Shown here piece after piece: positions 1-64,000 of a stretch of 64,000 bases of DNA. Position 1 is the first letter of the stretch, and each line of letters begins with the position of its first letter. This DNA comes from Bacteroidota bacterium (lineage in GTDB: Bacteria; Bacteroidota; Bacteroidia; NS11-12g; UBA955). Where the stretch lies: contig JAGXTF010000118.1 in NCBI GenBank assembly GCA_018333525.1, positions 310,001 to 374,000 of the forward strand. The letters are read 5' to 3'. The notes beneath the pieces were generated by a model. The model did no database searches, was not told the origin of the DNA, and was given only the letters and a program-made list of their open reading frames with translations. A program made the position numbers and the translations under genes.

Positions 1-117
1 AGTAAGTACGATACCAATCCAAAAAAGAATATGGAGGGCATCCAGTTTAACTGCAATAAAATGGAAAAGCAACAACACAAAGCCCAGGGGCTGCAGGAAG
101 CGTAAATAACCTTTCAT
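1..117 (-). CDS. N-terminus of a hydrophobic membrane protein (cut by window edge)
   Basis: An open frame of 39 codons starts with ATG at 117 on the minus strand and runs off the left edge without a stop. The peptide begins MKGYLRFLQPLGFVLLLFHF and is strongly hydrophobic, as expected for a first membrane helix. It lies 16 nt downstream of the glyA stop codon in the same direction, so it could be a second gene in the glyA transcript. There is too little sequence to assign a family. Confidence 0.5.
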   Translation of the reverse strand, partial: MKGYLRFLQPLGFVLLLFHFIAVKLDALHILFWIGIVLT

Positions 118-133
118 GGATGGATTCCGTTAC

Positions 134-1435
134 TTAGGCATATAACGGAAATTTCTGCATTAGCTTGTGCACGTCGTTTTTAACCTCTGATAAAGTAATT
201 TCATTTTGGTGGTTGGACAGTGCTCTGTTAATCAAATCTGCAATGGTTACCATTTCGGTTTCCTTTAGTCCTCTGCTGGTTACCGCGGCTACCCCAAGAC
301 GAATGCCGGATGTAACAAAAGGGCTTCTGCTTTCAAACGGAACGGTGTTTTTATTGATGGTAATATCGCAAGCTACCAATGTATTTTCTGCTAATTTTCC
401 GGTAAGCAAATCATCGCCTTTTGGCCTCAGGTCTATTAACATCATATGGTTATCGGTTCCCCCGCTAATCACAGCATAACCGTGTCTTACCATTTCTTCT
501 GCCAATATGGATGCATTTTTCTTTACCTGCTGTTGGTACAATTTAAATTCAGGTTGCAATGCTTCGCCAAATGCAACTGCTTTTGCTGCAATTACATGTT
601 CCAGAGGTCCACCTTGTGTACCCGGGAAAACAGCACCATCCATCATGGCGGACATCATTTTTATTTCACCTTTAAGAGTTTTTTCACCCCATGGATTTTC
701 AAAATCTTTTCCCATCATAATCACACCACCACGAGGCCCGCGCAGGGTTTTATGTGTAGTAGTGGTTACAAAATGACAATGTGGAATAGGATCATTCAAC
801 AAACCGGCCGCAATTAACCCGGCAGGGTGTGAAATATCGGCGAGCAATAATGCGCCAACCGAATCTGCAATTTCCCGCAAGCGTTTATAATCCCAATCTC
901 TGCTATATGCACTTGCACCGCAAATAATTAATTTCGGTTTTTCCAATGTGGCTTTTTCTGCGACTTTCTCCCAATCAATCCGACCTGTTTCATGCTCTAC
1001 ACCATAAAACGATGGCGAATAAAGTTTGCCACTAAAATTTACCGGAGAACCATGGGTTAAATGACCGCCGTGGCTCAAATCAAAGCCCAGAATTTTATCA
1101 CCTGGTTTTAAACAACCCAACATTACAGCGGCATTTGCCTGTGCCCCGCTATGGGGTTGCACATTGGCCCACACAGCACCAAATAATTTTTTCAGGCGAT
1201 CTATGGCCAGTTGTTCAATTTTATCAACCACCTGGCAACCGCCGTAATATCGTTTTCCGGGAAGTCCTTCGGCGTATTTATTGGTAAGCACAGAACCCAT
1301 TGCCTCCATTACCTGTTGGCTAACGAAATTTTCGCTGGCTATGAGTTCAATTCCTTCCTGTTGTCTGTGTAATTCGTCCTGTATAAGTGAAAAAACCAAT
1401 TCATCTCTACCGGCTTGTTGGTTACCTGCATTCAT
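134..1435 (-). CDS. glyA: Serine hydroxymethyltransferase
   Basis: This cytoplasmic PLP enzyme interconverts serine and glycine while charging tetrahydrofolate with a one-carbon unit. The 433-residue length is normal for bacterial GlyA. Family motifs are present: LIASENFVS near residue 31, the KRYYGG loop near 61, [13 protein letters not shown] near 199, and the PLP-lysine motif [14 protein letters not shown] with Lys229. The ATG start gives a typical N-terminus. A near-consensus -7 element (TAAAATTG, minus strand 1446-1453) ends 10 nt before the ATG, so the leader would be very short. It works in the same one-carbon network as gcvP at 37.6 kb, but the two genes are not linked. Confidence 0.98.
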
Positions 1436-1643
1436 GTTAAAAATGCAATTTTAGACTTTTTTATTGATAACTGTATGGCAGAATCGTTGGTAATCGAGGA
1501 GAACTTGTTTGCCGTGTAAAACTTACTTGCTCCTGGTGGATTCTGAGGCCAGGAATGGTAATGAATTTCCTGTAAACATTGTCATTAGAAAAAGTCCCTG
1601 GTTTTGGAATACAACCCAAATCCCCGAAATTCGCCCGCATCCT

Positions 1644-4256
1644 ATGAATTTGAATAAATCATTTGCAAAGCAGGCCGGCATTTTTTTGCTGTTTGTTTTG
1701 GGTTTTTGGGCCATTTCTTCCATTTATCTCAGTCCGGCAATTGGCGGTGAAATGGCATTGGCTCAGGGCGATATGAATCAGGTGCGGTATATGACCGCTG
1801 AAGCCAAACAATACAAAGAAGTTCATGGAGAATATCCGGGTTGGGTAGATGGTTTGTTCAGCGGTATGCCAACCAGTCTGATTACCGGTATTTCCTCCGG
1901 AAATCTGGTATATCTGAGTGGTATTTATGAATTGTTTCACATGGTACATACGCCTTTTAATTTCTTGTTTCTGGCTATGTTATCCATGTTTATTCTGCTG
2001 CTTTCAGTAGGTTGCAACCATTGGCTTTCTGCAGCGGGTGCGATAGGATATGCATTCATGACCTTTTCGATTTCGAGTTATGAGGCAGGACATATAACCA
2101 AAATTCTGGCAACCAATGTAATGCCCGGTGTATTGGCAGGACTGGTTTTGTTGGGTAGAAAAAAATATTTATTGGGAGCTGCACTTACTGCATCCTTTTT
2201 TGCATTGCTGGTGGGTTATTTCCATTACCAAATTGCATATTATATGGGCATTGTAATTGCCATTTTTCTCATCACAGAATTCATACGTTTTATTCGCACC
2301 AAAGAAATTCGCCATGGACTGATGAGCACCGGTATTGCCGCTGTTTGCCTGTTGGCGGGGGTGCTGGCCAATCTTGGCAAAATTGTAGATACGAAAGATT
2401 ATTCCAAAGCATCTATGCGTGGAGGCTCTGAAGTATATTCTCAAAAGCCGGGTGCAAATCCGGAACAAAGCAATACATCCGGAAAAGGATTAAATATTAA
2501 ATACGCATTTGAATACAGTTATGGTATAGAAGAAACATTTTCACTGATGTTTCCGCGAATTAAAGGGGGAGGAATGCAGGAAGATATCGGAGAAAATGAA
2601 CTTACCGGAGAAGAGCGTGTTCCATTATATTTTGGAGAGTTACCCATTTTATCCGGCCCTATTTATTTGGGTGTCATTTTAATGTTTTTATTCATTGCTG
2701 CTATTGTTTTCGTTATTCGTTTAAAACCGGGAAAAATTTCCAATTCCGAAGTAATTCAAGCCAAATATTGGTTGGTATTTTCCATTATTACATTCCTCAT
2801 ATCCGCATCTCTTGCATGGGGAAGATATTTTGGTTTTAATGAATTTTTATTTGACAATTTACCGCTCTACGATAAATTCAGAACACCGATGATGGCACTT
2901 ACTATTGCAGAGCTTATTGTTCCTTTCTTTGGACTTTACGGTTTGAGTTTGTTTCTCAAATCCAGAAATACGGAAGAAAGAGATATTTCTTATTTTAAAG
3001 TGCTATCTATTTCCGTTGCCGGAGTTTGTGCAATTGCAGGATTTATTATTTCTACGCAGAAATATGAATCGATTTCCGATGATGACATGTTAATCAGTTA
3101 TATGCAACAGGAAAATGTGCAGCAGTTTGAATCTTTAGCAAGTGAGTACCCGGATTTTAGAAAAACCGTTCAGGAAAAAGGGTCTAAAATTTTAACCGGA
3201 TTTCCACAGACAAAAGCGTTTTATTTGAAGTTGGTAGATTTGCGCAGCAGTGAAGCCTGGAAAGACTTTGGTAGGTCGCTGTTGTTTATTGGAATATGCC
3301 TGGTTTTGGTTTTCTTTTATGAAAGAAACCAACTTTCTGAATTGGCAATTTCATTGGTAATTTTGTTTTTGGTTGCCTTAGATCTTATCGGAGTTTCCAA
3401 GAGATATTTAAAAGAAGATAATTTTCAGGCCGTTTCAGACGAAGAAATTTTACCATCTCCGAAAGACCAGGAATTGATGGCGGGAAATAAAAATTATGGA
3501 AGGGTTTATGATTTACGCGGAAACAATCCGTTTAACAATAACTACAGCGCACCGTTTCACCGAAGTATTGGTGGATACCACCCTGCAAAAATCAGCAGGT
3601 ATCAGGATGTGATCAGTTATTGTATAACTCCAAATGGGGGGCCACCAACTACAGCAAATATTTACAACAATCATGCACTGGATATGTTGAATTGCGCATA
3701 TATTTTAAAATCGCAGGGTAGTAAAGAAGAAGTTTATACCAGGCCCACTGCGCTTGGTAATTCGTGGTTTGTTTCCAAATTGCTTCCTGTGAAGAATGCA
3801 CTTTCTGCAGTGGAGGCAATTAATAAATTTAATCCGCGGGCAGAAGCCATTGTAGAACAAGAGGAAAAAGTGAAACCCGGAAAAAATGAATGGACTGTGG
3901 ATAGCAACAGCAGCATTTCAATTTCCCATTACAGCCTCGATACCATTGAATATCAGGTGCAAAATAGCCATGATGGATTGGCAGTATTCAGCGAAATTTA
4001 TTATAACGAAAAGAATGGTCAATGGAAGGCATTTGCAGATGGAAAAGAGGTGCCGGTATTGCGGGTAAATTATATTCTTCGTGCTGCTGAATTGCCTGCA
4101 AATACCAAACAGGTAAAACTGATATATTATAAAGCCGGTAACAGATTTATTACTGTAGAAAGAGCTGCCAGTGGCTTGTCATTGGTGCTTTTAGCTGCAG
4201 CAATTGGCATGGCTTTCGTAAAAAAAGAAGAAGAAGAAACGCCGGCGAATGCCTAA
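1644..4256 (+). CDS. YfhO-family polytopic membrane protein
   Basis: An 870-residue integral membrane protein with many hydrophobic helices, followed by a soluble C-terminal region and a last membrane helix before a charged tail ending KKEEEETPANA. The layout and the segment LPLYDKFRTPMMALTIAEL match YfhO-family proteins (GT-C-like fold, linked to cell-surface glycosylation). The open frame extends 45 codons upstream, but ATG 1644 is preferred because MNLNKSFAKQAGIFLLFVLG leads straight into the first helix. It overlaps the next glycosyltransferase gene by 8 nt, so the two are probably translated together and may act on one glycan. The substrate is unknown. Confidence 0.85.
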   Translation: MNLNKSFAKQAGIFLLFVLGFWAISSIYLSPAIGGEMALAQGDMNQVRYMTAEAKQYKEVHGEYPGWVDGLFSGMPTSLITGISSGNLVYLSGIYELFHMVHTPFNFLFLAMLSMFILLLSVGCNHWLSAAGAIGYAFMTFSISSYEAGHITKILATNVMPGVLAGLVLLGRKKYLLGAALTASFFALLVGYFHYQIAYYMGIVIAIFLITEFIRFIRTKEIRHGLMSTGIAAVCLLAGVLANLGKIVDTKDYSKASMRGGSEVYSQKPGANPEQSNTSGKGLNIKYAFEYSYGIEETFSLMFPRIKGGGMQEDIGENELTGEERVPLYFGELPILSGPIYLGVILMFLFIAAIVFVIRLKPGKISNSEVIQAKYWLVFSIITFLISASLAWGRYFGFNEFLFDNLPLYDKFRTPMMALTIAELIVPFFGLYGLSLFLKSRNTEERDISYFKVLSISVAGVCAIAGFIISTQKYESISDDDMLISYMQQENVQQFESLASEYPDFRKTVQEKGSKILTGFPQTKAFYLKLVDLRSSEAWKDFGRSLLFIGICLVLVFFYERNQLSELAISLVILFLVALDLIGVSKRYLKEDNFQAVSDEEILPSPKDQELMAGNKNYGRVYDLRGNNPFNNNYSAPFHRSIGGYHPAKISRYQDVISYCITPNGGPPTTANIYNNHALDMLNCAYILKSQGSKEEVYTRPTALGNSWFVSKLLPVKNALSAVEAINKFNPRAEAIVEQEEKVKPGKNEWTVDSNSSISISHYSLDTIEYQVQNSHDGLAVFSEIYYNEKNGQWKAFADGKEVPVLRVNYILRAAELPANTKQVKLIYYKAGNRFITVERAASGLSLVLLAAAIGMAFVKKEEEETPANA

Positions 4257-5004
4257 AAAATTCTCAGTAGTAACCATAAATTATAACAACCTGAATGGGT
4301 TGAAACGCACCTTTCGCAGTATTGTTTGTCAAACTGCAAGAGAGGAAATCGAATTTATTGTTGTGGACGGAAACAGCAATGATGGTTCCGCATTATTTCT
4401 TACAGACAACAGTCTTCTGATAGATGTGTTGAAAATTGAAGAAGACAAGGGCATTTATGATGCAATGAATCAAGGCCTGCACCTGGCAACGGGTGAATAT
4501 GTCTGGTTTGTGAATAGCGGGGATACCATTTACGATCCGCATTTTGTTCAGAAAATCCTTACCCGAATGGACTCCAATCCCGATGTGATATATGGGGATA
4601 CCATGTATTTGGATCTGGAAGGCAAAGACATTGGCAGGATGAGCAAACTTAAACCACAGAAACTTACCGGGAAATTGGGTCCCGGCTCGTTTAGGTTTGG
4701 TATGAATGTATGCCATCAGAGCTTTATTGCGAGAAGGGAAATGTGTCCGGATTTTGATTTGCAATACAGGCAGGCTGCAGATATAGACTGGATCATTAAA
4801 ATATTGAAGAAAAAACCAACTACCTATTTTTATGGAGATATAATAGCGGGTTTTGAAATTGGAGGTAGCAGCTCTCAAAATGAGAAAAGAGCGCTGAAAG
4901 AGCGATACCAATTGTTGGGCCGTCACTATGGAGTTATACCAAATTTATTGGCACATGGCTGGATAGTAATTCGCAGATTTCTCTTTAAAATCGGACTTTG
5001 GTAA
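4249..5004 (+). CDS. Family 2 glycosyltransferase
   Basis: A 251-residue GT-A fold glycosyltransferase. It begins FSVVTINYNNLNGLKRTFRSI, followed by IEFIVVDGNSNDGS, DKGIYDAMNQGLHLATGEYVWFVNSGD and DVIYGDTMYLD, which form the nucleotide-sugar-binding half of family 2. Overall it resembles WcaE/WcaA-like capsule or exopolysaccharide enzymes. There is no signal peptide; a hydrophobic C-terminus could sit at the membrane. Its ATG lies inside the end of the YfhO-family gene, which suggests translational coupling. The sugar donor and acceptor cannot be read from the sequence. Confidence 0.9.
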   Translation: MPKKFSVVTINYNNLNGLKRTFRSIVCQTAREEIEFIVVDGNSNDGSALFLTDNSLLIDVLKIEEDKGIYDAMNQGLHLATGEYVWFVNSGDTIYDPHFVQKILTRMDSNPDVIYGDTMYLDLEGKDIGRMSKLKPQKLTGKLGPGSFRFGMNVCHQSFIARREMCPDFDLQYRQAADIDWIIKILKKKPTTYFYGDIIAGFEIGGSSSQNEKRALKERYQLLGRHYGVIPNLLAHGWIVIRRFLFKIGLW

Positions 5005-5144
5005 AGGCTTTGATCCAGATAGCGCAGGAGGCAGCATTTGTCTTTTGTCGGTTGTCTGCATCCCTTCTTCGAAATGGAACAATGTTTGACAAAGTTCTGC
5101 CACAAGTTGTACCATCTTTGTATGGTTTTATTGAAAAATAAATA

Positions 5145-6719
5145 ATGAAAAAAAATATAGTTTGGATTTTATCTTTAAGCTTCTCCGGATTTGCATTGGC
5201 GCAAAGTGGACCGCCCGCTAAGGACTGGTATCAGAAGGGAATGAGTAAAAAAAATATGGGAATTAACCTGTACAAATCTTACGATGAATTGTTGAAAGGT
5301 AAAACAGGAAAAGAAATAGTGGTAGCAGTTATAGACGGTGGAACCGATATTTCTCACCCCGATTTGAAAGGAAATATCTGGCATAATCCCGGCGAAATTC
5401 CATTTAACAATGTTGATGATGATAACAATGGATATGTGGATGATACTGTTGGCTGGAATTTTATTGGAGGCGCCAACGGAGCAATGGTGGAGTTCGACAA
5501 TTTGGAAATGACCAGATTGTATCGTTTGATGAAAGCGGAATATGAGGATTTAGATGCTGAGGATATCAGCGGAAATCCACAAAAAGCAGAGAAATACCTT
5601 TTGTATCAAAAATTAAAATCAGAGGTGACACAAAATCATCTTACTTATTCCAGCTATGAGGAACAATTTGGGAAACTGGTAAAACAGTTCGAAAAAATTC
5701 AGACAGAAACAGGGAAAAAAGACCCTGCTATATCCGAAGTGGAAGGTTATAAACCGTCGGGTGGCAATGGCGAACAAGCCAAGTCCATAGCTTTGTCTCA
5801 AATGAAAAGAGGTGTTTCTTTTCAGGCAACATATGATCAACTAAAATCCCAGTATGATCAGGTTGCGGCTTTTGCAAAATACCATTACAACATCAATTAT
5901 GATCCACGTGGAATCGTTGGAGATGATTATGCCAATAGTGGGGAACAATATTATGGAAATAACAATGTGGCGGGTCCTGATGCATCTCACGGATCCCATG
6001 TAGCCGGAATAATTGGCGCTGTTCGGGATAATGGTTATGGAATGAACGGTATTGCTGACCATGTAAAAATTATGGTGGTGCGCGTGGTTCCAAACGGCGA
6101 TGAAAGAGATAAGGATGTGGCGAATGGTATTCGCTACGCAGTAGATAATGGAGCTAAAATTATCAATATGAGTTTTGGTAAAAGTTATAAATGGGACAAA
6201 CAGGTGGTGAATGAAGCTGTAGCCTATGCTGTTTCAAAGGGTGTTTTGCTGGTTCATGCTGCGGGAAATGACAATGAAAACAACGATTTGGACCCAAACT
6301 ATCCAAATGATTCTCTCGGTAATGGGCAATTCGCCGCAACCTGGATGGAAATTGGTGCCAGTGCGCCTTCCAGAAAAAAACTGGCAACAGTTTTTTCCAA
6401 TTACGGCAAAAATAATGTGGATGTTTTTGCGCCGGGATATCAGATTTATAGCACCACTCCGAACAACCATTATGAGTACTTTGATGGCACCAGTATGGCA
6501 GCTCCCGTAGTTTCCGGAGTTGCTGCGCTTGTATGGAGTTATTATCCCCAATTGACCGCTGTACAATTGAAAGATGTGCTGATGAAAAGTGCTACAGTAA
6601 ACAAGAGGAAAGTAATCATACCCGGAACCCATTCCAAAACCAAATTCACCAATTTGAGTGTATCAGGAGGCGTTGTAAACGTTTACGATGCTTTGAAAAT
6701 GGCTTCAACAATAAAATAA
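5145..6719 (+). CDS. Secreted S8 family (subtilisin-like) serine peptidase
   Basis: A 524-residue exported protease with a signal peptide (MKKNIVWILSLSFSGFALAQ). The catalytic triad is visible: Asp64 in VVAVIDGGTDISHPDL, His282 in DASHGSHVAGI and Ser450 in DGTSMAAPVVSG. About 218 residues separate Asp and His, against roughly 35 in classical subtilisins, because of a long charged insertion (about residues 110-265). There is no recognisable T9SS sorting domain at the C-terminus, so it probably remains in the periplasm or is released by another route. It stands alone and is followed by a bidirectional terminator. Confidence 0.95.
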   Translation: MKKNIVWILSLSFSGFALAQSGPPAKDWYQKGMSKKNMGINLYKSYDELLKGKTGKEIVVAVIDGGTDISHPDLKGNIWHNPGEIPFNNVDDDNNGYVDDTVGWNFIGGANGAMVEFDNLEMTRLYRLMKAEYEDLDAEDISGNPQKAEKYLLYQKLKSEVTQNHLTYSSYEEQFGKLVKQFEKIQTETGKKDPAISEVEGYKPSGGNGEQAKSIALSQMKRGVSFQATYDQLKSQYDQVAAFAKYHYNINYDPRGIVGDDYANSGEQYYGNNNVAGPDASHGSHVAGIIGAVRDNGYGMNGIADHVKIMVVRVVPNGDERDKDVANGIRYAVDNGAKIINMSFGKSYKWDKQVVNEAVAYAVSKGVLLVHAAGNDNENNDLDPNYPNDSLGNGQFAATWMEIGASAPSRKKLATVFSNYGKNNVDVFAPGYQIYSTTPNNHYEYFDGTSMAAPVVSGVAALVWSYYPQLTAVQLKDVLMKSATVNKRKVIIPGTHSKTKFTNLSVSGGVVNVYDALKMASTIK

Positions 6720-6740
6720 TTAAGAATAAAAATTAAAATA

Positions 6741-6770
6741 AAAAAGGTCCGGAATTCCGGGCCTTTTTTT
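6741..6770. terminator. Bidirectional intrinsic terminator
   Basis: A stem of A-run plus GG(T)CCGG, loop AATT, CCGG(G)CC plus T-run lies between the convergent S8 peptidase and MBL genes. The A-run on one side and T-run on the other let it serve both strands. Confidence 0.8.
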
Positions 6771-6798
6771 GTGAATTTTAATGCAGTTTGAACAGTAA

Positions 6799-7713
6799 TT
6801 AATACCAGTGTCCCTGCATTGCAAAATTAAAATAATGCAATTGTAATTCCTTTTGTATGGTGCTATTCCACATCACGGGATTGGTATGATTGAAATGGAT
6901 AAAAAATACTTTTGAGCGTGTGGTTTTGCCGTAATTTTCCCAGTCCAGCTGCATGGTTTCATTTATAGTAGGATGCGGAATTTCCGCAATGTTTCTTCCC
7001 GGCAATTCGTTTTCTGTATAAAATGTGCCATCCAGAAATGCAGTATTTACCTGCATTACTTCCTCCATCATATTCCGATTCCATTTGCTCCATTTATCAA
7101 TATCCGGAATGAATAAATATTTGGAATGGTGAATACTGAATTTAAATCCGGCAGTTTCGGAATATTCATCGCGATGCGGAACCAGAAACGCCATGATTTG
7201 AAGGTTTCCAAAGGAAAATAAGCTGTCGGTTTTTAATTCATGCAGCGTTATATTATTTAATTTTACCAATTGACTCCAAGGGCCATTTTCAGTTAAAAAG
7301 GTTTTCATTTTTGGAAGACAGTAAACCGGAATTTGATTGCTGTTTAATGCTTCACGCCCCAATTCCATAAGGCCGGTATAATGCCCGATATGTGCATGGG
7401 TAATAAAAATTCCTGCGGGCAAAAATGGATAGTGATGGTGGGTCAATGAATCGAATAAATGCAACTGGGAAGTAATATCCGGAGTTGCCTCCATCAGCCA
7501 CCATTGCCGGGAAACAGAATCTGTAATTGCCAGAGAAACTACCATTTTTTTTAAGGAATCATTTTGCCATGCCAGATTGCAGCATTCTTTTTTGCAACCT
7601 ATATGCGGATAACCACCATCCTGTGCTATACCCAAAACAAGAACAGAGTGTTGTGAATACAGAATTTGTGTACACGACATTAGCAGAATGAAACCCAAAT
7701 AAATTCTGTTCAT
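6799..7713 (-). CDS. MBL-fold metallo-hydrolase, PqqB-like, exported
   Basis: A protein of about 304 residues with an N-terminal export signal (MNRIYLGFILLMSCTQILYS). ATG 7713 is preferred over the upstream 7731 because it places the signal at the start. PqqB-like family features are visible: VLGIAQDGGYPHIGC, the metal-motif region FITHAHIGHYTGLMELGREA, VPHRDEYSETAGF, LFIPDID and AFLDGTF. The usual HxHxDH aspartate is glycine here (HAHIGH), a pattern I associate with the PqqB-like branch, so metal binding may differ from classical MBL enzymes. No other PQQ genes are nearby, so a role in PQQ synthesis is unlikely. The substrate is unknown. Confidence 0.8.
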   Translation of the reverse strand: MNRIYLGFILLMSCTQILYSQHSVLVLGIAQDGGYPHIGCKKECCNLAWQNDSLKKMVVSLAITDSVSRQWWLMEATPDITSQLHLFDSLTHHHYPFLPAGIFITHAHIGHYTGLMELGREALNSNQIPVYCLPKMKTFLTENGPWSQLVKLNNITLHELKTDSLFSFGNLQIMAFLVPHRDEYSETAGFKFSIHHSKYLFIPDIDKWSKWNRNMMEEVMQVNTAFLDGTFYTENELPGRNIAEIPHPTINETMQLDWENYGKTTRSKVFFIHFNHTNPVMWNSTIQKELQLHYFNFAMQGHWY

Positions 7714-7749
7714 GTAACAAATTAAATACATTTTATTTGGCGTTTTAGC

Positions 7750-7767
7750 ATCGAACGTTCGTTCGAT
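7750..7767. promoter_or_regulatory. Perfect inverted repeat in a divergent promoter region
   Basis: ATCGAACG-TT-CGTTCGAT is an 8-bp perfect inverted repeat with a 2-nt centre, placed between the divergent MBL and giant PKD genes. Size and symmetry fit a dimeric repressor operator (TetR-like sites look similar), but no regulator is encoded next to it. Confidence 0.4.
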
Positions 7768-7824
7768 ATCGCAGCGCTGAAAAGGAAATTCCCAAATTAA
7801 TGTAATATAAAACAGTTAATTGGT

Positions 7825-7832
7825 TAAATTTG
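7825..7832 (+). promoter_or_regulatory. Bacteroidota -7 promoter element for the giant PKD gene
   Basis: TAAATTTG is a perfect match to TAnnTTTG and ends 15 nt before ATG 7848. The alternative TTG start at 7830 would lie inside this element, which argues for ATG 7848. Confidence 0.55.
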
Positions 7833-7847
7833 CTTTTCCAGGTGTTG

Positions 7848-10800
7848 ATGCGAAGGATAATAATTGCCGTATTCCTTTCTTTCATGTTCCTTACTTCCCT
7901 GGAACTTTACGGCCAGGGAAATAAGTTGAACATACAGGCCTCTGTGCCGAAGAATATGAGTGTTTGTGGGTTTGACGACACATCACTGATTTCCGTATAT
8001 AACATCAGTTCTTCTGTGGTTAATTCCATAAAAGTCACTCTGATTTTACCTGCCGGAGTTAAATATGTCTCGGGAAGTGTAACCGGTACCGGTGTTGCGG
8101 AAAGCAATATTACCAACCTGAATAAGCCGGTATTTAGTGCACCATCATTGTTGCTTGCTCAAAATTTTAAATTTCGGGTAAAGCTCGTTGCAGATTGCGA
8201 TATTATTCCACTACTAGGCGGAAGTTCTTCCCCGCAAATAGATGTGCGCGTGGATTATACCGGCAATTTTGATTTGGGAAGTTCCAATCCATTTGTACCG
8301 GTGATACCATCTCCCGGTTTTGCTTCTATTACCAATAGTAGCTTTATAGGCAATGTGGGCGACAAATTTATACGTAAGGTAACCATAACCAATTATGGAA
8401 AGGGACCCATGAAAACTTTGCGGTTTATGCGAATAAACGGCAAGGATATTTCATGCAAGCCTCAGAGCGGGTTGAACCACAAAATTTCAGGGGATACTAT
8501 TTATACATTTTTTGTTGCCGGAGATATTTCCAAAATCGGCGATAAGGATACCCTGCTGGAACAAAATGAATCGCTTATCATTTCAGATACCTTCACCATT
8601 AATGGTTGTAATAAAATATCTACGTATTATGAAATAGGTTGGGGTTGCGATAATAAAATCTGTCAGATTGTGAAAAACAACGCCGGAGTTACTATAAGCG
8701 GAGACAATCCAAATGTAATTGTATGGCCTTCCTACACAGATAAATATTGCTATGATGGAGCAACAAAGAGTCCGCAAATGCTTACTTTAACCAATACAGG
8801 TAAAAAAGATGCAAAAGACTTAACGGCTGTTATTTATGTTGGCACCGCATATTCCAATTCTTATTTCGATACCGGTGCGATTTATGGCAAATTGGGTAGC
8901 AAAGGGAGTTCGAAAAGATTGAACATGGACTCCACCGCAAAGGTGTATTACCCCATTTCCTGTGTAAGCGCAAATAGTACCGGATATATGCGAATTAAAC
9001 TTGGGACTCTTGCACCGGGAGATACGTTTTTTTTGAATTGGGAAATGACCAGATGTGCATTGGCAACGTGCAATTCAGCTTTTTATGATTTAAGCTGGAT
9101 ATATTATGTAACCTATAAAAACCAATGCAATGCAGTTACCACTTCACAAGCCGCCTGGGGAAAAGTATATGCTTATTCCGGTGGTACTGTTTCCATGTGG
9201 GTTCCAACGGATCTTGCAAGGGATGAAATAAAGGATTTTAAATTTACATTTAATAGTTTCTATAATTTGCCGATGACCAATACAGGCAAGATTTATATAG
9301 ATCTGGTTTTGCCAAAAACATTGGACCATTCGCTGAATAAAAATGATTTTTTTATAGATAATGGAGCGCTTACCAGCACTTGGTATCCGGATAGTGTGGT
9401 GCGAAGAAAAGACACATTGCGCGCTTTTTTGGGTAATGTATTTAAATTCGGATTAACCAGTGCGGAACTCACAGTTAAATTGAAGGGAATTTGTACTTCA
9501 TATAGCGGGAATACTGGTCTTCCGGTGTATTTTAGTTTGTATTATAATACGCAAACTTCCTGTAATTTAAATCCATGGATACGCCCTATTTGCGCAAGTT
9601 TTATTACCAAAGTGCATTGCTCCAACAGTTGTAATGGTGGTATGTGGTTTAAGAATTTTCAGGCAAATCGTGTGTCGTTTGGTTTACCGGATAACGATAA
9701 TAATGGACTTGCCGATGGTTCAGGTACATTAAATATGGCCAAGGTGAGGAAAGAACGCGTGATGGTAGGGGATACCATAGAAACCGTATTTACAGGCAGA
9801 CCTAAGAATGCCAGTGGTATAAACAACTGGAGATATGGCTATGCAGAATCCTACATTGCGTATGGAAATTATCTGGATGTAATTGATGCGAAATTGATCG
9901 TGTACAAGGGAATTACATTGCAAAGTGGCACCTGCAATACCGTGCGAATCAAAAAGATTATTTCAGGAGGGAATGCCACGTTTAAATTTGATTTTACTGT
10001 AGATAGTATTTATCCAAAAGGATGTTTGTCTTCGTCTTATCGATTTACTCAAAATGACAGTATCATGCTTGTTGTGCGGTATCGGGTTTCACAAAATGTT
10101 TCTGGTGCCGCAGTGCAATTGAATTTTAATAATAGGTTTTATTTTGGTTCCGTTGCTAATCCTTCAAAAAGCCAGTCTTACCAATGTGATACATTCGGTG
10201 CAAATATGCTGATGTATGGATATTATTATGCAAATTGTTGCTCGGATAATATTGTATATTCTAATTGTGCAGAAGTAACCCTGAGCCAAAGTTGGTATTT
10301 GGGAATGGGGCCATGTTGCGTGAATTATGCAGGTAATAATTTATTTCCATATGAATTTAGAAATTACACAAAAATAAAAGCGCTGAGAATTCACCTGCCA
10401 TCAGGTTTAAAATTGGTAAATACCTATTTCGGACAATACAGAACTACGGGTGTAGGGAGTTATTTACTGGAAAATGTAAGTGGAATTCCTGTGAAAAAAG
10501 GTACTACCAATCCATTGGTATTTGAATTTGGAAAATATTATAAAGATTCCGGAGGCACCATCAATCCAGGTGACGATGGGGTTCAGGGATATTTTACTTA
10601 TACGGTACAACCCAGATGTAATTTGCCTGCGAATACTCCTATTCGAATTGATTATGATTATATTTTCGAAAGAAAAGGAACATTAGGGACCGGTTATGAT
10701 ACGGTGAAAACAGGATCTTATGATTTGTTCACTTTCAATCCTCCGGTGTTGAGTTTGCAACCGGCGGTTTCAACCGTTTACGCTACTTCAGATACAGCAG

Positions 10801-13800
10801 AATGGGAGGTGAGATATGCAAATCCATCTGCCGGATTTAATGCTTATAACATTTGGTTATCGCCCAAAACAAGCAGCAATATTCGGGTAGTAGAAATCCG
10901 TGATATGGATAAAGATACCATTATCAAACCTGTAAAGGATATTTTCAGGGCAGGAAATTTGGGTGCCGGTAAAGTGCGTAGATTTAAAATCAGAGCGGTT
11001 TACAATGACTGTAATCCGGATAGTTTAATTGTTTATGGATCTTATAATTGCGCAGAATATCCTGTAGATTTTGCTGACTACCCCTGCACACCTAATAAAG
11101 CTGTATTATACCTCGAACCACAAAATACCAGACTGCAGTTAACGCTTACAGATAGTGCAAATGTATTGGATTTATGTGCCACCAATAAAATGAATTTGTT
11201 GGTGGAAAACATTCAATCGGTAACTGTTTATAATACTAAAATCCGTGTGAATTTACCAATTGGAATGCAGGTTGTAAGCGGAAGCTCTTTCCTGAAATAT
11301 CCTTTAAAAAATGCGGCTGTTTCATTGGGGTTACCAAAATTGGTAAGTGGTACCATTTATGAATGGGATCTTGCTGCATTGAGTGCAAAAGTGAAATCCG
11401 GATTTAAAGGAACAACAGATACTTCTGCAAATAAATTAGAAATTACTTTCAGGGTTACTACCAATTGCGATTATGCAAGCGGCAGTTTTGTAAGTGCAAG
11501 GGCCCTTGCAAATATTAAATGCGGAAATCCGGTTCCTGCTGTTCCTGCGTATAGCGACCCTCTGGAAATCAAAGGGGTTACAAGACCTTATTATACCTTG
11601 TTAAAATCCTGGGCAGATACTTTGTTGCCTTGCCAAAAACCCATGTACATCAAAACAAGGGTTATATTTCTGGGTCCGGGCAAATCCGGTGCTAAAGACC
11701 TGGTTGAAATATTTTTGCCAAATGGTGTAGACCTGGATACCTCATATTGGAATTCAGTTCGAAATGCACCTTCCAAAGATTCAATTACAAAAAATATTAT
11801 TAATGGCGCCCAATTACTCAGTTGGAAAATGCCGTCCGGAATAACACCCGGAGATTCCATGGAATTTCATATCCGGGCCAACGGTGAATCTGATTTACTC
11901 ACTTGTGGCAATCTGGATATTATCAGTAGAGCAGTGGTAGTGCAACCTGTTGTATGCGTATCCACCGGGAATGCCTGTGATATCAAAGTGATTACCGGAG
12001 GCGAACTTGTTACACCGATAGTGGATAAAGGGAATGTACAGATTGAGGCAATTGCGGCCAATACGAAAATTTTGAATTCAGATTCAGAAGAAATGAATTT
12101 GTTGTTCCGTGTAGTAAACTATGGACGATATATTTCATCCAACGATCCATTTATTATTCGCTACCATTACGATAAAAATAATTCAGGCAAATGGGACGCA
12201 GCAGATCCATTTATCGATGCGGATACCTTTTATCAAAATCTGGATAATGGAAAGTTTTTTATTGTAAACAGGAAATTGAAAATCAGTGCAGGTCAAAGTT
12301 GTGGAATACTTGCCGTGTTAGATTCTGCTGCATGTAGTTGTATGTTTGGTCAGCGTCTTTTTGCAGCTCCTGCTTTGCAAAACGCAGGCAGAGATACAGC
12401 CATTTGCAGTGCTGAAAATTTAGAAATAGGTATTCAATCGGTAAAGAACTTTTCTTATACCTGGAATAACGACCAGGTTTTGTCTGATATTCATGTTGCA
12501 AATCCGAAATTTATTGCAACCAATCAAAGTGGAAATTCAGAATCTTACAAATTAATTTTGACCACCAACAGAGGCGCATGTTTATCTAAAGATACCGTAG
12601 ATATAGTAATAAATCCATTGCCATTTATTCATATCTCCAATAGCGATACTCAGGTTTGTGAAGGGCGGCCGGTGCTGTTAAAATCGAACATTTCCGGTGG
12701 AAACGGGAGCAACAAAATACTTTGGAAACCCTCCCTTGGAATTCCGGATAGCAGTTTGCAAAATGTGGTGGTGAAAGCATATAAATCGCAAACCTATTAT
12801 GTAAATGTAACTGATATTAAAAAATGCAGTACTACGGATTCAGTTTCTATTCTGGTTCATCCATATCCTGTTGCTAATTTCACATGGCCTGCAACCTGTT
12901 TCGGCCAGGACGTGTGGCTTACCGATTCGTCTGAAATTTCATCCGGAACACTGGGTTTAAGGGTTTGGAAAACAAGCTTGTATGATACTTTTGGAGTAAC
13001 AAAAGTGAAATTTAATTTCGGGAATAATGCATCACTTGCAGCAACTTTAATTGTTGAATCCAATAAGGGTTGTGCGGATACAATAACCAAAACCGTAGCG
13101 CTGAAACCTTTGCCTGTTGCAAAGTTTAGCGCAGGAAAAATTTGTTTTCCGGATAGTGTGCATTTTATAAATAATACTACCTGGAGCAGCGGAAATATTA
13201 AAAACTGGAGTTGGAATTTTGGTGATGGGGATATTTCCGGGTCAACAAATCCGGTGAAAAAATATAAAAACTTTGGTATCTATAATGTCACTTTTGTAGC
13301 AACTTCCGATTTTGGATGCACGGATACATTTAGGGATGTTGCTACCGTGTATCCTAAGCCGGAAGCGGTTTTTGATGTTGGTCCGGTTTGTGAACGTGAT
13401 TCGTTAAAGTTTACCAATCAGTCCAATTTATTTGGGGATACGTTGCGCAGCTATGTTTGGGATTTGGGAGCACTTGGAAGTTACACGCAATCTGATCCAA
13501 ATGTTTATGCGTCGGTTTTTGGAACCTATAAATCTTTATTATATGCGGAATCCATTCACGGATGCAGGGATACATTTCAAAAGAATGCTATCGTTTATGC
13601 CGTGCCGGTTTCCGGTTTTATTTCATCGGATGTTTGCCTGAATCAAAACCTCATTTTATCAGACAGCAGTTCGATAAAATCCGGTACTGTAAATATGCAT
13701 TGGTTTTATTTGGGAGATGGCAGTTTGGTGAATGCAAAAACAGTTTCAAAGATGTATGCTACTTCTGGAATTTATACGATAAAACTGGTCGTTCAAAGCG

Positions 13801-15095
13801 ACAAAGGTTGCCGGGATTCTATAAGCAGAGATGTGCAAATATTTCCCTTGGCCAAACCTTATTTTAATATTTTAAACCATTGTCAGGGTGACTCTTTTCA
13901 TAGCATTGCAAATTACTATGGTGGCGGAAATCCCATAAGCTTTAAGTGGTTTACCGGAGATGGAGATTCTGCGCTAATGAGGAATTTGGATCATTGGTAT
14001 AAAAAGGAAGGAAAGTATGCCATTCAACTGAAAATTGTTACAGATAAAGGTTGCAAATCCGATACATTAGGATACGTGGATGTATTTCCGAAACCGGAAA
14101 TAAAAATAGATGCAATTAATCCCTGTAATGATGACAGTATTAGCCTAAAATCAGTTACAACAATAAGCAGCGGAACTATCAGTTCTTATTTATGGAAATT
14201 TTCAGACGGATATACTGCAAATACTCAGAATATAAATCGCAAATATGCTCCGGCAGGTAATTATGGATTATATCTGGAAGAAACTTCCGATAAAAATTGC
14301 CGGGATACTGCCCTAGGAAATATAGTGGTAAACAATCCGGTTAAAGTTGATTTTGATGCCTCTGATGCTTGTTTAACAGAGAATACCATATTTACCAATA
14401 AAACCTTTTCTGTGGAACCGGTAACCCGTCACATCTGGAATTTTGGGAATGGAAATAGCGCAGCTACAAAAGATGCAATATACATGTACAATGCTGCCGG
14501 AACTTATAATGTAACACTTTTAGAAGAAACAATTCCGGGTTGCGTGTATGGTGCAAATAAAGATATTGTGGTGCATCCGCCACCAAATTCATCTTTTATT
14601 ACAAATCCATCAGTTGGAACCATTGTAAATCCAAATATTCAAATTACCGATTTAAGCAGTGGCGCTGATACCATATGGTATTATACTTCCGATGGATATC
14701 GAAATGGGAACCGCGATTTCCTGCGTGCATTTCCGGATAGTGGTTCTTTCCGTATCTGGCAGGTGGCAAAAACAAAATACAATTGCATGGATTCTTCATC
14801 CCACGACATTTATATTAATTTCATGTACACGCTCCATGTGCCAACTTCATTTACACCAAACGGGGACGAAAAAAATGAATTTTTTGAACCAGGTGGAATG
14901 GGCATTCAATGGTATTCCATGCGCATTTACAGCAGATGGGGAGAATTGATTTATATTACTGAATCCAGCAAACCCTGGGATGGTAAAATGGAGGGAATGA
15001 ATGTGCCGGACGGGGTTTATGCCGTATTGATCAATATCAGGGATTATAAAGGATTCAAGCATTATTACCAGGGTTCCATTACCGTTCTCCATTAA
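7848..15095 (+). CDS. Giant secreted PKD-repeat protein with gliding-type (T9SS type B) C-terminal domain
   Basis: A 2415-residue cell-surface or secreted protein. A signal peptide (RRIIIAVFLSFMFLTSLELYGQ) leads into about 1500 residues of repeated beta-sandwich modules of the DUF11 kind, recognisable by recurring LPAGVKYVSGS, LPSGLKLVN, LPIGMQVVSGS and LPNGVDLDTSYW. From about residue 1585 to 2320 come PKD/Ig-like repeats, clearest at WSWNFGDGD near 1789. The last ~90 residues (VPTSFTPNGDEKNEFF to YQGSITVLH) are the gliding motility-associated C-terminal domain, a T9SS export signal. It is probably an adhesin or surface fibre; no enzyme domain was seen. It is transcribed alone, with a terminator downstream. 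Confidence 0.93.
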   Translation: MRRIIIAVFLSFMFLTSLELYGQGNKLNIQASVPKNMSVCGFDDTSLISVYNISSSVVNSIKVTLILPAGVKYVSGSVTGTGVAESNITNLNKPVFSAPSLLLAQNFKFRVKLVADCDIIPLLGGSSSPQIDVRVDYTGNFDLGSSNPFVPVIPSPGFASITNSSFIGNVGDKFIRKVTITNYGKGPMKTLRFMRINGKDISCKPQSGLNHKISGDTIYTFFVAGDISKIGDKDTLLEQNESLIISDTFTINGCNKISTYYEIGWGCDNKICQIVKNNAGVTISGDNPNVIVWPSYTDKYCYDGATKSPQMLTLTNTGKKDAKDLTAVIYVGTAYSNSYFDTGAIYGKLGSKGSSKRLNMDSTAKVYYPISCVSANSTGYMRIKLGTLAPGDTFFLNWEMTRCALATCNSAFYDLSWIYYVTYKNQCNAVTTSQAAWGKVYAYSGGTVSMWVPTDLARDEIKDFKFTFNSFYNLPMTNTGKIYIDLVLPKTLDHSLNKNDFFIDNGALTSTWYPDSVVRRKDTLRAFLGNVFKFGLTSAELTVKLKGICTSYSGNTGLPVYFSLYYNTQTSCNLNPWIRPICASFITKVHCSNSCNGGMWFKNFQANRVSFGLPDNDNNGLADGSGTLNMAKVRKERVMVGDTIETVFTGRPKNASGINNWRYGYAESYIAYGNYLDVIDAKLIVYKGITLQSGTCNTVRIKKIISGGNATFKFDFTVDSIYPKGCLSSSYRFTQNDSIMLVVRYRVSQNVSGAAVQLNFNNRFYFGSVANPSKSQSYQCDTFGANMLMYGYYYANCCSDNIVYSNCAEVTLSQSWYLGMGPCCVNYAGNNLFPYEFRNYTKIKALRIHLPSGLKLVNTYFGQYRTTGVGSYLLENVSGIPVKKGTTNPLVFEFGKYYKDSGGTINPGDDGVQGYFTYTVQPRCNLPANTPIRIDYDYIFERKGTLGTGYDTVKTGSYDLFTFNPPVLSLQPAVSTVYATSDTAEWEVRYANPSAGFNAYNIWLSPKTSSNIRVVEIRDMDKDTIIKPVKDIFRAGNLGAGKVRRFKIRAVYNDCNPDSLIVYGSYNCAEYPVDFADYPCTPNKAVLYLEPQNTRLQLTLTDSANVLDLCATNKMNLLVENIQSVTVYNTKIRVNLPIGMQVVSGSSFLKYPLKNAAVSLGLPKLVSGTIYEWDLAALSAKVKSGFKGTTDTSANKLEITFRVTTNCDYASGSFVSARALANIKCGNPVPAVPAYSDPLEIKGVTRPYYTLLKSWADTLLPCQKPMYIKTRVIFLGPGKSGAKDLVEIFLPNGVDLDTSYWNSVRNAPSKDSITKNIINGAQLLSWKMPSGITPGDSMEFHIRANGESDLLTCGNLDIISRAVVVQPVVCVSTGNACDIKVITGGELVTPIVDKGNVQIEAIAANTKILNSDSEEMNLLFRVVNYGRYISSNDPFIIRYHYDKNNSGKWDAADPFIDADTFYQNLDNGKFFIVNRKLKISAGQSCGILAVLDSAACSCMFGQRLFAAPALQNAGRDTAICSAENLEIGIQSVKNFSYTWNNDQVLSDIHVANPKFIATNQSGNSESYKLILTTNRGACLSKDTVDIVINPLPFIHISNSDTQVCEGRPVLLKSNISGGNGSNKILWKPSLGIPDSSLQNVVVKAYKSQTYYVNVTDIKKCSTTDSVSILVHPYPVANFTWPATCFGQDVWLTDSSEISSGTLGLRVWKTSLYDTFGVTKVKFNFGNNASLAATLIVESNKGCADTITKTVALKPLPVAKFSAGKICFPDSVHFINNTTWSSGNIKNWSWNFGDGDISGSTNPVKKYKNFGIYNVTFVATSDFGCTDTFRDVATVYPKPEAVFDVGPVCERDSLKFTNQSNLFGDTLRSYVWDLGALGSYTQSDPNVYASVFGTYKSLLYAESIHGCRDTFQKNAIVYAVPVSGFISSDVCLNQNLILSDSSSIKSGTVNMHWFYLGDGSLVNAKTVSKMYATSGIYTIKLVVQSDKGCRDSISRDVQIFPLAKPYFNILNHCQGDSFHSIANYYGGGNPISFKWFTGDGDSALMRNLDHWYKKEGKYAIQLKIVTDKGCKSDTLGYVDVFPKPEIKIDAINPCNDDSISLKSVTTISSGTISSYLWKFSDGYTANTQNINRKYAPAGNYGLYLEETSDKNCRDTALGNIVVNNPVKVDFDASDACLTENTIFTNKTFSVEPVTRHIWNFGNGNSAATKDAIYMYNAAGTYNVTLLEETIPGCVYGANKDIVVHPPPNSSFITNPSVGTIVNPNIQITDLSSGADTIWYYTSDGYRNGNRDFLRAFPDSGSFRIWQVAKTKYNCMDSSSHDIYINFMYTLHVPTSFTPNGDEKNEFFEPGGMGIQWYSMRIYSRWGELIYITESSKPWDGKMEGMNVPDGVYAVLINIRDYKGFKHYYQGSITVLH

Positions 15096-15106
15096 ATGAT
15101 AACACC

Positions 15107-15140
15107 TGCGAAAAGTGGGATTTCGCAATTTGTTTTTTAA
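15107..15140 (+). terminator. Intrinsic terminator after the giant PKD gene
   Basis: Stem TGCGAAA / TTTCGCA with a 7-nt loop, followed by a T-rich run (GTTTTTT), starting 12 nt after the stop codon. Confidence 0.65.
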
Positions 15141-15245
15141 ATTCTGAATGAGCTTGTAGAAATTATAATAAACTGGAATGGATATAATTAATTATCCATT
15201 TTAAGCAACAATTTCTTGTGGAATTACAAACATGAACAGGTTTAT

Positions 15246-15875
15246 TTATTTTAGAAAATTTTGTAATTCCCTGTAAAATTTTGCAACCGGAAATCCCATT
15301 ACATTATAAAAACAACCGTTGATTTTTTTAACTCCAATGTAGCCCATCCAGTCTTGTACACCATAAGAACCAGCTTTGTCGTATGGTTGGTAATTATCTA
15401 TATAATAATAAATTTCCTCGTCGCTGAGTTCATGAAACCAAACTTCACTTCGCTCATAAAATGAATGGGATTTTGTTTCATTTTTTATAGAAACACCTGT
15501 AAAAACTTCATGCATTTTGCCGCTTAATTTTTTAAGCATCCGGAATGCATCCTCACGGTCTATAGGTTTATTTATGGTTTCATTTTCTAAACAAACAATA
15601 GTATCTGCACATACCAAAACGCCATTTTGAATAGGGGAGTTATAAAAAGAAGATTTTTTTTCTGCCAGATATAGTGCCACCTGCTCTCTGTGTAATTCTG
15701 CCGGAAAATCTTCATTCACGTCCAATTCCACAATTTCTATATCAAATCCGGATTCTCTTAGAATCTGATGGCGACGGGGAGATTTGCTGGCAAGAATAAT
15801 TCGTGGAAAAATTTGCACATGGCGAAATAAAGCTTCAAATTGGAATTTTACTTCCCGGAACTGATTTTTTAACAA
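15246..15875 (-). CDS. maf: Maf family nucleoside triphosphate pyrophosphatase
   Basis: Maf proteins hydrolyse non-canonical or modified nucleoside triphosphates to the monophosphate in the cytoplasm. The signature IILASKSPRRHQILRESG is clear, followed by CADTIVCLEN, the central acidic motif, and DKAGSYGVQDWMG near the end. No ATG is available: the open frame starts with TTG at 15875, and GTG at 15818 would give VQIFPRIILASKSPRR, closer to the usual Maf N-terminus. The start is therefore uncertain. It is divergent from the dehydrogenase gene with only ~56 nt between them. Confidence 0.92.
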   Translation of the reverse strand: MLKNQFREVKFQFEALFRHVQIFPRIILASKSPRRHQILRESGFDIEIVELDVNEDFPAELHREQVALYLAEKKSSFYNSPIQNGVLVCADTIVCLENETINKPIDREDAFRMLKKLSGKMHEVFTGVSIKNETKSHSFYERSEVWFHELSDEEIYYYIDNYQPYDKAGSYGVQDWMGYIGVKKINGCFYNVMGFPVAKFYRELQNFLK

Positions 15876-15931
15876 CCCGAAAAATCATAGTTGTAAGGGG
15901 ATAAAAAAACCTTTTCTTTGCGGCGAATTTT

Positions 15932-16837
15932 ATGGAAAAAATTGCAGTAATAGGCGGCGGAACAATGGGGAACGGAATAGTTCATGTATTCGCGCAACAT
16001 GGATATCTGGTAAACCTGATTGATGTGAAAGAAGAAGTTCTGGAAAAGGCATTGGTAACCATTAACAAAAATATGGACAGACAAGTTGCCAAAGGTGCAC
16101 TTACCGAAGAAGATAAAGCAAAAGCGCTTGCAAGAATCAATGTTTTCACCAATATCAGCGATGGCGTGGACGGTGCAGACCTGGTAATTGAGGCGGCCAC
16201 AGAAAATGTGGAAGTGAAGTTGAATATTTTCAGGCAGTTAGATAATTTGGCTAAACCCGAATGCATTCTTGCCAGCAATACCAGCAGCATAAGTATTACT
16301 AAAATAGCATCTGTTACCAACCGTCCGGAAAAAGTAATTGGAATGCACTTTATGAACCCGGTTCCAGTGATGAAACTGGTGGAAATAATCGGTGGATTTA
16401 AAACCACAGTGGATGTGGCAGAAAAAATTGTGGACCTCACCAAAAAATTGGGTAAAATTCCAGCGGTAACACGAGACTACCCTGGATTTATCAGCAACCG
16501 CATTTTATTGCCTATGATTAATGAAGCAATTTTGGCTTTGGATCAGGGTGTATCAGGTGTTGAAGAAATTGATACCATCATGAAACTGGGTATGGCACAT
16601 CCTATGGGGCCTTTGCAATTGGCAGATTTTATTGGTTTGGATGTTTGTTTGGCTATTCTGGAGGTATTACAACATGGCTTTGGCGATCCAAAATATGCGC
16701 CATGTACCCTATTGGTAAATATGGTTACAAGCGGCGATTTGGGTGTTAAAACAGGTCGTGGATTTTACGACTACAGTGGTGGTACCAAAGATTTGGTAAT
16801 TGCTCCGAATTTCAGAAGAACCGGTCCTCAAATTTGA
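15932..16837 (+). CDS. 3-hydroxybutyryl-CoA (3-hydroxyacyl-CoA) dehydrogenase
   Basis: A 301-residue NAD(P)-dependent enzyme that interconverts 3-hydroxyacyl-CoA and 3-oxoacyl-CoA. The Rossmann motif IAVIGGGTMGNGIVHVFAQHG is at the N-terminus. The active-site region follows: ILASNTSSISITKIAS, then IGMHFMNPVPVMKLVEII with the catalytic His, then PGFISNRILLPMINEA. The C-terminal dimerisation domain ends in GVKTGRGFYDYSGG. Length and motifs fit the Hbd/PaaH group rather than the long FadB fusion. No other fatty-acid or butyrate genes flank it, so the pathway cannot be fixed from context. Confidence 0.95.
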   Translation: MEKIAVIGGGTMGNGIVHVFAQHGYLVNLIDVKEEVLEKALVTINKNMDRQVAKGALTEEDKAKALARINVFTNISDGVDGADLVIEAATENVEVKLNIFRQLDNLAKPECILASNTSSISITKIASVTNRPEKVIGMHFMNPVPVMKLVEIIGGFKTTVDVAEKIVDLTKKLGKIPAVTRDYPGFISNRILLPMINEAILALDQGVSGVEEIDTIMKLGMAHPMGPLQLADFIGLDVCLAILEVLQHGFGDPKYAPCTLLVNMVTSGDLGVKTGRGFYDYSGGTKDLVIAPNFRRTGPQI

Positions 16838-16858
16838 AAAACACAGTAATTTACATCT

Positions 16859-17233
16859 ATGATAAAGTCTAACATTTTGGGATTTTGCCTTGCAGTTGTG
16901 ATTCTATTTACAGCTTGCAAAAAAGATGAGAAACAGATTCTGAGATCCTGGGTGGCAACAAGTGTTGTTGTGGACGGAATTGATAGCTCATCTGCCTATA
17001 AAAACTACATGGAAACCTATGGCGATGGCGGAGTTTACTCCTTCAGCGGGGATCCAAATGGAAATAAAGGAGACGGAGATTATCAGTGGACAAGTGGAAC
17101 CAAGATAAAACGCAGCGGAGTTTCCAAGCAACCTTCTGTAGAAATTTCGGTACTAAAGGTAACACGCAAGGAGTTTCAATACAAAGCAGTTTTAAATGGT
17201 ATGAACTACGAATTCAAGTTCAAAAAGTACTGA
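16859..17233 (+). CDS. Small lipoprotein, lipocalin-like
   Basis: A 124-residue predicted lipoprotein. The signal peptide ends in a lipobox (VILFTAC, Cys near residue 20) followed by KKDEKQ. The mature part starts QILRSWVATSVVVDGID, and its short beta-strand pattern resembles the lipocalin-like family common in Bacteroidota. It starts 21 nt after the dehydrogenase stop codon and may share its transcript. Function unknown. Confidence 0.75.
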   Translation: MIKSNILGFCLAVVILFTACKKDEKQILRSWVATSVVVDGIDSSSAYKNYMETYGDGGVYSFSGDPNGNKGDGDYQWTSGTKIKRSGVSKQPSVEISVLKVTRKEFQYKAVLNGMNYEFKFKKY

Positions 17234-17253
17234 TTAAGACCAAAAAGATATCC

Positions 17254-17281
17254 AAAAGGACTCATGCAGAGTCCTTTTTTT
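17254..17281 (+). terminator. Intrinsic terminator
   Basis: Stem AAAAGGACT / AGTCCTTTT with a 7-nt loop and a following T-run, about 20 nt after the lipoprotein gene and before queA. Confidence 0.8.
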
Positions 17282-17323
17282 ATGCGCCAAATGCGGGATT
17301 GCCGATGAAGGCGTTTTATTTAC

Positions 17324-17354
17324 TTGACTTTCGCTCTATGGAATGTTAATTTCG
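17324..17354 (+). promoter_or_regulatory. Probable queA promoter
   Basis: TTGAC (17324) and TAATTTCG (17347-17354, one mismatch to TAnnTTTG) are about 20 nt apart. The pair lies between the terminator and the queA ATG at 17384. Confidence 0.4.
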
Positions 17355-17383
17355 CGCCCCAATTTAGGGAATACTATATCCAA

Positions 17384-18430
17384 ATGAAACTATCCCAATT
17401 CAAGTTTGAACTGCCCAAAGAACTTATCGCTCAGGAACCTCTGAAAACCCGCCACGAAAGCAGATTGCTGGTGGTGAATACCAAAGAAAGAAAAATTGAA
17501 CACAAAGTATTTCACGATGTGCTCGATATTTTTAACGAAGGCGATGTATTCGTGGTAAACAACACCAAGGTTTTTACAGCACGCATGTATGGCCAAAAAG
17601 AGAAAACCGGTGCACAGATTGAAGTTTTTTTACTGCGAGAGCTTAACCACGAATTGCGTTTGTGGGATGTTCTGGTAGATCCGGCAAGAAAAATCCGTGT
17701 GGGTAATAAACTGTATTTTGGAGACGATGATCTGGTAGCTGAGGTAGTAGACAATACTACATCCAGAGGCAGAACCATCCGTTTCTTATTTGACGGTTCC
17801 GATGATGATTTTACAAAAGTCATAAAGAAACTCGGTGAAACTCCAATTCCCAAATACATTGAAAGGCCTGTAAAAAAGGACGATGAACACTGGTACCAGT
17901 CTTTATTTGCCAAATATGTTGGTGCTGTGGCTGCACCCGCTGCTCAATTGCATATTACAAGGGAATTGCTCATGCGTTTGGAAATCAAAGGAATCAACTT
18001 CGCCGAAGTAACATTACATCTGGGTTTGGGTGCTTTTAGAGAAGTGGAAGTGGAAGATCTTACCAAGCATAAAATGGATAGCGAATATGTGAATATTGAG
18101 CAGTCTGCGTGTGACATGGTGAATTCGGCAATTACTGCTAAGAGCAAAGTTGTGGCTGTTGGCGGAAGCGTAATGCGCGCGATGGAGAGTAGTGTAAGCA
18201 GCATGAGCACTTTAAATCCAACTGAAGGATGGACCGATAAATTTATTTTTCCTCCTTATCGTTTCAGCATTGCCAATGCATTTATCACCAATTTGCATGA
18301 ACCCGGTTCCCCATTGTATATGATGGCTTGCGCATATAGTGATTATGATTTTATGCAGCATGTATATCAGGAGGCTATGAAAGAAAAATATCGTTTTCTC
18401 TGTTATGGAGATGCGATGTTGATTATGTAA
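17384..18430 (+). CDS. queA: S-adenosylmethionine:tRNA ribosyltransferase-isomerase
   Basis: QueA transfers and isomerises the ribose of SAM onto 7-aminomethyl-7-deazaguanine in tRNA, giving epoxyqueuosine. The 348-residue protein starts [20 protein letters not shown], and ATG 17384 is chosen because the frame upstream is not family-like. Further motifs are [55 protein letters not shown] and [16 protein letters not shown] strong terminator follows, so it is probably monocistronic. No other queuosine genes are in this window. Confidence 0.98.
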
Positions 18431-18452
18431 TGCAACTAACAAAAAAATATAG

Positions 18453-18480
18453 AAAGCAGCCATGGGCTGCTTTTTTTTTG
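18453..18480 (+). terminator. Intrinsic terminator after queA
   Basis: Stem AAAGCAGCC / GGCTGCTTT with a 3-nt loop and a run of nine T residues, about 22 nt after the stop codon. Confidence 0.88.
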
Positions 18481-18504
18481 GCTGAAAATGAAATCCTGAA
18501 TGAA

Positions 18505-18633
18505 CCCCGACGAAGCCGCAAATACGGGGCAGCTTGTCCGGGTAACACCATCTAAATAAATATTGAAATCCGCAGGATTTCAAATTTATAAGATGGTGTA
18601 AAAGTCGAAGGGTAGCCTTGCGACTACCCTTCT
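18505..18633. repeat. Cluster of three hairpin-forming inverted repeats
   Basis: Three inverted repeats follow one another in a gene-free stretch. CCCCG/CGGGG pairs at 18505-18529. A longer structure at 18545-18599 has outer arms ACACCATCT/AGATGGTGT and inner arms TTGAAATCC/GGATTTCAA around GCA. GAAGGGTAG/CTACCCTTC pairs at 18608-18633. None has a T-run. The cluster lies between queA and the tRNA genes and may be a dispersed extragenic repeat. Confidence 0.55.
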
Positions 18634-18670
18634 GCCATGAAAACAACTAATAAACCCCTTTCGGAGTTCG

Positions 18671-18754
18671 TGCCCAGTACTGGATTCGAACCAGCACGTC
18701 CTTTCGAACACCACCCCCTCAAGATGGCGTGTCTACCAATTTCACCAACTGGGC
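18671..18754 (-). tRNA. tRNA-Leu (anticodon GAG)
   Basis: The 84-nt cloverleaf has acceptor stem GCCCAGT/ACTGGGC, D-arm GGTGAAATTGGTAGACAC, anticodon stem CCATC/GGTGG around TTGAGGG (GAG), a long variable arm (GTTCGAAAGGAC) and T-arm GCTGG TTCGAAT CCAGT. The long variable arm and anticodon identify leucine. CCA is not encoded. It is the last gene of the minus-strand tRNA array. Confidence 0.92.
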
Positions 18755-18908
18755 AAATTGGAATTTAAATACTCGTCCGCGACCTTTTAAGTGGAAATAA
18801 ACCTTTGTGGATCATTTCACCCTCCAAGGTGTTTCACCTAATAACAATTCAATTCTGAATTCGACTTTGATTCCTTAATAAAAAGAAAACAAGTCCATCA
18901 GAAACTAG

Positions 18909-18972
18909 TGCCCAGAACAGGACTCGAATCCTGACAGTTCTGCGTTTTGTAAAAACGCTAGAACGTCTGGAC
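18909..18972 (-). pseudogene. Degenerate tRNA-Leu-derived element lacking a D-arm
   Basis: The 3' part matches the neighbouring tRNA-Leu(CAG) for about 20 nt (T-loop TTCGAGT, CCTGTTCTGGGCA), but the 5' half is not a tRNA 5' half. The 64-nt segment can still fold with acceptor stem GTCCAGA/TCTGGGC, a long hairpin GTTCT-A-GCGTT[TTTACAA]AACGC-AGAAC, and a T-arm with one extra base and no G53. There is no D-arm and no CCA. In this fold the hairpin loop would present TAC (Val). Most likely it is a decayed 3' tRNA copy; a functional tRNA-like RNA is not excluded. Confidence 0.45.
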
Positions 18973-19016
18973 CCACGACATTCTAAATTGGCAAAGCCAA
19001 TTAAGAATAGTCGGGG

Positions 19017-19036
19017 CCTGCACACCTTGCGGCGCT
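19017..19036 (-). repeat. 20-nt duplicate of part of tRNA-Leu(CAG)
   Basis: This 20-nt segment is identical to 19086-19105, the variable-arm/T-stem part of the intact tRNA-Leu(CAG). The rest of a tRNA is absent around it, so it is a fragment left by duplication or recombination. Confidence 0.7.
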
Positions 19037-19062
19037 TTAGCTCGTTTCCTATTCAAAAGAAC

Positions 19063-19147
19063 TGGTGCCCAGAACAGGACTCGAACCTGCACACCTTGCG
19101 GCGCTGCCACCTGAAGACAGTGCGTCTACCAATTTCGCCATCTGGGC
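19063..19147 (-). tRNA. tRNA-Leu (anticodon CAG), CCA encoded
   Basis: Acceptor stem GCCCAGA/TCTGGGC, D-arm GGCGAAATTGGTAGACGC, anticodon stem CTGTC/GGCAG with loop TTCAGGT (CAG), long variable arm (GCGCCGCAAGGTGT) and T-arm GCAGG TTCGAGT CCTGT. CCA follows the discriminator A. It is the promoter-proximal gene of the array. Confidence 0.93.
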
Positions 19148-19238
19148 AATTATTAAAATTCAGCAGTTCGGATTAAATTTTTCCTCGCCACTTTAGAACA
19201 ACAAAATCCCAGATTCAGACCATGAGATTTTGGGGCTG

Positions 19239-19246
19239 CAAATATA
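19239..19246 (-). promoter_or_regulatory. -7 promoter element for the tRNA-Leu array
   Basis: TATATTTG on the minus strand is a perfect TAnnTTTG match about 90 nt before the 5' end of tRNA-Leu(CAG), in the only gene-free gap upstream. Confidence 0.5.
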
Positions 19247-19286
19247 CAATACCTTTGAAAAACTATAACTATTGGTAAAAATAAAA

Positions 19287-19979
19287 TTAGCGCAAATGCT
19301 TGTAGATGCTACCGGGAACAAACAATTTTACCAGGGCAAAAATCAATATCGGTCCCAAACCGCCGAGAATAAAATAAATCTGATTTGCCAGAAATCCTTC
19401 TCCCTGAATGTAAAGTAGGATTGCGGCAATCATTCCTCCAAAAAAGGCGCCACCCAAATGCCCTTCATGAGAAATTCTGGCCGATTCGGCTTTGGGCAAT
19501 TGGCTTAAAACGATAGACAATATGGAAAATAGAATTCCAAAAAACCAACCCGGAATTGGTATAGGAAGAAAAAACAGGGACAACATGCCATCCGGACGGA
19601 ATAAAATCCACGCATAAATCACACCCATTACGCCACCCGATGCGCCGAGTGCAGCATAATTATGATCCTCTTTCCGCATGAACAGGCAATACAGATTTCC
19701 CGCTATGATGGAGCCCAGAAAAATCAAAAAATACAATGTGGCACCAATACTCTCCTCCAGAGAAGGACCGAAGAAATAGAGCGTGAGCATGTTGAACAGC
19801 AAATGCAGGATATCCAAATGGCTAAAGCCGGAAAGAAAAATCCGGTCATATTCTTTATTTCGACGAACCCTGTCTGCAATTAAAATAAATCTCTCCGCGG
19901 TCTTCGGGTGACTATTGAGGTAAAAAAATACAATGACGTTAATGCCAATAAGCAAATACGTTAACTGAATGGCTGCCAT
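19287..19979 (-). CDS. Rhomboid family intramembrane serine protease
   Basis: A 230-residue polytopic membrane protease. The catalytic serine motif ALGASGGVMGVIYAW and the catalytic histidine in EGHLGGAFFGG are present, as are the conserved FSHLDILHLLFNMLTLYFFG helix and loop. Six or more hydrophobic segments fit the rhomboid core. Its ATG shares one base with the stop codon of the upstream lipoprotein gene (TAATG), so the two are translationally coupled. The substrate is unknown. Confidence 0.93.
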   Translation of the reverse strand: MAAIQLTYLLIGINVIVFFYLNSHPKTAERFILIADRVRRNKEYDRIFLSGFSHLDILHLLFNMLTLYFFGPSLEESIGATLYFLIFLGSIIAGNLYCLFMRKEDHNYAALGASGGVMGVIYAWILFRPDGMLSLFFLPIPIPGWFFGILFSILSIVLSQLPKAESARISHEGHLGGAFFGGMIAAILLYIQGEGFLANQIYFILGGLGPILIFALVKLFVPGSIYKHLR

Positions 19980-20722
19980 TATTGACGCAGAATTCTCCCT
20001 TCTCCAAACTCATGTTTTTCTATCATAAATAACGGATCCTGATAGTAAAGTACGTTGCCTTTACCATAAACATAAGCTTTAAATATACTGGTGGGATTAA
20101 CCTCTGCCACCCTATCGGTGTAGTGATAGAGATATACATCAGAGCTTCTCATTTCAGATGCATTTACAGCACTTCCATTTTCACATGTCCATGCCAATAT
20201 TCCGCCATAACCCCTAAAAATTACTGTGCCGGCGTTGTCACATTCACCGGAAACACTTCCGCATTTTACAGTCAATTCATGGGTGCCATTGCCCCAGGCA
20301 TGAAAAACCAGATTGTGGGTACGTATGGTATCTAAGCTATGTAATTCTGCCACGCCTTCAGCTACTATTTCATCCAGGCGATGCACATTGAGGGTACAAG
20401 TTGGGAATACATGTAAATCGCGCACCCAGTTGTATTTATTTTCATCGCGAATGGTGAGAATTCCATCGTGAATTTTGGTGCGGATTTTATCGGTTAAATG
20501 CGAACCATACCGAATGCTGATTTGCTCCGGCAGCGTTGTATCCATGGAAATATACAATTGAAATTTCTGACCAATTTCTAATTTGTTAAATGCACCAAGC
20601 TGTCGGGAAATGGTAATATCCTCCCCATAAGAGCGCACAAATCCCGGACCTTTACTGCATGAAATAAAGGACAACAAAATTGCTGTGATTAAGAATAGAA
20701 TATTTTGGCGCAATTTTGGCAA
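19979..20722 (-). CDS. DUF2807 (GIN domain) lipoprotein
   Basis: A 247-residue predicted lipoprotein with lipobox LLSFISC and a mature part that fits the DUF2807 auto-transporter adhesin head (GIN) family: ITISRQLGAFNKLEIGQKFQLYI, the DGILTIRDEN strand, and repeated short beta strands forming a solenoid. No ATG is available; TTG 20722 is the only start that keeps the whole signal peptide. It overlaps the rhomboid start by one base. The function of the family is unknown; surface location is inferred. Confidence 0.82.
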   Translation of the reverse strand: MPKLRQNILFLITAILLSFISCSKGPGFVRSYGEDITISRQLGAFNKLEIGQKFQLYISMDTTLPEQISIRYGSHLTDKIRTKIHDGILTIRDENKYNWVRDLHVFPTCTLNVHRLDEIVAEGVAELHSLDTIRTHNLVFHAWGNGTHELTVKCGSVSGECDNAGTVIFRGYGGILAWTCENGSAVNASEMRSSDVYLYHYTDRVAEVNPTSIFKAYVYGKGNVLYYQDPLFMIEKHEFGEGRILRQ

Positions 20723-20768
20723 TACAGTACTGAACGCAAATTTGAAGAAAAAGGATTAGAAATACACC

Positions 20769-21374
20769 ATGAAGAGAATTTCCATTTTAGGACTTTTGTT
20801 GTTTTCTGTATTTTCATTGTCTGCCCAGGACGATGAACCGGCAGGAAAGTTGCAGGAAGCAAATCGCGCCATGAATCAGCGAAACTACAGGGAAGCGGAA
20901 TTGATTTACAGAGAATTGCTCAGTCAGAATCCGGAGGATATGACCCTGAAACAATTTCTATGTCATGCCCTGATGAATCAAAAAAAATATAATGATGCCG
21001 ATAGCATGTTGCGCAGAATGGTTGAAAAAGACAGCAACAACATTGGCAATTACTGGTATTTGGGTTTGAGCCAGGAAAAGCAGAGGAAAGACAGCATGGC
21101 CATTTATTGGTTCAAATATTACATTCAAAAATCCAAAGATTTTACTTCCAATAATGTAAAAGTATGGTTATATGTTGGTGGTTCTTACCGCCGTTTGATG
21201 CACGATACAGGCATTACTGCCACACAATATGAAGACATGGTATACCATTACCAGAAATATTTGAAATTAAATCCGGGTGACCCGTATATGGCACAAATCC
21301 AGGATTTTCTGGAAGCGGTAAATACGCGTAAACCCAAGGGGAATGAACGCCTGAAGTGGGATGAGAAATCCTAA
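20769..21374 (+). CDS. Secreted tetratricopeptide-repeat protein
   Basis: A 201-residue protein with a signal peptide (MKRISILGLLLFSVFSLSAQ). TPR-type helices follow: NRAMNQRNYREAELIYRELL, a second pair around NQKKYNDADSMLRRMVEKDSNNIGNYWYLGLSQEK, and a third near the end (YQKYLKLNPGDPYMAQ). TPR arrays bind other proteins, so an envelope scaffold role is likely, but no partner is evident. It ends 29 nt before the HD gene. Confidence 0.85.
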   Translation: MKRISILGLLLFSVFSLSAQDDEPAGKLQEANRAMNQRNYREAELIYRELLSQNPEDMTLKQFLCHALMNQKKYNDADSMLRRMVEKDSNNIGNYWYLGLSQEKQRKDSMAIYWFKYYIQKSKDFTSNNVKVWLYVGGSYRRLMHDTGITATQYEDMVYHYQKYLKLNPGDPYMAQIQDFLEAVNTRKPKGNERLKWDEKS

Positions 21375-21386
21375 GCGCAGAGGGGT

Positions 21387-21394
21387 TAACTTTG
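21387..21394 (+). promoter_or_regulatory. -7 promoter element for the HD gene
   Basis: TAACTTTG is a perfect TAnnTTTG match ending 9 nt before ATG 21404. The alternative TTG start at 21392 lies within it, which supports the ATG. Confidence 0.55.
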
Positions 21395-21403
21395 CCCTGC
21401 CCA

Positions 21404-22627
21404 ATGGCCGGATTTAACAAGAACAAAATTATCAATGACCCTCTTTACGGGTTTTTAACCATACCAACTGAAACGGTTTACGATGTTATTCAGCATCCCT
21501 ATGTACAGCGATTGCGTCGTATCCGGCAACTTGGGCTTAGTGAATTGGTTTATCCCGGCGCCACACATACCCGATTTCATCATGCACTGGGCGCTCTGAA
21601 TCTGATGATACGCGCTATCGAAACCCTGAAAAGGAAAGGGATTGAAATCAGCGATGAAGAAACAGAAGCCGTTTATTTGGGAATTTTATTGCACGATATA
21701 GGCCACGGACCATTTAGCCATACTCTGGAACAAGTGATTGTAAAAGGCGTACACCATGAAAAGATTTCCGAATTGATGATGGAGAGAATCAACATGGAAA
21801 CATCCGGAAAATTGGAATTGACCATTCGAATTTTTAAAGGGGAATATTTTGAAAAACCTTTTTTGGGCCAATTGATTTCCGGCCAGCTGGACATGGACAG
21901 GCTGGATTATTTATTGCGGGATAGTTTTTACAGTGGGGTGTCCGAAGGTGTTGTGGGAACAGAAAGAATTATCAATATGCTGCATGTAGTTCAGGGAAAT
22001 TTAGTGGTGGAAGAGAAAGGAATTTACAGTGTAGAAAAATTTTTAGTTGCGCGAAGATTAATGTACTGGCAGGTTTATTTGCATAAAACCGCACTCGCAG
22101 CTGATGAATTACTTTTTGCAATTTTACAACGTGCACGCGAGTTGGCGGTTGAAGGAATTCCACTTGGTAGTTACCACCCGCTCATTCATTTTTTGGGTAG
22201 GGAAATTCATGAATCGGAGTTGGACGATGAAACTCTGGATTTATATGCAATGCTGGATGATAACGATATAATAAATGCTTTAAAAACGTGGAGCAGCCAC
22301 TCAGACAGGGTTTTATCGGTGTTGTCGCAATGTATGCTGAATAGAAATCTACCGAAAATAGTTATTCAAACGCAGAAATTCTTACCTGAAAAAATTCAGG
22401 AATTCAGACAAAATGCAATGAAAAAATTCTCCTTATCCGAACATGAAACAGAATTTTTTATACGCGAAGGAATTGTAGAAAATAACGCATATAAAACAGA
22501 TGGAGGCGGAATTCCAATACTCGGTAAAGATGGCGTTATCCGAGATGTTGCCGAGGCATCAGACAATTATAATTTGTCGTCATTAAAAGACACAGTAACC
22601 AAATATTATCTGACTTACTGGAGGTAA
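21404..22627 (+). CDS. HD-domain phosphohydrolase (dGTPase/SAMHD1-like)
   Basis: A 407-residue cytoplasmic protein with the HD metal-binding pattern: ATHTRFHHALG (first His), ILLHDIGHGPFSHTLE (HD pair) and a later Asp in SGQLDMDRLDYLLRDS. The region IINDPLYGFLTIPTETVYDVIQHPYVQRLRRIRQLG is characteristic of the YdhJ/SAMHD1-like group of (d)NTP phosphohydrolases. The exact substrate cannot be told from the sequence. ATG 21404 follows a strong -7 element at 21387. rsmA starts 3 nt after its stop codon, so they are cotranscribed. Confidence 0.9.
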   Translation: MAGFNKNKIINDPLYGFLTIPTETVYDVIQHPYVQRLRRIRQLGLSELVYPGATHTRFHHALGALNLMIRAIETLKRKGIEISDEETEAVYLGILLHDIGHGPFSHTLEQVIVKGVHHEKISELMMERINMETSGKLELTIRIFKGEYFEKPFLGQLISGQLDMDRLDYLLRDSFYSGVSEGVVGTERIINMLHVVQGNLVVEEKGIYSVEKFLVARRLMYWQVYLHKTALAADELLFAILQRARELAVEGIPLGSYHPLIHFLGREIHESELDDETLDLYAMLDDNDIINALKTWSSHSDRVLSVLSQCMLNRNLPKIVIQTQKFLPEKIQEFRQNAMKKFSLSEHETEFFIREGIVENNAYKTDGGGIPILGKDGVIRDVAEASDNYNLSSLKDTVTKYYLTYWR

Positions 22628-22630
22628 AAA

Positions 22631-23413
22631 ATGAATAAAGTAAGAGCAAAAAAACATTTAGGACAACATTTTTTACTGGATAAAAAAATAGCTTCAGATA
22701 TTGCGGCAATACTAAATTCAGATTCATACGACAAAGTGCTGGAGATAGGCCCGGGAATGGGAGTATTGACTGAATTTTTATATCCGGTATGGAAAGAAAA
22801 ATTGTATGTAATTGAAATCGATAAAGAATCTGTTCAATATTTAAAAAAAGTGGAATGGGCGGAAAACCTGAATATTCTGGAAGGAGATTTTTTGAATTGG
22901 AAACCGGCAGAAATATTCGACAAAAAAAAGATAGCTCTGATTGGAAATTATCCGTACAATATATCTACAGAAATTGCATTTAAGGCCATTGAAAATGTGG
23001 AAAATGTCGCATTTTTTGGTGGCATGTTTCAACTGGAGGTGGGCAAACGTCTTTGTGCCCCGCATGGGAATAAGGCATATGGCGTTACTTCTGTTTTACT
23101 TCAGGCTTATTTTAATTGCACGTTTAACTTCATTGTTGAGCCCAATGCTTTTTCTCCACCTCCTAAAGTAAAAAGTGGTGTAATTTCTTGTGTGAGAAAA
23201 AATGAAAATCAGGAATTCGTTTACAAATATTTAAAACTGGTAGTGAAGACGGCATTTAACCAAAGAAGAAAAACACTTTCCAATGCGCTGAAGTCACTAA
23301 CTTCATCCAATCCTAGATTTATATTACCGGAAAATTGGGCCGGGTTGCGGGCAGAACAACTCAGTGTGGAAGATTTCATACAATTATCACGAAATTGGCA
23401 GCAGGCATTATAA
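22631..23413 (+). CDS. rsmA: 16S rRNA dimethyladenosine transferase
   Basis: RsmA (KsgA) uses SAM to dimethylate two adjacent adenosines in helix 45 of 16S rRNA during small-subunit maturation. The 260-residue protein begins VRAKKHLGQHFLLDKKIASDI, then has the SAM motif VLEIGPGMGVLTEFL, the catalytic LIGNYPYNIS (NPPY-type motif) and the C-terminal TAFNQRRKTLSNAL. An SD-like GGAGG sits over the stop codon of the HD gene just before the ATG, one of the few clear SD sites here. Confidence 0.98.
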   Translation: MNKVRAKKHLGQHFLLDKKIASDIAAILNSDSYDKVLEIGPGMGVLTEFLYPVWKEKLYVIEIDKESVQYLKKVEWAENLNILEGDFLNWKPAEIFDKKKIALIGNYPYNISTEIAFKAIENVENVAFFGGMFQLEVGKRLCAPHGNKAYGVTSVLLQAYFNCTFNFIVEPNAFSPPPKVKSGVISCVRKNENQEFVYKYLKLVVKTAFNQRRKTLSNALKSLTSSNPRFILPENWAGLRAEQLSVEDFIQLSRNWQQAL

Positions 23414-23447
23414 AAAAGGGATTGCTTTTTGCGTTAACGTATTAGGG

Positions 23448-24848
23448 ATGAAGAAATTCGCTATTCTAACCTGCGTTTTAGTTTTGCTCGGAAATTTACG
23501 GGCACAGCAATCTTATTCGGATCAATTCCACAATTATGGGGATGTGAGCTTTTGGAATAACGATACTGCCTGGTTTGAATTGAAGAATACCGGAAGCGGA
23601 AATTTGGTCATTCTGCCTACATTTTATAACGAAAAATATAAATTACTTCTCTCGGACCGCAGCGTTTCTCCGGGGGCTAAAGTCAAAATCGGTATTGTTT
23701 ACTATACTGAAATAGTAGGTAAATTTAATGTAGAAGTTCCGGTGTATGTAAATCAGAAACCCGACCCGATTGTATTTCATCTTAAAGGGAATATCAAAGC
23801 CCTGGACCCATTGGCAGAAACCCGCTGTCCAAATATGGCAGAAGGAAATAGTGAGAATAAAATGGAGAAAGTGGTAGTAGTTGAAGTGAGGGATTTGGAA
23901 ACAGATGAATTGCTTCGACCGGATGGGCTGTCCGTAAAATCCAGAGATAACAAATCGGTAAAACTGGAAAAGGATAATGCAGTATTTAAAATGAGAATCA
24001 GCCCGGGAGGATATAAGGTTTTTGCTACCAAAAGCGGGTATAATGAGTATTATGCACAAATAACCCTGGAGCCATATCAGAATAAATTTATTGTTTACAT
24101 GGAAAAGGTGATGGTGGATCCTGATCCTGTTGTATTACCTCCTGCAGATACTCTTGTATATACCAAAGAAGAAAGGGAACCGGAAGGGTATAAAGATACT
24201 TTGATTTTGGAACCTGAACCGGATCCGCATAAACATCCCGAGGTGGATTCCACCATTATCAATACGAGAGAATTAAGCACACATGAGTATGCTTTAAATA
24301 ATATTATTTTCATTGTGGATGTGTCATCCTCCATGAACCGGGGAGGCAAGCTGGAATCTTTAAAAAGTTCTTATAATATTTTAATAGATGCTTTAAGGAG
24401 CCAGGATAGGGTTGGGATTGTTTCTATGAGTTCCAATGCAGAAATCATTGTTCCAAGTTCAGGAGTTTATAATAAAGACAGTTTGAAAAATAAACTTGCT
24501 ACCATAAAAATTTCAGGCGGTACAAATGGTGGTGCAGCAATAGATTTGGCATACAAGTTGGCAAAATCTAACTTTATCGAAGGTGGAAACAACCAGGTAA
24601 TTATTGCTACGGATGGAATTTTTTATGGAGGGACTCTGAGCCGCAAACAGATTGAACAATTGATTGCAAAGGGCAATAGTGAGGGTATTCATTTTAGTTC
24701 AGTTGCATTTGGCAGCGATCCCAAAGCCATCATGTTTCTGGAAAATCTTTCCACAATTGGCGGGGGTAACTTTGTACAGGTAACCGGAAACGACCGGGAA
24801 GAAGCGCAGTTGCTGGAAATGATCAAGACTCAAAGCAAGCGCAAATAG
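23448..24848 (+). CDS. Secreted VWA-domain protein
   Basis: A 466-residue protein. The preferred start is ATG 23448, giving signal peptide KKFAILTCVLVLLGNLRAQ; the frame upstream overlaps rsmA and is not needed. A DUF1573-like beta domain comes first (FHNYGDVSFWNNDTAWFELKNTGSGNL), then a carboxypeptidase-regulatory-like strand region. From about residue 280 there is a von Willebrand A domain with MIDAS residues DVSSSMN and a later TDG. VWA domains bind metal and mediate protein interaction. It is likely envelope-anchored or secreted; the partner is unknown. Confidence 0.88.
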   Translation: MKKFAILTCVLVLLGNLRAQQSYSDQFHNYGDVSFWNNDTAWFELKNTGSGNLVILPTFYNEKYKLLLSDRSVSPGAKVKIGIVYYTEIVGKFNVEVPVYVNQKPDPIVFHLKGNIKALDPLAETRCPNMAEGNSENKMEKVVVVEVRDLETDELLRPDGLSVKSRDNKSVKLEKDNAVFKMRISPGGYKVFATKSGYNEYYAQITLEPYQNKFIVYMEKVMVDPDPVVLPPADTLVYTKEEREPEGYKDTLILEPEPDPHKHPEVDSTIINTRELSTHEYALNNIIFIVDVSSSMNRGGKLESLKSSYNILIDALRSQDRVGIVSMSSNAEIIVPSSGVYNKDSLKNKLATIKISGGTNGGAAIDLAYKLAKSNFIEGGNNQVIIATDGIFYGGTLSRKQIEQLIAKGNSEGIHFSSVAFGSDPKAIMFLENLSTIGGGNFVQVTGNDREEAQLLEMIKTQSKRK

Positions 24849-24893
24849 GCCATAGCGCCTGCGTAGGATACTTTTTCCAAAAAAACATCATGG

Positions 24894-24928
24894 TTTTGTT
24901 TTTTTCCAAGTGCATATTCCTAAATTTG
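24894..24928 (+). promoter_or_regulatory. Promoter of the cytochrome oxidase operon
   Basis: TTTTG (24894-24898) and a perfect TAAATTTG (24921-24928) are 22 nt apart and lie 26 nt upstream of the cox2 ATG. This is the only promoter-like pair found before the operon. Confidence 0.6.
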
Positions 24929-24954
24929 CGACCTAAAATTCAAACTAGGCTTAG

Positions 24955-26457
24955 ATGAAAAGGCTAATTCAGACAAGGCTTCTGGCCGTAAACAGGGCAA
25001 AGAAGATACTCCTGATGTGCTTCACCATGCTCGCACCGATTGTTGCTTTGGCACAGGAGGCAACCGATGTGGTGAAACCACCGAAGGAATTTGATCCGCT
25101 ACATTGGGATTGGGTATTTATTGCTTCGGCAATTCTGGTAATTCTCATTGTTCTGGTTCTTGCCAAAGCTTTCGACATTGGCGCACTCACCGAAAAACTC
25201 ACAGGGAAAAAGGTGGTTGGATGGAACAAAATCAATGCCTGGCTTGCTATTATTACAATTATTGCCAGCGCTGCAGGTTTTGCCTATGAGATGATTTATC
25301 ATGGGAAATATTTATTGCTCGGAAATTCCATGTCCGAACATGGTTCTGAAATAGATTCCATGTTTAACTGGACATTTGGCTTCACTTTCGTGGTATTTGT
25401 AATAACTGAATTTCTGCTTTTCTGGTTTATGTTTAAATACCGCTACAGAGAAGGAGAAAAAGCACTTTACTTCTACCATAATAACAAACTCGAATTGATC
25501 TGGACAATTGTTCCCGCTGTAGTTTTAACCTTTTTGGTATTGCGCGGTTTCAATACCTGGAGCAGAATTACCGATAAAGATAGCATTGGAAAAGATGCGC
25601 GTGAAATCGAAGTATTTGCATATCAATTTGGCTGGAAAGCCAGATATGCCGGAGCTGATAAGGAATTCGGTGCACATAATTTCACTTTGATTTCAGGAAC
25701 AAACCCATTAGGGCTCGCTGTTAACACAGAAGTTGAAGCTTTGTTGGCAGATTTGGAACTTGCCATTCATGGAGATTCCAAAGACAGCATTAAAAATCCG
25801 GGGCTCATCCGTCTCATTCGCGATGCGGAAGATTCCAGCACCATTTGGCAGTTGCAGTTGAAAGCTTACGAAGCCAAACAGAATACCACTGCATATCCTG
25901 AGGTTTATAAAAATTTAAAAGCCAAAGCAATGGATGCCGCTTCAGGCACCTATAAAAGCAATCTTGAAAAAGACTTAAGACGCAAAAAAACAACGTTAGA
26001 CAGAATTGCGCAGTACCGCAAGAGTAAAGAATTCTTTAATGGTGCTGCCCATGATGATAAAATAACTACAGAGATTGTATTGGTTAAAGGCAAGCAATAT
26101 GTATTTAATTTCAGAGCAAGAGATGTAATTCACTCTGCTTATTTGCCCGACTTCCGTCAGCAAATCAACGTAGTGCCCGGAATGTCTACAAAATTCCAGT
26201 TCGTTCCCGTTAAAACTACCGCAGAAGCTCAGGCAGAAAAGGGAGATAAAGATTATAATTTCTATCTCTATTGCAATAAAATTTGTGGAGCAGCTCACTA
26301 CAATATGAAAATTAAAGTAACGGTAGTGGAGTCAGATGCCAAGTTCAATGCCTGGCTGGTAAACCAACCATCCGTATGGAATCCACCGGCAACACCAGCA
26401 GAGGTTCCGGCAGGAAGCGATTCTTCAGCAATTAAAAACAGCGTAGTAAAAAATTAA
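24955..26457 (+). CDS. coxB: Cytochrome c oxidase subunit II with a long insertion
   Basis: Subunit II carries the CuA centre that takes electrons from cytochrome c. The 500-residue protein has an N-terminal signal or helix (to ~ALAQ34), extra helices, then the usual two-helix anchor (about residues 138-200). The CuA domain contains FAYQFGWKARY near 221, His393 in DVIHSAYLPDF and Cys440, Cys444, His448, Met451 in CNKICGAAHYNM. Between residues about 255 and 370 lies a charged, helix-prone insertion of ~110 residues that interrupts the cupredoxin domain. The C-terminal tail has no cytochrome c domain. It is first in the oxidase operon. Confidence 0.95.
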   Translation: MKRLIQTRLLAVNRAKKILLMCFTMLAPIVALAQEATDVVKPPKEFDPLHWDWVFIASAILVILIVLVLAKAFDIGALTEKLTGKKVVGWNKINAWLAIITIIASAAGFAYEMIYHGKYLLLGNSMSEHGSEIDSMFNWTFGFTFVVFVITEFLLFWFMFKYRYREGEKALYFYHNNKLELIWTIVPAVVLTFLVLRGFNTWSRITDKDSIGKDAREIEVFAYQFGWKARYAGADKEFGAHNFTLISGTNPLGLAVNTEVEALLADLELAIHGDSKDSIKNPGLIRLIRDAEDSSTIWQLQLKAYEAKQNTTAYPEVYKNLKAKAMDAASGTYKSNLEKDLRRKKTTLDRIAQYRKSKEFFNGAAHDDKITTEIVLVKGKQYVFNFRARDVIHSAYLPDFRQQINVVPGMSTKFQFVPVKTTAEAQAEKGDKDYNFYLYCNKICGAAHYNMKIKVTVVESDAKFNAWLVNQPSVWNPPATPAEVPAGSDSSAIKNSVVKN

Positions 26458-26478
26458 AAAAAAATTCAAGCGAATTAT

Positions 26479-28359
26479 ATGAGTACAGCAGCAGCAGCTC
26501 ACGCGGAACACGAGGAACATCATCACCATGAGAGTTTCATACGCAAGTATGTATTCTCTATGGACCACAAGATGATTTCCAAACAGTTCCTGATGACCGG
26601 AATCATTATGGGTATACTCGGAATGGGTATGTCCCTGCTTTTCCGCTTGCAACTTGCATGGCCGGATGAGCAATTCAGTATTCTGGAGACTCTCCTGGGC
26701 AAATGGGGCGCGGGCGGAAAACTAGATCCAAATTTTTATATGGGTCTGGTTACCATTCATGGTACCATCATGGTATTTTACGTATTAACCGCAGGGTTGA
26801 GCGGTACCTTTAGTAACCTGTTAATTCCATTGCAATTGGGCGCAAGGGATATGGCTTCGCCATTCCTGAACATGCTCAGCTACTGGTTCTTTTTTGTATC
26901 TTCTGTGGTACTTTGTATTTCCATGTTTGTGGAAACCGGACCGGCATCTGCAGGTTGGACCGTTTATCCTCCATTAAGTGCACTTGAAAAAGCCATGCCC
27001 GGTTCAGGACTTGGAATGACGTTGTGGCTGGTGGCTATTGCGTTATTTATTATTTCTGCTCTGTTGGGCGGTATCAACTATATCAGTACAGTGTTAAATA
27101 TGCGTACAAAGGGAATGAGCATGAACCGCATGCCTCTGACCATTTGGGCATTTTTCTTTACTGCAGTTTTGGGTCTTCTTTCTTTCCCTGTATTGTTGGG
27201 TGCAGCTTTGTTCCTGATCTTCGACAGAAGTTTTGGTACCAGCTTTTATCTCAGCGATATATACCTGGAGGGAGTTGGTGCCCTGGAAAATATTGGTGGA
27301 AGTCCGGTTCTTTATCAACACCTATTCTGGTTCCTCGGTCACCCTGAAGTATATATCATTTTGATGCCTGCATTGGGAATTACCTCTGAAGTAATTTCTA
27401 CCAATGCGCGCAAACCAATCTTTGGATATTCAGCAATGGTAATATCCCTGATGGGTATTTCATTCCTTTCCTTTATTGTATGGGGGCACCACATGTTTGT
27501 TACTGGAATGAATCCATTCCTTGGCAGTGTGTTTATGATTCTCACGTTAATTATTGCGGTACCCTCTGCGGTAAAAGTGTTTAACTACCTTACAACCCTT
27601 TGGAAAGGAAACCTGCGGTTCACTCCGGCCATGTTGTTCTCCATTGGTCTGGTTTCATTCTTTATTTCAGGTGGTCTTACCGGTATTTATCTGGGTAATG
27701 CCGCACTGGATATTCAATTACACGATAGCTATTTTGTTGTTGCCCACTTCCACCTGGTAATGGGTAGCTCTGCAATATTTGGAATGTTCGCCGGTATTTA
27801 TCATTGGTTCCCAAGAATGTTTGGCAGGATGATGAATAATACACTGGGGTATTTTCACTTTTGGTTTACGTTCGTAACAGCATACCTCGTATTCTTCCCC
27901 ATGCATTTTATGGGATTGGCCGGCGTTCCACGTCGTTATTACCAATTCACTTTGATGAAAGAATTTGATGTATGGGTGGATGTAAACAAACTGATAACCA
28001 TTGCAGCAATTGCCGCAGGTATTGCGCAATTATTCTTTTTGTGGAATTTCTTCTATAGCATATTCAGAGGTAAAAAAGCAGAGCAAAATCCCTGGCAAAG
28101 TAATACTTTGGAATGGAGCGCTCCTGTAAAACACCACCATGGAAACTGGCCCGGCGAATTGCCAACCGTTTATCGCGGCCCACATGAATACAGCAGACCC
28201 GATCGCGAAGAAGATTTTTTCCCGCAGCATATTCCGGATGAATCCACACCGGATCCGCTAAAATCAGGAAAAACTGTACCTGCTCCGGAACAAAAAGAAC
28301 CGGAAACCACAGACAGTGTTTTCTTCTCTGCAATCAAAAGGGTTTTTGGCTGGAGCTAA
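26479..28359 (+). CDS. coxA: Cytochrome c oxidase subunit I
   Basis: The catalytic heme-copper subunit, 626 residues with 12 or more helices. All key ligands are visible: low-spin heme His in GLVTIHGTIMVFY, the CuB His-Tyr pair in LGHPEVYIILMPALG, the CuB HH pair in VWGHHMFVTGMNP, and the heme a3 and heme a histidines in HDSYFVVAHFHLVMGS. The long His-rich N-terminus (EHEEHHHHE) and the Pro/Glu-rich C-terminal tail vary within the family. It reduces oxygen to water and pumps protons. It is cotranscribed with cox2 (21 nt gap). Confidence 0.98.
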   Translation: MSTAAAAHAEHEEHHHHESFIRKYVFSMDHKMISKQFLMTGIIMGILGMGMSLLFRLQLAWPDEQFSILETLLGKWGAGGKLDPNFYMGLVTIHGTIMVFYVLTAGLSGTFSNLLIPLQLGARDMASPFLNMLSYWFFFVSSVVLCISMFVETGPASAGWTVYPPLSALEKAMPGSGLGMTLWLVAIALFIISALLGGINYISTVLNMRTKGMSMNRMPLTIWAFFFTAVLGLLSFPVLLGAALFLIFDRSFGTSFYLSDIYLEGVGALENIGGSPVLYQHLFWFLGHPEVYIILMPALGITSEVISTNARKPIFGYSAMVISLMGISFLSFIVWGHHMFVTGMNPFLGSVFMILTLIIAVPSAVKVFNYLTTLWKGNLRFTPAMLFSIGLVSFFISGGLTGIYLGNAALDIQLHDSYFVVAHFHLVMGSSAIFGMFAGIYHWFPRMFGRMMNNTLGYFHFWFTFVTAYLVFFPMHFMGLAGVPRRYYQFTLMKEFDVWVDVNKLITIAAIAAGIAQLFFLWNFFYSIFRGKKAEQNPWQSNTLEWSAPVKHHHGNWPGELPTVYRGPHEYSRPDREEDFFPQHIPDESTPDPLKSGKTVPAPEQKEPETTDSVFFSAIKRVFGWS

Positions 28360-28407
28360 TTTCGCAACGCCACGAATCGCAAAATTATTAATAGTAAAAT
28401 CTTTAAA

Positions 28408-28431
28408 CGAACAGGCTTTTTAGCCTGTTCG
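28408..28431 (+). promoter_or_regulatory. Perfect 10-bp hairpin between coxA and ctaA
   Basis: CGAACAGGCT-TTTT-AGCCTGTTCG is a perfect 10-bp stem with a tetraloop, followed by a T-rich stretch (TCTGTTTTATTATTATT). It could attenuate transcription between coxA and the assembly genes or hide the ctaA start. It also encodes part of the likely first CtaA membrane helix. Confidence 0.6.
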
Positions 28432-28461
28432 TCTGTTTTATTATTATTCTTTCTTGGCGGA

Positions 28462-29424
28462 TTGGTGCGGGTTACGGGCAGCGGAATGGGTTGTCCGGAT
28501 TGGCCTAAATGTTTTGGACTTTATTCTCCTCCCGGTTGTGAATGTCAACTGCCTCATAATTACCAGCAAATATTTTTGGAAAAACGCATCGCAAAAGCTG
28601 AGCGATTTGCAAAAATTCTGGATAAATTGGGAATGACAGAAAAAGCTAAGTTGATAAGGGAAGATGAAAAAATTTATGTACCCGAGGAATTTAATGTAGC
28701 CAAAGCCTGGACGGAATATATCAATCGCATTTTCGGTGTTATTTCCGGACTTCTGGCACTTGCATTTTTTGTGATGGCTTTTTTGGGGAGATTTTCAGCC
28801 AAAACAAAAATGTTTGCAACATTTGGCTTTTTAATGCTCGTTGGAAATGCCTGGTTGGGCAGTATCGTTGTTGCAACCAACCTGCTCCCGGGTATAGTTA
28901 CGCTGCATTTTTTACTCTCCTTTTTATGTGCATTTTTCTTTCTGCTTGCCATGCATTCCAATGCCCCATTTACCCGGGAAAATATGTCGAAAGGAGACCG
29001 TACTAAATGGATTTTTATGTTCGTGTTGGTAATGGCCGAAGTTTTTTTAGGTACGCTGGCACGTGAATCTGTTGAATACATGAAAACTGCTGGTGCACTC
29101 ACCGGTAAAGGTGGAATGCTCGATTACAACAACATGGGAATTAACTTCGCCATTCATCGTTTTTTGCCCGGCGCTATATTAATTTTGTCCCTTTATTTTG
29201 GAATAATGAGGCGCCGAGAAGGGAGAGGGATTTTAAATGACTTTAACATACTGGCCATCATGGTTCTTATTCAAATTTGTTTAGGGGCTATCAATATAGT
29301 GGTGGTACTTCCGGCCTATGCACAGGTTTTACATATACTCATAGGAAGTATAATGCCGGTTTATTGTTTTTATAAATGGTTACAATCCAATTCCGGAATT
29401 CTGCTTATTCCGTCCAAACCATGA
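28462..29424 (+). CDS. ctaA: Heme A synthase (COX15/CtaA family); true start probably upstream
   Basis: CtaA oxidises heme O to heme A in the membrane. The family signature LVRVTGSGMGCPDWPKCFG is at the start, followed by the Cys-containing loop PPGCEC, EYINRIFGVISG with a heme His region later (INFAIHRFLPGA, AQVLHILIGS). The first canonical start codon (TTG 28462) lies at the end of the first membrane helix. The same frame is open back to the coxA stop codon and encodes FKRTGFLACSSVLLLFFLGG, the expected helix. No ATG, GTG or TTG exists there, so an ATT/ATC start (28384-28401) or stop readthrough is likely. It overlaps ctaB by 4 nt. Confidence 0.93.
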   Translation: MVRVTGSGMGCPDWPKCFGLYSPPGCECQLPHNYQQIFLEKRIAKAERFAKILDKLGMTEKAKLIREDEKIYVPEEFNVAKAWTEYINRIFGVISGLLALAFFVMAFLGRFSAKTKMFATFGFLMLVGNAWLGSIVVATNLLPGIVTLHFLLSFLCAFFFLLAMHSNAPFTRENMSKGDRTKWIFMFVLVMAEVFLGTLARESVEYMKTAGALTGKGGMLDYNNMGINFAIHRFLPGAILILSLYFGIMRRREGRGILNDFNILAIMVLIQICLGAINIVVVLPAYAQVLHILIGSIMPVYCFYKWLQSNSGILLIPSKP

Positions 29425-30296
29425 AGCAGTTGATTAAAAACTACAGTCAGCTCGTAAAACTTCGGTTAACTGCCTCTGTTGTGGCTACTTCTGCATTCGG
29501 ATATATTTTAGGTTGTAAAATCAATAACAATGAGAATTGGACATTGGATTTTAGTTGGGTAGAATTTCTGGGTGTTTTTGTTGGCGGTCTCTTAATTGTA
29601 TTTTCTTCCAATGCATTGAATCAATTGGTAGAAATTGAAAATGATGGCAAAATGAGCCGTACTGCGCGAAGACCATTGGTAGAAGGCAGGATTTCAATAA
29701 AGGATGCAAGGGTATTTAGCATGTTAACCGGTTTGGCGGGAATCATTTTATTGGCGCTTACCACCACATTTACAGCTACTTTGCTCGGGTTTCTATCCCT
29801 GTTAATTTACGTATTTATTTATACGCCGATGAAACAGGTTAGTCCCTTTGCCGTTATGATTGGTGCCATTCCCGGAGCATTGCCCCCATTAATTGGATAT
29901 ACCGCCGTAATACCCTCCATTGACCAGCCTGGAATCATGTTGTTTTTACTGCAGTTTTTGTGGCAATTTCCGCATTTTTGGGCCATTGCGTGGTTGCTGC
30001 ACGATGATTACCAAAAAGCCGGATATTGGTTATTACCAAGTGGTGGCGGGCGAGATAAAAAGAGTGGTTTTCAAATTATGATTTACACGGTAATGCTATG
30101 TTTGGTAGCATTAATGCCGGTTTATTATAAAATCGCCGGAGTTAATGCGCTACTGGTGGTTATTCCGCTCAGTTTTTACTTTCTATTTAAATCCTGGAGA
30201 CTGTTTCAAACCCTGGAGATCAGGGAAGCCAAACAATTGCTCTACGCTTCATTGCTATATACACCATTGGTGTTTTTATCCTATATAATACTATGA
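29421..30296 (+). CDS. ctaB: Protoheme IX farnesyltransferase (heme O synthase)
   Basis: A 291-residue UbiA-superfamily membrane prenyltransferase that attaches farnesyl to protoheme, the step before CtaA. The first aspartate-containing motif NALNQLVEIENDGKMSRTARRPLVEGRIS and the later YTPMKQVSPFAVMIGAIPGALPPLIGY and LHDDYQKAGYWLLPS are characteristic. The start at ATG 29421 overlaps the ctaA stop (ATGA), and its own stop overlaps the next start the same way, so the operon is tightly coupled. Confidence 0.97.
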   Translation: MKQLIKNYSQLVKLRLTASVVATSAFGYILGCKINNNENWTLDFSWVEFLGVFVGGLLIVFSSNALNQLVEIENDGKMSRTARRPLVEGRISIKDARVFSMLTGLAGIILLALTTTFTATLLGFLSLLIYVFIYTPMKQVSPFAVMIGAIPGALPPLIGYTAVIPSIDQPGIMLFLLQFLWQFPHFWAIAWLLHDDYQKAGYWLLPSGGGRDKKSGFQIMIYTVMLCLVALMPVYYKIAGVNALLVVIPLSFYFLFKSWRLFQTLEIREAKQLLYASLLYTPLVFLSYIIL

Positions 30297-30901
30297 CCAT
30301 GCCAGCCGCCTTAAAAACCAGAGAACCGAAAGAACAATATAAAATTGCACCTGCCAAATTCAACATTTGGCTGCTGATGGTTGCAAGCTGTATGCTCTTT
30401 GCAGCATTTGTAAGCGCCTATATTGTACACAAGCCGGATAATGAAGCAAAATCCATTTGGACCAAATTTGAACTCCCTGTATTTTTTACTTATTCAGCAA
30501 TAGTTGCTGCTATTAGCAGCATTACAATTTACCTGGCCTGGAAAGCCGCGAAACGGGATGAAATTAAAATCAACCGGTTGTTTTTAGCAACCAGCCTGTT
30601 TTTGGGTTTTGTATTTTGCCTTTTACAATATCTGGGATGGAAATCTATGATCGATGCCGGATTGCCATTTGTAAATGCAAAACCGCAGGATATTTCTGCA
30701 TCGTATGTGTGGGTAATTACTGCCATTCACCTGGTTCACGTTTTAGGCGGAATCATACTGCTGGCGGTAACTCTGGCGCGTTCTTTTGCATACAGGGTGC
30801 ACAAAAAATCCATGACGCTAATGTCTGTTACCCACACCTATTGGCATTTTGTTGGCTTGCTATGGATTTATTTGTTTTTATTCCTTTATTTCGCACGGTA
30901 A
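30293..30901 (+). CDS. Cytochrome c oxidase subunit III-like protein
   Basis: A 202-residue five-helix membrane protein of the heme-copper oxidase subunit III family (AKFNIWLLMVASCMLFAAFVSAYIV at the start; YVWVITAIHLVHVLGGIILL and THTYWHFVGLLWIYLFLFLYF at the end). It is shorter than the next gene product, which belongs to the same family; two subunit III genes in a row are common in Bacteroidota oxidase operons. It begins in the ATGA overlap with ctaB. Confidence 0.92.
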   Translation: MTMPAALKTREPKEQYKIAPAKFNIWLLMVASCMLFAAFVSAYIVHKPDNEAKSIWTKFELPVFFTYSAIVAAISSITIYLAWKAAKRDEIKINRLFLATSLFLGFVFCLLQYLGWKSMIDAGLPFVNAKPQDISASYVWVITAIHLVHVLGGIILLAVTLARSFAYRVHKKSMTLMSVTHTYWHFVGLLWIYLFLFLYFAR

Positions 30902-30913
30902 TTTAAATAGCCA

Positions 30914-31681
30914 ATGGCAGACCATCAATCAGAAGCAATATTTGAAAAACAACCGGTTTGGGCCGGGGGCCGCTCACCTTTTAACGTGAGTTACGGCAAA
31001 CTCATGATGTGGTTGTTGTTACTTTCAGATGCATTTACATTTTCGAGCCTTTTGGTTCAATATGGAGCACAAAGATTTAGCAACGTAGAAAATCCTGTGG
31101 TTACCCGTTGGCCGGAACCAGCAGCAATTTTCAACCATTTTCCGGGTTTACACGGGCTTCATCTACCATTGCTATTCGTGAGTTTGATGACCTTCATCCT
31201 GATTTTTAGCTCAGTTACTATGGTACTGGCGGTGGAAGCAGGTCATAGAAAGCACAAAAAAGATGTAGTGAAATTTATGATCTACACCGTAATTGGTGGA
31301 ATTGCTTTTCTAAGTTGCCAGGCCTGGGAATGGAGCGTATTTATCAGTGAAGGCGCAACTCTGCATGGCAATACATTTGGTATTACTGCGGTTGGCCAGG
31401 AAGAATTTCACAAACTAAAATTTGGCGACCATTTTGAATGGAAAGACGAATGGAGAACCCATGGCCCGGTTCCATTTGCCGCACTTTTCTTTATTGTAAC
31501 AGGATTTCACGGTTTCCACGTATTTACCGGAGTTGTAGCCAATATTGTAATTACCATTATGGCTGCCAGAGGAGTTTTTGAAAGAAGAGGCCATTATGAA
31601 ATGATTGAAAAGACCGGTCTTTACTGGCACTTTGTAGATCTTGTATGGGTGTTCGTATTTACTTTCTTTTACCTGATCTAA
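30914..31681 (+). CDS. Cytochrome c oxidase subunit III
   Basis: A 255-residue membrane protein with subunit III features: KLMMWLLLLSDAFTFSSLLVQYGA, CQAWEWSVFISEGATLHGNTFG and the C-terminal FFIVTGFHGFHVFTGV...EKTGLYWHFVDLVWVFVFTFFYL, in which the conserved His and Glu residues occur. An extra loop (EEFHKLKFGDHFEWKDEW) follows the second motif. Subunit III stabilises the oxidase core and proton uptake. It sits 12 nt after the shorter subunit III gene. Confidence 0.96.
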   Translation: MADHQSEAIFEKQPVWAGGRSPFNVSYGKLMMWLLLLSDAFTFSSLLVQYGAQRFSNVENPVVTRWPEPAAIFNHFPGLHGLHLPLLFVSLMTFILIFSSVTMVLAVEAGHRKHKKDVVKFMIYTVIGGIAFLSCQAWEWSVFISEGATLHGNTFGITAVGQEEFHKLKFGDHFEWKDEWRTHGPVPFAALFFIVTGFHGFHVFTGVVANIVITIMAARGVFERRGHYEMIEKTGLYWHFVDLVWVFVFTFFYLI

Positions 31682-31693
31682 TAGAAAATATTC

Positions 31694-32032
31694 ATGGAGT
31701 TTTATAATAAACCAGGCGATTACGACGCAATCAACTATGTACCGCATACCGAAAGTCACGGGACCAAAGAACTGTGGAGAGTATTCCTGATTCTTTTGGG
31801 AATTACCATTTTCGATTTTGCGATTTATTTTGCGCTCGATCCAACAGGCTGGAGAAATGCAATTTTCATTTTCTTCGGCTTGGTAAAAGCGTATTTTATT
31901 GTTGGTGCTTTTATGCACATGAAGAATGAAAGAATTACTCTGGCTTTGGTAATTCTGGTGCCCATAGTATTTATTATAGGCTTGATTTTGGGATTGCTGT
32001 ATGAAGGCCACGCCCTTACCATGACCAAATAA
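31694..32032 (+). CDS. Cytochrome c oxidase subunit IV (prokaryotic type)
   Basis: A 112-residue protein with three hydrophobic helices. The motif FGLVKAYFIVGAFMHMKNERITL is typical of the caa3-type subunit IV family (COX4_pro). It is a small accessory subunit thought to help assembly. Spacing to both neighbours is under 15 nt. Confidence 0.9.
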   Translation: MEFYNKPGDYDAINYVPHTESHGTKELWRVFLILLGITIFDFAIYFALDPTGWRNAIFIFFGLVKAYFIVGAFMHMKNERITLALVILVPIVFIIGLILGLLYEGHALTMTK

Positions 32033-32034
32033 TT

Positions 32035-32736
32035 ATGGCATCTGCCAAAAAAACAATCAAGGTTATCGCAATTATAGCCCTGATCGTAGTTCCTGTTACT
32101 CTTATTTATTTCCTTGCTACTGCCAAATGGGTGCATGAGCCTTTACCATATTTAGGTAATAGCGTTAAAGATGCATCAGGAAAAGAAATACACCATAGTG
32201 TTGAAGATATTCATTTGTGGAACCAATTTGGCAAAAAGGTAACACTGGATTCTTTGAAAAATAAAATCATTGTAGCCAATATCTTTTTTGCTTCCTGCCC
32301 CGATGTCTGTCCTGAAATGAACAAACAAGTTCAGGTAATTGCGGAAAAATATTCCGAGTTCCCTAATGTGGCTTTTTTATCGGTTTCCATTGACCCTGAA
32401 AGAGATTCTGTTAAAGCGCTCTATGCTTATTCCCGCAAATACAATCCAAAAATAAAAAACTGGTGGTTTTGTACCGGAAATAAATCGGAAATTTATGATT
32501 GGGTATTAAACGATATTCTTCTCGCAAATGAATTGAGAGGAGAGAATTTTATTCATGACGATAAAGTGGTGATTATAGATAAGCAAAGGCATATACGCAG
32601 CATTTTAGCCACCAGGCCACCGGAGGACACGCCGGACAATCGGCGGAATTCAGTAAAACTAGGGTTGATTAAGAACATCAACGATGATATAGATAATTTG
32701 CTATATGAATACAGACAGCAAGAGCTGGATAAGTGA
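32035..32736 (+). CDS. SCO family copper chaperone
   Basis: A 233-residue membrane-anchored thioredoxin-fold protein that delivers copper to, or reduces, the CuA site of subunit II. An N-terminal anchor helix (IKVIAIIALIVVPVTLIYFLATA) precedes the domain. The copper-binding CxxxC is in FASCPDVCPEMN and the third ligand His in FIHDDKVVIID. Its end overlaps the DUF420 gene by 32 nt. Position in the oxidase operon fits CuA assembly. Confidence 0.95.
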   Translation: MASAKKTIKVIAIIALIVVPVTLIYFLATAKWVHEPLPYLGNSVKDASGKEIHHSVEDIHLWNQFGKKVTLDSLKNKIIVANIFFASCPDVCPEMNKQVQVIAEKYSEFPNVAFLSVSIDPERDSVKALYAYSRKYNPKIKNWWFCTGNKSEIYDWVLNDILLANELRGENFIHDDKVVIIDKQRHIRSILATRPPEDTPDNRRNSVKLGLIKNINDDIDNLLYEYRQQELDK

Positions 32737-33259
32737 TAAGAGTTTTTTTTGGCTGGTGCTTGGTGTTTCCCTCGCAGTGCCGGCAGTAGTAGTTACCCTT
32801 CGTTTTTTACCAGACAATTTAAGACCAAATGCTTTGTTTGCCATGCACCTGCCGAAGGTGAACGCCATATTGAATTCTGCCGTTTCGGTTCTGTTGCTCT
32901 CCGGCTATATCGCCATTCGTTTTCAGAAAAAAAGACAAATACATAAAATCCTGATGCTCTCGGCTTTCCTGTTTTCAGCCATGTTTTTAGTGAGCTATGT
33001 AATATACCATATGGTAATGCCAAGTACTCCATATTGCGGTGAAGGATGGATGAGGTATGTATATTTTTTTATTTTAATATCCCATATTCTGTTGGCTGCG
33101 ATCATCCTTCCATTGGTGTTGTATACCATTTACTTCAGTACATCCGGTAATTATAGCCGGCATAAAAAGATAGCCCGGTGGACTTTTCCGATTTGGCTCT
33201 ATGTTTCTATTACCGGAGTTGCAGTTTATTTATTAATTTCGCCCTGTTATTCCCTGTAA
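32705..33259 (+). CDS. DUF420 membrane protein
   Basis: A 184-residue protein with about five helices of the DUF420 family, regularly found beside SCO and cytochrome oxidase genes. Family-like segments are ALFAMHLPKVNAILNSAVSVLLLSGY, LVSYVIYHMV and the C-terminal RKIARW-type loop HKKIARWTFPIWLYVSITGV. Conserved histidines suggest a role with copper or heme, but none is proven. The ATG at 32705 lies inside the SCO gene. Confidence 0.9.
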   Translation: MNTDSKSWISDKSFFWLVLGVSLAVPAVVVTLRFLPDNLRPNALFAMHLPKVNAILNSAVSVLLLSGYIAIRFQKKRQIHKILMLSAFLFSAMFLVSYVIYHMVMPSTPYCGEGWMRYVYFFILISHILLAAIILPLVLYTIYFSTSGNYSRHKKIARWTFPIWLYVSITGVAVYLLISPCYSL

Positions 33260-33261
33260 CC

Positions 33262-33480
33262 ATGAAAAAGTGGATTTTAATGTGTTTTGTTGCTATTACT
33301 GCGGTTTCTGTAGCAGCACAATGCCCTATGTGTAAAACCGCATTGGAAAGCGGAAGGAATAAGACTAAAAACACAGTCGGTAATGGTATCAATTCAGGAA
33401 TTTTATTCCTGCTTACTGCACCTTATGTAATGATTGGCGCTGTTGGTTTCGTGTGGTATAAAAACCGCATGAAAAAATGA
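33262..33480 (+). CDS. Small exported CxxC protein of the oxidase operon
   Basis: A 72-residue peptide: signal or helix KKWILMCFVAITAVSVAAQ, then CPMCKTALESGRNK, then a single membrane helix and a basic tail. ATG 33262 is chosen because the upstream frame only overlaps DUF420. The CPMC motif beside a membrane helix suggests metal or thiol chemistry during oxidase assembly, but this is inference. It overlaps the DUF983 gene by 4 nt. Confidence 0.8.
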   Translation: MKKWILMCFVAITAVSVAAQCPMCKTALESGRNKTKNTVGNGINSGILFLLTAPYVMIGAVGFVWYKNRMKK

Positions 33481-33866
33481 CGGAATTTAGCCATCCAAGG
33501 CCGAAACTTATCAGTTTTTTTATGTGCAATTGCCCAAGGTGTGGTGCAGATAAGGTTTTTAGATATTCCCCCATTAATCTTAAGCATTTTACCGATACAA
33601 AAGATTCATGTAAAAATTGCGGACTCGACTACAACCCTGAACCCGGTTTTTTTTTCGGAGCCATGTATTGGAGTTATGCTATTTTAGTTGCAATGATTGT
33701 AACACTCAGTATCGTTTTTAATGTCATGGATATTTTTGATTATGCTATTTATGCAATTCCAGTTTTTATTATCATTCTTCTCCCATTTATTTTCAGATAT
33801 AGCCGCATGTTAATGTTGTATGTGGTGTATCCTGTGATGTATAAAGGGAAATTCGACAAAGAATAA
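33477..33866 (+). CDS. DUF983 zinc-ribbon membrane protein
   Basis: A 129-residue protein of the DUF983 family. A zinc ribbon with two CxxC pairs (CNCPRCGADK and SCKNCGLDYNPEPGFFFGAMYW) precedes two membrane helices. DUF983 genes often follow oxidase assembly genes; the function is unknown. It is the last gene of the oxidase operon. Confidence 0.9.
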   Translation: MTEFSHPRPKLISFFMCNCPRCGADKVFRYSPINLKHFTDTKDSCKNCGLDYNPEPGFFFGAMYWSYAILVAMIVTLSIVFNVMDIFDYAIYAIPVFIIILLPFIFRYSRMLMLYVVYPVMYKGKFDKE

Positions 33867-33999
33867 GAACGGTTACTACAGCATTGCAGGATGATGCATT
33901 TTTCTTTTCCTGCTGATGATTCATTCCCTTCAAATTTTTTAAGATAAAATTCAGGGTATATTTTAATTTTAGATAAAAGCCGGAGTCCACCGTATTTTC

Positions 34000-34007
34000 T
34001 ATATTTG
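34000..34007 (+). promoter_or_regulatory. -7 promoter element of the first RDD gene
   Basis: TATATTTG, a perfect TAnnTTTG match, ends 6 nt before ATG 34014, which implies an almost leaderless transcript. Confidence 0.55.
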
Positions 34008-34013
34008 TTATTT

Positions 34014-34499
34014 ATGGAAGACTTCAGCATTCTTGAATCTGCACCCGAGGCACAAATGAGTTACCACCAACACCTGGCCGGTAATGGGTCGAGATTCGCT
34101 AATTTTATTGTAGATCGCATTGCCTTTGTCGGGTTTGTCTTTTTAATCGGACTGGCCTCCGGAGTATTGGGAATTGGCGGTTTTTGGGTTCAATTAGAAA
34201 ATAACAGATTGCTCGATATTGTTTTCTCTATGATTCTGTATGCCATTTTTATGTTTTTACAGGAAAGTATTTTTAAAACCAGCCTGGGAAAATTAATCAC
34301 AGGCACAAAAATCATCAGTGTAAACGATCACCCATTAACAACCGGACAGATTCTGGCGAGGAGTTTTTCCAGAATTATTCCTTTCGAACCATTTTCTTTT
34401 CTTGGTTCTTCTGTGGGGTGGCACGACAAAATCAGCGAAACCAGAGTAGTAAGGAAGTCTTTTTTACCCGCATTTGCATCGGAATGGGGCCCCATTTAA
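34014..34499 (+). CDS. RDD family membrane protein (copy 1)
   Basis: A 161-residue protein with an RDD domain: the first helix contains the Arg/Asp/Asp-type segment GNGSRFANFIVDRIAFVGFVFL, and the second half has KTSLGKLITGTKIISVNDHPLTTGQILARSFSRIIPFEPFSFLG. It begins MEDFSILES, almost as its tandem neighbour does. RDD proteins are poorly understood; some may be transporters. ATG 34014 follows the -7 element directly. Confidence 0.88.
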   Translation: MEDFSILESAPEAQMSYHQHLAGNGSRFANFIVDRIAFVGFVFLIGLASGVLGIGGFWVQLENNRLLDIVFSMILYAIFMFLQESIFKTSLGKLITGTKIISVNDHPLTTGQILARSFSRIIPFEPFSFLGSSVGWHDKISETRVVRKSFLPAFASEWGPI

Positions 34500-34553
34500 G
34501 TCTATTTTCTAAACGCATTCCCTGATTTTAGAATTTAGCTTAATCTGATTTAA

Positions 34554-34561
34554 TATATTTG
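34554..34561 (+). promoter_or_regulatory. -7 promoter element of the second RDD gene
   Basis: TATATTTG again ends 6 nt before the ATG (34568), the same arrangement as in copy 1. Confidence 0.55.
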
Positions 34562-34567
34562 TCCATT

Positions 34568-35053
34568 ATGGAAGATTTCAGCATATTGGAAACCAATCCA
34601 ACACAAAGAATGGATTATGAAAGCCATCTGGCGGGAAATGGATTGCGTATTGCCAATTCCATTATAGATTCTGTTGCATTCTATACAATCATAGTTATCA
34701 TTTTTGCCATTATTGGATTAACCGACCCGGATAGTTTGCAAAACATAGATACGGATAGCTTCATGATCAATGTATATGCAATTCTTGGATTTGTTTTTTA
34801 CTACTTTATACAGGAACTCATTTTCAAGAAAACCTTTGGTAAAATGATTACCGGGACCAAAGTGATTAGCATCAAAGGTGAGCCACTTACGGTGGGTCAG
34901 ATTCTGGGAAGAACATTTGCCCGATTGATTCCTTTCGAAGCATTTTCTTTTTTGGGGGGTTCACCCGGATGGCACGATACCATGAGTAAAACCAGGGTGG
35001 TAAAAAAATCCTTTTTACCTGAATTTGCAGAAGACAACATGTTTGGATCATAA
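34568..35053 (+). CDS. RDD family membrane protein (copy 2)
   Basis: A 161-residue paralogue of the preceding gene with the same length, start (MEDFSILET) and end (GWHDTMSKTRVVKKSFLPEFA). It has LAGNGLRIANSIIDSVAFYTI, then KKTFGKMITGTKVISIKGEPLTVGQILGRTFARLIPFEAFSFLGG. Tandem duplication is clear; each copy has its own promoter. A strong terminator follows. Confidence 0.88.
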   Translation: MEDFSILETNPTQRMDYESHLAGNGLRIANSIIDSVAFYTIIVIIFAIIGLTDPDSLQNIDTDSFMINVYAILGFVFYYFIQELIFKKTFGKMITGTKVISIKGEPLTVGQILGRTFARLIPFEAFSFLGGSPGWHDTMSKTRVVKKSFLPEFAEDNMFGS

Positions 35054-35078
35054 AAAAAGGGGATTTAATCCCCTTTTT
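35054..35078. terminator. Bidirectional intrinsic terminator
   Basis: AAAAAGGGGAT-TTA-ATCCCCTTTTT lies between the convergent RDD copy 2 and recA genes, with A- and T-runs on either side of the stem. Confidence 0.88.
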
Positions 35079-35097
35079 CATTTTCTTCATTTTTAAC

Positions 35098-36141
35098 TTA
35101 TTCGGCAGCTTCGCCCGCTTCTCCGGGTTGAACAGCAAGTACCTCTGCACCTGTTGCTGTTTTTGCACGAATTTTATTTTCAATTTCAACCAACATTTCA
35201 GGATTGTCTTCCAGCAATTCTTTTACTGAATCCCTGCCTTGTCCGAGTTTGGTTCCTTCATAGCTAAACCAGGAACCGCTTTTTTGTACCACCCCTGCTT
35301 CCACTGCAATATCCAGTACCTCACCAACACGACTAATCCCTTTTCCATACATGATATCGAACTCTACAACGCGGAATGGAGGTGCAACCTTGTTTTTTGC
35401 AACTTTCACCTTTGTTCTGTTTCCAATAATATCATCGGCATCTTTTATTTGACCAATACGGCGAATATCCAAACGAATGGAGGCATAGAATTTTAAAGCA
35501 TTTCCACCGGTAGTTGTTTCCGGGTTTCCGAACATCACACCGATTTTTTCGCGCAGCTGGTTGATGAAAATTGCCACACAACCGGTTTTGGAAATGGTTC
35601 CGGTAAGTTTTCTCAAAGCCTGACTCATTAAACGTGCCTGCAGGCCCATTTTGCTGTCCCCCATATCGCCTTCAATTTCCGCTCTGGGTACCAGGGCTGC
35701 TACAGAATCAATTACCAATACATCAATCGCACCGGAACGAATCAGGTTATCGGCAATCTCCAAAGCCTGTTCTCCGTCATCGGGTTGCGAAATCAGAAGG
35801 TTGCTGGTATCAATACCCAACCTTTCGGCATAAAACTTATCAAAAGCGTGTTCTGCATCTATAAAAGCACAGATACCGCCTTTTTTCTGGGCTTGTGCAA
35901 TGGTATGTAAAGCAATGGTTGTTTTACCACTGCTTTCAGGGCCATAGATCTCAATAATTCTCCCTTTGGGAAATCCTCCAACACCCAGGGCCAGATCCAG
36001 CCCGAATGAACCGGTTGAAATCACCTCCACATTCACCGAACGGTTGTCGTCCATCTTCATCACCACGCCTTTACCATAAGTCTTTTCAAGCCTTTCAATG
36101 GTCTGCTTCAGTGCTTTCATTTTTTCGTTTTGTTCGCTCAT
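35098..36141 (-). CDS. recA: Recombinase A
   Basis: RecA forms ATP-dependent filaments on single-stranded DNA for homologous recombination and SOS induction. The 347-residue protein has Walker [14 protein letters not shown] near residue 67, [22 protein letters not shown], the loop region [30 protein letters not shown], and a short acidic C-terminus. It is divergent from radC, another DNA-related gene. Confidence 0.99.
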
Positions 36142-36189
36142 AACTCTAAATATTTCTGGTTAAACTTTAATTTTTTCCTGTTTTGGTAC

Positions 36190-36222
36190 TTGCAAATAAA
36201 AAGGAAATGTTTAATAAATTTG
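36190..36222 (+). promoter_or_regulatory. Probable radC promoter
   Basis: TTG (36190-36192) and a perfect TAAATTTG (36215-36222), 22 nt apart, precede the radC ATG by 29 nt in the recA-radC divergent gap. Confidence 0.5.
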
Positions 36223-36251
36223 CAAGCTGTTGATAATTATATTAACAAAAC

Positions 36252-36965
36252 ATGGAAGGGTATAGACCAATAACACAATGGAATGAGGATGACAGACCGA
36301 GGGAAAAGCTCATCCACAAAGGGAGAACAGCGCTTTCTGATGCAGAGCTGCTGGCCATATTAATGGGCACAGGCTCCAGGCATCATGATGAAAATGGCAA
36401 TTTGGTTAACAAATCTGCCGTAGACCTGGGCAAAGATTTGATGCATCTGGTACAGAACAATTTGCAAAACCTGGCCAGAATGAGTGTTTCGGAATTAAAG
36501 CAACTTCAGGGTATAGGCGAAGCTAAAGCACTTTCCATAATAGCAGCAATGGAACTAGGCTCCCGCAGGAAACTGGTGAAGGAAGAAAAGAGCAAAGTTT
36601 CCTGCAGTCGAGATGCCTATGAAATTCTGGCACCCAGACTGGAGGATTTGAACGTGGAACAGTTTTGGGTCATTCTGCTGAACCGGGCCAATATGGTAAT
36701 ACGTACCGTAAAATTGAGCGAAGGTGGAATAACCGGTACCGTAATTGACGCCGGCCCTCTCTTTAAATTGGCTTTGCTGGAAAATGCAAAAGGGATCATT
36801 CTTTGCCACAACCACCCAAGTGGCAGCAACAAACCAAGTGATGCAGATATAAGCATCACCAAAAGATTGAAAGGGGCAGGTGCACTTTTGGAAATTCAAA
36901 TTCTCGATCACCTCATTATTACAGCAACCGGATATTACAGTATGGGGGATGAAGGTATTTTATAG
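36252..36965 (+). CDS. radC: RadC family JAMM/MPN+ protein
   Basis: A 237-residue RadC-type protein. N-terminal helix-hairpin-helix-like residues (LKQLQGIGEAKALSIIAAMELG) are followed by the JAMM metalloprotease-type motif ILCHNHPSGSNKPSDADISITKRL with the metal-binding HxH...D pattern. Despite the name, no proven DNA repair role exists for the family. The following small gene starts 14 nt later and may be cotranscribed. Confidence 0.95.
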   Translation: MEGYRPITQWNEDDRPREKLIHKGRTALSDAELLAILMGTGSRHHDENGNLVNKSAVDLGKDLMHLVQNNLQNLARMSVSELKQLQGIGEAKALSIIAAMELGSRRKLVKEEKSKVSCSRDAYEILAPRLEDLNVEQFWVILLNRANMVIRTVKLSEGGITGTVIDAGPLFKLALLENAKGIILCHNHPSGSNKPSDADISITKRLKGAGALLEIQILDHLIITATGYYSMGDEGIL

Positions 36966-36979
36966 GTAGATTTACACAT

Positions 36980-37468
36980 ATGAGAAATTCCTGGAAGCTT
37001 GTTGCCGGGTTATGCATTCTTGCATTTCCAAATTTCACCTGCAAAAAGCTGTTTCATAAAGAATGCAGAAATAATGCTGAACTTTTAAATGGAATTATCA
37101 TTGATCGATTAAATCAGGATTGCCTTTTTTCTCTGAATACCCAAAAGGAAGATATTATTGCAACTCAGGCACATTGGGACAGCCTCTGGCAAAATCCCAA
37201 ATTTCCCTTGCAGGCAGATTGCCAGCCACAGGTAATTGATTTTGAAAAGGAAAGTATATTGATATTTAAAACGGTAAGCGGGGAAGGGGATGTTTTGGTA
37301 TTGGATGTTTCAAAGGATGACCAAAATCACAAGTACATTTTTTCCATAGAAGAGGTGAATTGCAGCAATAAAATTATCCATCATAAAGTTGCGATAGGCA
37401 GCGAAAATGCAGTTAGGGTGCCAAAAATCCCGAATGGATGGACAGTGGAATTTCGGGAAGAGGATTGA
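36980..37468 (+). CDS. Hypothetical exported protein, likely lipoprotein
   Basis: A 162-residue protein. The N-terminus RNSWKLVAGLCILAFPNFTC ends in a lipobox-like Cys followed by KKLFHKEC. The mature domain holds DSLWQNPKFPLQ and IDFEKESILIFKTVSGEGDVLVLDV, and resembles small PrcB-like domain proteins of Bacteroidota only weakly. It is probably transcribed with radC. I do not recognise a family with confidence. Confidence 0.65.
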   Translation: MRNSWKLVAGLCILAFPNFTCKKLFHKECRNNAELLNGIIIDRLNQDCLFSLNTQKEDIIATQAHWDSLWQNPKFPLQADCQPQVIDFEKESILIFKTVSGEGDVLVLDVSKDDQNHKYIFSIEEVNCSNKIIHHKVAIGSENAVRVPKIPNGWTVEFREED

Positions 37469-37545
37469 TTTTCCTTTCAACAGAGGTATTTAATTTCCTG
37501 ATAAAAAGCATTCGGTTTCACCTATAATTCTTGAGGTTAAATCGC

Positions 37546-37553
37546 TAATTTTG
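37546..37553 (+). promoter_or_regulatory. -7 promoter element of gcvP
   Basis: TAATTTTG matches TAnnTTTG and ends 11 nt before the gcvP ATG at 37565. Confidence 0.5.
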
Positions 37554-37564
37554 CGAACCTTTTT

Positions 37565-40456
37565 ATGCAGCTAAACACCAGATATTCAGAAAAATTTGAA
37601 GACCGCCATATCGGCCCGCGTTCAAGCGATTTAGACAGCATGTTAAAAACTATCGGAGTGGGAAGTCTCGATGGTTTAATTGACAAAACAGTTCCTCCCG
37701 GAATACGTTTGCCCAAACCCCTTCATATTGGAGAGCCTATGTCAGAATTTGAATTTCTGGAAATGTTGCGCGAAAAGGCATCAAAAAACAAAGTATTTAA
37801 AAATTATATCGGAATGGGTTATTACGGTACCAATGTACCGGGTGTAATTCTGCGAAATATTATGGAAAACCCGGGCTGGTATACCCAATATACCCCTTAT
37901 CAGGCAGAAATTTCACAAGGGCGTTTGGAAGCGCTGTTGAATTTTCAAACCATGATTATTGATCTTACCGGATTGGAAATTTCAAATGCATCCCTACTGG
38001 ATGAAGGCACTGCTGCTGCAGAAAGCATTCATATGTTTCAGGATTTGGCTCCAAAGGGCCAGGGAATGAAATTCTTCGTAGACCAGGAAATATTTCCGCA
38101 AACTCTCGATGTATTAATTACGCGTGCAGAACCAATTGGGGTGGAACTTGTAGTTGGTGATTATAAAACTTTTGAACCCAATACACAGTTTTTTGGTGCA
38201 GTGGTTCAATATCCGAATAACAAAGGCAGCATTGAAGATTACCGTGCATTTACTGAGAAATGTAAGGCCAGCCAGGTAAAAACCTGCTTCATTGCCGATA
38301 TTCTGGCGTTAACCGTATTAACCCCTCCGGGTGAATTTGGTGCAGATTGCGTAGTAGGAAGTACCCAGCGCTTTGGAGTGCCAATGGGATTTGGCGGACC
38401 ACATGCGGCATATATGGCTACCAAAGATGAATTTAAACGCCATATACCAGGCAGAATTATAGGGGTAAGTATAGACAAGCATAACAACAAAGCGCTTCGC
38501 ATGGCTTTGCAGACACGTGAGCAACACATTAAAAGACAAAATGCCACATCCAATATTTGCACAGCGCAGGTTTTACTAAGCATTATGGCTGGTATGTATG
38601 GAACTTATCACGGTCCTGAGGGTTTAAAAAAGATTGCAGGTCGTGTTCATGCCCTTACGTCAGAATTGGCAAAAGGTATTGAAGCCACATCCGGTAATTA
38701 CAAAGTGGTGTATCCCAATTTCTTTGATACTTTATATGTGCAGGTTCCAAATGCAGCAGAGATTAAAGCAGTTGCGAATAATGCCAATATAAATCTTCGC
38801 TATTTTGATGATACGCATATTGGTGTGGCAATCGATGAAACCCATAGTGTTGCTGATGTACATGAATTACTCGCCATATTTAGAAAGGCTGTAGATGGCA
38901 CAACCTATGAAGTGCAAAATCAGGCTGAAAGCAGAATCCCAAAAACTTTGAACAGAACCAGCAACTTTATGTTGCATCCTGTATTTAATACTTACCAGTC
39001 TGAGCATGAAATGCTACGTTACATCCGCAGTCTGGAAAACAAAGATCTTTCCCTTTGTCACAGCATGATATCGCTGGGCAGTTGTACTATGAAACTCAAT
39101 GCCACTTCCGAAATGATTCCGGTTACCTGGCCTGAGTTCAACAACCTGCATCCATTTGCACCAACCGATCAAACAAAAGGGTATCAGGAAATTTTAGAGG
39201 AGTTGAATAAAGACCTTTGTGAAATTACAGGTTTTGCTCAAATGAGCCTTCAGCCTAACGCAGGTTCACAAGGTGAATATGCAGGCCTGATGGTAATTCG
39301 GGAATATTTCAAATCCATAGGTCAAACCCATAGAAATGTGGCCTTAATTCCGTCCAGTGCCCATGGCACAAATCCAGCAAGCGCAGTTATGGCAGGGATG
39401 AAGGTGGTGGTAACCAAATGCGATGAACGTGGAAATATCGATTTGGAAGACTTGCGCATGCATGCGGAATTGCATAAAGACGACCTGGCTTGTCTGATGG
39501 TTACTTACCCAAGCACCCATGGCGTTTTTGAAACCGGAATCAAAGAAATCACTAAAATGATACATGATTTCGGAGGTCAGGTTTATATGGATGGCGCTAA
39601 CATGAATGCCCAGGTTGGACTTACCAGCCCGGGAATGATTGGGGCCGATGTTTGCCACCTGAACCTTCACAAAACATTTTGCATCCCGCATGGCGGCGGT
39701 GGACCCGGTATGGGACCCATTGGTGTTGCCGGACATTTGGCACCATTCCTTCCCGGACATGCAGTAGTGAAAACCGGTGGCGAAAAAGCCATGCATGCGG
39801 TTAGTGCTGCTCCATGGGGTAGTGCAAGTATTTTGTTGATTTCCTATGCTTATATCAAAATGATGGGCGGCATAGGATTGGCAAATGCAACCAAATATGC
39901 CATTCTAAATGCCAATTATTTGAAGGCGAGATTGCAAAGTGAAATTCCTGTTTTATACAGTGGTGAGAATGGGTTTGCAGCACATGAAATGATTTTGGAT
40001 ACCAGAAAATTCAAACAATCTGCGGGAGTAGAGGCAGAAGATATTGCCAAGCGTCTGATGGATTATGGATTCCATGCACCAACTCTTTCATTCCCTGTAG
40101 CCGGAACATTAATGGTAGAACCAACCGAAAGCGAAAGCAAAGAAGAACTGGATCGTTTTTGTGAAGCCATGCACGGCATTTTGGCTGAAATACGCGAGAT
40201 CGAAGAAGGCAATGCAGATAAAGAAGATAATGTATTGAAAAATGCACCGCATACTGCAACTGAAGTCGCTACCAATAACTGGAACCATAAATATTCAAGG
40301 GAAAAAGCTGCTTATCCTGCACCTTATGTAGTGAATAGAAAATTCTGGCCAACAGTAGGCAGGGTAAATAGCACATATGGGGATAGAAATCTGGTATGCG
40401 CTTGCTTACCTATCGAAGCCTATATGGAGCAAAGCCCGCAAATGGCGGGAGCATAA
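37565..40456 (+). CDS. gcvP: Glycine dehydrogenase (aminomethyl-transferring), P-protein
   Basis: The P-protein decarboxylates glycine and passes the aminomethyl group to the lipoylated H-protein of the glycine cleavage system. The 963-residue length shows a fused alpha-beta form rather than split subunits. Motifs are FEDRHIGPR at the start, [23 protein letters not shown], the PLP-lysine motif [21 protein letters not shown] with Lys703, and the conserved C-terminal [19 protein letters not shown]. gcvT and gcvH are not in this window. It works with GlyA in one-carbon supply. Confidence 0.99.
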
Positions 40457-40495
40457 TTGTTTTTTGTTTCCTTTGGGTATTATTGTATCCGGGAA

Positions 40496-41992
40496 ATGCG
40501 AAATTTTATTAAGAAGCCTTATTTATTTTTATTGCTATATGCCTTAACCGGAATTTTTACCTTTCGCGATTTTGGCGTACCTGTTGATGATTTTACACAA
40601 TATGTAATTGGCCAACAGAATTACCATGTAATTATTGGAGAGCAAAAAATTGAAGATATTGATGCCGGAATTAAATATTACGGTCCGGTATTTGAAACCT
40701 TTTGTTATGCCATAGACAGTATGTTTTATGGAGAGCCGGAGCCCATACAGAAGTGGGGAATGCGGCATTGTTTTGTTTTTCTCTTATTCACAATTGCTCT
40801 GTTTTATTTATGGAGAATGGCAGTAATTTTATTCAAAAATGAAATTGCGGCCTGGTTCATTTTGTTTAGTGTAGCATTATATCCCAGACTATTTGCTGAT
40901 GCACATTACAATTCAAAAGACACTGTTTTTCTGGCCTTTTTATGCATAGGAATGTATTTTTTGGTAACAGGAATCAGCAGACGTCGAACCAAGGATTTTA
41001 TTATCGCGGGATTATGGGTTGGAATGGCAAGCACCATCAGGCTGGCCGGCTTTTTTGTATTACCCGCGTTTTTGCTGATACAACTGTGGTGTTATCGCAA
41101 TTATGTCAAGAAAAAGCTCGCTGTTTTTCAACCTTTGGTATTTATCATTTTCACGGTAATGGCATATTATGTTTTCTTTCCGGCCCTGTGGAAACATCCC
41201 ATTTCCGAATTTCAAATTCTGGTAAAACATATTACCAATTTCCCATGGCCAAATAATACTTTAATTGCAGGAGAATTTGTTGGTCCTGAGAATATGCCAT
41301 GGTGGTATTTCCCGGTCTGGTTCTGTATTACAGTGCCTGTTTTGTATCAAATTATATTTGTAATTTCATGTATATTATTTGTTATAAATTGGAAAGAAAA
41401 TCTAAAAAATTCGGGATTGTTATTTATCATTTCTTTTTTATTTTCCGTAGTATTCTATATCGTATTTACTCGTCCGAATCTCTACGATTCGTGGCGCCAA
41501 TTGCAATTTTTGTTTGTGCCTTTTGTTTTGATTTTCGGGATATCAGTAAATTATTTTATTGAAAAATTAAGGGGATTTAAATGGTTCGCCGGTGCATTCA
41601 TTGTGTACCAATTGATAGTCACAGCCTGGTTTCACCCCTTTCAATATGTATATTTCAATGAGTATTATTGGTTGTATGGCAAATCAAACACCTACGATCA
41701 GGATTATTGGCATCTCAGCACATCACAAGGAATGAAGTGGATTTCAGAGCACAGCAAAAAAAACAAAATTCATGTGTATACCTGGAATACCGAATCTGCC
41801 TGGTATAATGCTTTCTTTTTTCCAAAAAGCCTGAAACAGGAAATAATTTCTGTAAATCAAAGAGAACTTGCAGATTATGAAATAGAGCCTATCAGGAACG
41901 GCAAGCCTTTTAAGCCCGATAAAAAGGTGGTATATTCAGAATATCCATTGAAGGATACTATTGTAAGAGTCATTCAGCTGAAACCGGAATAG
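40496..41992 (+). CDS. GT-C type membrane glycosyltransferase (copy 1)
   Basis: A 498-residue membrane protein with about 11 helices. The first loop carries the GT-C acidic pair in FGVPVDDFTQYVIG, and AHYNSKDTVFLAFLCIGMYFLV follows, as in PMT/ArnT-like (GT39/GT83) enzymes that use lipid-linked sugars. A periplasmic C-terminal region ends the protein. ATG 40496 is preferred over the TTG at 40457 directly after gcvP. The next gene encodes a close paralogue. The acceptor is unknown. Confidence 0.82.
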   Translation: MRNFIKKPYLFLLLYALTGIFTFRDFGVPVDDFTQYVIGQQNYHVIIGEQKIEDIDAGIKYYGPVFETFCYAIDSMFYGEPEPIQKWGMRHCFVFLLFTIALFYLWRMAVILFKNEIAAWFILFSVALYPRLFADAHYNSKDTVFLAFLCIGMYFLVTGISRRRTKDFIIAGLWVGMASTIRLAGFFVLPAFLLIQLWCYRNYVKKKLAVFQPLVFIIFTVMAYYVFFPALWKHPISEFQILVKHITNFPWPNNTLIAGEFVGPENMPWWYFPVWFCITVPVLYQIIFVISCILFVINWKENLKNSGLLFIISFLFSVVFYIVFTRPNLYDSWRQLQFLFVPFVLIFGISVNYFIEKLRGFKWFAGAFIVYQLIVTAWFHPFQYVYFNEYYWLYGKSNTYDQDYWHLSTSQGMKWISEHSKKNKIHVYTWNTESAWYNAFFFPKSLKQEIISVNQRELADYEIEPIRNGKPFKPDKKVVYSEYPLKDTIVRVIQLKPE

Positions 41993-41994
41993 GT

Positions 41995-43458
41995 ATGAAA
42001 ATATTTGAAAAAGTAACCCCATTTTCTGTTTTTATTATACTGTTTTCCATTTTCGGGTTGGTATTTTTATTCCAATATGGTGTGCCATTGGATGAACTCA
42101 CCCAACGATATATAGGTATTATTAATTCCACTTTTATCAGCGGAACAACAGACGTAAAAACCCTGGAGGAACATGGCTATTTCGGCCCAATATTCGAATC
42201 ATTAACGTATCTTCTGGAACAGATTATTTATAATTCAGATATGTATTATAAAATATTGTTGCGTCATTTTATATTATTTTTCTTTTTCGTTTTATCTGTA
42301 ATAGCCTTTTACCGTATTTGTTTACCGGTGTTTAATTCCAGGGCTGTTGCATTAGCTACAACCATGGTATATTCGCTAAATCCAATTGTATTTGCGCATT
42401 CTTTTTATAATTCCAAGGATACATTTTTTATGTGCCTTTTGGTTTATGTCTTTTATTTTACCATGCAATTTATTGCAAAAAGAAAATACAAATACCTCAT
42501 TTTGGCGAGTGTTTTATTGGGCATGGCATGCACCATTCGAATAAGCGGAATGTTCATGGCTATTGCTGTTGTAGCCTCTTTGATACTGTCAGGAAATACT
42601 TCCGGATTGAAATTACGCAACATAATATTATTTGGATTCATTGCTTTCATTTCCTATTTTATATTCTTTCCTTATTTATGGTTACATCCCCGGGAGTCTC
42701 TTCAGAATTTAATTCATTACAGTGCCAATAATCCCTGGCCATGGAATACACTTGCGGCAGGCCAGGAGATAATAGCCGGAGATTTGCCCTGGTGGTATTT
42801 GTTTGTCTGGATGTCGGTTGGAATTCCGGTATTGGTTTTAATGGTAAGCATGATTGGAACTTTATTCTCCATTAAAAAAGTAAATTACAGGGAACCATTT
42901 TGGATGATTACCACTATTCTGTTTGTACTCCCAATACTTTATTTCGTCCTGGGCAGACCCACGATTTACAATGGATGGCGGCATATGCAATTCCTGCATA
43001 TTCCGGTTTCATTGTTTTGCGGATATGGATTGTTGGCGATGGGAAAGAAACTGGAAAAAATCGCAACTTTACTTCTTGGCACTTATTCGATTTTTGTTTT
43101 ATGTATTTGGCAACCTTATGGATATGCTTATTTTAATGAAGGATATTCTGTTTTTGGCAAGCCCAATACTTTCGATCAGGATTACTGGGGATTGTCTGCT
43201 TTACCGGCTCTTAAGCATATTAGCAATCAAAATTCGGGGCAAATTAAAATATGGTGTAACACGGAATCTGCGGAGCAAAATGCTTTGCTTTTGCCACATG
43301 CAAAAAGGAATCAATTGGAATTCGTAAAGACTTCGAATGATGCAGATTATCTCATTTGGATGCAGCGAAATGGGCTACATGTGGATTCCAAACAGAATAT
43401 AATTTATTCGCTAAAACCTGCCAAGGACACCTTGGTATGGGTGGTAAAAAAGAACTAA
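41995..43458 (+). CDS. GT-C type membrane glycosyltransferase (copy 2)
   Basis: A 487-residue paralogue of the previous gene product, with the matching first-loop motif YGVPLDELTQRYIG, HSFYNSKDTFFMCLLVYVFYF, the shared NPWPWNTLAAGQEI...PWWYLFVWMSVGIPVL segment, and the shared YFNEGYSVFGKPNTFDQDYWGLS. The second acidic residue of the DD pair is Glu here. The gene starts 2 nt after copy 1 ends, so the two are cotranscribed and may form a heteromer or act one after the other. Confidence 0.82.
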   Translation: MKIFEKVTPFSVFIILFSIFGLVFLFQYGVPLDELTQRYIGIINSTFISGTTDVKTLEEHGYFGPIFESLTYLLEQIIYNSDMYYKILLRHFILFFFFVLSVIAFYRICLPVFNSRAVALATTMVYSLNPIVFAHSFYNSKDTFFMCLLVYVFYFTMQFIAKRKYKYLILASVLLGMACTIRISGMFMAIAVVASLILSGNTSGLKLRNIILFGFIAFISYFIFFPYLWLHPRESLQNLIHYSANNPWPWNTLAAGQEIIAGDLPWWYLFVWMSVGIPVLVLMVSMIGTLFSIKKVNYREPFWMITTILFVLPILYFVLGRPTIYNGWRHMQFLHIPVSLFCGYGLLAMGKKLEKIATLLLGTYSIFVLCIWQPYGYAYFNEGYSVFGKPNTFDQDYWGLSALPALKHISNQNSGQIKIWCNTESAEQNALLLPHAKRNQLEFVKTSNDADYLIWMQRNGLHVDSKQNIIYSLKPAKDTLVWVVKKN

Positions 43459-43468
43459 TCGCAGCTTT

Positions 43469-43897
43469 TTACTTGGTTGTTCCGCTGGTTTTTAACTCCT
43501 GCACCTGAATTAAATCGCGCAGGGTTCCGGATCCCAAAGGTTTGGAAATATAACCGTTCACCAAATAATGACTTTCCGCTCTGTGTTTATCCCTAGGGTC
43601 AATGGAAGATGATAAAATGTAAATAATCAGACTTCTCTGTGCCGTTTCAGGGAAAGCGGATACTTTGTCCAAAAATTCCCAGCCATTCATTACAGGCATG
43701 TTAATATCCAACATGATAAGCGTAGAGGCATCTGTAGACTCTCTGTTCTGGTACTCTTCATCCAGATACTCAAGAGCTTCCAGTGGTTTTTCAAATGTCA
43801 ATATATCGAAATGGCCTATAGCCTGCCGCGCAATAATGCGGGAAAGTGAATTGTTCACCTTATCGTCGTCAATGAATATGATTCGCTCAATGGCCAT
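43469..43897 (-). CDS. Single-domain response regulator
   Basis: A 142-residue CheY-like receiver with no output domain. ATG 43897 gives MAIERIIFIDDDKVN, with the acidic pocket Asp10-12, phospho-acceptor Asp64 in LIMLDINMPVMNGWEF, and the conserved Lys in NGYISKPLG. It is divergent from the histidine kinase gene at 44151 and may be its partner; a single receiver would act by protein contact. It converges on the GT-C gene with only 10 nt between. Confidence 0.93.
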   Translation of the reverse strand: MAIERIIFIDDDKVNNSLSRIIARQAIGHFDILTFEKPLEALEYLDEEYQNRESTDASTLIMLDINMPVMNGWEFLDKVSAFPETAQRSLIIYILSSSIDPRDKHRAESHYLVNGYISKPLGSGTLRDLIQVQELKTSGTTK

Positions 43898-44150
43898 TAT
43901 CAGAAACCTCCGGAGGGCAGCGAAAATATGCAAAAATGCTAATCATACCACCGATCCGGACAATTAGAGGGTTGTTCAAATATACAAATTGGGGTTATGA
44001 AATCAAAAAATCTATAAAAGTTGAAGAATTATGGGAGCCGGTATATTATAAAATGGATTCGCGTGTATTTTGTTGAAATTCATTATATTCGCAATAAGGC
44101 TGGCAGGCCTTTTTACTTAATCTACTCAATATCAGGAGGATATATATTCG

Positions 44151-46796
44151 ATGAAATTCACTGCGGACCACATACCCGCAATGTTGCTGGCATTAATACC
44201 GGCCCTGATCAATATAGGCATATTGATATTTGGAATACTGCGACTTCCCAGAAGCAAGACGACCCTACTTTTCCTGTATTTCATATTTTCCCTTATTTGT
44301 TGGCAGCTCAATGATGTTGCCATGCGCATCAGCGGCGATCTCTACACTGTCAGAATTTGGGACAAGGTATTCGCATTTGGCATATTTTCCGTGGCACCAT
44401 TGAGTCTGCAATTTGCAGCGGAATATACAGGAAACAGGTTTTTGAGATCCTCAGCAGGACTTCTGATTACATACATTCCTTTTGCCTATTTCTTTGTTTT
44501 GTTTATTGCGGTTCCCCAACCAACCTTGTACGAATACAGCGCGTTCTGGGGTTTTGCCAATTTACCCAGACCCGGAACAACGGAATATGCCGGCCTGGTT
44601 GCCATGCCATTTACTATCATTATATCCGTAATTCTTCTGGTTCATTATGCATTCAGAGCCTGGCAAAACAGCGATTTGAAGTGGCAGGCATTGATTATTG
44701 CTGTGGGCATATTTATTCCGACCCTTCAGGCGATTTATACCCAGGTTTTTTCTGTACTGTCACAATCCGGGGAGCAAATACCTGTTACGTCCACTTTCAT
44801 GACCTTTTTCTCACTGGCGGCTGTAATATCATTTTCCAGATACAAACTTTTTCACTTATCAGATAAAACCGGTTTGGAATTGGTGCTCAACCGGCTTACT
44901 GAAATTATTTTGGTTGTGGATACCAAAAATAAAATCAAATATATTAATCCTGTTGGTATAGAATTGTTACGGCCTGAGGATGAATTTATGTTGGGCTGGG
45001 GCTTAAGAAATTTGTTTTCAAGAGAAAAAGATTATTCCCATTTTCAGGAAAATGTGATAAATAAAGCGCTTAATGGAGAAACGGTAATTCGGCATGAAAA
45101 CCAGTTTACTCTGGCAAGTGGTGAAATAAGGGATGTAATGGTAAATGCCGAAACTATTTACAGCAATCATATTCTGCAGGGGGTGCTTATCATGGCTAGT
45201 GACGTTACAGAACGAAATCACATGCTCACCAGATTAAAAACGGAAAATATCATATTCGAAAAACTCTCCCAGGGGATGGCGGAAATGGATGTTTTACATG
45301 AATATCTGGAATCGCTGGAAAATGACTACCACGATCATATTGTTCCGGTAATTTTAATTGCCGACTCCGGTAATAAAAATTGGGAAATACATACATCCTT
45401 ACATACTCAAAAGTTGGATGGATTTATTTCATTAATTCAGGATTTGCTGGATAGAAAGGCCGTGGACAGAATTTTGGATTCCCATCATGAACACGGGTTT
45501 TACGAAATTTATCTGAATGAAACTGACATTCCCGAAACTATACAAAAACTTCAATTGGCCGGAATTTCTGCGCATGGCATAAAACAAAATAGCGAAGGTG
45601 AAAAAGCAGTATTTCTGATTTTCAGAAAGTTGAAACACTTTATTCCGGATTCGGAATCTGTACAAAGAATGCTTCAATTGAGCGGATTGATATTGGATAA
45701 AAGCAGAATTGAAGTGCATCTCAAGGATCAGCAGACTACCTACCAGGATCTGGTCAATTCTATTGATGGAATCATACATGAATACGATTTAATTAAAAAA
45801 TGCTATGTTTTTGTGAGCAAGCGCGCAGAAGAAGTGTTTGGTTATCCGCTGGAAAATTGGTATGCGGATTCCAATTTTCAGATGCATCATGCGCATGAAG
45901 ACGATAAATCTCTTTTAGATAATTTGAAAGAGATTTATTATCCGGAAACCAGCCTGGAGGTAGAATACAGAATGTATTCCAAAGAGGGAAAAACCATTTG
46001 GTGTAAAGATTATTTGCGAATTATTTATGAAGGCAAAACACCCGTAAAATTAAAAGGGGTGATAGTAAATATTACACAAACCAAAACCATAGAATTAGAA
46101 AAAGAACATGCAGCAGCGGATCTCATAAACAGGAACAGGGATCTGGAACAATTTACCTATATAGTATCTCATAATTTAAGGGCACCACTTGCAAATATCC
46201 TGGGTTGCACCAATGCATTGGAAGTGGCCGATAATGTTGAAGATAAAAATGAATTGTTACTCGGTATTTCAGATTCAGCTTTGCGTTTGGATGCCGTTAT
46301 ACGCGATTTGAACAGCATATTGTCTGTAAAACAAATACCATCTGAAAGCATTGAAATGGTTTCAGTTGAAGAAATTATTCATTCCATACTCGATGATTTG
46401 AAATCCCAATGGAACCAACCATTTCACGTAGATATTAATGTGCAGCAAACACCAACATTAAATACCGTAAAGCCTTATATTTATAGTATATTTTATAATT
46501 TAATCAGTAACAGTTTTAAATATAGAAATCCCAATATAAATTCCTATTTAAAAATTAATTCTACCCGTAAAAACGGACATGTTGAATTTGTTTTTGCAGA
46601 TAATGGTAAAGGGATTGATCTCACATCCAACCAAAATAATATGTTTGGTATGTACAAAAGATTTCACAATGATGTAGATGGCAAAGGCCTGGGTTTATTT
46701 ATGGTAAAATCCCAGATTGAAGCCATGCAGGGGTCAATTAAGGTGGAAAGCGAAGTGAATAAGGGTACAGAATTTACATTGATTTTTCCCCAGTAA
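44151..46796 (+). CDS. Membrane PAS-domain sensor histidine kinase
   Basis: An 881-residue kinase. A seven-helix N-terminal region of the 7TM sensor type (about residues 1-225) leads into a PAS domain (235-345), a GAF-like or unassigned segment (350-520) and a second PAS of the PAS_3 kind (525-640). HisKA follows with the phospho-accepting His674 in IVSHNLRAPLANI, then the HATPase domain with N-box NLISNSFKYRN, DNGKGIDL and GKGLGLFMVKSQIEAMQG. An unusual AGGAGG lies 11 nt before the ATG. Its 3' end overlaps the convergent tsaE by 23 nt. The signal is unknown; the neighbouring receiver is a candidate partner. Confidence 0.93.
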   Translation: MKFTADHIPAMLLALIPALINIGILIFGILRLPRSKTTLLFLYFIFSLICWQLNDVAMRISGDLYTVRIWDKVFAFGIFSVAPLSLQFAAEYTGNRFLRSSAGLLITYIPFAYFFVLFIAVPQPTLYEYSAFWGFANLPRPGTTEYAGLVAMPFTIIISVILLVHYAFRAWQNSDLKWQALIIAVGIFIPTLQAIYTQVFSVLSQSGEQIPVTSTFMTFFSLAAVISFSRYKLFHLSDKTGLELVLNRLTEIILVVDTKNKIKYINPVGIELLRPEDEFMLGWGLRNLFSREKDYSHFQENVINKALNGETVIRHENQFTLASGEIRDVMVNAETIYSNHILQGVLIMASDVTERNHMLTRLKTENIIFEKLSQGMAEMDVLHEYLESLENDYHDHIVPVILIADSGNKNWEIHTSLHTQKLDGFISLIQDLLDRKAVDRILDSHHEHGFYEIYLNETDIPETIQKLQLAGISAHGIKQNSEGEKAVFLIFRKLKHFIPDSESVQRMLQLSGLILDKSRIEVHLKDQQTTYQDLVNSIDGIIHEYDLIKKCYVFVSKRAEEVFGYPLENWYADSNFQMHHAHEDDKSLLDNLKEIYYPETSLEVEYRMYSKEGKTIWCKDYLRIIYEGKTPVKLKGVIVNITQTKTIELEKEHAAADLINRNRDLEQFTYIVSHNLRAPLANILGCTNALEVADNVEDKNELLLGISDSALRLDAVIRDLNSILSVKQIPSESIEMVSVEEIIHSILDDLKSQWNQPFHVDINVQQTPTLNTVKPYIYSIFYNLISNSFKYRNPNINSYLKINSTRKNGHVEFVFADNGKGIDLTSNQNNMFGMYKRFHNDVDGKGLGLFMVKSQIEAMQGSIKVESEVNKGTEFTLIFPQ

Positions 46797-47208
46797 TATT
46801 CATGGTTTTGATTCGGTAATTGCGAAAATATCCCTGATATTCTATATCAATTTCCAAATGAGGAAGCCCGTCAAACAAAATTTCTCCAATTTCAGGCCAT
46901 TCGATAATCAGCATATTATTTCCGAATAAATAATCTTCTATTCCCGCATCCTGAAGCTCGGAAACATCTTTAACCCTGTACCAGTCTGAATGATATATAA
47001 TTTCTCCTTTTCGGGTTTTATATTCATTTATAATACTAAAGGTTGGGCTGCTAACATCATCTTCAGAATCCAATTGTTTTAATAATTGTTTTACCAATGT
47101 GGTTTTTCCGGATCCAACTTCTCCACGCAGGATTATGATGCGTGGCAAGGGATTCAAACCACAAATAAATGCCGCTACCTTCGGCATTTCTCCTTCTGTA
47201 ATATTCAA
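46774..47208 (-). CDS. tsaE: tRNA threonylcarbamoyladenosine biosynthesis ATPase
   Basis: TsaE is the P-loop ATPase that works with TsaB and TsaD to place t6A at position 37 of ANN-decoding tRNAs. The ~144-residue protein has Walker A RGEVGSGKTTLVKQLL, switch-like SSPTFSIINEYK, YHSDWYRV and LIIEWPEIGE. The start is uncertain: TTG 47208 gives NITEGEMPKVAAF, while ATG 47187 gives MPKVAAFICG; both keep the domain whole. It follows porX by 21 nt in the same direction. Confidence 0.95.
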   Translation of the reverse strand: MNITEGEMPKVAAFICGLNPLPRIIILRGEVGSGKTTLVKQLLKQLDSEDDVSSPTFSIINEYKTRKGEIIYHSDWYRVKDVSELQDAGIEDYLFGNNMLIIEWPEIGEILFDGLPHLEIDIEYQGYFRNYRIKTMNITGEKSM

Positions 47209-47229
47209 AAACTCTTTGTCCAGTGTTCT

Positions 47230-48783
47230 TTATTTTCTGCTTAATACCACCAGCGGACATATCATTTCTTCCATACTGATACCTCCATGCTGGAATGTAT
47301 TCTTGTAATAATTGACGTAATAATTATAATTATTAGGATACGCAAAGAAGTCGGATTCTTTTGCAAAAACAAATGCACTACTCACATGTAAAAGTGGTAA
47401 AAATGCCTCATGTGGTTTTTTAATTTCAAATACCTCTTTGGGATTATAGGTCAAACTTTTACCCTGTTTGTATCTCAAATTGGTATTTACATTTTTATCG
47501 CCAACCACTTTTACAGGATCTTTTACCCGAATGCTTCCATGATCGGTGGTAATAATAATTTTACAGGGCTTTTCTGCAATGCGCTGTAAGGCTTCCCATA
47601 ATGGTGAATGTTTAAACCAGGTTGCCATTACATTCCTATACGCTGTTTCATTTTCAGCAAGTTCCCTAACTACATGTATGTCTGTTCTCGCATGGCTGAA
47701 ATTGTCTACGAAATTATATACAATTACATTGAGTTTATTTTGAAACATATTCGGAATCTGCTCCACCAGATTTTTCCCTTTTTCCAAATTGGTTACTTTG
47801 GTATAACTGATTTTTATATCTCTTCTCAAGCGCTTTAACTGGTCTTCCAAAAATTCTTTCTCAAATAAATTCTTACCACCTTCATCTTCATCATTGCTCC
47901 ATTTATCGGGATATTTTTTTTCTATATCCAAAGGCATCATTCCGCTAAAAATTGCATTTCTGCAATATTGGGTAGTGGTGGGTAATATGCTGAGGTAAAC
48001 ATCTTCATTGTCTACCCGGAATTTTTCATCCAGAGTTTCAGAAATGGCCCTCCATTGGTCAAAACGAAGATTATCTACCAATATCACATATACCGGATCT
48101 TTTCCGTCCAGATGCGGGTTTATGGCTTTTCTGAACAGATTGTGGCTCATGATCAGTTTATCATCCTGGCCTTTTACCATCGACATATAATTGTCTGAAA
48201 CAAAGCGGCAGAAACTGCGGTTTGCATCGGCTTTTTGAGTTTCCAGAACTTCTTTCATGCCACCCACATCGGTATCGGCAAGTTCCATTTCCCAATACAC
48301 CAGCTTCTTATACACGTCCTTCCACTCATCAAAGCTAAGCTTGTCATTTACTGCCATTCCGATCTGCATAAACTCGCGCTGGTATCCCTGTGTGGTTTTT
48401 TCACTGACCAGTTTTTTCTCATCCAGATTTTTTTTGATAGAGAGCAAAATTTGATTGGGATTCACCGGTTTTATCAGGTAATCCGCAATTTTATTCCCAA
48501 TGGCCTCTTCCATGATATGCTCTTCTTCATTTTTGGTAATCATGATTACCGGAAGGTTGGGTTTTTCCTGTTTGATGCTGTTAAGCGCGTCTAAACCGCT
48601 GATTCCGGGCATGTTTTCATCCAGAATAACCAGGTCGTAATCTTCTTCCTTCACCTTGTCCACAGCATCACGGCCGCTTGTCGAAGTGGACATATCATAG
48701 CCTTTGTTTTCTAAAAAAAGAATATGGGGTTTGAGCAGGTCGATCTCATCATCGGCCCAAAGAATGCGGGGTTTATCAGACAT
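47230..48783 (-). CDS. porX: PorX: T9SS response regulator with PglZ/alkaline phosphatase-like domain
   Basis: PorX controls type IX secretion in Bacteroidota; in studied species it is linked to the kinase PorY and sigma factor SigP. The 517-residue protein has an N-terminal receiver (RILWADDEIDLL, phospho-acceptor Asp55 in LVILDENMPGISGLD, Lys in DYLIKPVNP), a helical linker, and a C-terminal PglZ domain with metal-site elements VILVDNLRFDQW, ITTDHGSIRV and TTTQYCRNAIFSGMMP. The fit to PorX is close over the whole length. It should govern the T9SS substrates at 7.8 and 59.5 kb. tsaE follows in the same transcript. Confidence 0.97.
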   Translation of the reverse strand: MSDKPRILWADDEIDLLKPHILFLENKGYDMSTSTSGRDAVDKVKEEDYDLVILDENMPGISGLDALNSIKQEKPNLPVIMITKNEEEHIMEEAIGNKIADYLIKPVNPNQILLSIKKNLDEKKLVSEKTTQGYQREFMQIGMAVNDKLSFDEWKDVYKKLVYWEMELADTDVGGMKEVLETQKADANRSFCRFVSDNYMSMVKGQDDKLIMSHNLFRKAINPHLDGKDPVYVILVDNLRFDQWRAISETLDEKFRVDNEDVYLSILPTTTQYCRNAIFSGMMPLDIEKKYPDKWSNDEDEGGKNLFEKEFLEDQLKRLRRDIKISYTKVTNLEKGKNLVEQIPNMFQNKLNVIVYNFVDNFSHARTDIHVVRELAENETAYRNVMATWFKHSPLWEALQRIAEKPCKIIITTDHGSIRVKDPVKVVGDKNVNTNLRYKQGKSLTYNPKEVFEIKKPHEAFLPLLHVSSAFVFAKESDFFAYPNNYNYYVNYYKNTFQHGGISMEEMICPLVVLSRK

Positions 48784-48807
48784 AAGGTTATGAAACGAAA
48801 TTTAGTG

Positions 48808-48815
48808 CAAAATTA
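48808..48815 (-). promoter_or_regulatory. -7 promoter element of porX
   Basis: TAATTTTG on the minus strand matches TAnnTTTG and ends 24 nt before the porX ATG at 48783. Confidence 0.5.
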
Positions 48816-48875
48816 TTGAAGATCAACCAGAATGATTACCTTCTGTTGACAAGTTGGTCGGAGCAAATGCCCCAT

Positions 48876-50387
48876 TTATCTTTTATAGACCCAGAAGTAG
48901 GCCATATCCCCTTCAGCAGTCAACATGGAATCTTGTTTATCGTAATGCGATTCGAACCAATGTCCGCCTTCAAAATCCGGATGGTTCATCCAGTAATTGG
49001 GCATTGGCCCGGTGAGTATCATTTCTGGCCGATAACGAACCAGTTCTGCCGCGAATGTCCGGTGGTTGGATTTTTTAATCGTCTGATCCCCTAAAAAATA
49101 AACCGCATAAGGGCATGGAAAGTGTTGGGCTACTTCTTTGTTGGAATAGAGGTAATACCTGCCCAGGTCTTCCTTTGCAATATAAAAACTGCGATAGGAT
49201 ATTATTTTTTGCATAAAATTATCGCGTTCTTCTGTTGCTTTTAATGCAAGTGGATATTTTTCTGTAATCAGAAATCTACCGGATTGTTTTACCAATAATA
49301 TCGAAATAAAAATAGCACAAACTCCGAAGAAGAGATTTGAAATTAATTTGTTTTTTGCTAACAAAATTCGGTAGAATACCCACGACATTCCCTGGATAAT
49401 CAGAACGCAGGAAAAAATAATGACAGGTAAAAAATAATGGCTGTAGGTGGTCTCTCCAAGAAAGACAAATACAAGCTGAGACAAAAATAAAATGAAAATA
49501 AACACCTGAGAATAAAAATTTTCGCGCAGGTATTTTAAATCAAAAACGGAACACATAAAGGGCAAAATCAACCATACGAAAATCGGGAACCTGTTATACC
49601 AATCAGTAACAAAATTTTGCAGTTCAATCCAATGATTGGTTTCCCCGGAGCCGGCATAGGAAAAGGCAAATTTCAGATATTCCATATAACCGGGAAGTGA
49701 GCCGGACCAGGCAAAATAGCTGATGAGCCATAGCCATAAAACTATAAATCCCGTAACCGCAGAAAATAATGCGTTTAATTGAAATGTTTTAATCTGAATG
49801 ATAATATATAAAAAGAAAATAACTGCGGAAATAATAAAAGGTTCCTTTATCATACTGGCTGCTGCCAGAAGTAAACCGCATACAAACATGAATACGGGCT
49901 TTTTGGAGATTTGGAATTGCCTGATGGCAAATAAAGCTCCAAGAATGAAAACTGAACCGTAGAATTCCGTGTAACTGCCGCTCATAAAGAACTCCCAGGT
50001 ACTTATGTGGAACCAGCACCAGGGGATCAGTAATAAAAGTAAAAACGGGTATGAAGTTCGAACCCACCATACTGTTTTAGCCAGAAAAAAACTCAAAAAA
50101 AACACAAATACAAATCGCATCGCTGCCATGGCAGTTAATGGGTTGGAAAATATTTTCAGAAACAAACTATTTAACAAAAAAATGCCCGGTGCCTTATTGT
50201 CCCAAACATCTAAGTAAAGCGATTTGCCTTCTGAAATTTTCTCGCCTATGGCAGCGAATACACCGCCATCATTGAGGGGCGGGGTATATCGGAAATAGCG
50301 GTGAACCAAAATGGAACACAACAGCGAAAAAACCGGAATAATCCAGTATTTGCCATAAATCCGGAGCGTGCGGAGAAAGTTTTGCAA
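48876..50387 (-). CDS. GT39-like membrane glycosyltransferase
   Basis: About 503 residues with 11 or more helices. The first periplasmic loop has PPLNDGGVFAAIGEKISEGKSLYLDVWDNKAPGIFLLN; the acidic residue and the DNKAPG motif are typical of the PMT/ArnT-like GT-C group in Bacteroidota. The C-terminus forms a soluble domain. No ATG exists near the start: TTG 50387 gives QNFLRTLRIYGKYWIIPVFS and is preferred, TTG 50429 and TTG 50486 are alternatives, and the last would overlap the divergent thiamine pyrophosphokinase gene. The acceptor is unknown. Confidence 0.83.
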   Translation of the reverse strand: MQNFLRTLRIYGKYWIIPVFSLLCSILVHRYFRYTPPLNDGGVFAAIGEKISEGKSLYLDVWDNKAPGIFLLNSLFLKIFSNPLTAMAAMRFVFVFFLSFFLAKTVWWVRTSYPFLLLLLIPWCWFHISTWEFFMSGSYTEFYGSVFILGALFAIRQFQISKKPVFMFVCGLLLAAASMIKEPFIISAVIFFLYIIIQIKTFQLNALFSAVTGFIVLWLWLISYFAWSGSLPGYMEYLKFAFSYAGSGETNHWIELQNFVTDWYNRFPIFVWLILPFMCSVFDLKYLRENFYSQVFIFILFLSQLVFVFLGETTYSHYFLPVIIFSCVLIIQGMSWVFYRILLAKNKLISNLFFGVCAIFISILLVKQSGRFLITEKYPLALKATEERDNFMQKIISYRSFYIAKEDLGRYYLYSNKEVAQHFPCPYAVYFLGDQTIKKSNHRTFAAELVRYRPEMILTGPMPNYWMNHPDFEGGHWFESHYDKQDSMLTAEGDMAYFWVYKR

Positions 50388-50430
50388 AACGGAGAATTCA
50401 ATATTCTCATAAATTTCGCAATTTTGCAAC

Positions 50431-51096
50431 GTGTCATCCCACCATTTTGTACGAGATAAGCAGGAAGCAGCCCTTATTATTGCCAATGGCGAGTCTTGCA
50501 GCCCGGAACTTTTGAATCAGTTGTTGGAGTGGAATCCTTTTATACTGGTTCTCGACGGCGCCTGGAGCCGGGTGGTGGAACTACAGATTAAGCCTGATGC
50601 AGTGCTTGGAGATTTTGATTCCATTCCCGAAAATCATCCGGGATTTTTGGAATATGATACATTGAAGATCATTCATACCCCGGATCAGGAATTTACGGAT
50701 TTACAAAAAGGTATTCAGTATTTGGCTGAGGAAGGGCATAGAGCGGCAAACATTGTTTGGGCTACCGGCAGAAGGGCAGATCATAATTTCAACAACCTGG
50801 CAACTTTGCCTCAATTTGCGGGAATTATAGATTTAGCGGTAGTGGATGATTTTTCAAGGGTATATAATTTACCGAAAACATTTAAAAAATGGTATCCGAA
50901 AAATACCAAAATTTCTTTGTTACCAATTGGGGTTGCAGATGGTATTCACACCAAAAATCTGGCATTTAACCTTCAGGGAGAGTCCCTGCAATTGCCGGGA
51001 AGAACCGGCAGTTCCAATTTTGTAACAGAAGATGGATTTGTGGAAATTGAATATTCCGGCGGCCATTTGTTGATCATGGAATGTTGGGATAGATAA
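50431..51096 (+). CDS. Thiamine pyrophosphokinase
   Basis: A 221-residue enzyme that makes thiamine diphosphate from thiamine and ATP. Family elements are ALIIANGES, ILVLDGAWSRVVELQIKPDAVLGDFDSI, TPDQEFTDLQKGIQYL and ATGRRADHNFNNL, with a C-terminal beta domain ending SGGHLLIMECW. The only fitting start is GTG 50431, which lies very close to the divergent glycosyltransferase gene. TAAATTTC (50410-50417) is a near-match -7 element for it. Confidence 0.93.
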   Translation: MSSHHFVRDKQEAALIIANGESCSPELLNQLLEWNPFILVLDGAWSRVVELQIKPDAVLGDFDSIPENHPGFLEYDTLKIIHTPDQEFTDLQKGIQYLAEEGHRAANIVWATGRRADHNFNNLATLPQFAGIIDLAVVDDFSRVYNLPKTFKKWYPKNTKISLLPIGVADGIHTKNLAFNLQGESLQLPGRTGSSNFVTEDGFVEIEYSGGHLLIMECWDR

Positions 51097-51101
51097 AATA
51101 A

Positions 51102-51408
51102 TTATTTTATTATTTGCAATTTCCCAGTTGATTTTTGCTTCCCGAAAACTACCTCGTTCAGGTATAGACCATTTTGCAAATCCAAGGAATTTCATAACCT
51201 CTTTCATCTAGTGGATGCGTTACATTCAGCATTTCTTTCCTTGTAAACCCGTAATATTTACAGTGCAATCGCCGATATTTTCTTTTGCTTTAATTTGAAA
51301 TTTATCCGATGCGGGATTTGGGAAGACCTCAAAGTGGAGTTCTTCAAATGTTTTCACCTTACTCGCATAAAAACTTTGTTCTCCTGTGCGTAAAAAAATG
51401 CAGTGCAC
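51102..51408 (-). pseudogene. Frameshifted remnant of a T9SS type A sorting domain
   Basis: Read across frames, the minus strand encodes a T9SS C-terminal domain. FEELHFEVFPNPASDKFQIKA and VNITGLQGK are in one frame, KEMLNVTHPLDERGYEIP in a second, and LDLQNGLYLNEVVFGKQKS, TGKLQIIK and a TAA stop (51102-51104) in a third. At least two frameshifts interrupt it. The rest of the secreted protein is missing or unrecognisable, though an open run continues upstream to about 51515. It is the decayed 3' end of a former T9SS substrate gene, next to thiamine pyrophosphokinase. Confidence 0.8.
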
Positions 51409-51508
51409 ACACCAGAGACAGCCTGGCCTTATGGAAAATAATGCATCCCCATTTCCTTTCGCTATTACAATGTATTGTGCATTTTCAAATAATTGGGATT
51501 TTTTTAAT

Positions 51509-51565
51509 CCACCTTTTTACCGAAAAAGGTGGAGCCCCGCCCGAATGACTTCTTGGTCGGGCGGG
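51509..51565. repeat. Two adjacent perfect hairpins
   Basis: CCACCTTTTT-ACCG-AAAAAGGTGG (51509-51532) is followed at once by CCCGCCCGA/TCGGGCGGG (51536-51565, 12-nt loop). The first resembles a terminator, but no gene ends here in either direction. Confidence 0.7.
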
Positions 51566-51694
51566 CAAAACTCTTAGCTAGCAAAGGCGTCATTTCGGAC
51601 CGAAGTCAGCTCAGGTCGCTCACAAGCTTTCGCCCTTACTCCGCTTCGCTTCGCACGGGTTTCGCGCCCTTTCGCACGCTGCTGCCAGCTAAAG

Positions 51695-51807
51695 CCGGGT
51701 TGCAACACTTATTTAAAACTTTAATATATTAACGGATTTAAACTTTTGACATTACAAGTTAAAAGGTGTAATCATATAAAATATTATATAAAAGCGTTGC
51801 AACCCGG
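51695..51807. repeat. Inverted repeat pair CCGGGTTGCAAC around an AT-rich core
   Basis: CCGGGTTGCAAC (51695-51706) and its exact complement GTTGCAACCCGG (51796-51807) bracket 89 bp of very AT-rich DNA. The size and layout resemble a small non-autonomous repeat element; no transposase is encoded inside. Confidence 0.6.
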
Positions 51808-52092
51808 TTTTGGCCCTTCAGAAGAATTGCGTACGAAAACAAGATGGCATTTGCGTCCGATGTAAGCAAATAGTGAGTGCATAGCGCCTGCAGTTTTTGC
51901 CATTAAATGAGCCTATACCGTGTTTATTCCCTTCGCAAAAACCTTAGGCGCGTTGTAAAAATGCCAATCGTAGTTTTCAAGCAATTATTCTGCGGGCCTA
52001 GCCTTTGGTGGCACCTTTGGGCAATGCCAAAGGTGGCGAATATTCTTTAATACCACAATATGTCAATTATTATTATAAAAATTTCAAGTCTA

Positions 52093-52120
52093 TTTTGATA
52101 TTAACCAATTCCTATATTTG
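52093..52120 (+). promoter_or_regulatory. Promoter of the exonuclease III gene
   Basis: TTTTG (52093-52097) and a perfect TATATTTG (52113-52120) precede the ATG at 52126 by 5 nt, predicting a leaderless or nearly leaderless mRNA. Confidence 0.55.
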
Positions 52121-52125
52121 CTTCC

Positions 52126-52887
52126 ATGAAAATCCTTACTTATAATGTCAATGGCATTCGTGCAGCAGCTTCCAAGGGGCTGTTTGATTTTCTGAAGACA
52201 GAATCACCGGATGTGGTTTGCCTGCAGGAAATTAAAGCCGAAAAAGACCAGGCCGATCTGGCAGCCATAGAAAATCTTGGATACCATCACTTTTGGTTTT
52301 CAGCACAAAAAAAAGGGTACAGCGGGGTTGCTGTTTTTTCTAAAATCAAACCCAATAATATTGTTTATGGCTGTGGGCATCCGGATTATGATTTTGAGGG
52401 CAGATGTATTCGTGTGGATTTTGATTCGTACAGTGTTCTTTCAGTGTACTTTCCGAGCGGAACCACAGGCGATGTGCGACAAGAAATTAAATACAAATTC
52501 CTGGATTATTTTTATGATTATGCCCATAATCTTTTAAAGGAATTACCGGGTCTTGTTATTTGCGGAGACTACAATATTTGTCACAAACCAATTGATATTC
52601 ACAACCCGGTGAGCAACAAAGATTCTTCCGGATTTTTACCCGAAGAACGTGCCTGGATGGACAAATGGTTTGGCAGCGGATTTGTAGATACATTTCGGCA
52701 ATTTAATCCCGACCCGGATTGGTATACCTGGTGGAGTTTTCGTGCAAATGCAAGAGCCAATAACAAAGGTTGGCGTATCGATTATATCAGCGTAACAGAA
52801 AACCTAAAAGACCAATTAAAAGCAGCTAAAATTTTGATGGATGCCAAGCATTCGGACCATTGCCCGATGTGGGTGGTAGTAGAGTAG
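52126..52887 (+). CDS. xth: Exodeoxyribonuclease III
   Basis: A 253-residue AP endonuclease/3'-5' exonuclease of the endonuclease-exonuclease-phosphatase family, acting in base excision repair. Motifs are KILTYNVNGIRAA, DVVCLQEIKAE, ICGDYNICHKPIDIHNP, RIDYISV and the C-terminal KHSDHCPMWVVVE. Its TAG stop codon lies in the first octamer repeat that marks the edge of the RHS island. Confidence 0.97.
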   Translation: MKILTYNVNGIRAAASKGLFDFLKTESPDVVCLQEIKAEKDQADLAAIENLGYHHFWFSAQKKGYSGVAVFSKIKPNNIVYGCGHPDYDFEGRCIRVDFDSYSVLSVYFPSGTTGDVRQEIKYKFLDYFYDYAHNLLKELPGLVICGDYNICHKPIDIHNPVSNKDSSGFLPEERAWMDKWFGSGFVDTFRQFNPDPDWYTWWSFRANARANNKGWRIDYISVTENLKDQLKAAKILMDAKHSDHCPMWVVVE

Positions 52888-52902
52888 AGCGTTAGAGCGT
52901 TA
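52887..52902 (+). repeat. Left boundary repeat of the RHS island (GAGCGTTA x2)
   Basis: Two tandem copies of GAGCGTTA begin in the xth stop codon, followed by a G-rich run. The same octamer occurs in inverted orientation at 56780-56835. Confidence 0.85.
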
Positions 52903-53024
52903 GGGGGAGGAGGGAGTCGGGACATTGGCGGAGAACTGCGGGATTTTAGGTAAAATAGCAGGCTTGTTTAATTTCAAAATTATGTACGAAAATTACTATC
53001 TTCGATATATAATTTTAATTCAGC

Positions 53025-54119
53025 ATGAGTTCTTATCCCTTCATAGCTTTCTATTTTGGACATTCGGATTACTATCCATTTGGGAGTGTAATCCAAAGTC
53101 GCTCCTGGGCAAGTCAGAGTTATAGATACGGGTTTAATTGTAAAGAGAAGGAGAGTGACGGTACAACAGATAACTATGATTTTGGGGCAAGGATATATGA
53201 CGGACGACTGGGAAAGTGGTTATCTACTGAACCATTAAAAAGTATTTATCCCAAATATTCAGCATATCAGTTTTCCATTAACAATCCAGTTTTCAATATT
53301 GATTGTGATGGTAATGTCATTAAACCGGCTACTGATGAGGCATACAAGGTAATCGAAAAAAGGTTAACTGATTTATTGGGAGGGGACAAAAAATTCGAGA
53401 AAGTATTTGAGTACAGTGCTGATAAGTTAAATGGATCTTTAAACATAAATGGTAACCCAGAATTTACTTTACATCTGTCAAATACGTTTAGAATTGCGTT
53501 AGGTGAGGATGGGACAACCTCTCCAGATTACTCTGATAAAGCAGTGAAAAAGGCATTGAGGAAAAACGGAATACATATAAAAAATGCTGATCGACAAATT
53601 CTCCGTTCATATTTGGCTATTGCAGGAGATGCAAATGTATTAGAAGCAGGATTCTTAAGTGAAAACACTACAATAAACAATGGTCGTCAGCAATCTGCAG
53701 TTGGATCTGCGCCAGTAAGTTCAACTCAACAACCAATTGGAGATGGTCTAAATTCAACAGTATTTGCCTTAGGTATTTGCGAAACAACCAATATACCAAA
53801 TCCGCTTGTTGACAATAATGGAAATGGCAGTATTCAAGATGAAACGGACGCAGCACTCGCTGCAACTAAAGTATGTAAGAATGGACATTTTAATGGTCTC
53901 CTCACTACATATGTCGGTGGTATCCGTACCGGGAATAGCACATCCGGAAATCTGCAACTTACTAATTCTAGTGGACGCATTTTGAGATTTACAGGGGTTG
54001 CAATTAACGAATCTTATACACCTGCTGGCTCTACAGCACCAGCAGATCGTAACTCTTTGCTTGACGCTGCAGTCATGAACAATGTAACATCTGTTACCGG
54101 AAGCGCTTTACCAAAATGA
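53025..54119 (+). CDS. Stand-alone RHS core tip with variable C-terminal domain (copy 1)
   Basis: A 364-residue protein that begins inside the conserved end of an RHS core: DYYPFGSVIQSRSW at residue 15, then YRYGFNCKEKESDGTTDNYDFGARIYDGRLGKWLSTEPL. About 270 residues of variable C-terminal domain follow, as in polymorphic toxins. The RHS barrel, signal peptide and secretion domain are all missing. The C-terminal part holds NPLVDNNGNGS, shared with the second tip. No catalytic motif was recognised. It overlaps the next gene by 4 nt, the position of an immunity gene. The start is supported by the equal 14-residue lead-in of copy 2. Confidence 0.85.
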   Translation: MSSYPFIAFYFGHSDYYPFGSVIQSRSWASQSYRYGFNCKEKESDGTTDNYDFGARIYDGRLGKWLSTEPLKSIYPKYSAYQFSINNPVFNIDCDGNVIKPATDEAYKVIEKRLTDLLGGDKKFEKVFEYSADKLNGSLNINGNPEFTLHLSNTFRIALGEDGTTSPDYSDKAVKKALRKNGIHIKNADRQILRSYLAIAGDANVLEAGFLSENTTINNGRQQSAVGSAPVSSTQQPIGDGLNSTVFALGICETTNIPNPLVDNNGNGSIQDETDAALAATKVCKNGHFNGLLTTYVGGIRTGNSTSGNLQLTNSSGRILRFTGVAINESYTPAGSTAPADRNSLLDAAVMNNVTSVTGSALPK

Positions 54120-54688
54120 AAACAATATTTCTTTTAACTTTATCACTAACTTTTTTAAATCACGAATTTGATATAGGTTGGAACACCAATTCAATTGTTC
54201 GAGACTCTTGTAAAATGCCTGATTCAATAACCCTGGATTGCACAAATGCATTTCCAATTGGCCCATCTGGCTTAGGAACTCATGTATTTAAGGTTACTCC
54301 AATTGGGATAAATGAATATGAGTTTCGGACTATAAATAACAAAAAACATGACACGATAGAATTTATTCTTCCAATAAATAAACAACAAATTTGTTTTTTA
54401 GAAATAAATCTTTGGCAATTAATGCGGGCACAAGAAAATTATAGAAGTATCAGAATAGATTATAGAAAGCGCAGAAATGCTATTAGGGAGGATAAGTTTA
54501 CTATTAGGTTGAAAACATATTCAAATAAACAAATTATAATCCGCGAAAAGAATAGGTTAAAATTTGAGGAGTTTATCGACTGGGATGGTCTATATGGGAA
54601 AGAACGCGATACTTTATTGGTATTCCGAAAGAAAAAAATTAAGGAAACATATATTTGGGTAAATAATGTATTTACAAGGTTGAAATAA
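54116..54688 (+). CDS. Hypothetical exported protein, putative immunity partner of RHS tip 1
   Basis: A 190-residue protein with a hydrophobic N-terminus (KTIFLLTLSLTFLNHEF) that could be a signal peptide. The rest is rich in Lys, Ile and Arg, with no recognised domain (for example INKQQICFLEINLWQLMRA). It starts in an ATGA overlap with the RHS tip gene, so the two are translated together. Immunity is inferred from position only. Base composition is more AT-rich than the core genes around it. Confidence 0.6.
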   Translation: MKTIFLLTLSLTFLNHEFDIGWNTNSIVRDSCKMPDSITLDCTNAFPIGPSGLGTHVFKVTPIGINEYEFRTINNKKHDTIEFILPINKQQICFLEINLWQLMRAQENYRSIRIDYRKRRNAIREDKFTIRLKTYSNKQIIIREKNRLKFEEFIDWDGLYGKERDTLLVFRKKKIKETYIWVNNVFTRLK

Positions 54689-54732
54689 ATATCGTTTTCT
54701 TTCACTATGCCTATAACTTTTAAGTTAAAATT

Positions 54733-54840
54733 CTAATTTTGAATGATCCGAAAAAAGGGGGAGCCTACACTGTGTGGTCTGAATGAATTGAACTCGTTTT
54801 TCCAGGCTTCTATCTTTTCCCTTGCATCATCAACAAGACG
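54733..54840 (-). pseudogene. IS3-family transposase C-terminal fragment
   Basis: A minus-strand run of 35 codons encodes RLVDDAREKIEAWKNEF, then NSFRPHS, before similarity ends and a stop follows. This is the hallmark end of the IS3-family OrfB (rve) transposase (DAREKIEAW...FRPHSSLG). An in-frame stop lies just upstream and no inverted repeats or OrfA remain. It sits exactly between the two convergent RHS modules. Confidence 0.75.
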
Positions 54841-54848
54841 AGGTTAGC

Positions 54849-55538
54849 CTAAATAATTTTAAATTTCTTATTATATTTATTTAAAATCCTTCTTTTATAC
54901 CCATTCTCCTTTAAATCATTGTAAAACAAAAAAAACAATTCAGCCGAATCTCTCCTATACTCAAATTTATCACTCATGAAATTAGTTGCATTTTTAAACG
55001 AGTATAGTTTTTGTAAAACTGGATGGTAAGCAAACTCTTCAAATTGATATAGGCCATAAATAGCTGAATCGTTGCGACTTGTATCAACATATATCCATTG
55101 TCGTAAAAAATAATACTTACCATAAACATCACTCTTCGCCCAAGAATCTATTACTATTTTATCCATAAATTTAGATTTTCTTACGGGGTAAATATGCCCA
55201 AAATACCAATTACAAATTGTATCCCTTCCTATTATTGCATTGGATCTAAATTCAACTTTTGGTTTTATAGTGTTCTCCACTGTAATTAATTCATCAATCT
55301 TCAATCTAAATGAGTCAGTATAAATAGTCTTCATCTGATCCCTTGAAATTAAAAATCCATGTTCGATTGTAACTAAATTCAACTCAGAATTATAAATTAA
55401 TTTATGCTTAAGAGCTTTTCTATCCTCATACAAATGAATATTTTTTACTCTACATCCGAAAAACAAAGCACTCATAGATAGTGTAAAAAAGGATATTACT
55501 AAATACTTCAATGTGATTTTATTTAAACATCTATTCAA
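54849..55538 (-). CDS. Hypothetical lipoprotein, putative immunity partner of RHS tip 2
   Basis: A 229-residue protein with an N-terminal membrane signal and lipobox-like Cys (FFTLSMSALFFGC). The mature part is rich in aromatic and charged residues with no recognised domain. It starts 9 nt after the stop codon of the second RHS tip. Like its counterpart on the other side it is predicted to leave the cytoplasm, which would fit protection in the periplasm or at the envelope. That role is inferred from position. Confidence 0.6.
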   Translation of the reverse strand: MNRCLNKITLKYLVISFFTLSMSALFFGCRVKNIHLYEDRKALKHKLIYNSELNLVTIEHGFLISRDQMKTIYTDSFRLKIDELITVENTIKPKVEFRSNAIIGRDTICNWYFGHIYPVRKSKFMDKIVIDSWAKSDVYGKYYFLRQWIYVDTSRNDSAIYGLYQFEEFAYHPVLQKLYSFKNATNFMSDKFEYRRDSAELFFLFYNDLKENGYKRRILNKYNKKFKII

Positions 55539-55547
55539 GGTATAATA

Positions 55548-56651
55548 CTAATTTCCGTCACACACATCTTGTTCGATACTCTGTTTATAGGCAGGAAGTT
55601 TAATAGTTTTACCGTTCACGACTGAATCCTTGGTCCCTCCATTTGCTCTTTCATTAGCGCTTGAGGAGGTAAGGTTAGCGTCTTCTAATTCACTTGGAGT
55701 CGGAAAAACATGCTTCCCACCATATTCGTTTTGTGTCGCTTTCACACTTTCAATTGATAATGATAGACCATATTTAGTATTTACTTTATTAATATTTGCC
55801 TGCAGTACTCCAGAACCTTGATCTGTTCCAGATAACATAATAGAAGCTGCAACTTCATCAGTTATATCTTGATTCATGCTCTTACTAGCATAATCCTTCA
55901 GTGCTGAAATGGCCTTCGCTAAGTCTTCTATTGGTATATCATGTCCAGTAGTGCCTTTGTCAATAGGGAAATATAATTCATGAATTATCACTGCAGCGAG
56001 ACTCAATTCGTTGTGTTCAAAAACTTGTTGATTTCCAGCATCATCAACCAATGGATTTGTAACTTGCTGTAATGGGGCCGCAAATGGATTAAATGTAATT
56101 TGATCAACTGTTGGACTTGAAGGAGGTAAGTGAGAACGCGCTTGACCATTTTTCAGATTTTCATTCATTGTCCAAAAGGGGTCTTCCTCAGGCCCTGCAT
56201 GAGCCATTGGATCAGTAACAATCCATAATATTAAATCCTTTTGTGGAGTAGTGTATTTAATCAATACATCAGAATAAACAAGTAACGCATCATTTTGAGT
56301 CATTTTGGTAATAATTGAATAATATGCAGATACTTTGAAGAAATTTGAAGGTAAAATATCTTTACCTTTTAAATCGCGCATTAAAATTACGGAATTCGCG
56401 CAATAATTATATGGCGATTGATATGGATATATGTGTGCTAAAGGATCAATACTTAGCCATCTTCCAACTCTAGCATCAAAAATTCTTGCTCCAAAATCAT
56501 AATTTTCAACTGTTCCTTCGCTTTCTTTTTCCTTTCCGTTAAGCCCATATCTATAAGCCAGGATTGCCCAGGAGCGATTTTGGATTACACTCCCAAATGG
56601 ATAGTAATCTGCATGGTTAAAATTGAAGTTTAAAAGGGCTTTAGAGTGCAT
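55548..56651 (-). CDS. Stand-alone RHS core tip with variable C-terminal domain (copy 2)
   Basis: A 367-residue protein starting at ATG 56651, with DYYPFGSVIQNRSW at residue 15 exactly as in copy 1, then YRYGLNGKEKESEGTVENYDFGARIFDARVGRWLSIDPLAH. The ~290-residue C-terminal domain is mostly different but shares NPLVDDAGN and a following Glu/Ala-rich helix (NELSLAAVIIHELYF). An HEL triplet is present but no HExxH zincin motif. There is no signal peptide or RHS barrel. It is followed by the lipoprotein gene. A TTG at 56696 is an alternative start. Confidence 0.83.
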   Translation of the reverse strand: MHSKALLNFNFNHADYYPFGSVIQNRSWAILAYRYGLNGKEKESEGTVENYDFGARIFDARVGRWLSIDPLAHIYPYQSPYNYCANSVILMRDLKGKDILPSNFFKVSAYYSIITKMTQNDALLVYSDVLIKYTTPQKDLILWIVTDPMAHAGPEEDPFWTMNENLKNGQARSHLPPSSPTVDQITFNPFAAPLQQVTNPLVDDAGNQQVFEHNELSLAAVIIHELYFPIDKGTTGHDIPIEDLAKAISALKDYASKSMNQDITDEVAASIMLSGTDQGSGVLQANINKVNTKYGLSLSIESVKATQNEYGGKHVFPTPSELEDANLTSSSANERANGGTKDSVVNGKTIKLPAYKQSIEQDVCDGN

Positions 56652-56779
56652 ATTGAAGTACAGATTAATGTCGAATATAGCCTTTTTGGGGCACAATTTT
56701 GAAATATTTTAAACCCACAGTCATACCCCAAAACTATACCTTTTCTCCTCCCATCAATGGACTCCTCGCTCTAATGTCC

Positions 56780-56835
56780 TAACGCTCTAACGCTCTCCCC
56801 CCTAACGCTCTAACGCTCTCCTCTCGCTAACGCTC
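56780..56835 (-). repeat. Right boundary repeat of the RHS island (TAACGCTC x5)
   Basis: Five copies of TAACGCTC (56780, 56788, 56803, 56811, 56828) are the inverse complement of the left-boundary octamer GAGCGTTA. The outermost copy reaches the TAG stop codon of the SIMPL-like gene, mirroring the left end. Confidence 0.85.
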
Positions 56836-57902
56836 TACTTAACAATCGTCTTTACTTCCCCATTCGGTGTTATAATCAACAACTCATGCCTGGTCTCTGT
56901 TTTAGTTTCAACGCGGGGTAGTGGATCTGTCATTTTATAGCGCACCTGGAGTGAATAAGTGAACTGTATCGGAGGCTCCAGCGGATTTGGATTTACCACT
57001 GCATCAAAACCAGTGAGGTCGGTTGGATTATAAAAAACAGTGGTATGTGTTATCATTCCGGATTTTGTTTTCATTAACTCCTGTTCGGTTGCAGGTTTGT
57101 CTTCGTCTTCCAAAGAATTTACCGCCAATGGCTGGTATGAAGTGTATTTGTCAATAGGGAAAAACACGTTGCCGTTCTCAGTTATTTTGCGTTTTGCGGT
57201 ATCGATATTCATGCCTATTTTTTTAAAATAATCAATTTTATTTTGTAGCAACTGCAATGCTTTGTTGTGCATTTCTATTCCTGCTTTTTCGCTTTCGGAA
57301 TACAAATATTCCACTTTTATCAAATCATAAATTTCGCATTGTGCGGCATAAGAAAACAATTTTTCCAATTGCGCGGGTTCTGTATATTTGATATGGATAT
57401 TTTTCTGAATTTCAAATCCTTTCGGCTTGGTATTGTTTCTCTTGTCTTCTCTGAAAATGGGCACCAGCGCTATCATATCTACATAAAAACTCTCGCGGGT
57501 AATCCCAATGTTTTTCGCCAGAGAAATAAATTTTTCAATTCTCTTGCTTACCATAGTATCCAGATCGATGATTTTTTTACCGGCCTGGTTGATGTGAAAA
57601 ATTGCCATGTAACCGGTTGGTTTTGCATTAAAAAGCACGTTGATATTAAAAATTGCCTCACTGTTATTTTCATTATACATGCTCATCTGGAAATCTCCAT
57701 TGGTATTGGCAATAGCCAGATTTTTGTTGTAATAATCCACTTCGGGGGATGCACTTCGGTACATGGCACCACTACTGGATTTTTTATAATAACTGTTCTG
57801 TTGAAATCGGTTGTTGGAATTGTAAATTATGTTTCCTGTGGCTTGTGCTGCTGCATGAGAAACCAGTAAAGCAAATGCTATTACCCAAATAAAATTTTTC
57901 AT
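56835..57902 (-). CDS. Secreted SIMPL-domain (DUF541)-like protein
   Basis: A 355-residue exported protein with signal peptide KNFIWVIAFALLVSHAAAQ; ATG 57902 is preferred over TTG 57917. The middle part has the SIMPL pattern: a Lys/Arg-rich helix (MVSKRIEKFISLAKNIGITRESF), a long strand around KPKGFEIQKNIHIKY, and a second helix with EMHNKALQLLQNKIDYFKKIGM. The family includes periplasmic proteins of unclear function. Its stop codon touches the RHS island boundary. Confidence 0.72.
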   Translation of the reverse strand: MKNFIWVIAFALLVSHAAAQATGNIIYNSNNRFQQNSYYKKSSSGAMYRSASPEVDYYNKNLAIANTNGDFQMSMYNENNSEAIFNINVLFNAKPTGYMAIFHINQAGKKIIDLDTMVSKRIEKFISLAKNIGITRESFYVDMIALVPIFREDKRNNTKPKGFEIQKNIHIKYTEPAQLEKLFSYAAQCEIYDLIKVEYLYSESEKAGIEMHNKALQLLQNKIDYFKKIGMNIDTAKRKITENGNVFFPIDKYTSYQPLAVNSLEDEDKPATEQELMKTKSGMITHTTVFYNPTDLTGFDAVVNPNPLEPPIQFTYSLQVRYKMTDPLPRVETKTETRHELLIITPNGEVKTIVK

Positions 57903-58016
57903 AGCAACAAATTTCAAATATGTTTTTGTATGGAAATTTCACATTGAGTGAATGGCTTTTCTCAGCATGTGAAATGTAATTGTGGGTAATGCTGTGCGCA
58001 AAAATTGCGCTTTCCA

Positions 58017-59180
58017 TCAATAATGCAATTCACCCCATTCGCCGGAAATGGTGAGTTTTTTCTTGTCTGAATCCTCTGTGTGGCCTATGATTTGCGCTTC
58101 AATTCCAAAATCCTTTGAAATAGCGATCATATTTTCTGCAGCTTTTTCATCGGTATATATTTCTAAACGGTGCCCCATATTAAACACCCGAAACATTTCA
58201 CTTAAATCTGTATGGCTTTCTTCCCGGATTAATTGAAACAGGTGAGGAATTGGAAATAAGTTGTTTTTTACCACATGCAAATTATCTATAAAATGCATAA
58301 TTTTAGTTTGTCCACCTCCGCTGCAATGCACCATGCCTTGAATGGCATTTCGATTCGATTTCAGAATTTCTTTCACCAATGGGGCATAAGTGCGTGTGGG
58401 GGAAAGGACCAATTTACCTGCATCCAGCGGCGAACCATGAACCGCATCGGTGAGTTTTTTAGTACCGCAATACGTTACATCTTCCGGCAATTGGTTGTCG
58501 AAACTCTCGGGGTATTTTTTGCGATATTCGGAATGAAAAACATCATGTCTTGCGCTGGTTAAACCATTGCTACCCATTCCACCGTTGTAGGTATCTTCAT
58601 AAACAGATTGTCCATAACTGGCAAAGCCAACAATTACCTGACCCGGAGCAATGGTATGATTGCTGATAATATTGCTTCTTTTGGCCCTTGCAGTAATGGT
58701 AGAATCCACAATGATGGTTCGCACTAAATCTCCCACATCCGCTGTTTCGCCGCCTGTGGTGATAATATCAATGCCGTATTGGCGCATTTCCTCACAAAAA
58801 GCTTCTGTGCCCTTTATGATGGCTGAAATCACTTCTCCGGGTACCAGATTTTTATTTCTGCCAATGGTACTGCTCAACAAAAAAGGACCAGTAACACCCA
58901 CACACAACAAGTCGTCGGTATTCATCACAATCGCATCCTGGGCTATGCCTTTCCAAACCGATAAATCACCGGTTTCTTTCCAGTACATGTAAGCCAGACT
59001 GCTTTTGGTACCCGCACCATCTGCATGCACAATGTTGCACCATTCGGAATCATTGCCCAAATGGTCGGGTATAATTTTACAAAAGGCTTTAGGAAACAGG
59101 CCTTTATCTACGCCGCTGATGGCTTTGTGTACATCCTCTTTCTGGCTGCTAACCCCGCGTTTGGCGTATTTGTCCTGCAT
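58017..59180 (-). CDS. purM: Phosphoribosylformylglycinamidine cyclo-ligase (AIR synthase)
   Basis: PurM closes the imidazole ring in purine synthesis (FGAM + ATP to AIR). The 387-residue protein has HADGAGTKSSLAYMYW, IAQDAIVMNTDDLLCVGVTGPF, IITTGGETADVGDLV, VIVGFASYGQS, SPTRTYAPLVKEIL and MVHCSGGGQTKI. A slightly long N-terminus (MQDKYAKRGVSSQKEDV) is normal in Bacteroidota. A perfect -7 element lies 7 nt upstream of the ATG. Confidence 0.96.
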   Translation of the reverse strand: MQDKYAKRGVSSQKEDVHKAISGVDKGLFPKAFCKIIPDHLGNDSEWCNIVHADGAGTKSSLAYMYWKETGDLSVWKGIAQDAIVMNTDDLLCVGVTGPFLLSSTIGRNKNLVPGEVISAIIKGTEAFCEEMRQYGIDIITTGGETADVGDLVRTIIVDSTITARAKRSNIISNHTIAPGQVIVGFASYGQSVYEDTYNGGMGSNGLTSARHDVFHSEYRKKYPESFDNQLPEDVTYCGTKKLTDAVHGSPLDAGKLVLSPTRTYAPLVKEILKSNRNAIQGMVHCSGGGQTKIMHFIDNLHVVKNNLFPIPHLFQLIREESHTDLSEMFRVFNMGHRLEIYTDEKAAENMIAISKDFGIEAQIIGHTEDSDKKKLTISGEWGELHY

Positions 59181-59187
59181 GCTGGGG

Positions 59188-59195
59188 CAAAGTTA
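59188..59195 (-). promoter_or_regulatory. -7 promoter element of purM
   Basis: TAACTTTG on the minus strand is a perfect TAnnTTTG match ending 7 nt before the purM ATG. Confidence 0.55.
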
Positions 59196-59213
59196 GCAAT
59201 AATCCCTTAAGAG

Positions 59214-59282
59214 CTAAGGATGCATCACCATAAATTGTGTCACCAGATGCGAATCCCCGGATTTTGTAATTAACAGATAACA
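59214..59282 (-). pseudogene. Duplicated tail of a T9SS sorting domain
   Basis: The minus strand encodes CYLLITKSGD...LVTQFMVMHP and a TAG stop, nearly the same as the last 22 residues of the large T9SS protein ending at 59542. It is an isolated copy of that 3' end, about 330 bp further downstream and separated by repeats. Confidence 0.8.
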
Positions 59283-59296
59283 GCTATTTTCCATAA

Positions 59297-59330
59297 TTGG
59301 TCTTTGCGCAGCGCAGCGAAGTGAGACCAA
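59297..59330. repeat. Repeat copy A with TTGGTCT/AGACCAA arms
   Basis: TTGGTCT (59297-59303) and AGACCAA (59324-59330) flank TTGCGCAGCGCAGCGAAGTG. The unit, with its flank ACCGAC.AATTCCTT.TATCAT, recurs at 59481-59525. Confidence 0.75.
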
Positions 59331-59359
59331 CCGACTAATTCCTTTTATCATATGCATAC

Positions 59360-59434
59360 CTGGTTGGTCTCATGAATTCAAATGGAATTCATTTGAATAA
59401 TTTGTGTATATACGAATTCATAAAGACCAACCAG
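59360..59434. repeat. 75-bp imperfect inverted repeat with 11-bp perfect ends
   Basis: The ends are CTGGTTGGTCT and AGACCAACCAG. The next arms, ATGAATTC and GAATTCAT, also pair, and the centre contains a further palindrome (ATTCAAATG-GAATT-CATTTGAAT). It carries no gene and lies between repeat copies A and B; it resembles a miniature mobile element. Confidence 0.7.
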
Positions 59435-59480
59435 AGGAATGTATATTACAGAGGGCGTTAATTAGAACTTTTTCCCGCAA

Positions 59481-59525
59481 TTGGACTTTGCGCAGCGAAG
59501 TGAGACCAACCGACATATTCCTTCT
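59481..59525. repeat. Repeat copy B of the GCGCAGCGAAGTGAGACCAA unit
   Basis: A near-identical direct copy of 59297-59343, lacking one GCGCA step. It lies immediately downstream of the large T9SS gene, as copy A lies beside the duplicated tail. Confidence 0.75.
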
Positions 59526-59541
59526 ATCATCTGCATAAGAA

Positions 59542-62500
59542 CTAAGGATGCATCACCATAAATTGTGTCACCAGTTGAGTATTCCCTGATTTTGTAACTA
59601 AAAGATAACAGCCATTGCTTAGTTCAGAAACCGGAATCTGCATGTTTTCACAATTGCCATCGCATTTTATGATTCGAATGAATTTGCCGTCCATTTGTTG
59701 TAATTGCAATTCCTTAATTGGAATATTCTGATTTAATTTTAATCGTAAATATTGATCTGCAGGATTGGGGTAAATGGCTATTTTATTCTCCATTTCTTTC
59801 ACTGCTCCCAAGCAATCTGCCACCTTTACCACTCTGGTTTTGGAGCTTTTGTTTCCACTAGCATCGGTGGCAGTATATGTTTCAGAATAATAACCACCCA
59901 GATTTGCATTTACTGTTCCGTTTTTAGTTATAGAAATTTTGCTGGAATCATCATAATTATCAGTTACCGTAATTTGTTTGGAAGAATAAGGGGTATTTAT
60001 CTGGTGGCAAATGGTATCTGCTGTATTTAAAGTAATTACCGGGGATATGAGGTCCAGCACCAGATATTCAATGATATAATTGTTTTCTATAGCTATATTT
60101 CCGGATAAATCTTTACAGGAATAAGTAATGGGGTAAGTACCGGTTTTATTGGGATTTACAGGGCCATTGGTTCCGGGTGTGATAACCAAAACCGGAGCAG
60201 CCATGCAGGAATCTATGGTATAAACAGAATCTTGAAATGAACCACCCAGTTCCATTTTAATTTGCATGTTATTTTTTATGCCAAATCCGTTACGCATAAT
60301 TCTGGGTTTAATTTTATCCAAAACAGCGATGTAAAAATGAAGTACACTGGTATTCGAATTTTTATCTTTCACAGTATAAGTTAAGATATAATTTCCCGGA
60401 ACACCATTGGTTATAGTTCCTGTTTTTACAATGGAATCTGTTAAATCACCATCTTCATTATCGGATGCAGATACGGTTGGCTCTGCGTAAACAGCACACA
60501 CAGATATCGTGTCGTAATTTGCTCTGGAATAATGAAATACAGGTTTTATGGTGTCTTCAGTGATGGTGATATACCGGGTTTCTTCTGCGCATACATCGCT
60601 GCAATTGCACACCTTAAAATAATAATAATATTTTCCCGCTTTGCTACAATCTAAATTGGTTGTTATAGAAACTTGTCCTGAAATGTCGCCTTCGTATTTA
60701 TCTGAAGCATAATAATCTTTATAGATTGCGAGATTGACACAATTGGGCAGATTTTTCTTTTTTAAGATAGAAGTATCTTTGAAAGTGACTACCAATTTTG
60801 GAGGATCCGGGTTTTTAGAAATTCGAAATTTAATATCGGTGAATGAGCCATTTCCATTAATACTGTCAGCTGTAATGGTAGCATTTTTTTCTGCAATCGC
60901 AATGCGCAGTCTGGTAATTCCCTCCTTGCTCAAACCACTGCGGAAGGACCAAAGTGGAATGGAATGTGATAGGGTTGTCCCTATAAATTTAGAGGGATTA
61001 ATAACAACTTCATAATAAGTGTCAAATTGTCCATCACGATTGTAATCACACCAGGCAGCAATTTTAAAGGTATCGGTAAAACCTGAATTTTTCACTGATA
61101 AGGAATAATCCGAATAACAATACATTTTCAATGGATCTGAAGCCTCGAACAATTGATAACTCTTACTCGTATCTCTTTGGTATTCCATAGAATCCCCGGT
61201 TACCGAGCTTTTTAGCTGAAACATAATATCCGAATAAGCTGGAGTAAAATTATTGACCATGGGTATTATATATTTTTTAGCGCATACATAATCGGTTTTT
61301 ACAATTTCAGTTAAGGTATTGTAGTAGCCGCCATTGTTATTCCAGGCTCTTAATTTTATGGTGTAACATGTGTCTTTTAGAAAAGATATAGCAATGTTTT
61401 TGGATGTACTTGAGCTTCCCTGCAGGTAATAAAAGTAAGTTGGATATATTTCCCACTCATAATTACTTGCCTCGCAACTTTTACTGGTTATTTGCACTTT
61501 CTGGTATACTTCGGGTTGCACATCATCTGCGGAAAAAGACAGAGAAACAGGATCGATTGTATTTATTATCCGAAATGTTTTACAAAATGTATCGGAACCT
61601 GAGCAGGAATGTGCTGCAAGACAAACGGTTTGTTGCCCGGTATCAGTGAAGGTATACGCAAAATCTCGGTTAAATCCCATATACGGGGAATTGGGAAACA
61701 TGTATTCCCAATTTATTTGTTTTGCTTTTGTTTTTACGGAACCATAAAATTGAATTTGATTTCCTACATAAAATGTATCACATTCGGTGGTATAGGAAGC
61801 CCCCGGTTTTTTTAAGGTATCGATGGTAATTTTCCAGTTAATTTGAAATCCGCTGTCGGAATAATTAGAACCGCTGTAAAATGTTACATAGAAAAATCCG
61901 GATTTTGCAGTTAGCACTTTATTTCGCCAGGTATTCTGATTGGAATAATTAAGTCCATCCACCGGAGTAAGTAATTTTGAAGCTTCATCCGGACCATCAT
62001 ATATTTTTATGGAGCCGGTATTAGGGTGAAATTTCAATTGAACCAGATATATTTTTGCCTCTACAGCGTTACAAGGTCGTACACTGAAATAATCTGTTGT
62101 TTTAGAGGCTTTATAATCTCCAGTATCGGTTCCATTGTCAAACAAAGATCCGCTATCTGCGCTGGTTTGATAGTCTTTCCCTAAAATATATTTGGTAGGA
62201 TAAATGCAATGTAAATATTTAACCACGCAGCTCTTTGCGGAGGTTCCATTTCCATTTTCAGATTGCAGGCACACTTTCCATTCGCCCAATTCATTTAATT
62301 GAATAGTAGGGTTCTGTGCTCCAAAAGTGTATTTTACAGCTTTGGGGGAATAAATTTCCCAGTGAAAAATATATGCGCCATCCGTAGATTGATCATATAA
62401 TGTAGCGTATTGATTGAGTTCTACGGTTTTTAAATCCGCTATAAATTTTGCATCCGGTGTTTTTGACGGGCTGTAAATCACAATGCTTTTGGTGACAGAA

Positions 62501-63279
62501 TCTTTCGCTCCGCAGAGTTCCACAATCAGTTTAACTGCGTAAGTCCCGGCACTGTTCCACTTTGCAATTCCCTGCATCCCGGTACTTGTAAAACTGGTAC
62601 TTACTCCCACAAAATTCCATTTCTGGCTGCAATTGGAGTTGGTTATGGAAGAATTTAGGAATACGACTCTTTTTACCCATAAACTGTCTTCAGATTGCGT
62701 AAAATTTACCGGATTTATTTTGGCATCTTGCAAATCCGTTTCCAGGTCAATAATATTTCCTGCAGCATTCAAGCTCCCGCAAGCATTGTACTTAGTGAGG
62801 GTATATAGGGATGAAACAGTGCGAAAGCGCAATATGGATTTACCTGTATCAGAAAAACAAGGCAAATGAAATGTGGCTTTTGCTATGGTTGCGGAATGCA
62901 CGTATCGGAATGGTCCAAATTCCGGATTTGAGATGGTTTCTGTGGATTCAAATGAATCATTTCGGTTTAAATCCAGCCAAATTCCCAATCGGGTAAACCA
63001 CCCAACAAAGGAATCGCTTCCTGTTACCTCTATATGAATGGCTTCTCCGGAATGTAAAATTAAAGGCTTGCCTGAATTTATTACTCCTGCATATCCAACA
63101 CTATCGCAATTAAAATTGTTGAAATAACCGAGCGTATCCCCCTTCTCACTTTTTAGAAGCACCGACAATAAATCACCTTTAACAATCTGATTAGAACCCC
63201 TTGTATTCCTGGGATTGCATATTTGCGAATAAGAAAAAAATGGAAATAAAATAAATAATGTAGTAATAAACCATTTCAT
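59542..63279 (-). CDS. Large secreted multidomain protein with T9SS type A sorting domain
   Basis: A 1245-residue protein with signal peptide KWFITTLFILFPFFSYSQ; ATG 63279 is preferred over 63294. Domains in order: a GEVED-like domain (about 70-150, LDLNRNDSFES), PKD/Ig-like modules, a CUB-like domain (about 360-485, FHPNTGSIKIYDGPDEASKLL), more PKD modules, a second GEVED-like domain (~740, CDYNRDGQFDT), DUF5011-like Ig repeats (about 880-1150, DNEDGDLTDSIVKTG), and the T9SS type A C-terminal domain from ~1167 (IAIYPNPADQYLRLKL). It is probably displayed on the surface or secreted as an adhesin; no enzyme domain is seen. Confidence 0.92.
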   Translation of the reverse strand: MKWFITTLFILFPFFSYSQICNPRNTRGSNQIVKGDLLSVLLKSEKGDTLGYFNNFNCDSVGYAGVINSGKPLILHSGEAIHIEVTGSDSFVGWFTRLGIWLDLNRNDSFESTETISNPEFGPFRYVHSATIAKATFHLPCFSDTGKSILRFRTVSSLYTLTKYNACGSLNAAGNIIDLETDLQDAKINPVNFTQSEDSLWVKRVVFLNSSITNSNCSQKWNFVGVSTSFTSTGMQGIAKWNSAGTYAVKLIVELCGAKDSVTKSIVIYSPSKTPDAKFIADLKTVELNQYATLYDQSTDGAYIFHWEIYSPKAVKYTFGAQNPTIQLNELGEWKVCLQSENGNGTSAKSCVVKYLHCIYPTKYILGKDYQTSADSGSLFDNGTDTGDYKASKTTDYFSVRPCNAVEAKIYLVQLKFHPNTGSIKIYDGPDEASKLLTPVDGLNYSNQNTWRNKVLTAKSGFFYVTFYSGSNYSDSGFQINWKITIDTLKKPGASYTTECDTFYVGNQIQFYGSVKTKAKQINWEYMFPNSPYMGFNRDFAYTFTDTGQQTVCLAAHSCSGSDTFCKTFRIINTIDPVSLSFSADDVQPEVYQKVQITSKSCEASNYEWEIYPTYFYYLQGSSSTSKNIAISFLKDTCYTIKLRAWNNNGGYYNTLTEIVKTDYVCAKKYIIPMVNNFTPAYSDIMFQLKSSVTGDSMEYQRDTSKSYQLFEASDPLKMYCYSDYSLSVKNSGFTDTFKIAAWCDYNRDGQFDTYYEVVINPSKFIGTTLSHSIPLWSFRSGLSKEGITRLRIAIAEKNATITADSINGNGSFTDIKFRISKNPDPPKLVVTFKDTSILKKKNLPNCVNLAIYKDYYASDKYEGDISGQVSITTNLDCSKAGKYYYYFKVCNCSDVCAEETRYITITEDTIKPVFHYSRANYDTISVCAVYAEPTVSASDNEDGDLTDSIVKTGTITNGVPGNYILTYTVKDKNSNTSVLHFYIAVLDKIKPRIMRNGFGIKNNMQIKMELGGSFQDSVYTIDSCMAAPVLVITPGTNGPVNPNKTGTYPITYSCKDLSGNIAIENNYIIEYLVLDLISPVITLNTADTICHQINTPYSSKQITVTDNYDDSSKISITKNGTVNANLGGYYSETYTATDASGNKSSKTRVVKVADCLGAVKEMENKIAIYPNPADQYLRLKLNQNIPIKELQLQQMDGKFIRIIKCDGNCENMQIPVSELSNGCYLLVTKSGNTQLVTQFMVMHP

Positions 63280-63346
63280 ATTATATATACGCAAAAACCC
63301 CTGAAGGTTGCTTAAATACAGGGCAACCTTACAATTGTATGACTAA

Positions 63347-63369
63347 AATCAGGCGTTTATAACCTGATT
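63347..63369 (-). terminator. Weak terminator-like hairpin after the DUF1361 gene
   Basis: AATCAGG/CCTGATT with a 9-nt loop, followed on the minus strand by TTAG only. It overlaps the stop codon. A second hairpin, AAGGTTGC/GCAACCTT, lies at 63304-63330 in the leader of the T9SS gene. Confidence 0.3.
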
Positions 63370-63967
63370 ATGTCTTTGGGCGTAAACCAAAATAGAATAT
63401 ATGCAGAAAAACGCCCATCAGCAATGTCATACCCCAGGTGCGCGGATGGTCAAATGGATTCATGAACCTTTCTGTAATATCTTGAATTAACACATTGGGA
63501 TGGTGTATCAGATCCCAACTGTTATACCTGTGATACCTTCCTAAATAAACCCCAAACGCTGAGGCAAATAAACTCAATGAAATAAATAAATGTTGCAGGA
63601 AGGGATTTGTTTTTTGGAGTATAATGTCCGCCATTTGTTTTACCGATACCAGACCGAAATACATACCACAAACTGCAAATGAGAAAATCATCAAAATATC
63701 AAACCAAACAAAGCGATGCTGCGAATCGGAAACATGCAGTAAATCCGTTGTTATGTAAGGGGCATTTGGCAGAAAAAGCAGCCATAAAACGGAAAGGGAA
63801 ATAAATTTAAAATGGTTATTAACCCAACTATCATGTTTCAAAATATAATGAGAAATAATAAGTGAAATACTTCCCAGAAATAGGTTGTACCACAAAAAGA
63901 AATAGGCAGAAACCCCGGTAAAAATAAACCGCATTAGTATAAGTGTACTGCCAAAAATAAAGAGCAT
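63368..63967 (-). CDS. DUF1361 membrane protein (start may lie beyond the window)
   Basis: A protein of at least 199 residues with about six helices of the DUF1361 family, recognised by LWLLFLPNAPYITTDLLHVSD and YLGRYHRYNSWDLIHHP. The first ATG is at 63967, but the same frame is open to the window edge (ending ...SNRTII before the Met) and the first helix seems to begin there, so the real start may be outside. The function of the family is unknown. Confidence 0.82.
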   Translation of the reverse strand: MLFIFGSTLILMRFIFTGVSAYFFLWYNLFLGSISLIISHYILKHDSWVNNHFKFISLSVLWLLFLPNAPYITTDLLHVSDSQHRFVWFDILMIFSFAVCGMYFGLVSVKQMADIILQKTNPFLQHLFISLSLFASAFGVYLGRYHRYNSWDLIHHPNVLIQDITERFMNPFDHPRTWGMTLLMGVFLHIFYFGLRPKT

Positions 63968-64000
63968 GATAATGGTTCGATTTGAAGAATCCTTAAAATT

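Follow-up and report, generated by a model that had tools for sequence, protein, structure and literature searches.

Stand-alone RHS tips in a Bacteroidota lineage carry a predicted promoter-start cap and linked genes for exported-type partners

The window analyzed here, a stretch of 64,000 nucleotides from contig JAGXTF010000118.1 of a Bacteroidota genome (assembly GCA_018333525.1), carries two stand-alone RHS tips. Tip 1 (53025-54119, + strand; ATG at 53025, stop at 54117-54119) encodes 364 aa, and tip 2 (56651-55548, - strand; ATG at 56651, stop at 55548-55550) encodes 367 aa counted from the ATG, an in-frame TTG also being present 15 codons upstream. In both tips, exactly 14 residues, Met included (ATG plus 13 codons), precede the motif DYYPFGSVIQ; the leader of tip 1 (53025..53066, + strand) reads MSSYPFIAFYFGHS and has no homology to the RHS barrel, and that of tip 2 (56610..56651, - strand) reads MHSKALLNFNFNHA. 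The leaders give way to RHS-associated cores (53067..53312, + strand, in tip 1 and 56364..56609, - strand, in tip 2) that score 43.4 and 44.1 bits, respectively, against TIGR03696 (Rhs_assc_core), above the curated cutoff of 32.5, which places both genes among RHS tips. Beyond the core lie the variable C-terminal domains, the presumed toxins (53313..54119, + strand, and 55548..56363, - strand). DNA identity between the tips is 78% from +42 to +180 relative to the ATG and is at chance level (27%) past +300, in agreement with an earlier note on this DNA, which had described a conserved core end followed by differing C termini. The cores differ at 40 of 84 third codon positions and at 41 of 168 first and second positions, a twofold rate. 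The open reading frame (ORF) coordinates bear out the same note's account of two stand-alone tips with equal starts, each linked to a gene for an exported-type protein, and, as it had also stated, no N-terminal RHS barrel was found within the window. A core remnant, a variable C terminus, and an adjacent small gene, with no barrel attached, together make up the arrangement of an orphan rhs-CT/immunity module.

Both adjacent genes are presumed to encode immunity proteins. Partner gene 1 (54116..54688, + strand; 190 aa) begins with an ATG that overlaps the TGA of tip 1 by 4 nt (ATGA), and its product has a signal-peptide-like hydrophobic N terminus; partner gene 2 (54849..55538, - strand; 229 aa) starts with TTG 9 nt past the stop codon of tip 2 and encodes a protein with the lipobox FFGC. 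The two-cassette block is edged by AACGCTCT-type repeats, on the left at 52886..52904, inverted relative to the right edge, and on the right at 56778..56821. Within the window, the AACGCTCT 16-mer is confined to these edges, and the genome has three more occurrences, on three other contigs; no tip core was found on those contigs, and we do not claim the repeats as ends of a mobile element. As a separate observation, a 60-aa ORF at 51226-51408 (- strand), standing free of any parent protein, was judged by eye to resemble a T9SS C-terminal sorting domain (FPNPASDKFQIKAKENIGDCTVNITGLQGKK).

Upstream of each tip lies a predicted promoter with its 5' untranslated region (52971..53024, + strand, for tip 1 and 56652..56705, - strand, for tip 2), and the two copies align without a gap. 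Ahead of tip 1, a -33-like TTTC (52972-52975) is followed after 21 nt by the -7-like box TATCTTCG (52997-53004) and, after a further 20 nt, by the ATG; ahead of tip 2, TTTC, 21 nt, TATATTCG (56672-56679), and 20 nt lead to the ATG in the same order. The window box, TAnnTTCG, has one mismatch (T to C) to TAHHTTTG, the -7 consensus of the phylum Bacteroidota (PMC6847099), and the conserved stretch resembles a Bacteroidota-type -33/-7 promoter with its -7 box exactly 20 nt ahead of the start codon; predicted promoter, start codon, and leader are together called the cap hereafter. In the 3.7-Mb genome, the promoter motif occurs exactly twice, both times ahead of these tips. From -60 to -1, the copies are 63% identical (random pairs from the window, 26 ± 6%), and identity falls to 39% from -130 to -61. 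The earlier note had argued that random truncation would not give matching ATG starts, and both the upstream identity and the recurrence of the same design across the family, described below, agree with it; what it overlooked was the promoter itself and the common descent behind the equal starts. The two copies descend from one capped ancestor, by duplication of one capped unit, and because one unit was duplicated, their equal starts do not in themselves represent two independent events.

The C-terminal domains yielded few relatives. When each was compared with 345 genomes of the class, the window itself was the sole match; a weak relative of the tip 2 domain (28% identity over 116 aa) is carried by a capped tip in genome G040, and none was found for tip 1. 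Searches of Pfam, PADLOC, PHROGs, and PDB sequences with the C-terminal domains returned nothing convincing, the PDB matches being to the core only, and core matches in plasmid and phage collections were distant only. No recognizable family or usable model was obtained for either domain, AlphaFold2 models (single-sequence and two-sequence) having reached mean pLDDT values of 32 and 28, and these models were dropped from fold searches. The toxicity of both domains is therefore presumed. Related C-terminal domains sit on full-length and solo genes of different genomes.

Cores of this kind are present in 21 of 70 genomes of the same GTDB family, and most matches are solo ORFs of 300 to 400 aa, with up to 54 per genome. 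Inspection of the DNA around 140 core matches revealed that, in solo tips of the family, a -7-like box and a start codon precede the core at a spacing typical of the lineage and that the leader, of 8 to 15 residues, is unlike the barrel; leaders differ between lineages, the start codon is GTG or TTG in some lineages, and base composition is G 8% and C 33% in the leaders and G 25% and C 13% in the core. The box TAnnTTYG stands ahead of 19 of 20 solo tips in genome G011, 32 of 36 in G040, and both in the window (expected from Markov sequences, about 1.8, 2.5, and 0.2, respectively) and ahead of 1 of 19 full-length genes, counts that are to be read with the relatedness of copies within one genome in mind and with the T/C alternative in the box having been picked after the sequences were viewed. 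A recognizable cap is not universal in the family, boxes being present ahead of 0 of 5 tips in G067 and partially in G006 and G008. A box combined with an in-frame start was seen for 55 of 75 solo tips of the family, 0 of 15 full-length genes of the family, and 4 of 79 tips in other Bacteroidota, the last from a set of 80 loci that are best matches rather than a random sample. Two of those four cases occur together in one genome of metagenomic origin. That genome (L168; Bacteroidetes bacterium RIFCSPLOWO2_12_FULL_35_15) lies outside the family, and its two solo tips share the same leader, MCVTLLIEAECRYNTFG, with a -7-like box at equal distance.

The design is clearest in G040, where 57 copies of the 19-nt promoter-ATG cap TCCCTACCTTCGCTTTATG were counted at up to two mismatches, 45 of them exact, and the reversed control pattern has 0 occurrences. 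On the contigs first chosen for tips, all 26 caps readable without masked bases stay open in frame into the tip, 24 of them reaching FGS 14 or 30 codons on and the other two via a longer variant; on four more contig stretches, chosen for caps, one cap is followed by a decayed tip and another, which has TTG in place of ATG, has no tip behind it. The box lies only 4 nt ahead of the ATG in this genome, a spacing that would yield leaderless mRNA, and over codons 2 to 8 of 14 distinct leaders pN/pS is 0.49. No full-length barrel was found in the G040 assembly, against about 50 capped tips (L068-L083). In a subset of its tips, a 48-nt in-frame insert between leader and core encodes a stretch like YTFGRLAKPQIYDLVS.

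We suggest, with a probability of roughly 0.55, that each tip and its partner form a capped, stand-alone cassette of RHS toxin and immunity genes, which is transcribed and translated mainly to keep an exported immunity protein on, with the tip stored in a swappable state. What can be read directly from the DNA is the cap with its fixed geometry, the open frame, and the core, together with a closely linked partner that bears predicted export signals, and the presence of the same cap ahead of dozens of tips in relatives suggests that the tips are in use and are not leftover scrap. The short cap, in which a promoter of Bacteroidota type is joined to a start codon and a leader of 8 to 15 residues, would substitute for the barrel-coding part exactly at the start of the core and so create a small operon, with the stored tip first and the exported partner second. 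As an active promoter, it would keep immunity on; the tip would be translated in the cytoplasm and, having no export signal, would remain there, where it may do no harm if it has an envelope target. Translation of the tip would carry ribosomes onto the partner, whose start overlaps, and the partner would act as an immunity protein in the envelope, the compartment to which full-length RHS toxins exported by Sec would gain access. The main benefit would be that the cell is constantly immune to many RHS toxins, and the tip would serve as a store, available for transfer to a barrel gene of high core identity by homologous recombination between the cores. For the lineage as a whole, we propose more tentatively, and at slightly less than even odds, that orphan RHS tips have become a large expressed class by means of a standard cap at the barrel junction, with up to 50 or more pairs per genome providing always-on immunity and being exchangeable by recombination between barrel-linked and cap-linked cores.

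A promoter and start of its own would suit a tip that belongs to an intracellular toxin-antitoxin or selfish module, in which the cytoplasmic tip poisons the cell without its partner and loss of the cassette is punished, as has been proposed for Salmonella orphan rhs genes. There, the tips of main and orphan rhs genes are expressed from internal P2 promoters and act as type II toxin-antitoxin modules (PMC7043789); the window tips resemble them in the predicted expression of tip with partner apart from the barrel, from a separate predicted promoter and start, and their intact frames would also suit such a module. The Salmonella P2 promoter lies inside sequence common to main and orphan genes (PMC7043789), whereas here the predicted promoter and the start belong to a cap that only solo tips carry. 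The partner genes are what make this explanation unlikely in our judgment. In the family, an ORF of at least 70 aa lies directly behind 88 of 92 solo tips, its start no more than 20 nt from the tip stop in 83, and 77 of the 88 partners have an exported-like N terminus according to a simple hydropathy rule, which is crude and does not tell signal peptides from membrane anchors; the export signals that the earlier note had pointed out on the two partners are thus matched by exported-like N termini on most partners of the family. The same rule classed as exported-like 52 of 80 partners of solo tips and 32 of 63 partners of full-length genes in other Bacteroidota and 15 of 35 ORFs of the window. 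The antitoxin of an RHS type II module works in the cytoplasm through toxin binding, but partners that mostly bear signal peptides, lipoboxes, or membrane anchors would not directly neutralize a cytoplasmic toxin, and their export signals speak against cytoplasmic action.

The tips might instead be silent cassettes from which a full-length RHS gene acquires a replacement tip, with the upstream box as a by-product, an explanation that we regard as distinctly improbable. Within a genome, full-length and solo cores are up to 85 to 100% identical, the identity spans the first core codons to the toxin domain, and no homology upstream of the core was found between full-length and solo genes of one genome; because homology begins exactly at the core, the cap takes the barrel's place, and such boundaries, together with the related C-terminal domains on both kinds of gene, would suit a donor role. 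So would two contigs of G011 (C17 and C18; L049 and L050) whose sequences coincide over exactly 141 nt at each end, the shared ends being one barrel end and one solo start with its cap, each joined to two different tip arrays; this sharing amounts to an assembly branch, reflecting either duplicated loci or the coexistence of alternative arrangements within the population. No barrel similar enough to be of use is known for the window tips. The earlier note had advised finding a full-length gene in the genome and aligning it with the tips, and one full-length RHS-type ORF was indeed found, on another contig (C78; 3,529 aa, with a signal-peptide-like N terminus and a weak DUF6443 match), but its product is just 39% identical in amino acids to tip 1 over the core, and recombination of the window tips into it looks unlikely because that identity is too low for ordinary homologous exchange; cores similar enough for exchange with a full-length gene do occur in sister genomes. 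A position downstream of the main rhs gene, which is typical of orphan modules but not strictly defining, is likewise absent here, the barrel being on another contig, and solo tips do lie near a barrel in the sister genomes G006, G017, and G025. Moreover, silent solo tips of other Bacteroidota mostly have neither start nor box, and a silent store would need neither 57 near-identical promoter-ATG caps nor a kept frame. The earlier note had offered silent cassettes and an expressed barrel-less class side by side; the conserved promoter-start cap, in window and family alike, favors the expressed class and weakens the silent option, since the cap has the look of a unit made to be transcribed and translated.

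That the tips are active barrel-less mini-toxins, freed by lysis, vesicles, or an unknown exporter, seems very improbable, for although the genes are complete with starts and their copy number is high in some genomes, the tips have no signal peptide or delivery domain, and the leaders are short and vary between lineages. Least credible of all is that they are decaying remnants whose starts match merely from recent duplication: common descent of the window copies does extend across the promoter, but the design recurs family-wide in several genera, broken frames are few, and third positions of the core diverge at twice the rate of the others.

Expressed cassettes of the kind that we favor differ in part from orphan modules described elsewhere. 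Enterobacterial orphan rhs-CT/rhsI and cdiA-CT/cdiI pairs usually have no translation initiation signals (Poole 2011, PMC3150448; Koskiniemi 2014, PMC3967940), a trait that is typical of orphans but not strict, whereas an ATG and a predicted promoter are present in the window. The two groups have in common a detached tip, a conserved core remnant, a variable toxin domain, and an adjacent immunity-like gene, and the ability of enterobacterial orphans to recombine with the main gene is a further likeness (PMC3150448, PMC3967940); unlike them, window-type tips have a dedicated predicted promoter, a start codon, and a leader that are absent from the full-length gene, and their partners are mostly of exported type. 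The stand-alone cassettes of polymorphic toxin systems, thought to be stored modules that replace the C terminus of a full-length toxin, are similar (Zhang 2012, PMC3482391), and the passages of that work that concern them describe no conserved promoter-start cap. A search that covered the open-access literature, with subscription papers mostly outside its scope, found no description of a promoter-start cap confined to solo tips.

Orphan toxin tips that look incapable of expression pose the question of how and why bacteria retain them, and one lineage offers a direct and testable answer in its sequence, namely, a dedicated predicted promoter-start unit that solo tips have and full-length genes lack. 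If it operates as predicted, many stored tips and exported immunity proteins would be made simultaneously, which would alter the reading of RHS repertoires in environmental Bacteroidota. The window's own genome also holds tips of another form: on contigs C75 and C101 (L017 and L018), ORFs of 471 and 474 aa contain uncapped tips that retain 75 to 114 barrel residues, and the L017 tip occurs in identical form at the ends of both contigs.
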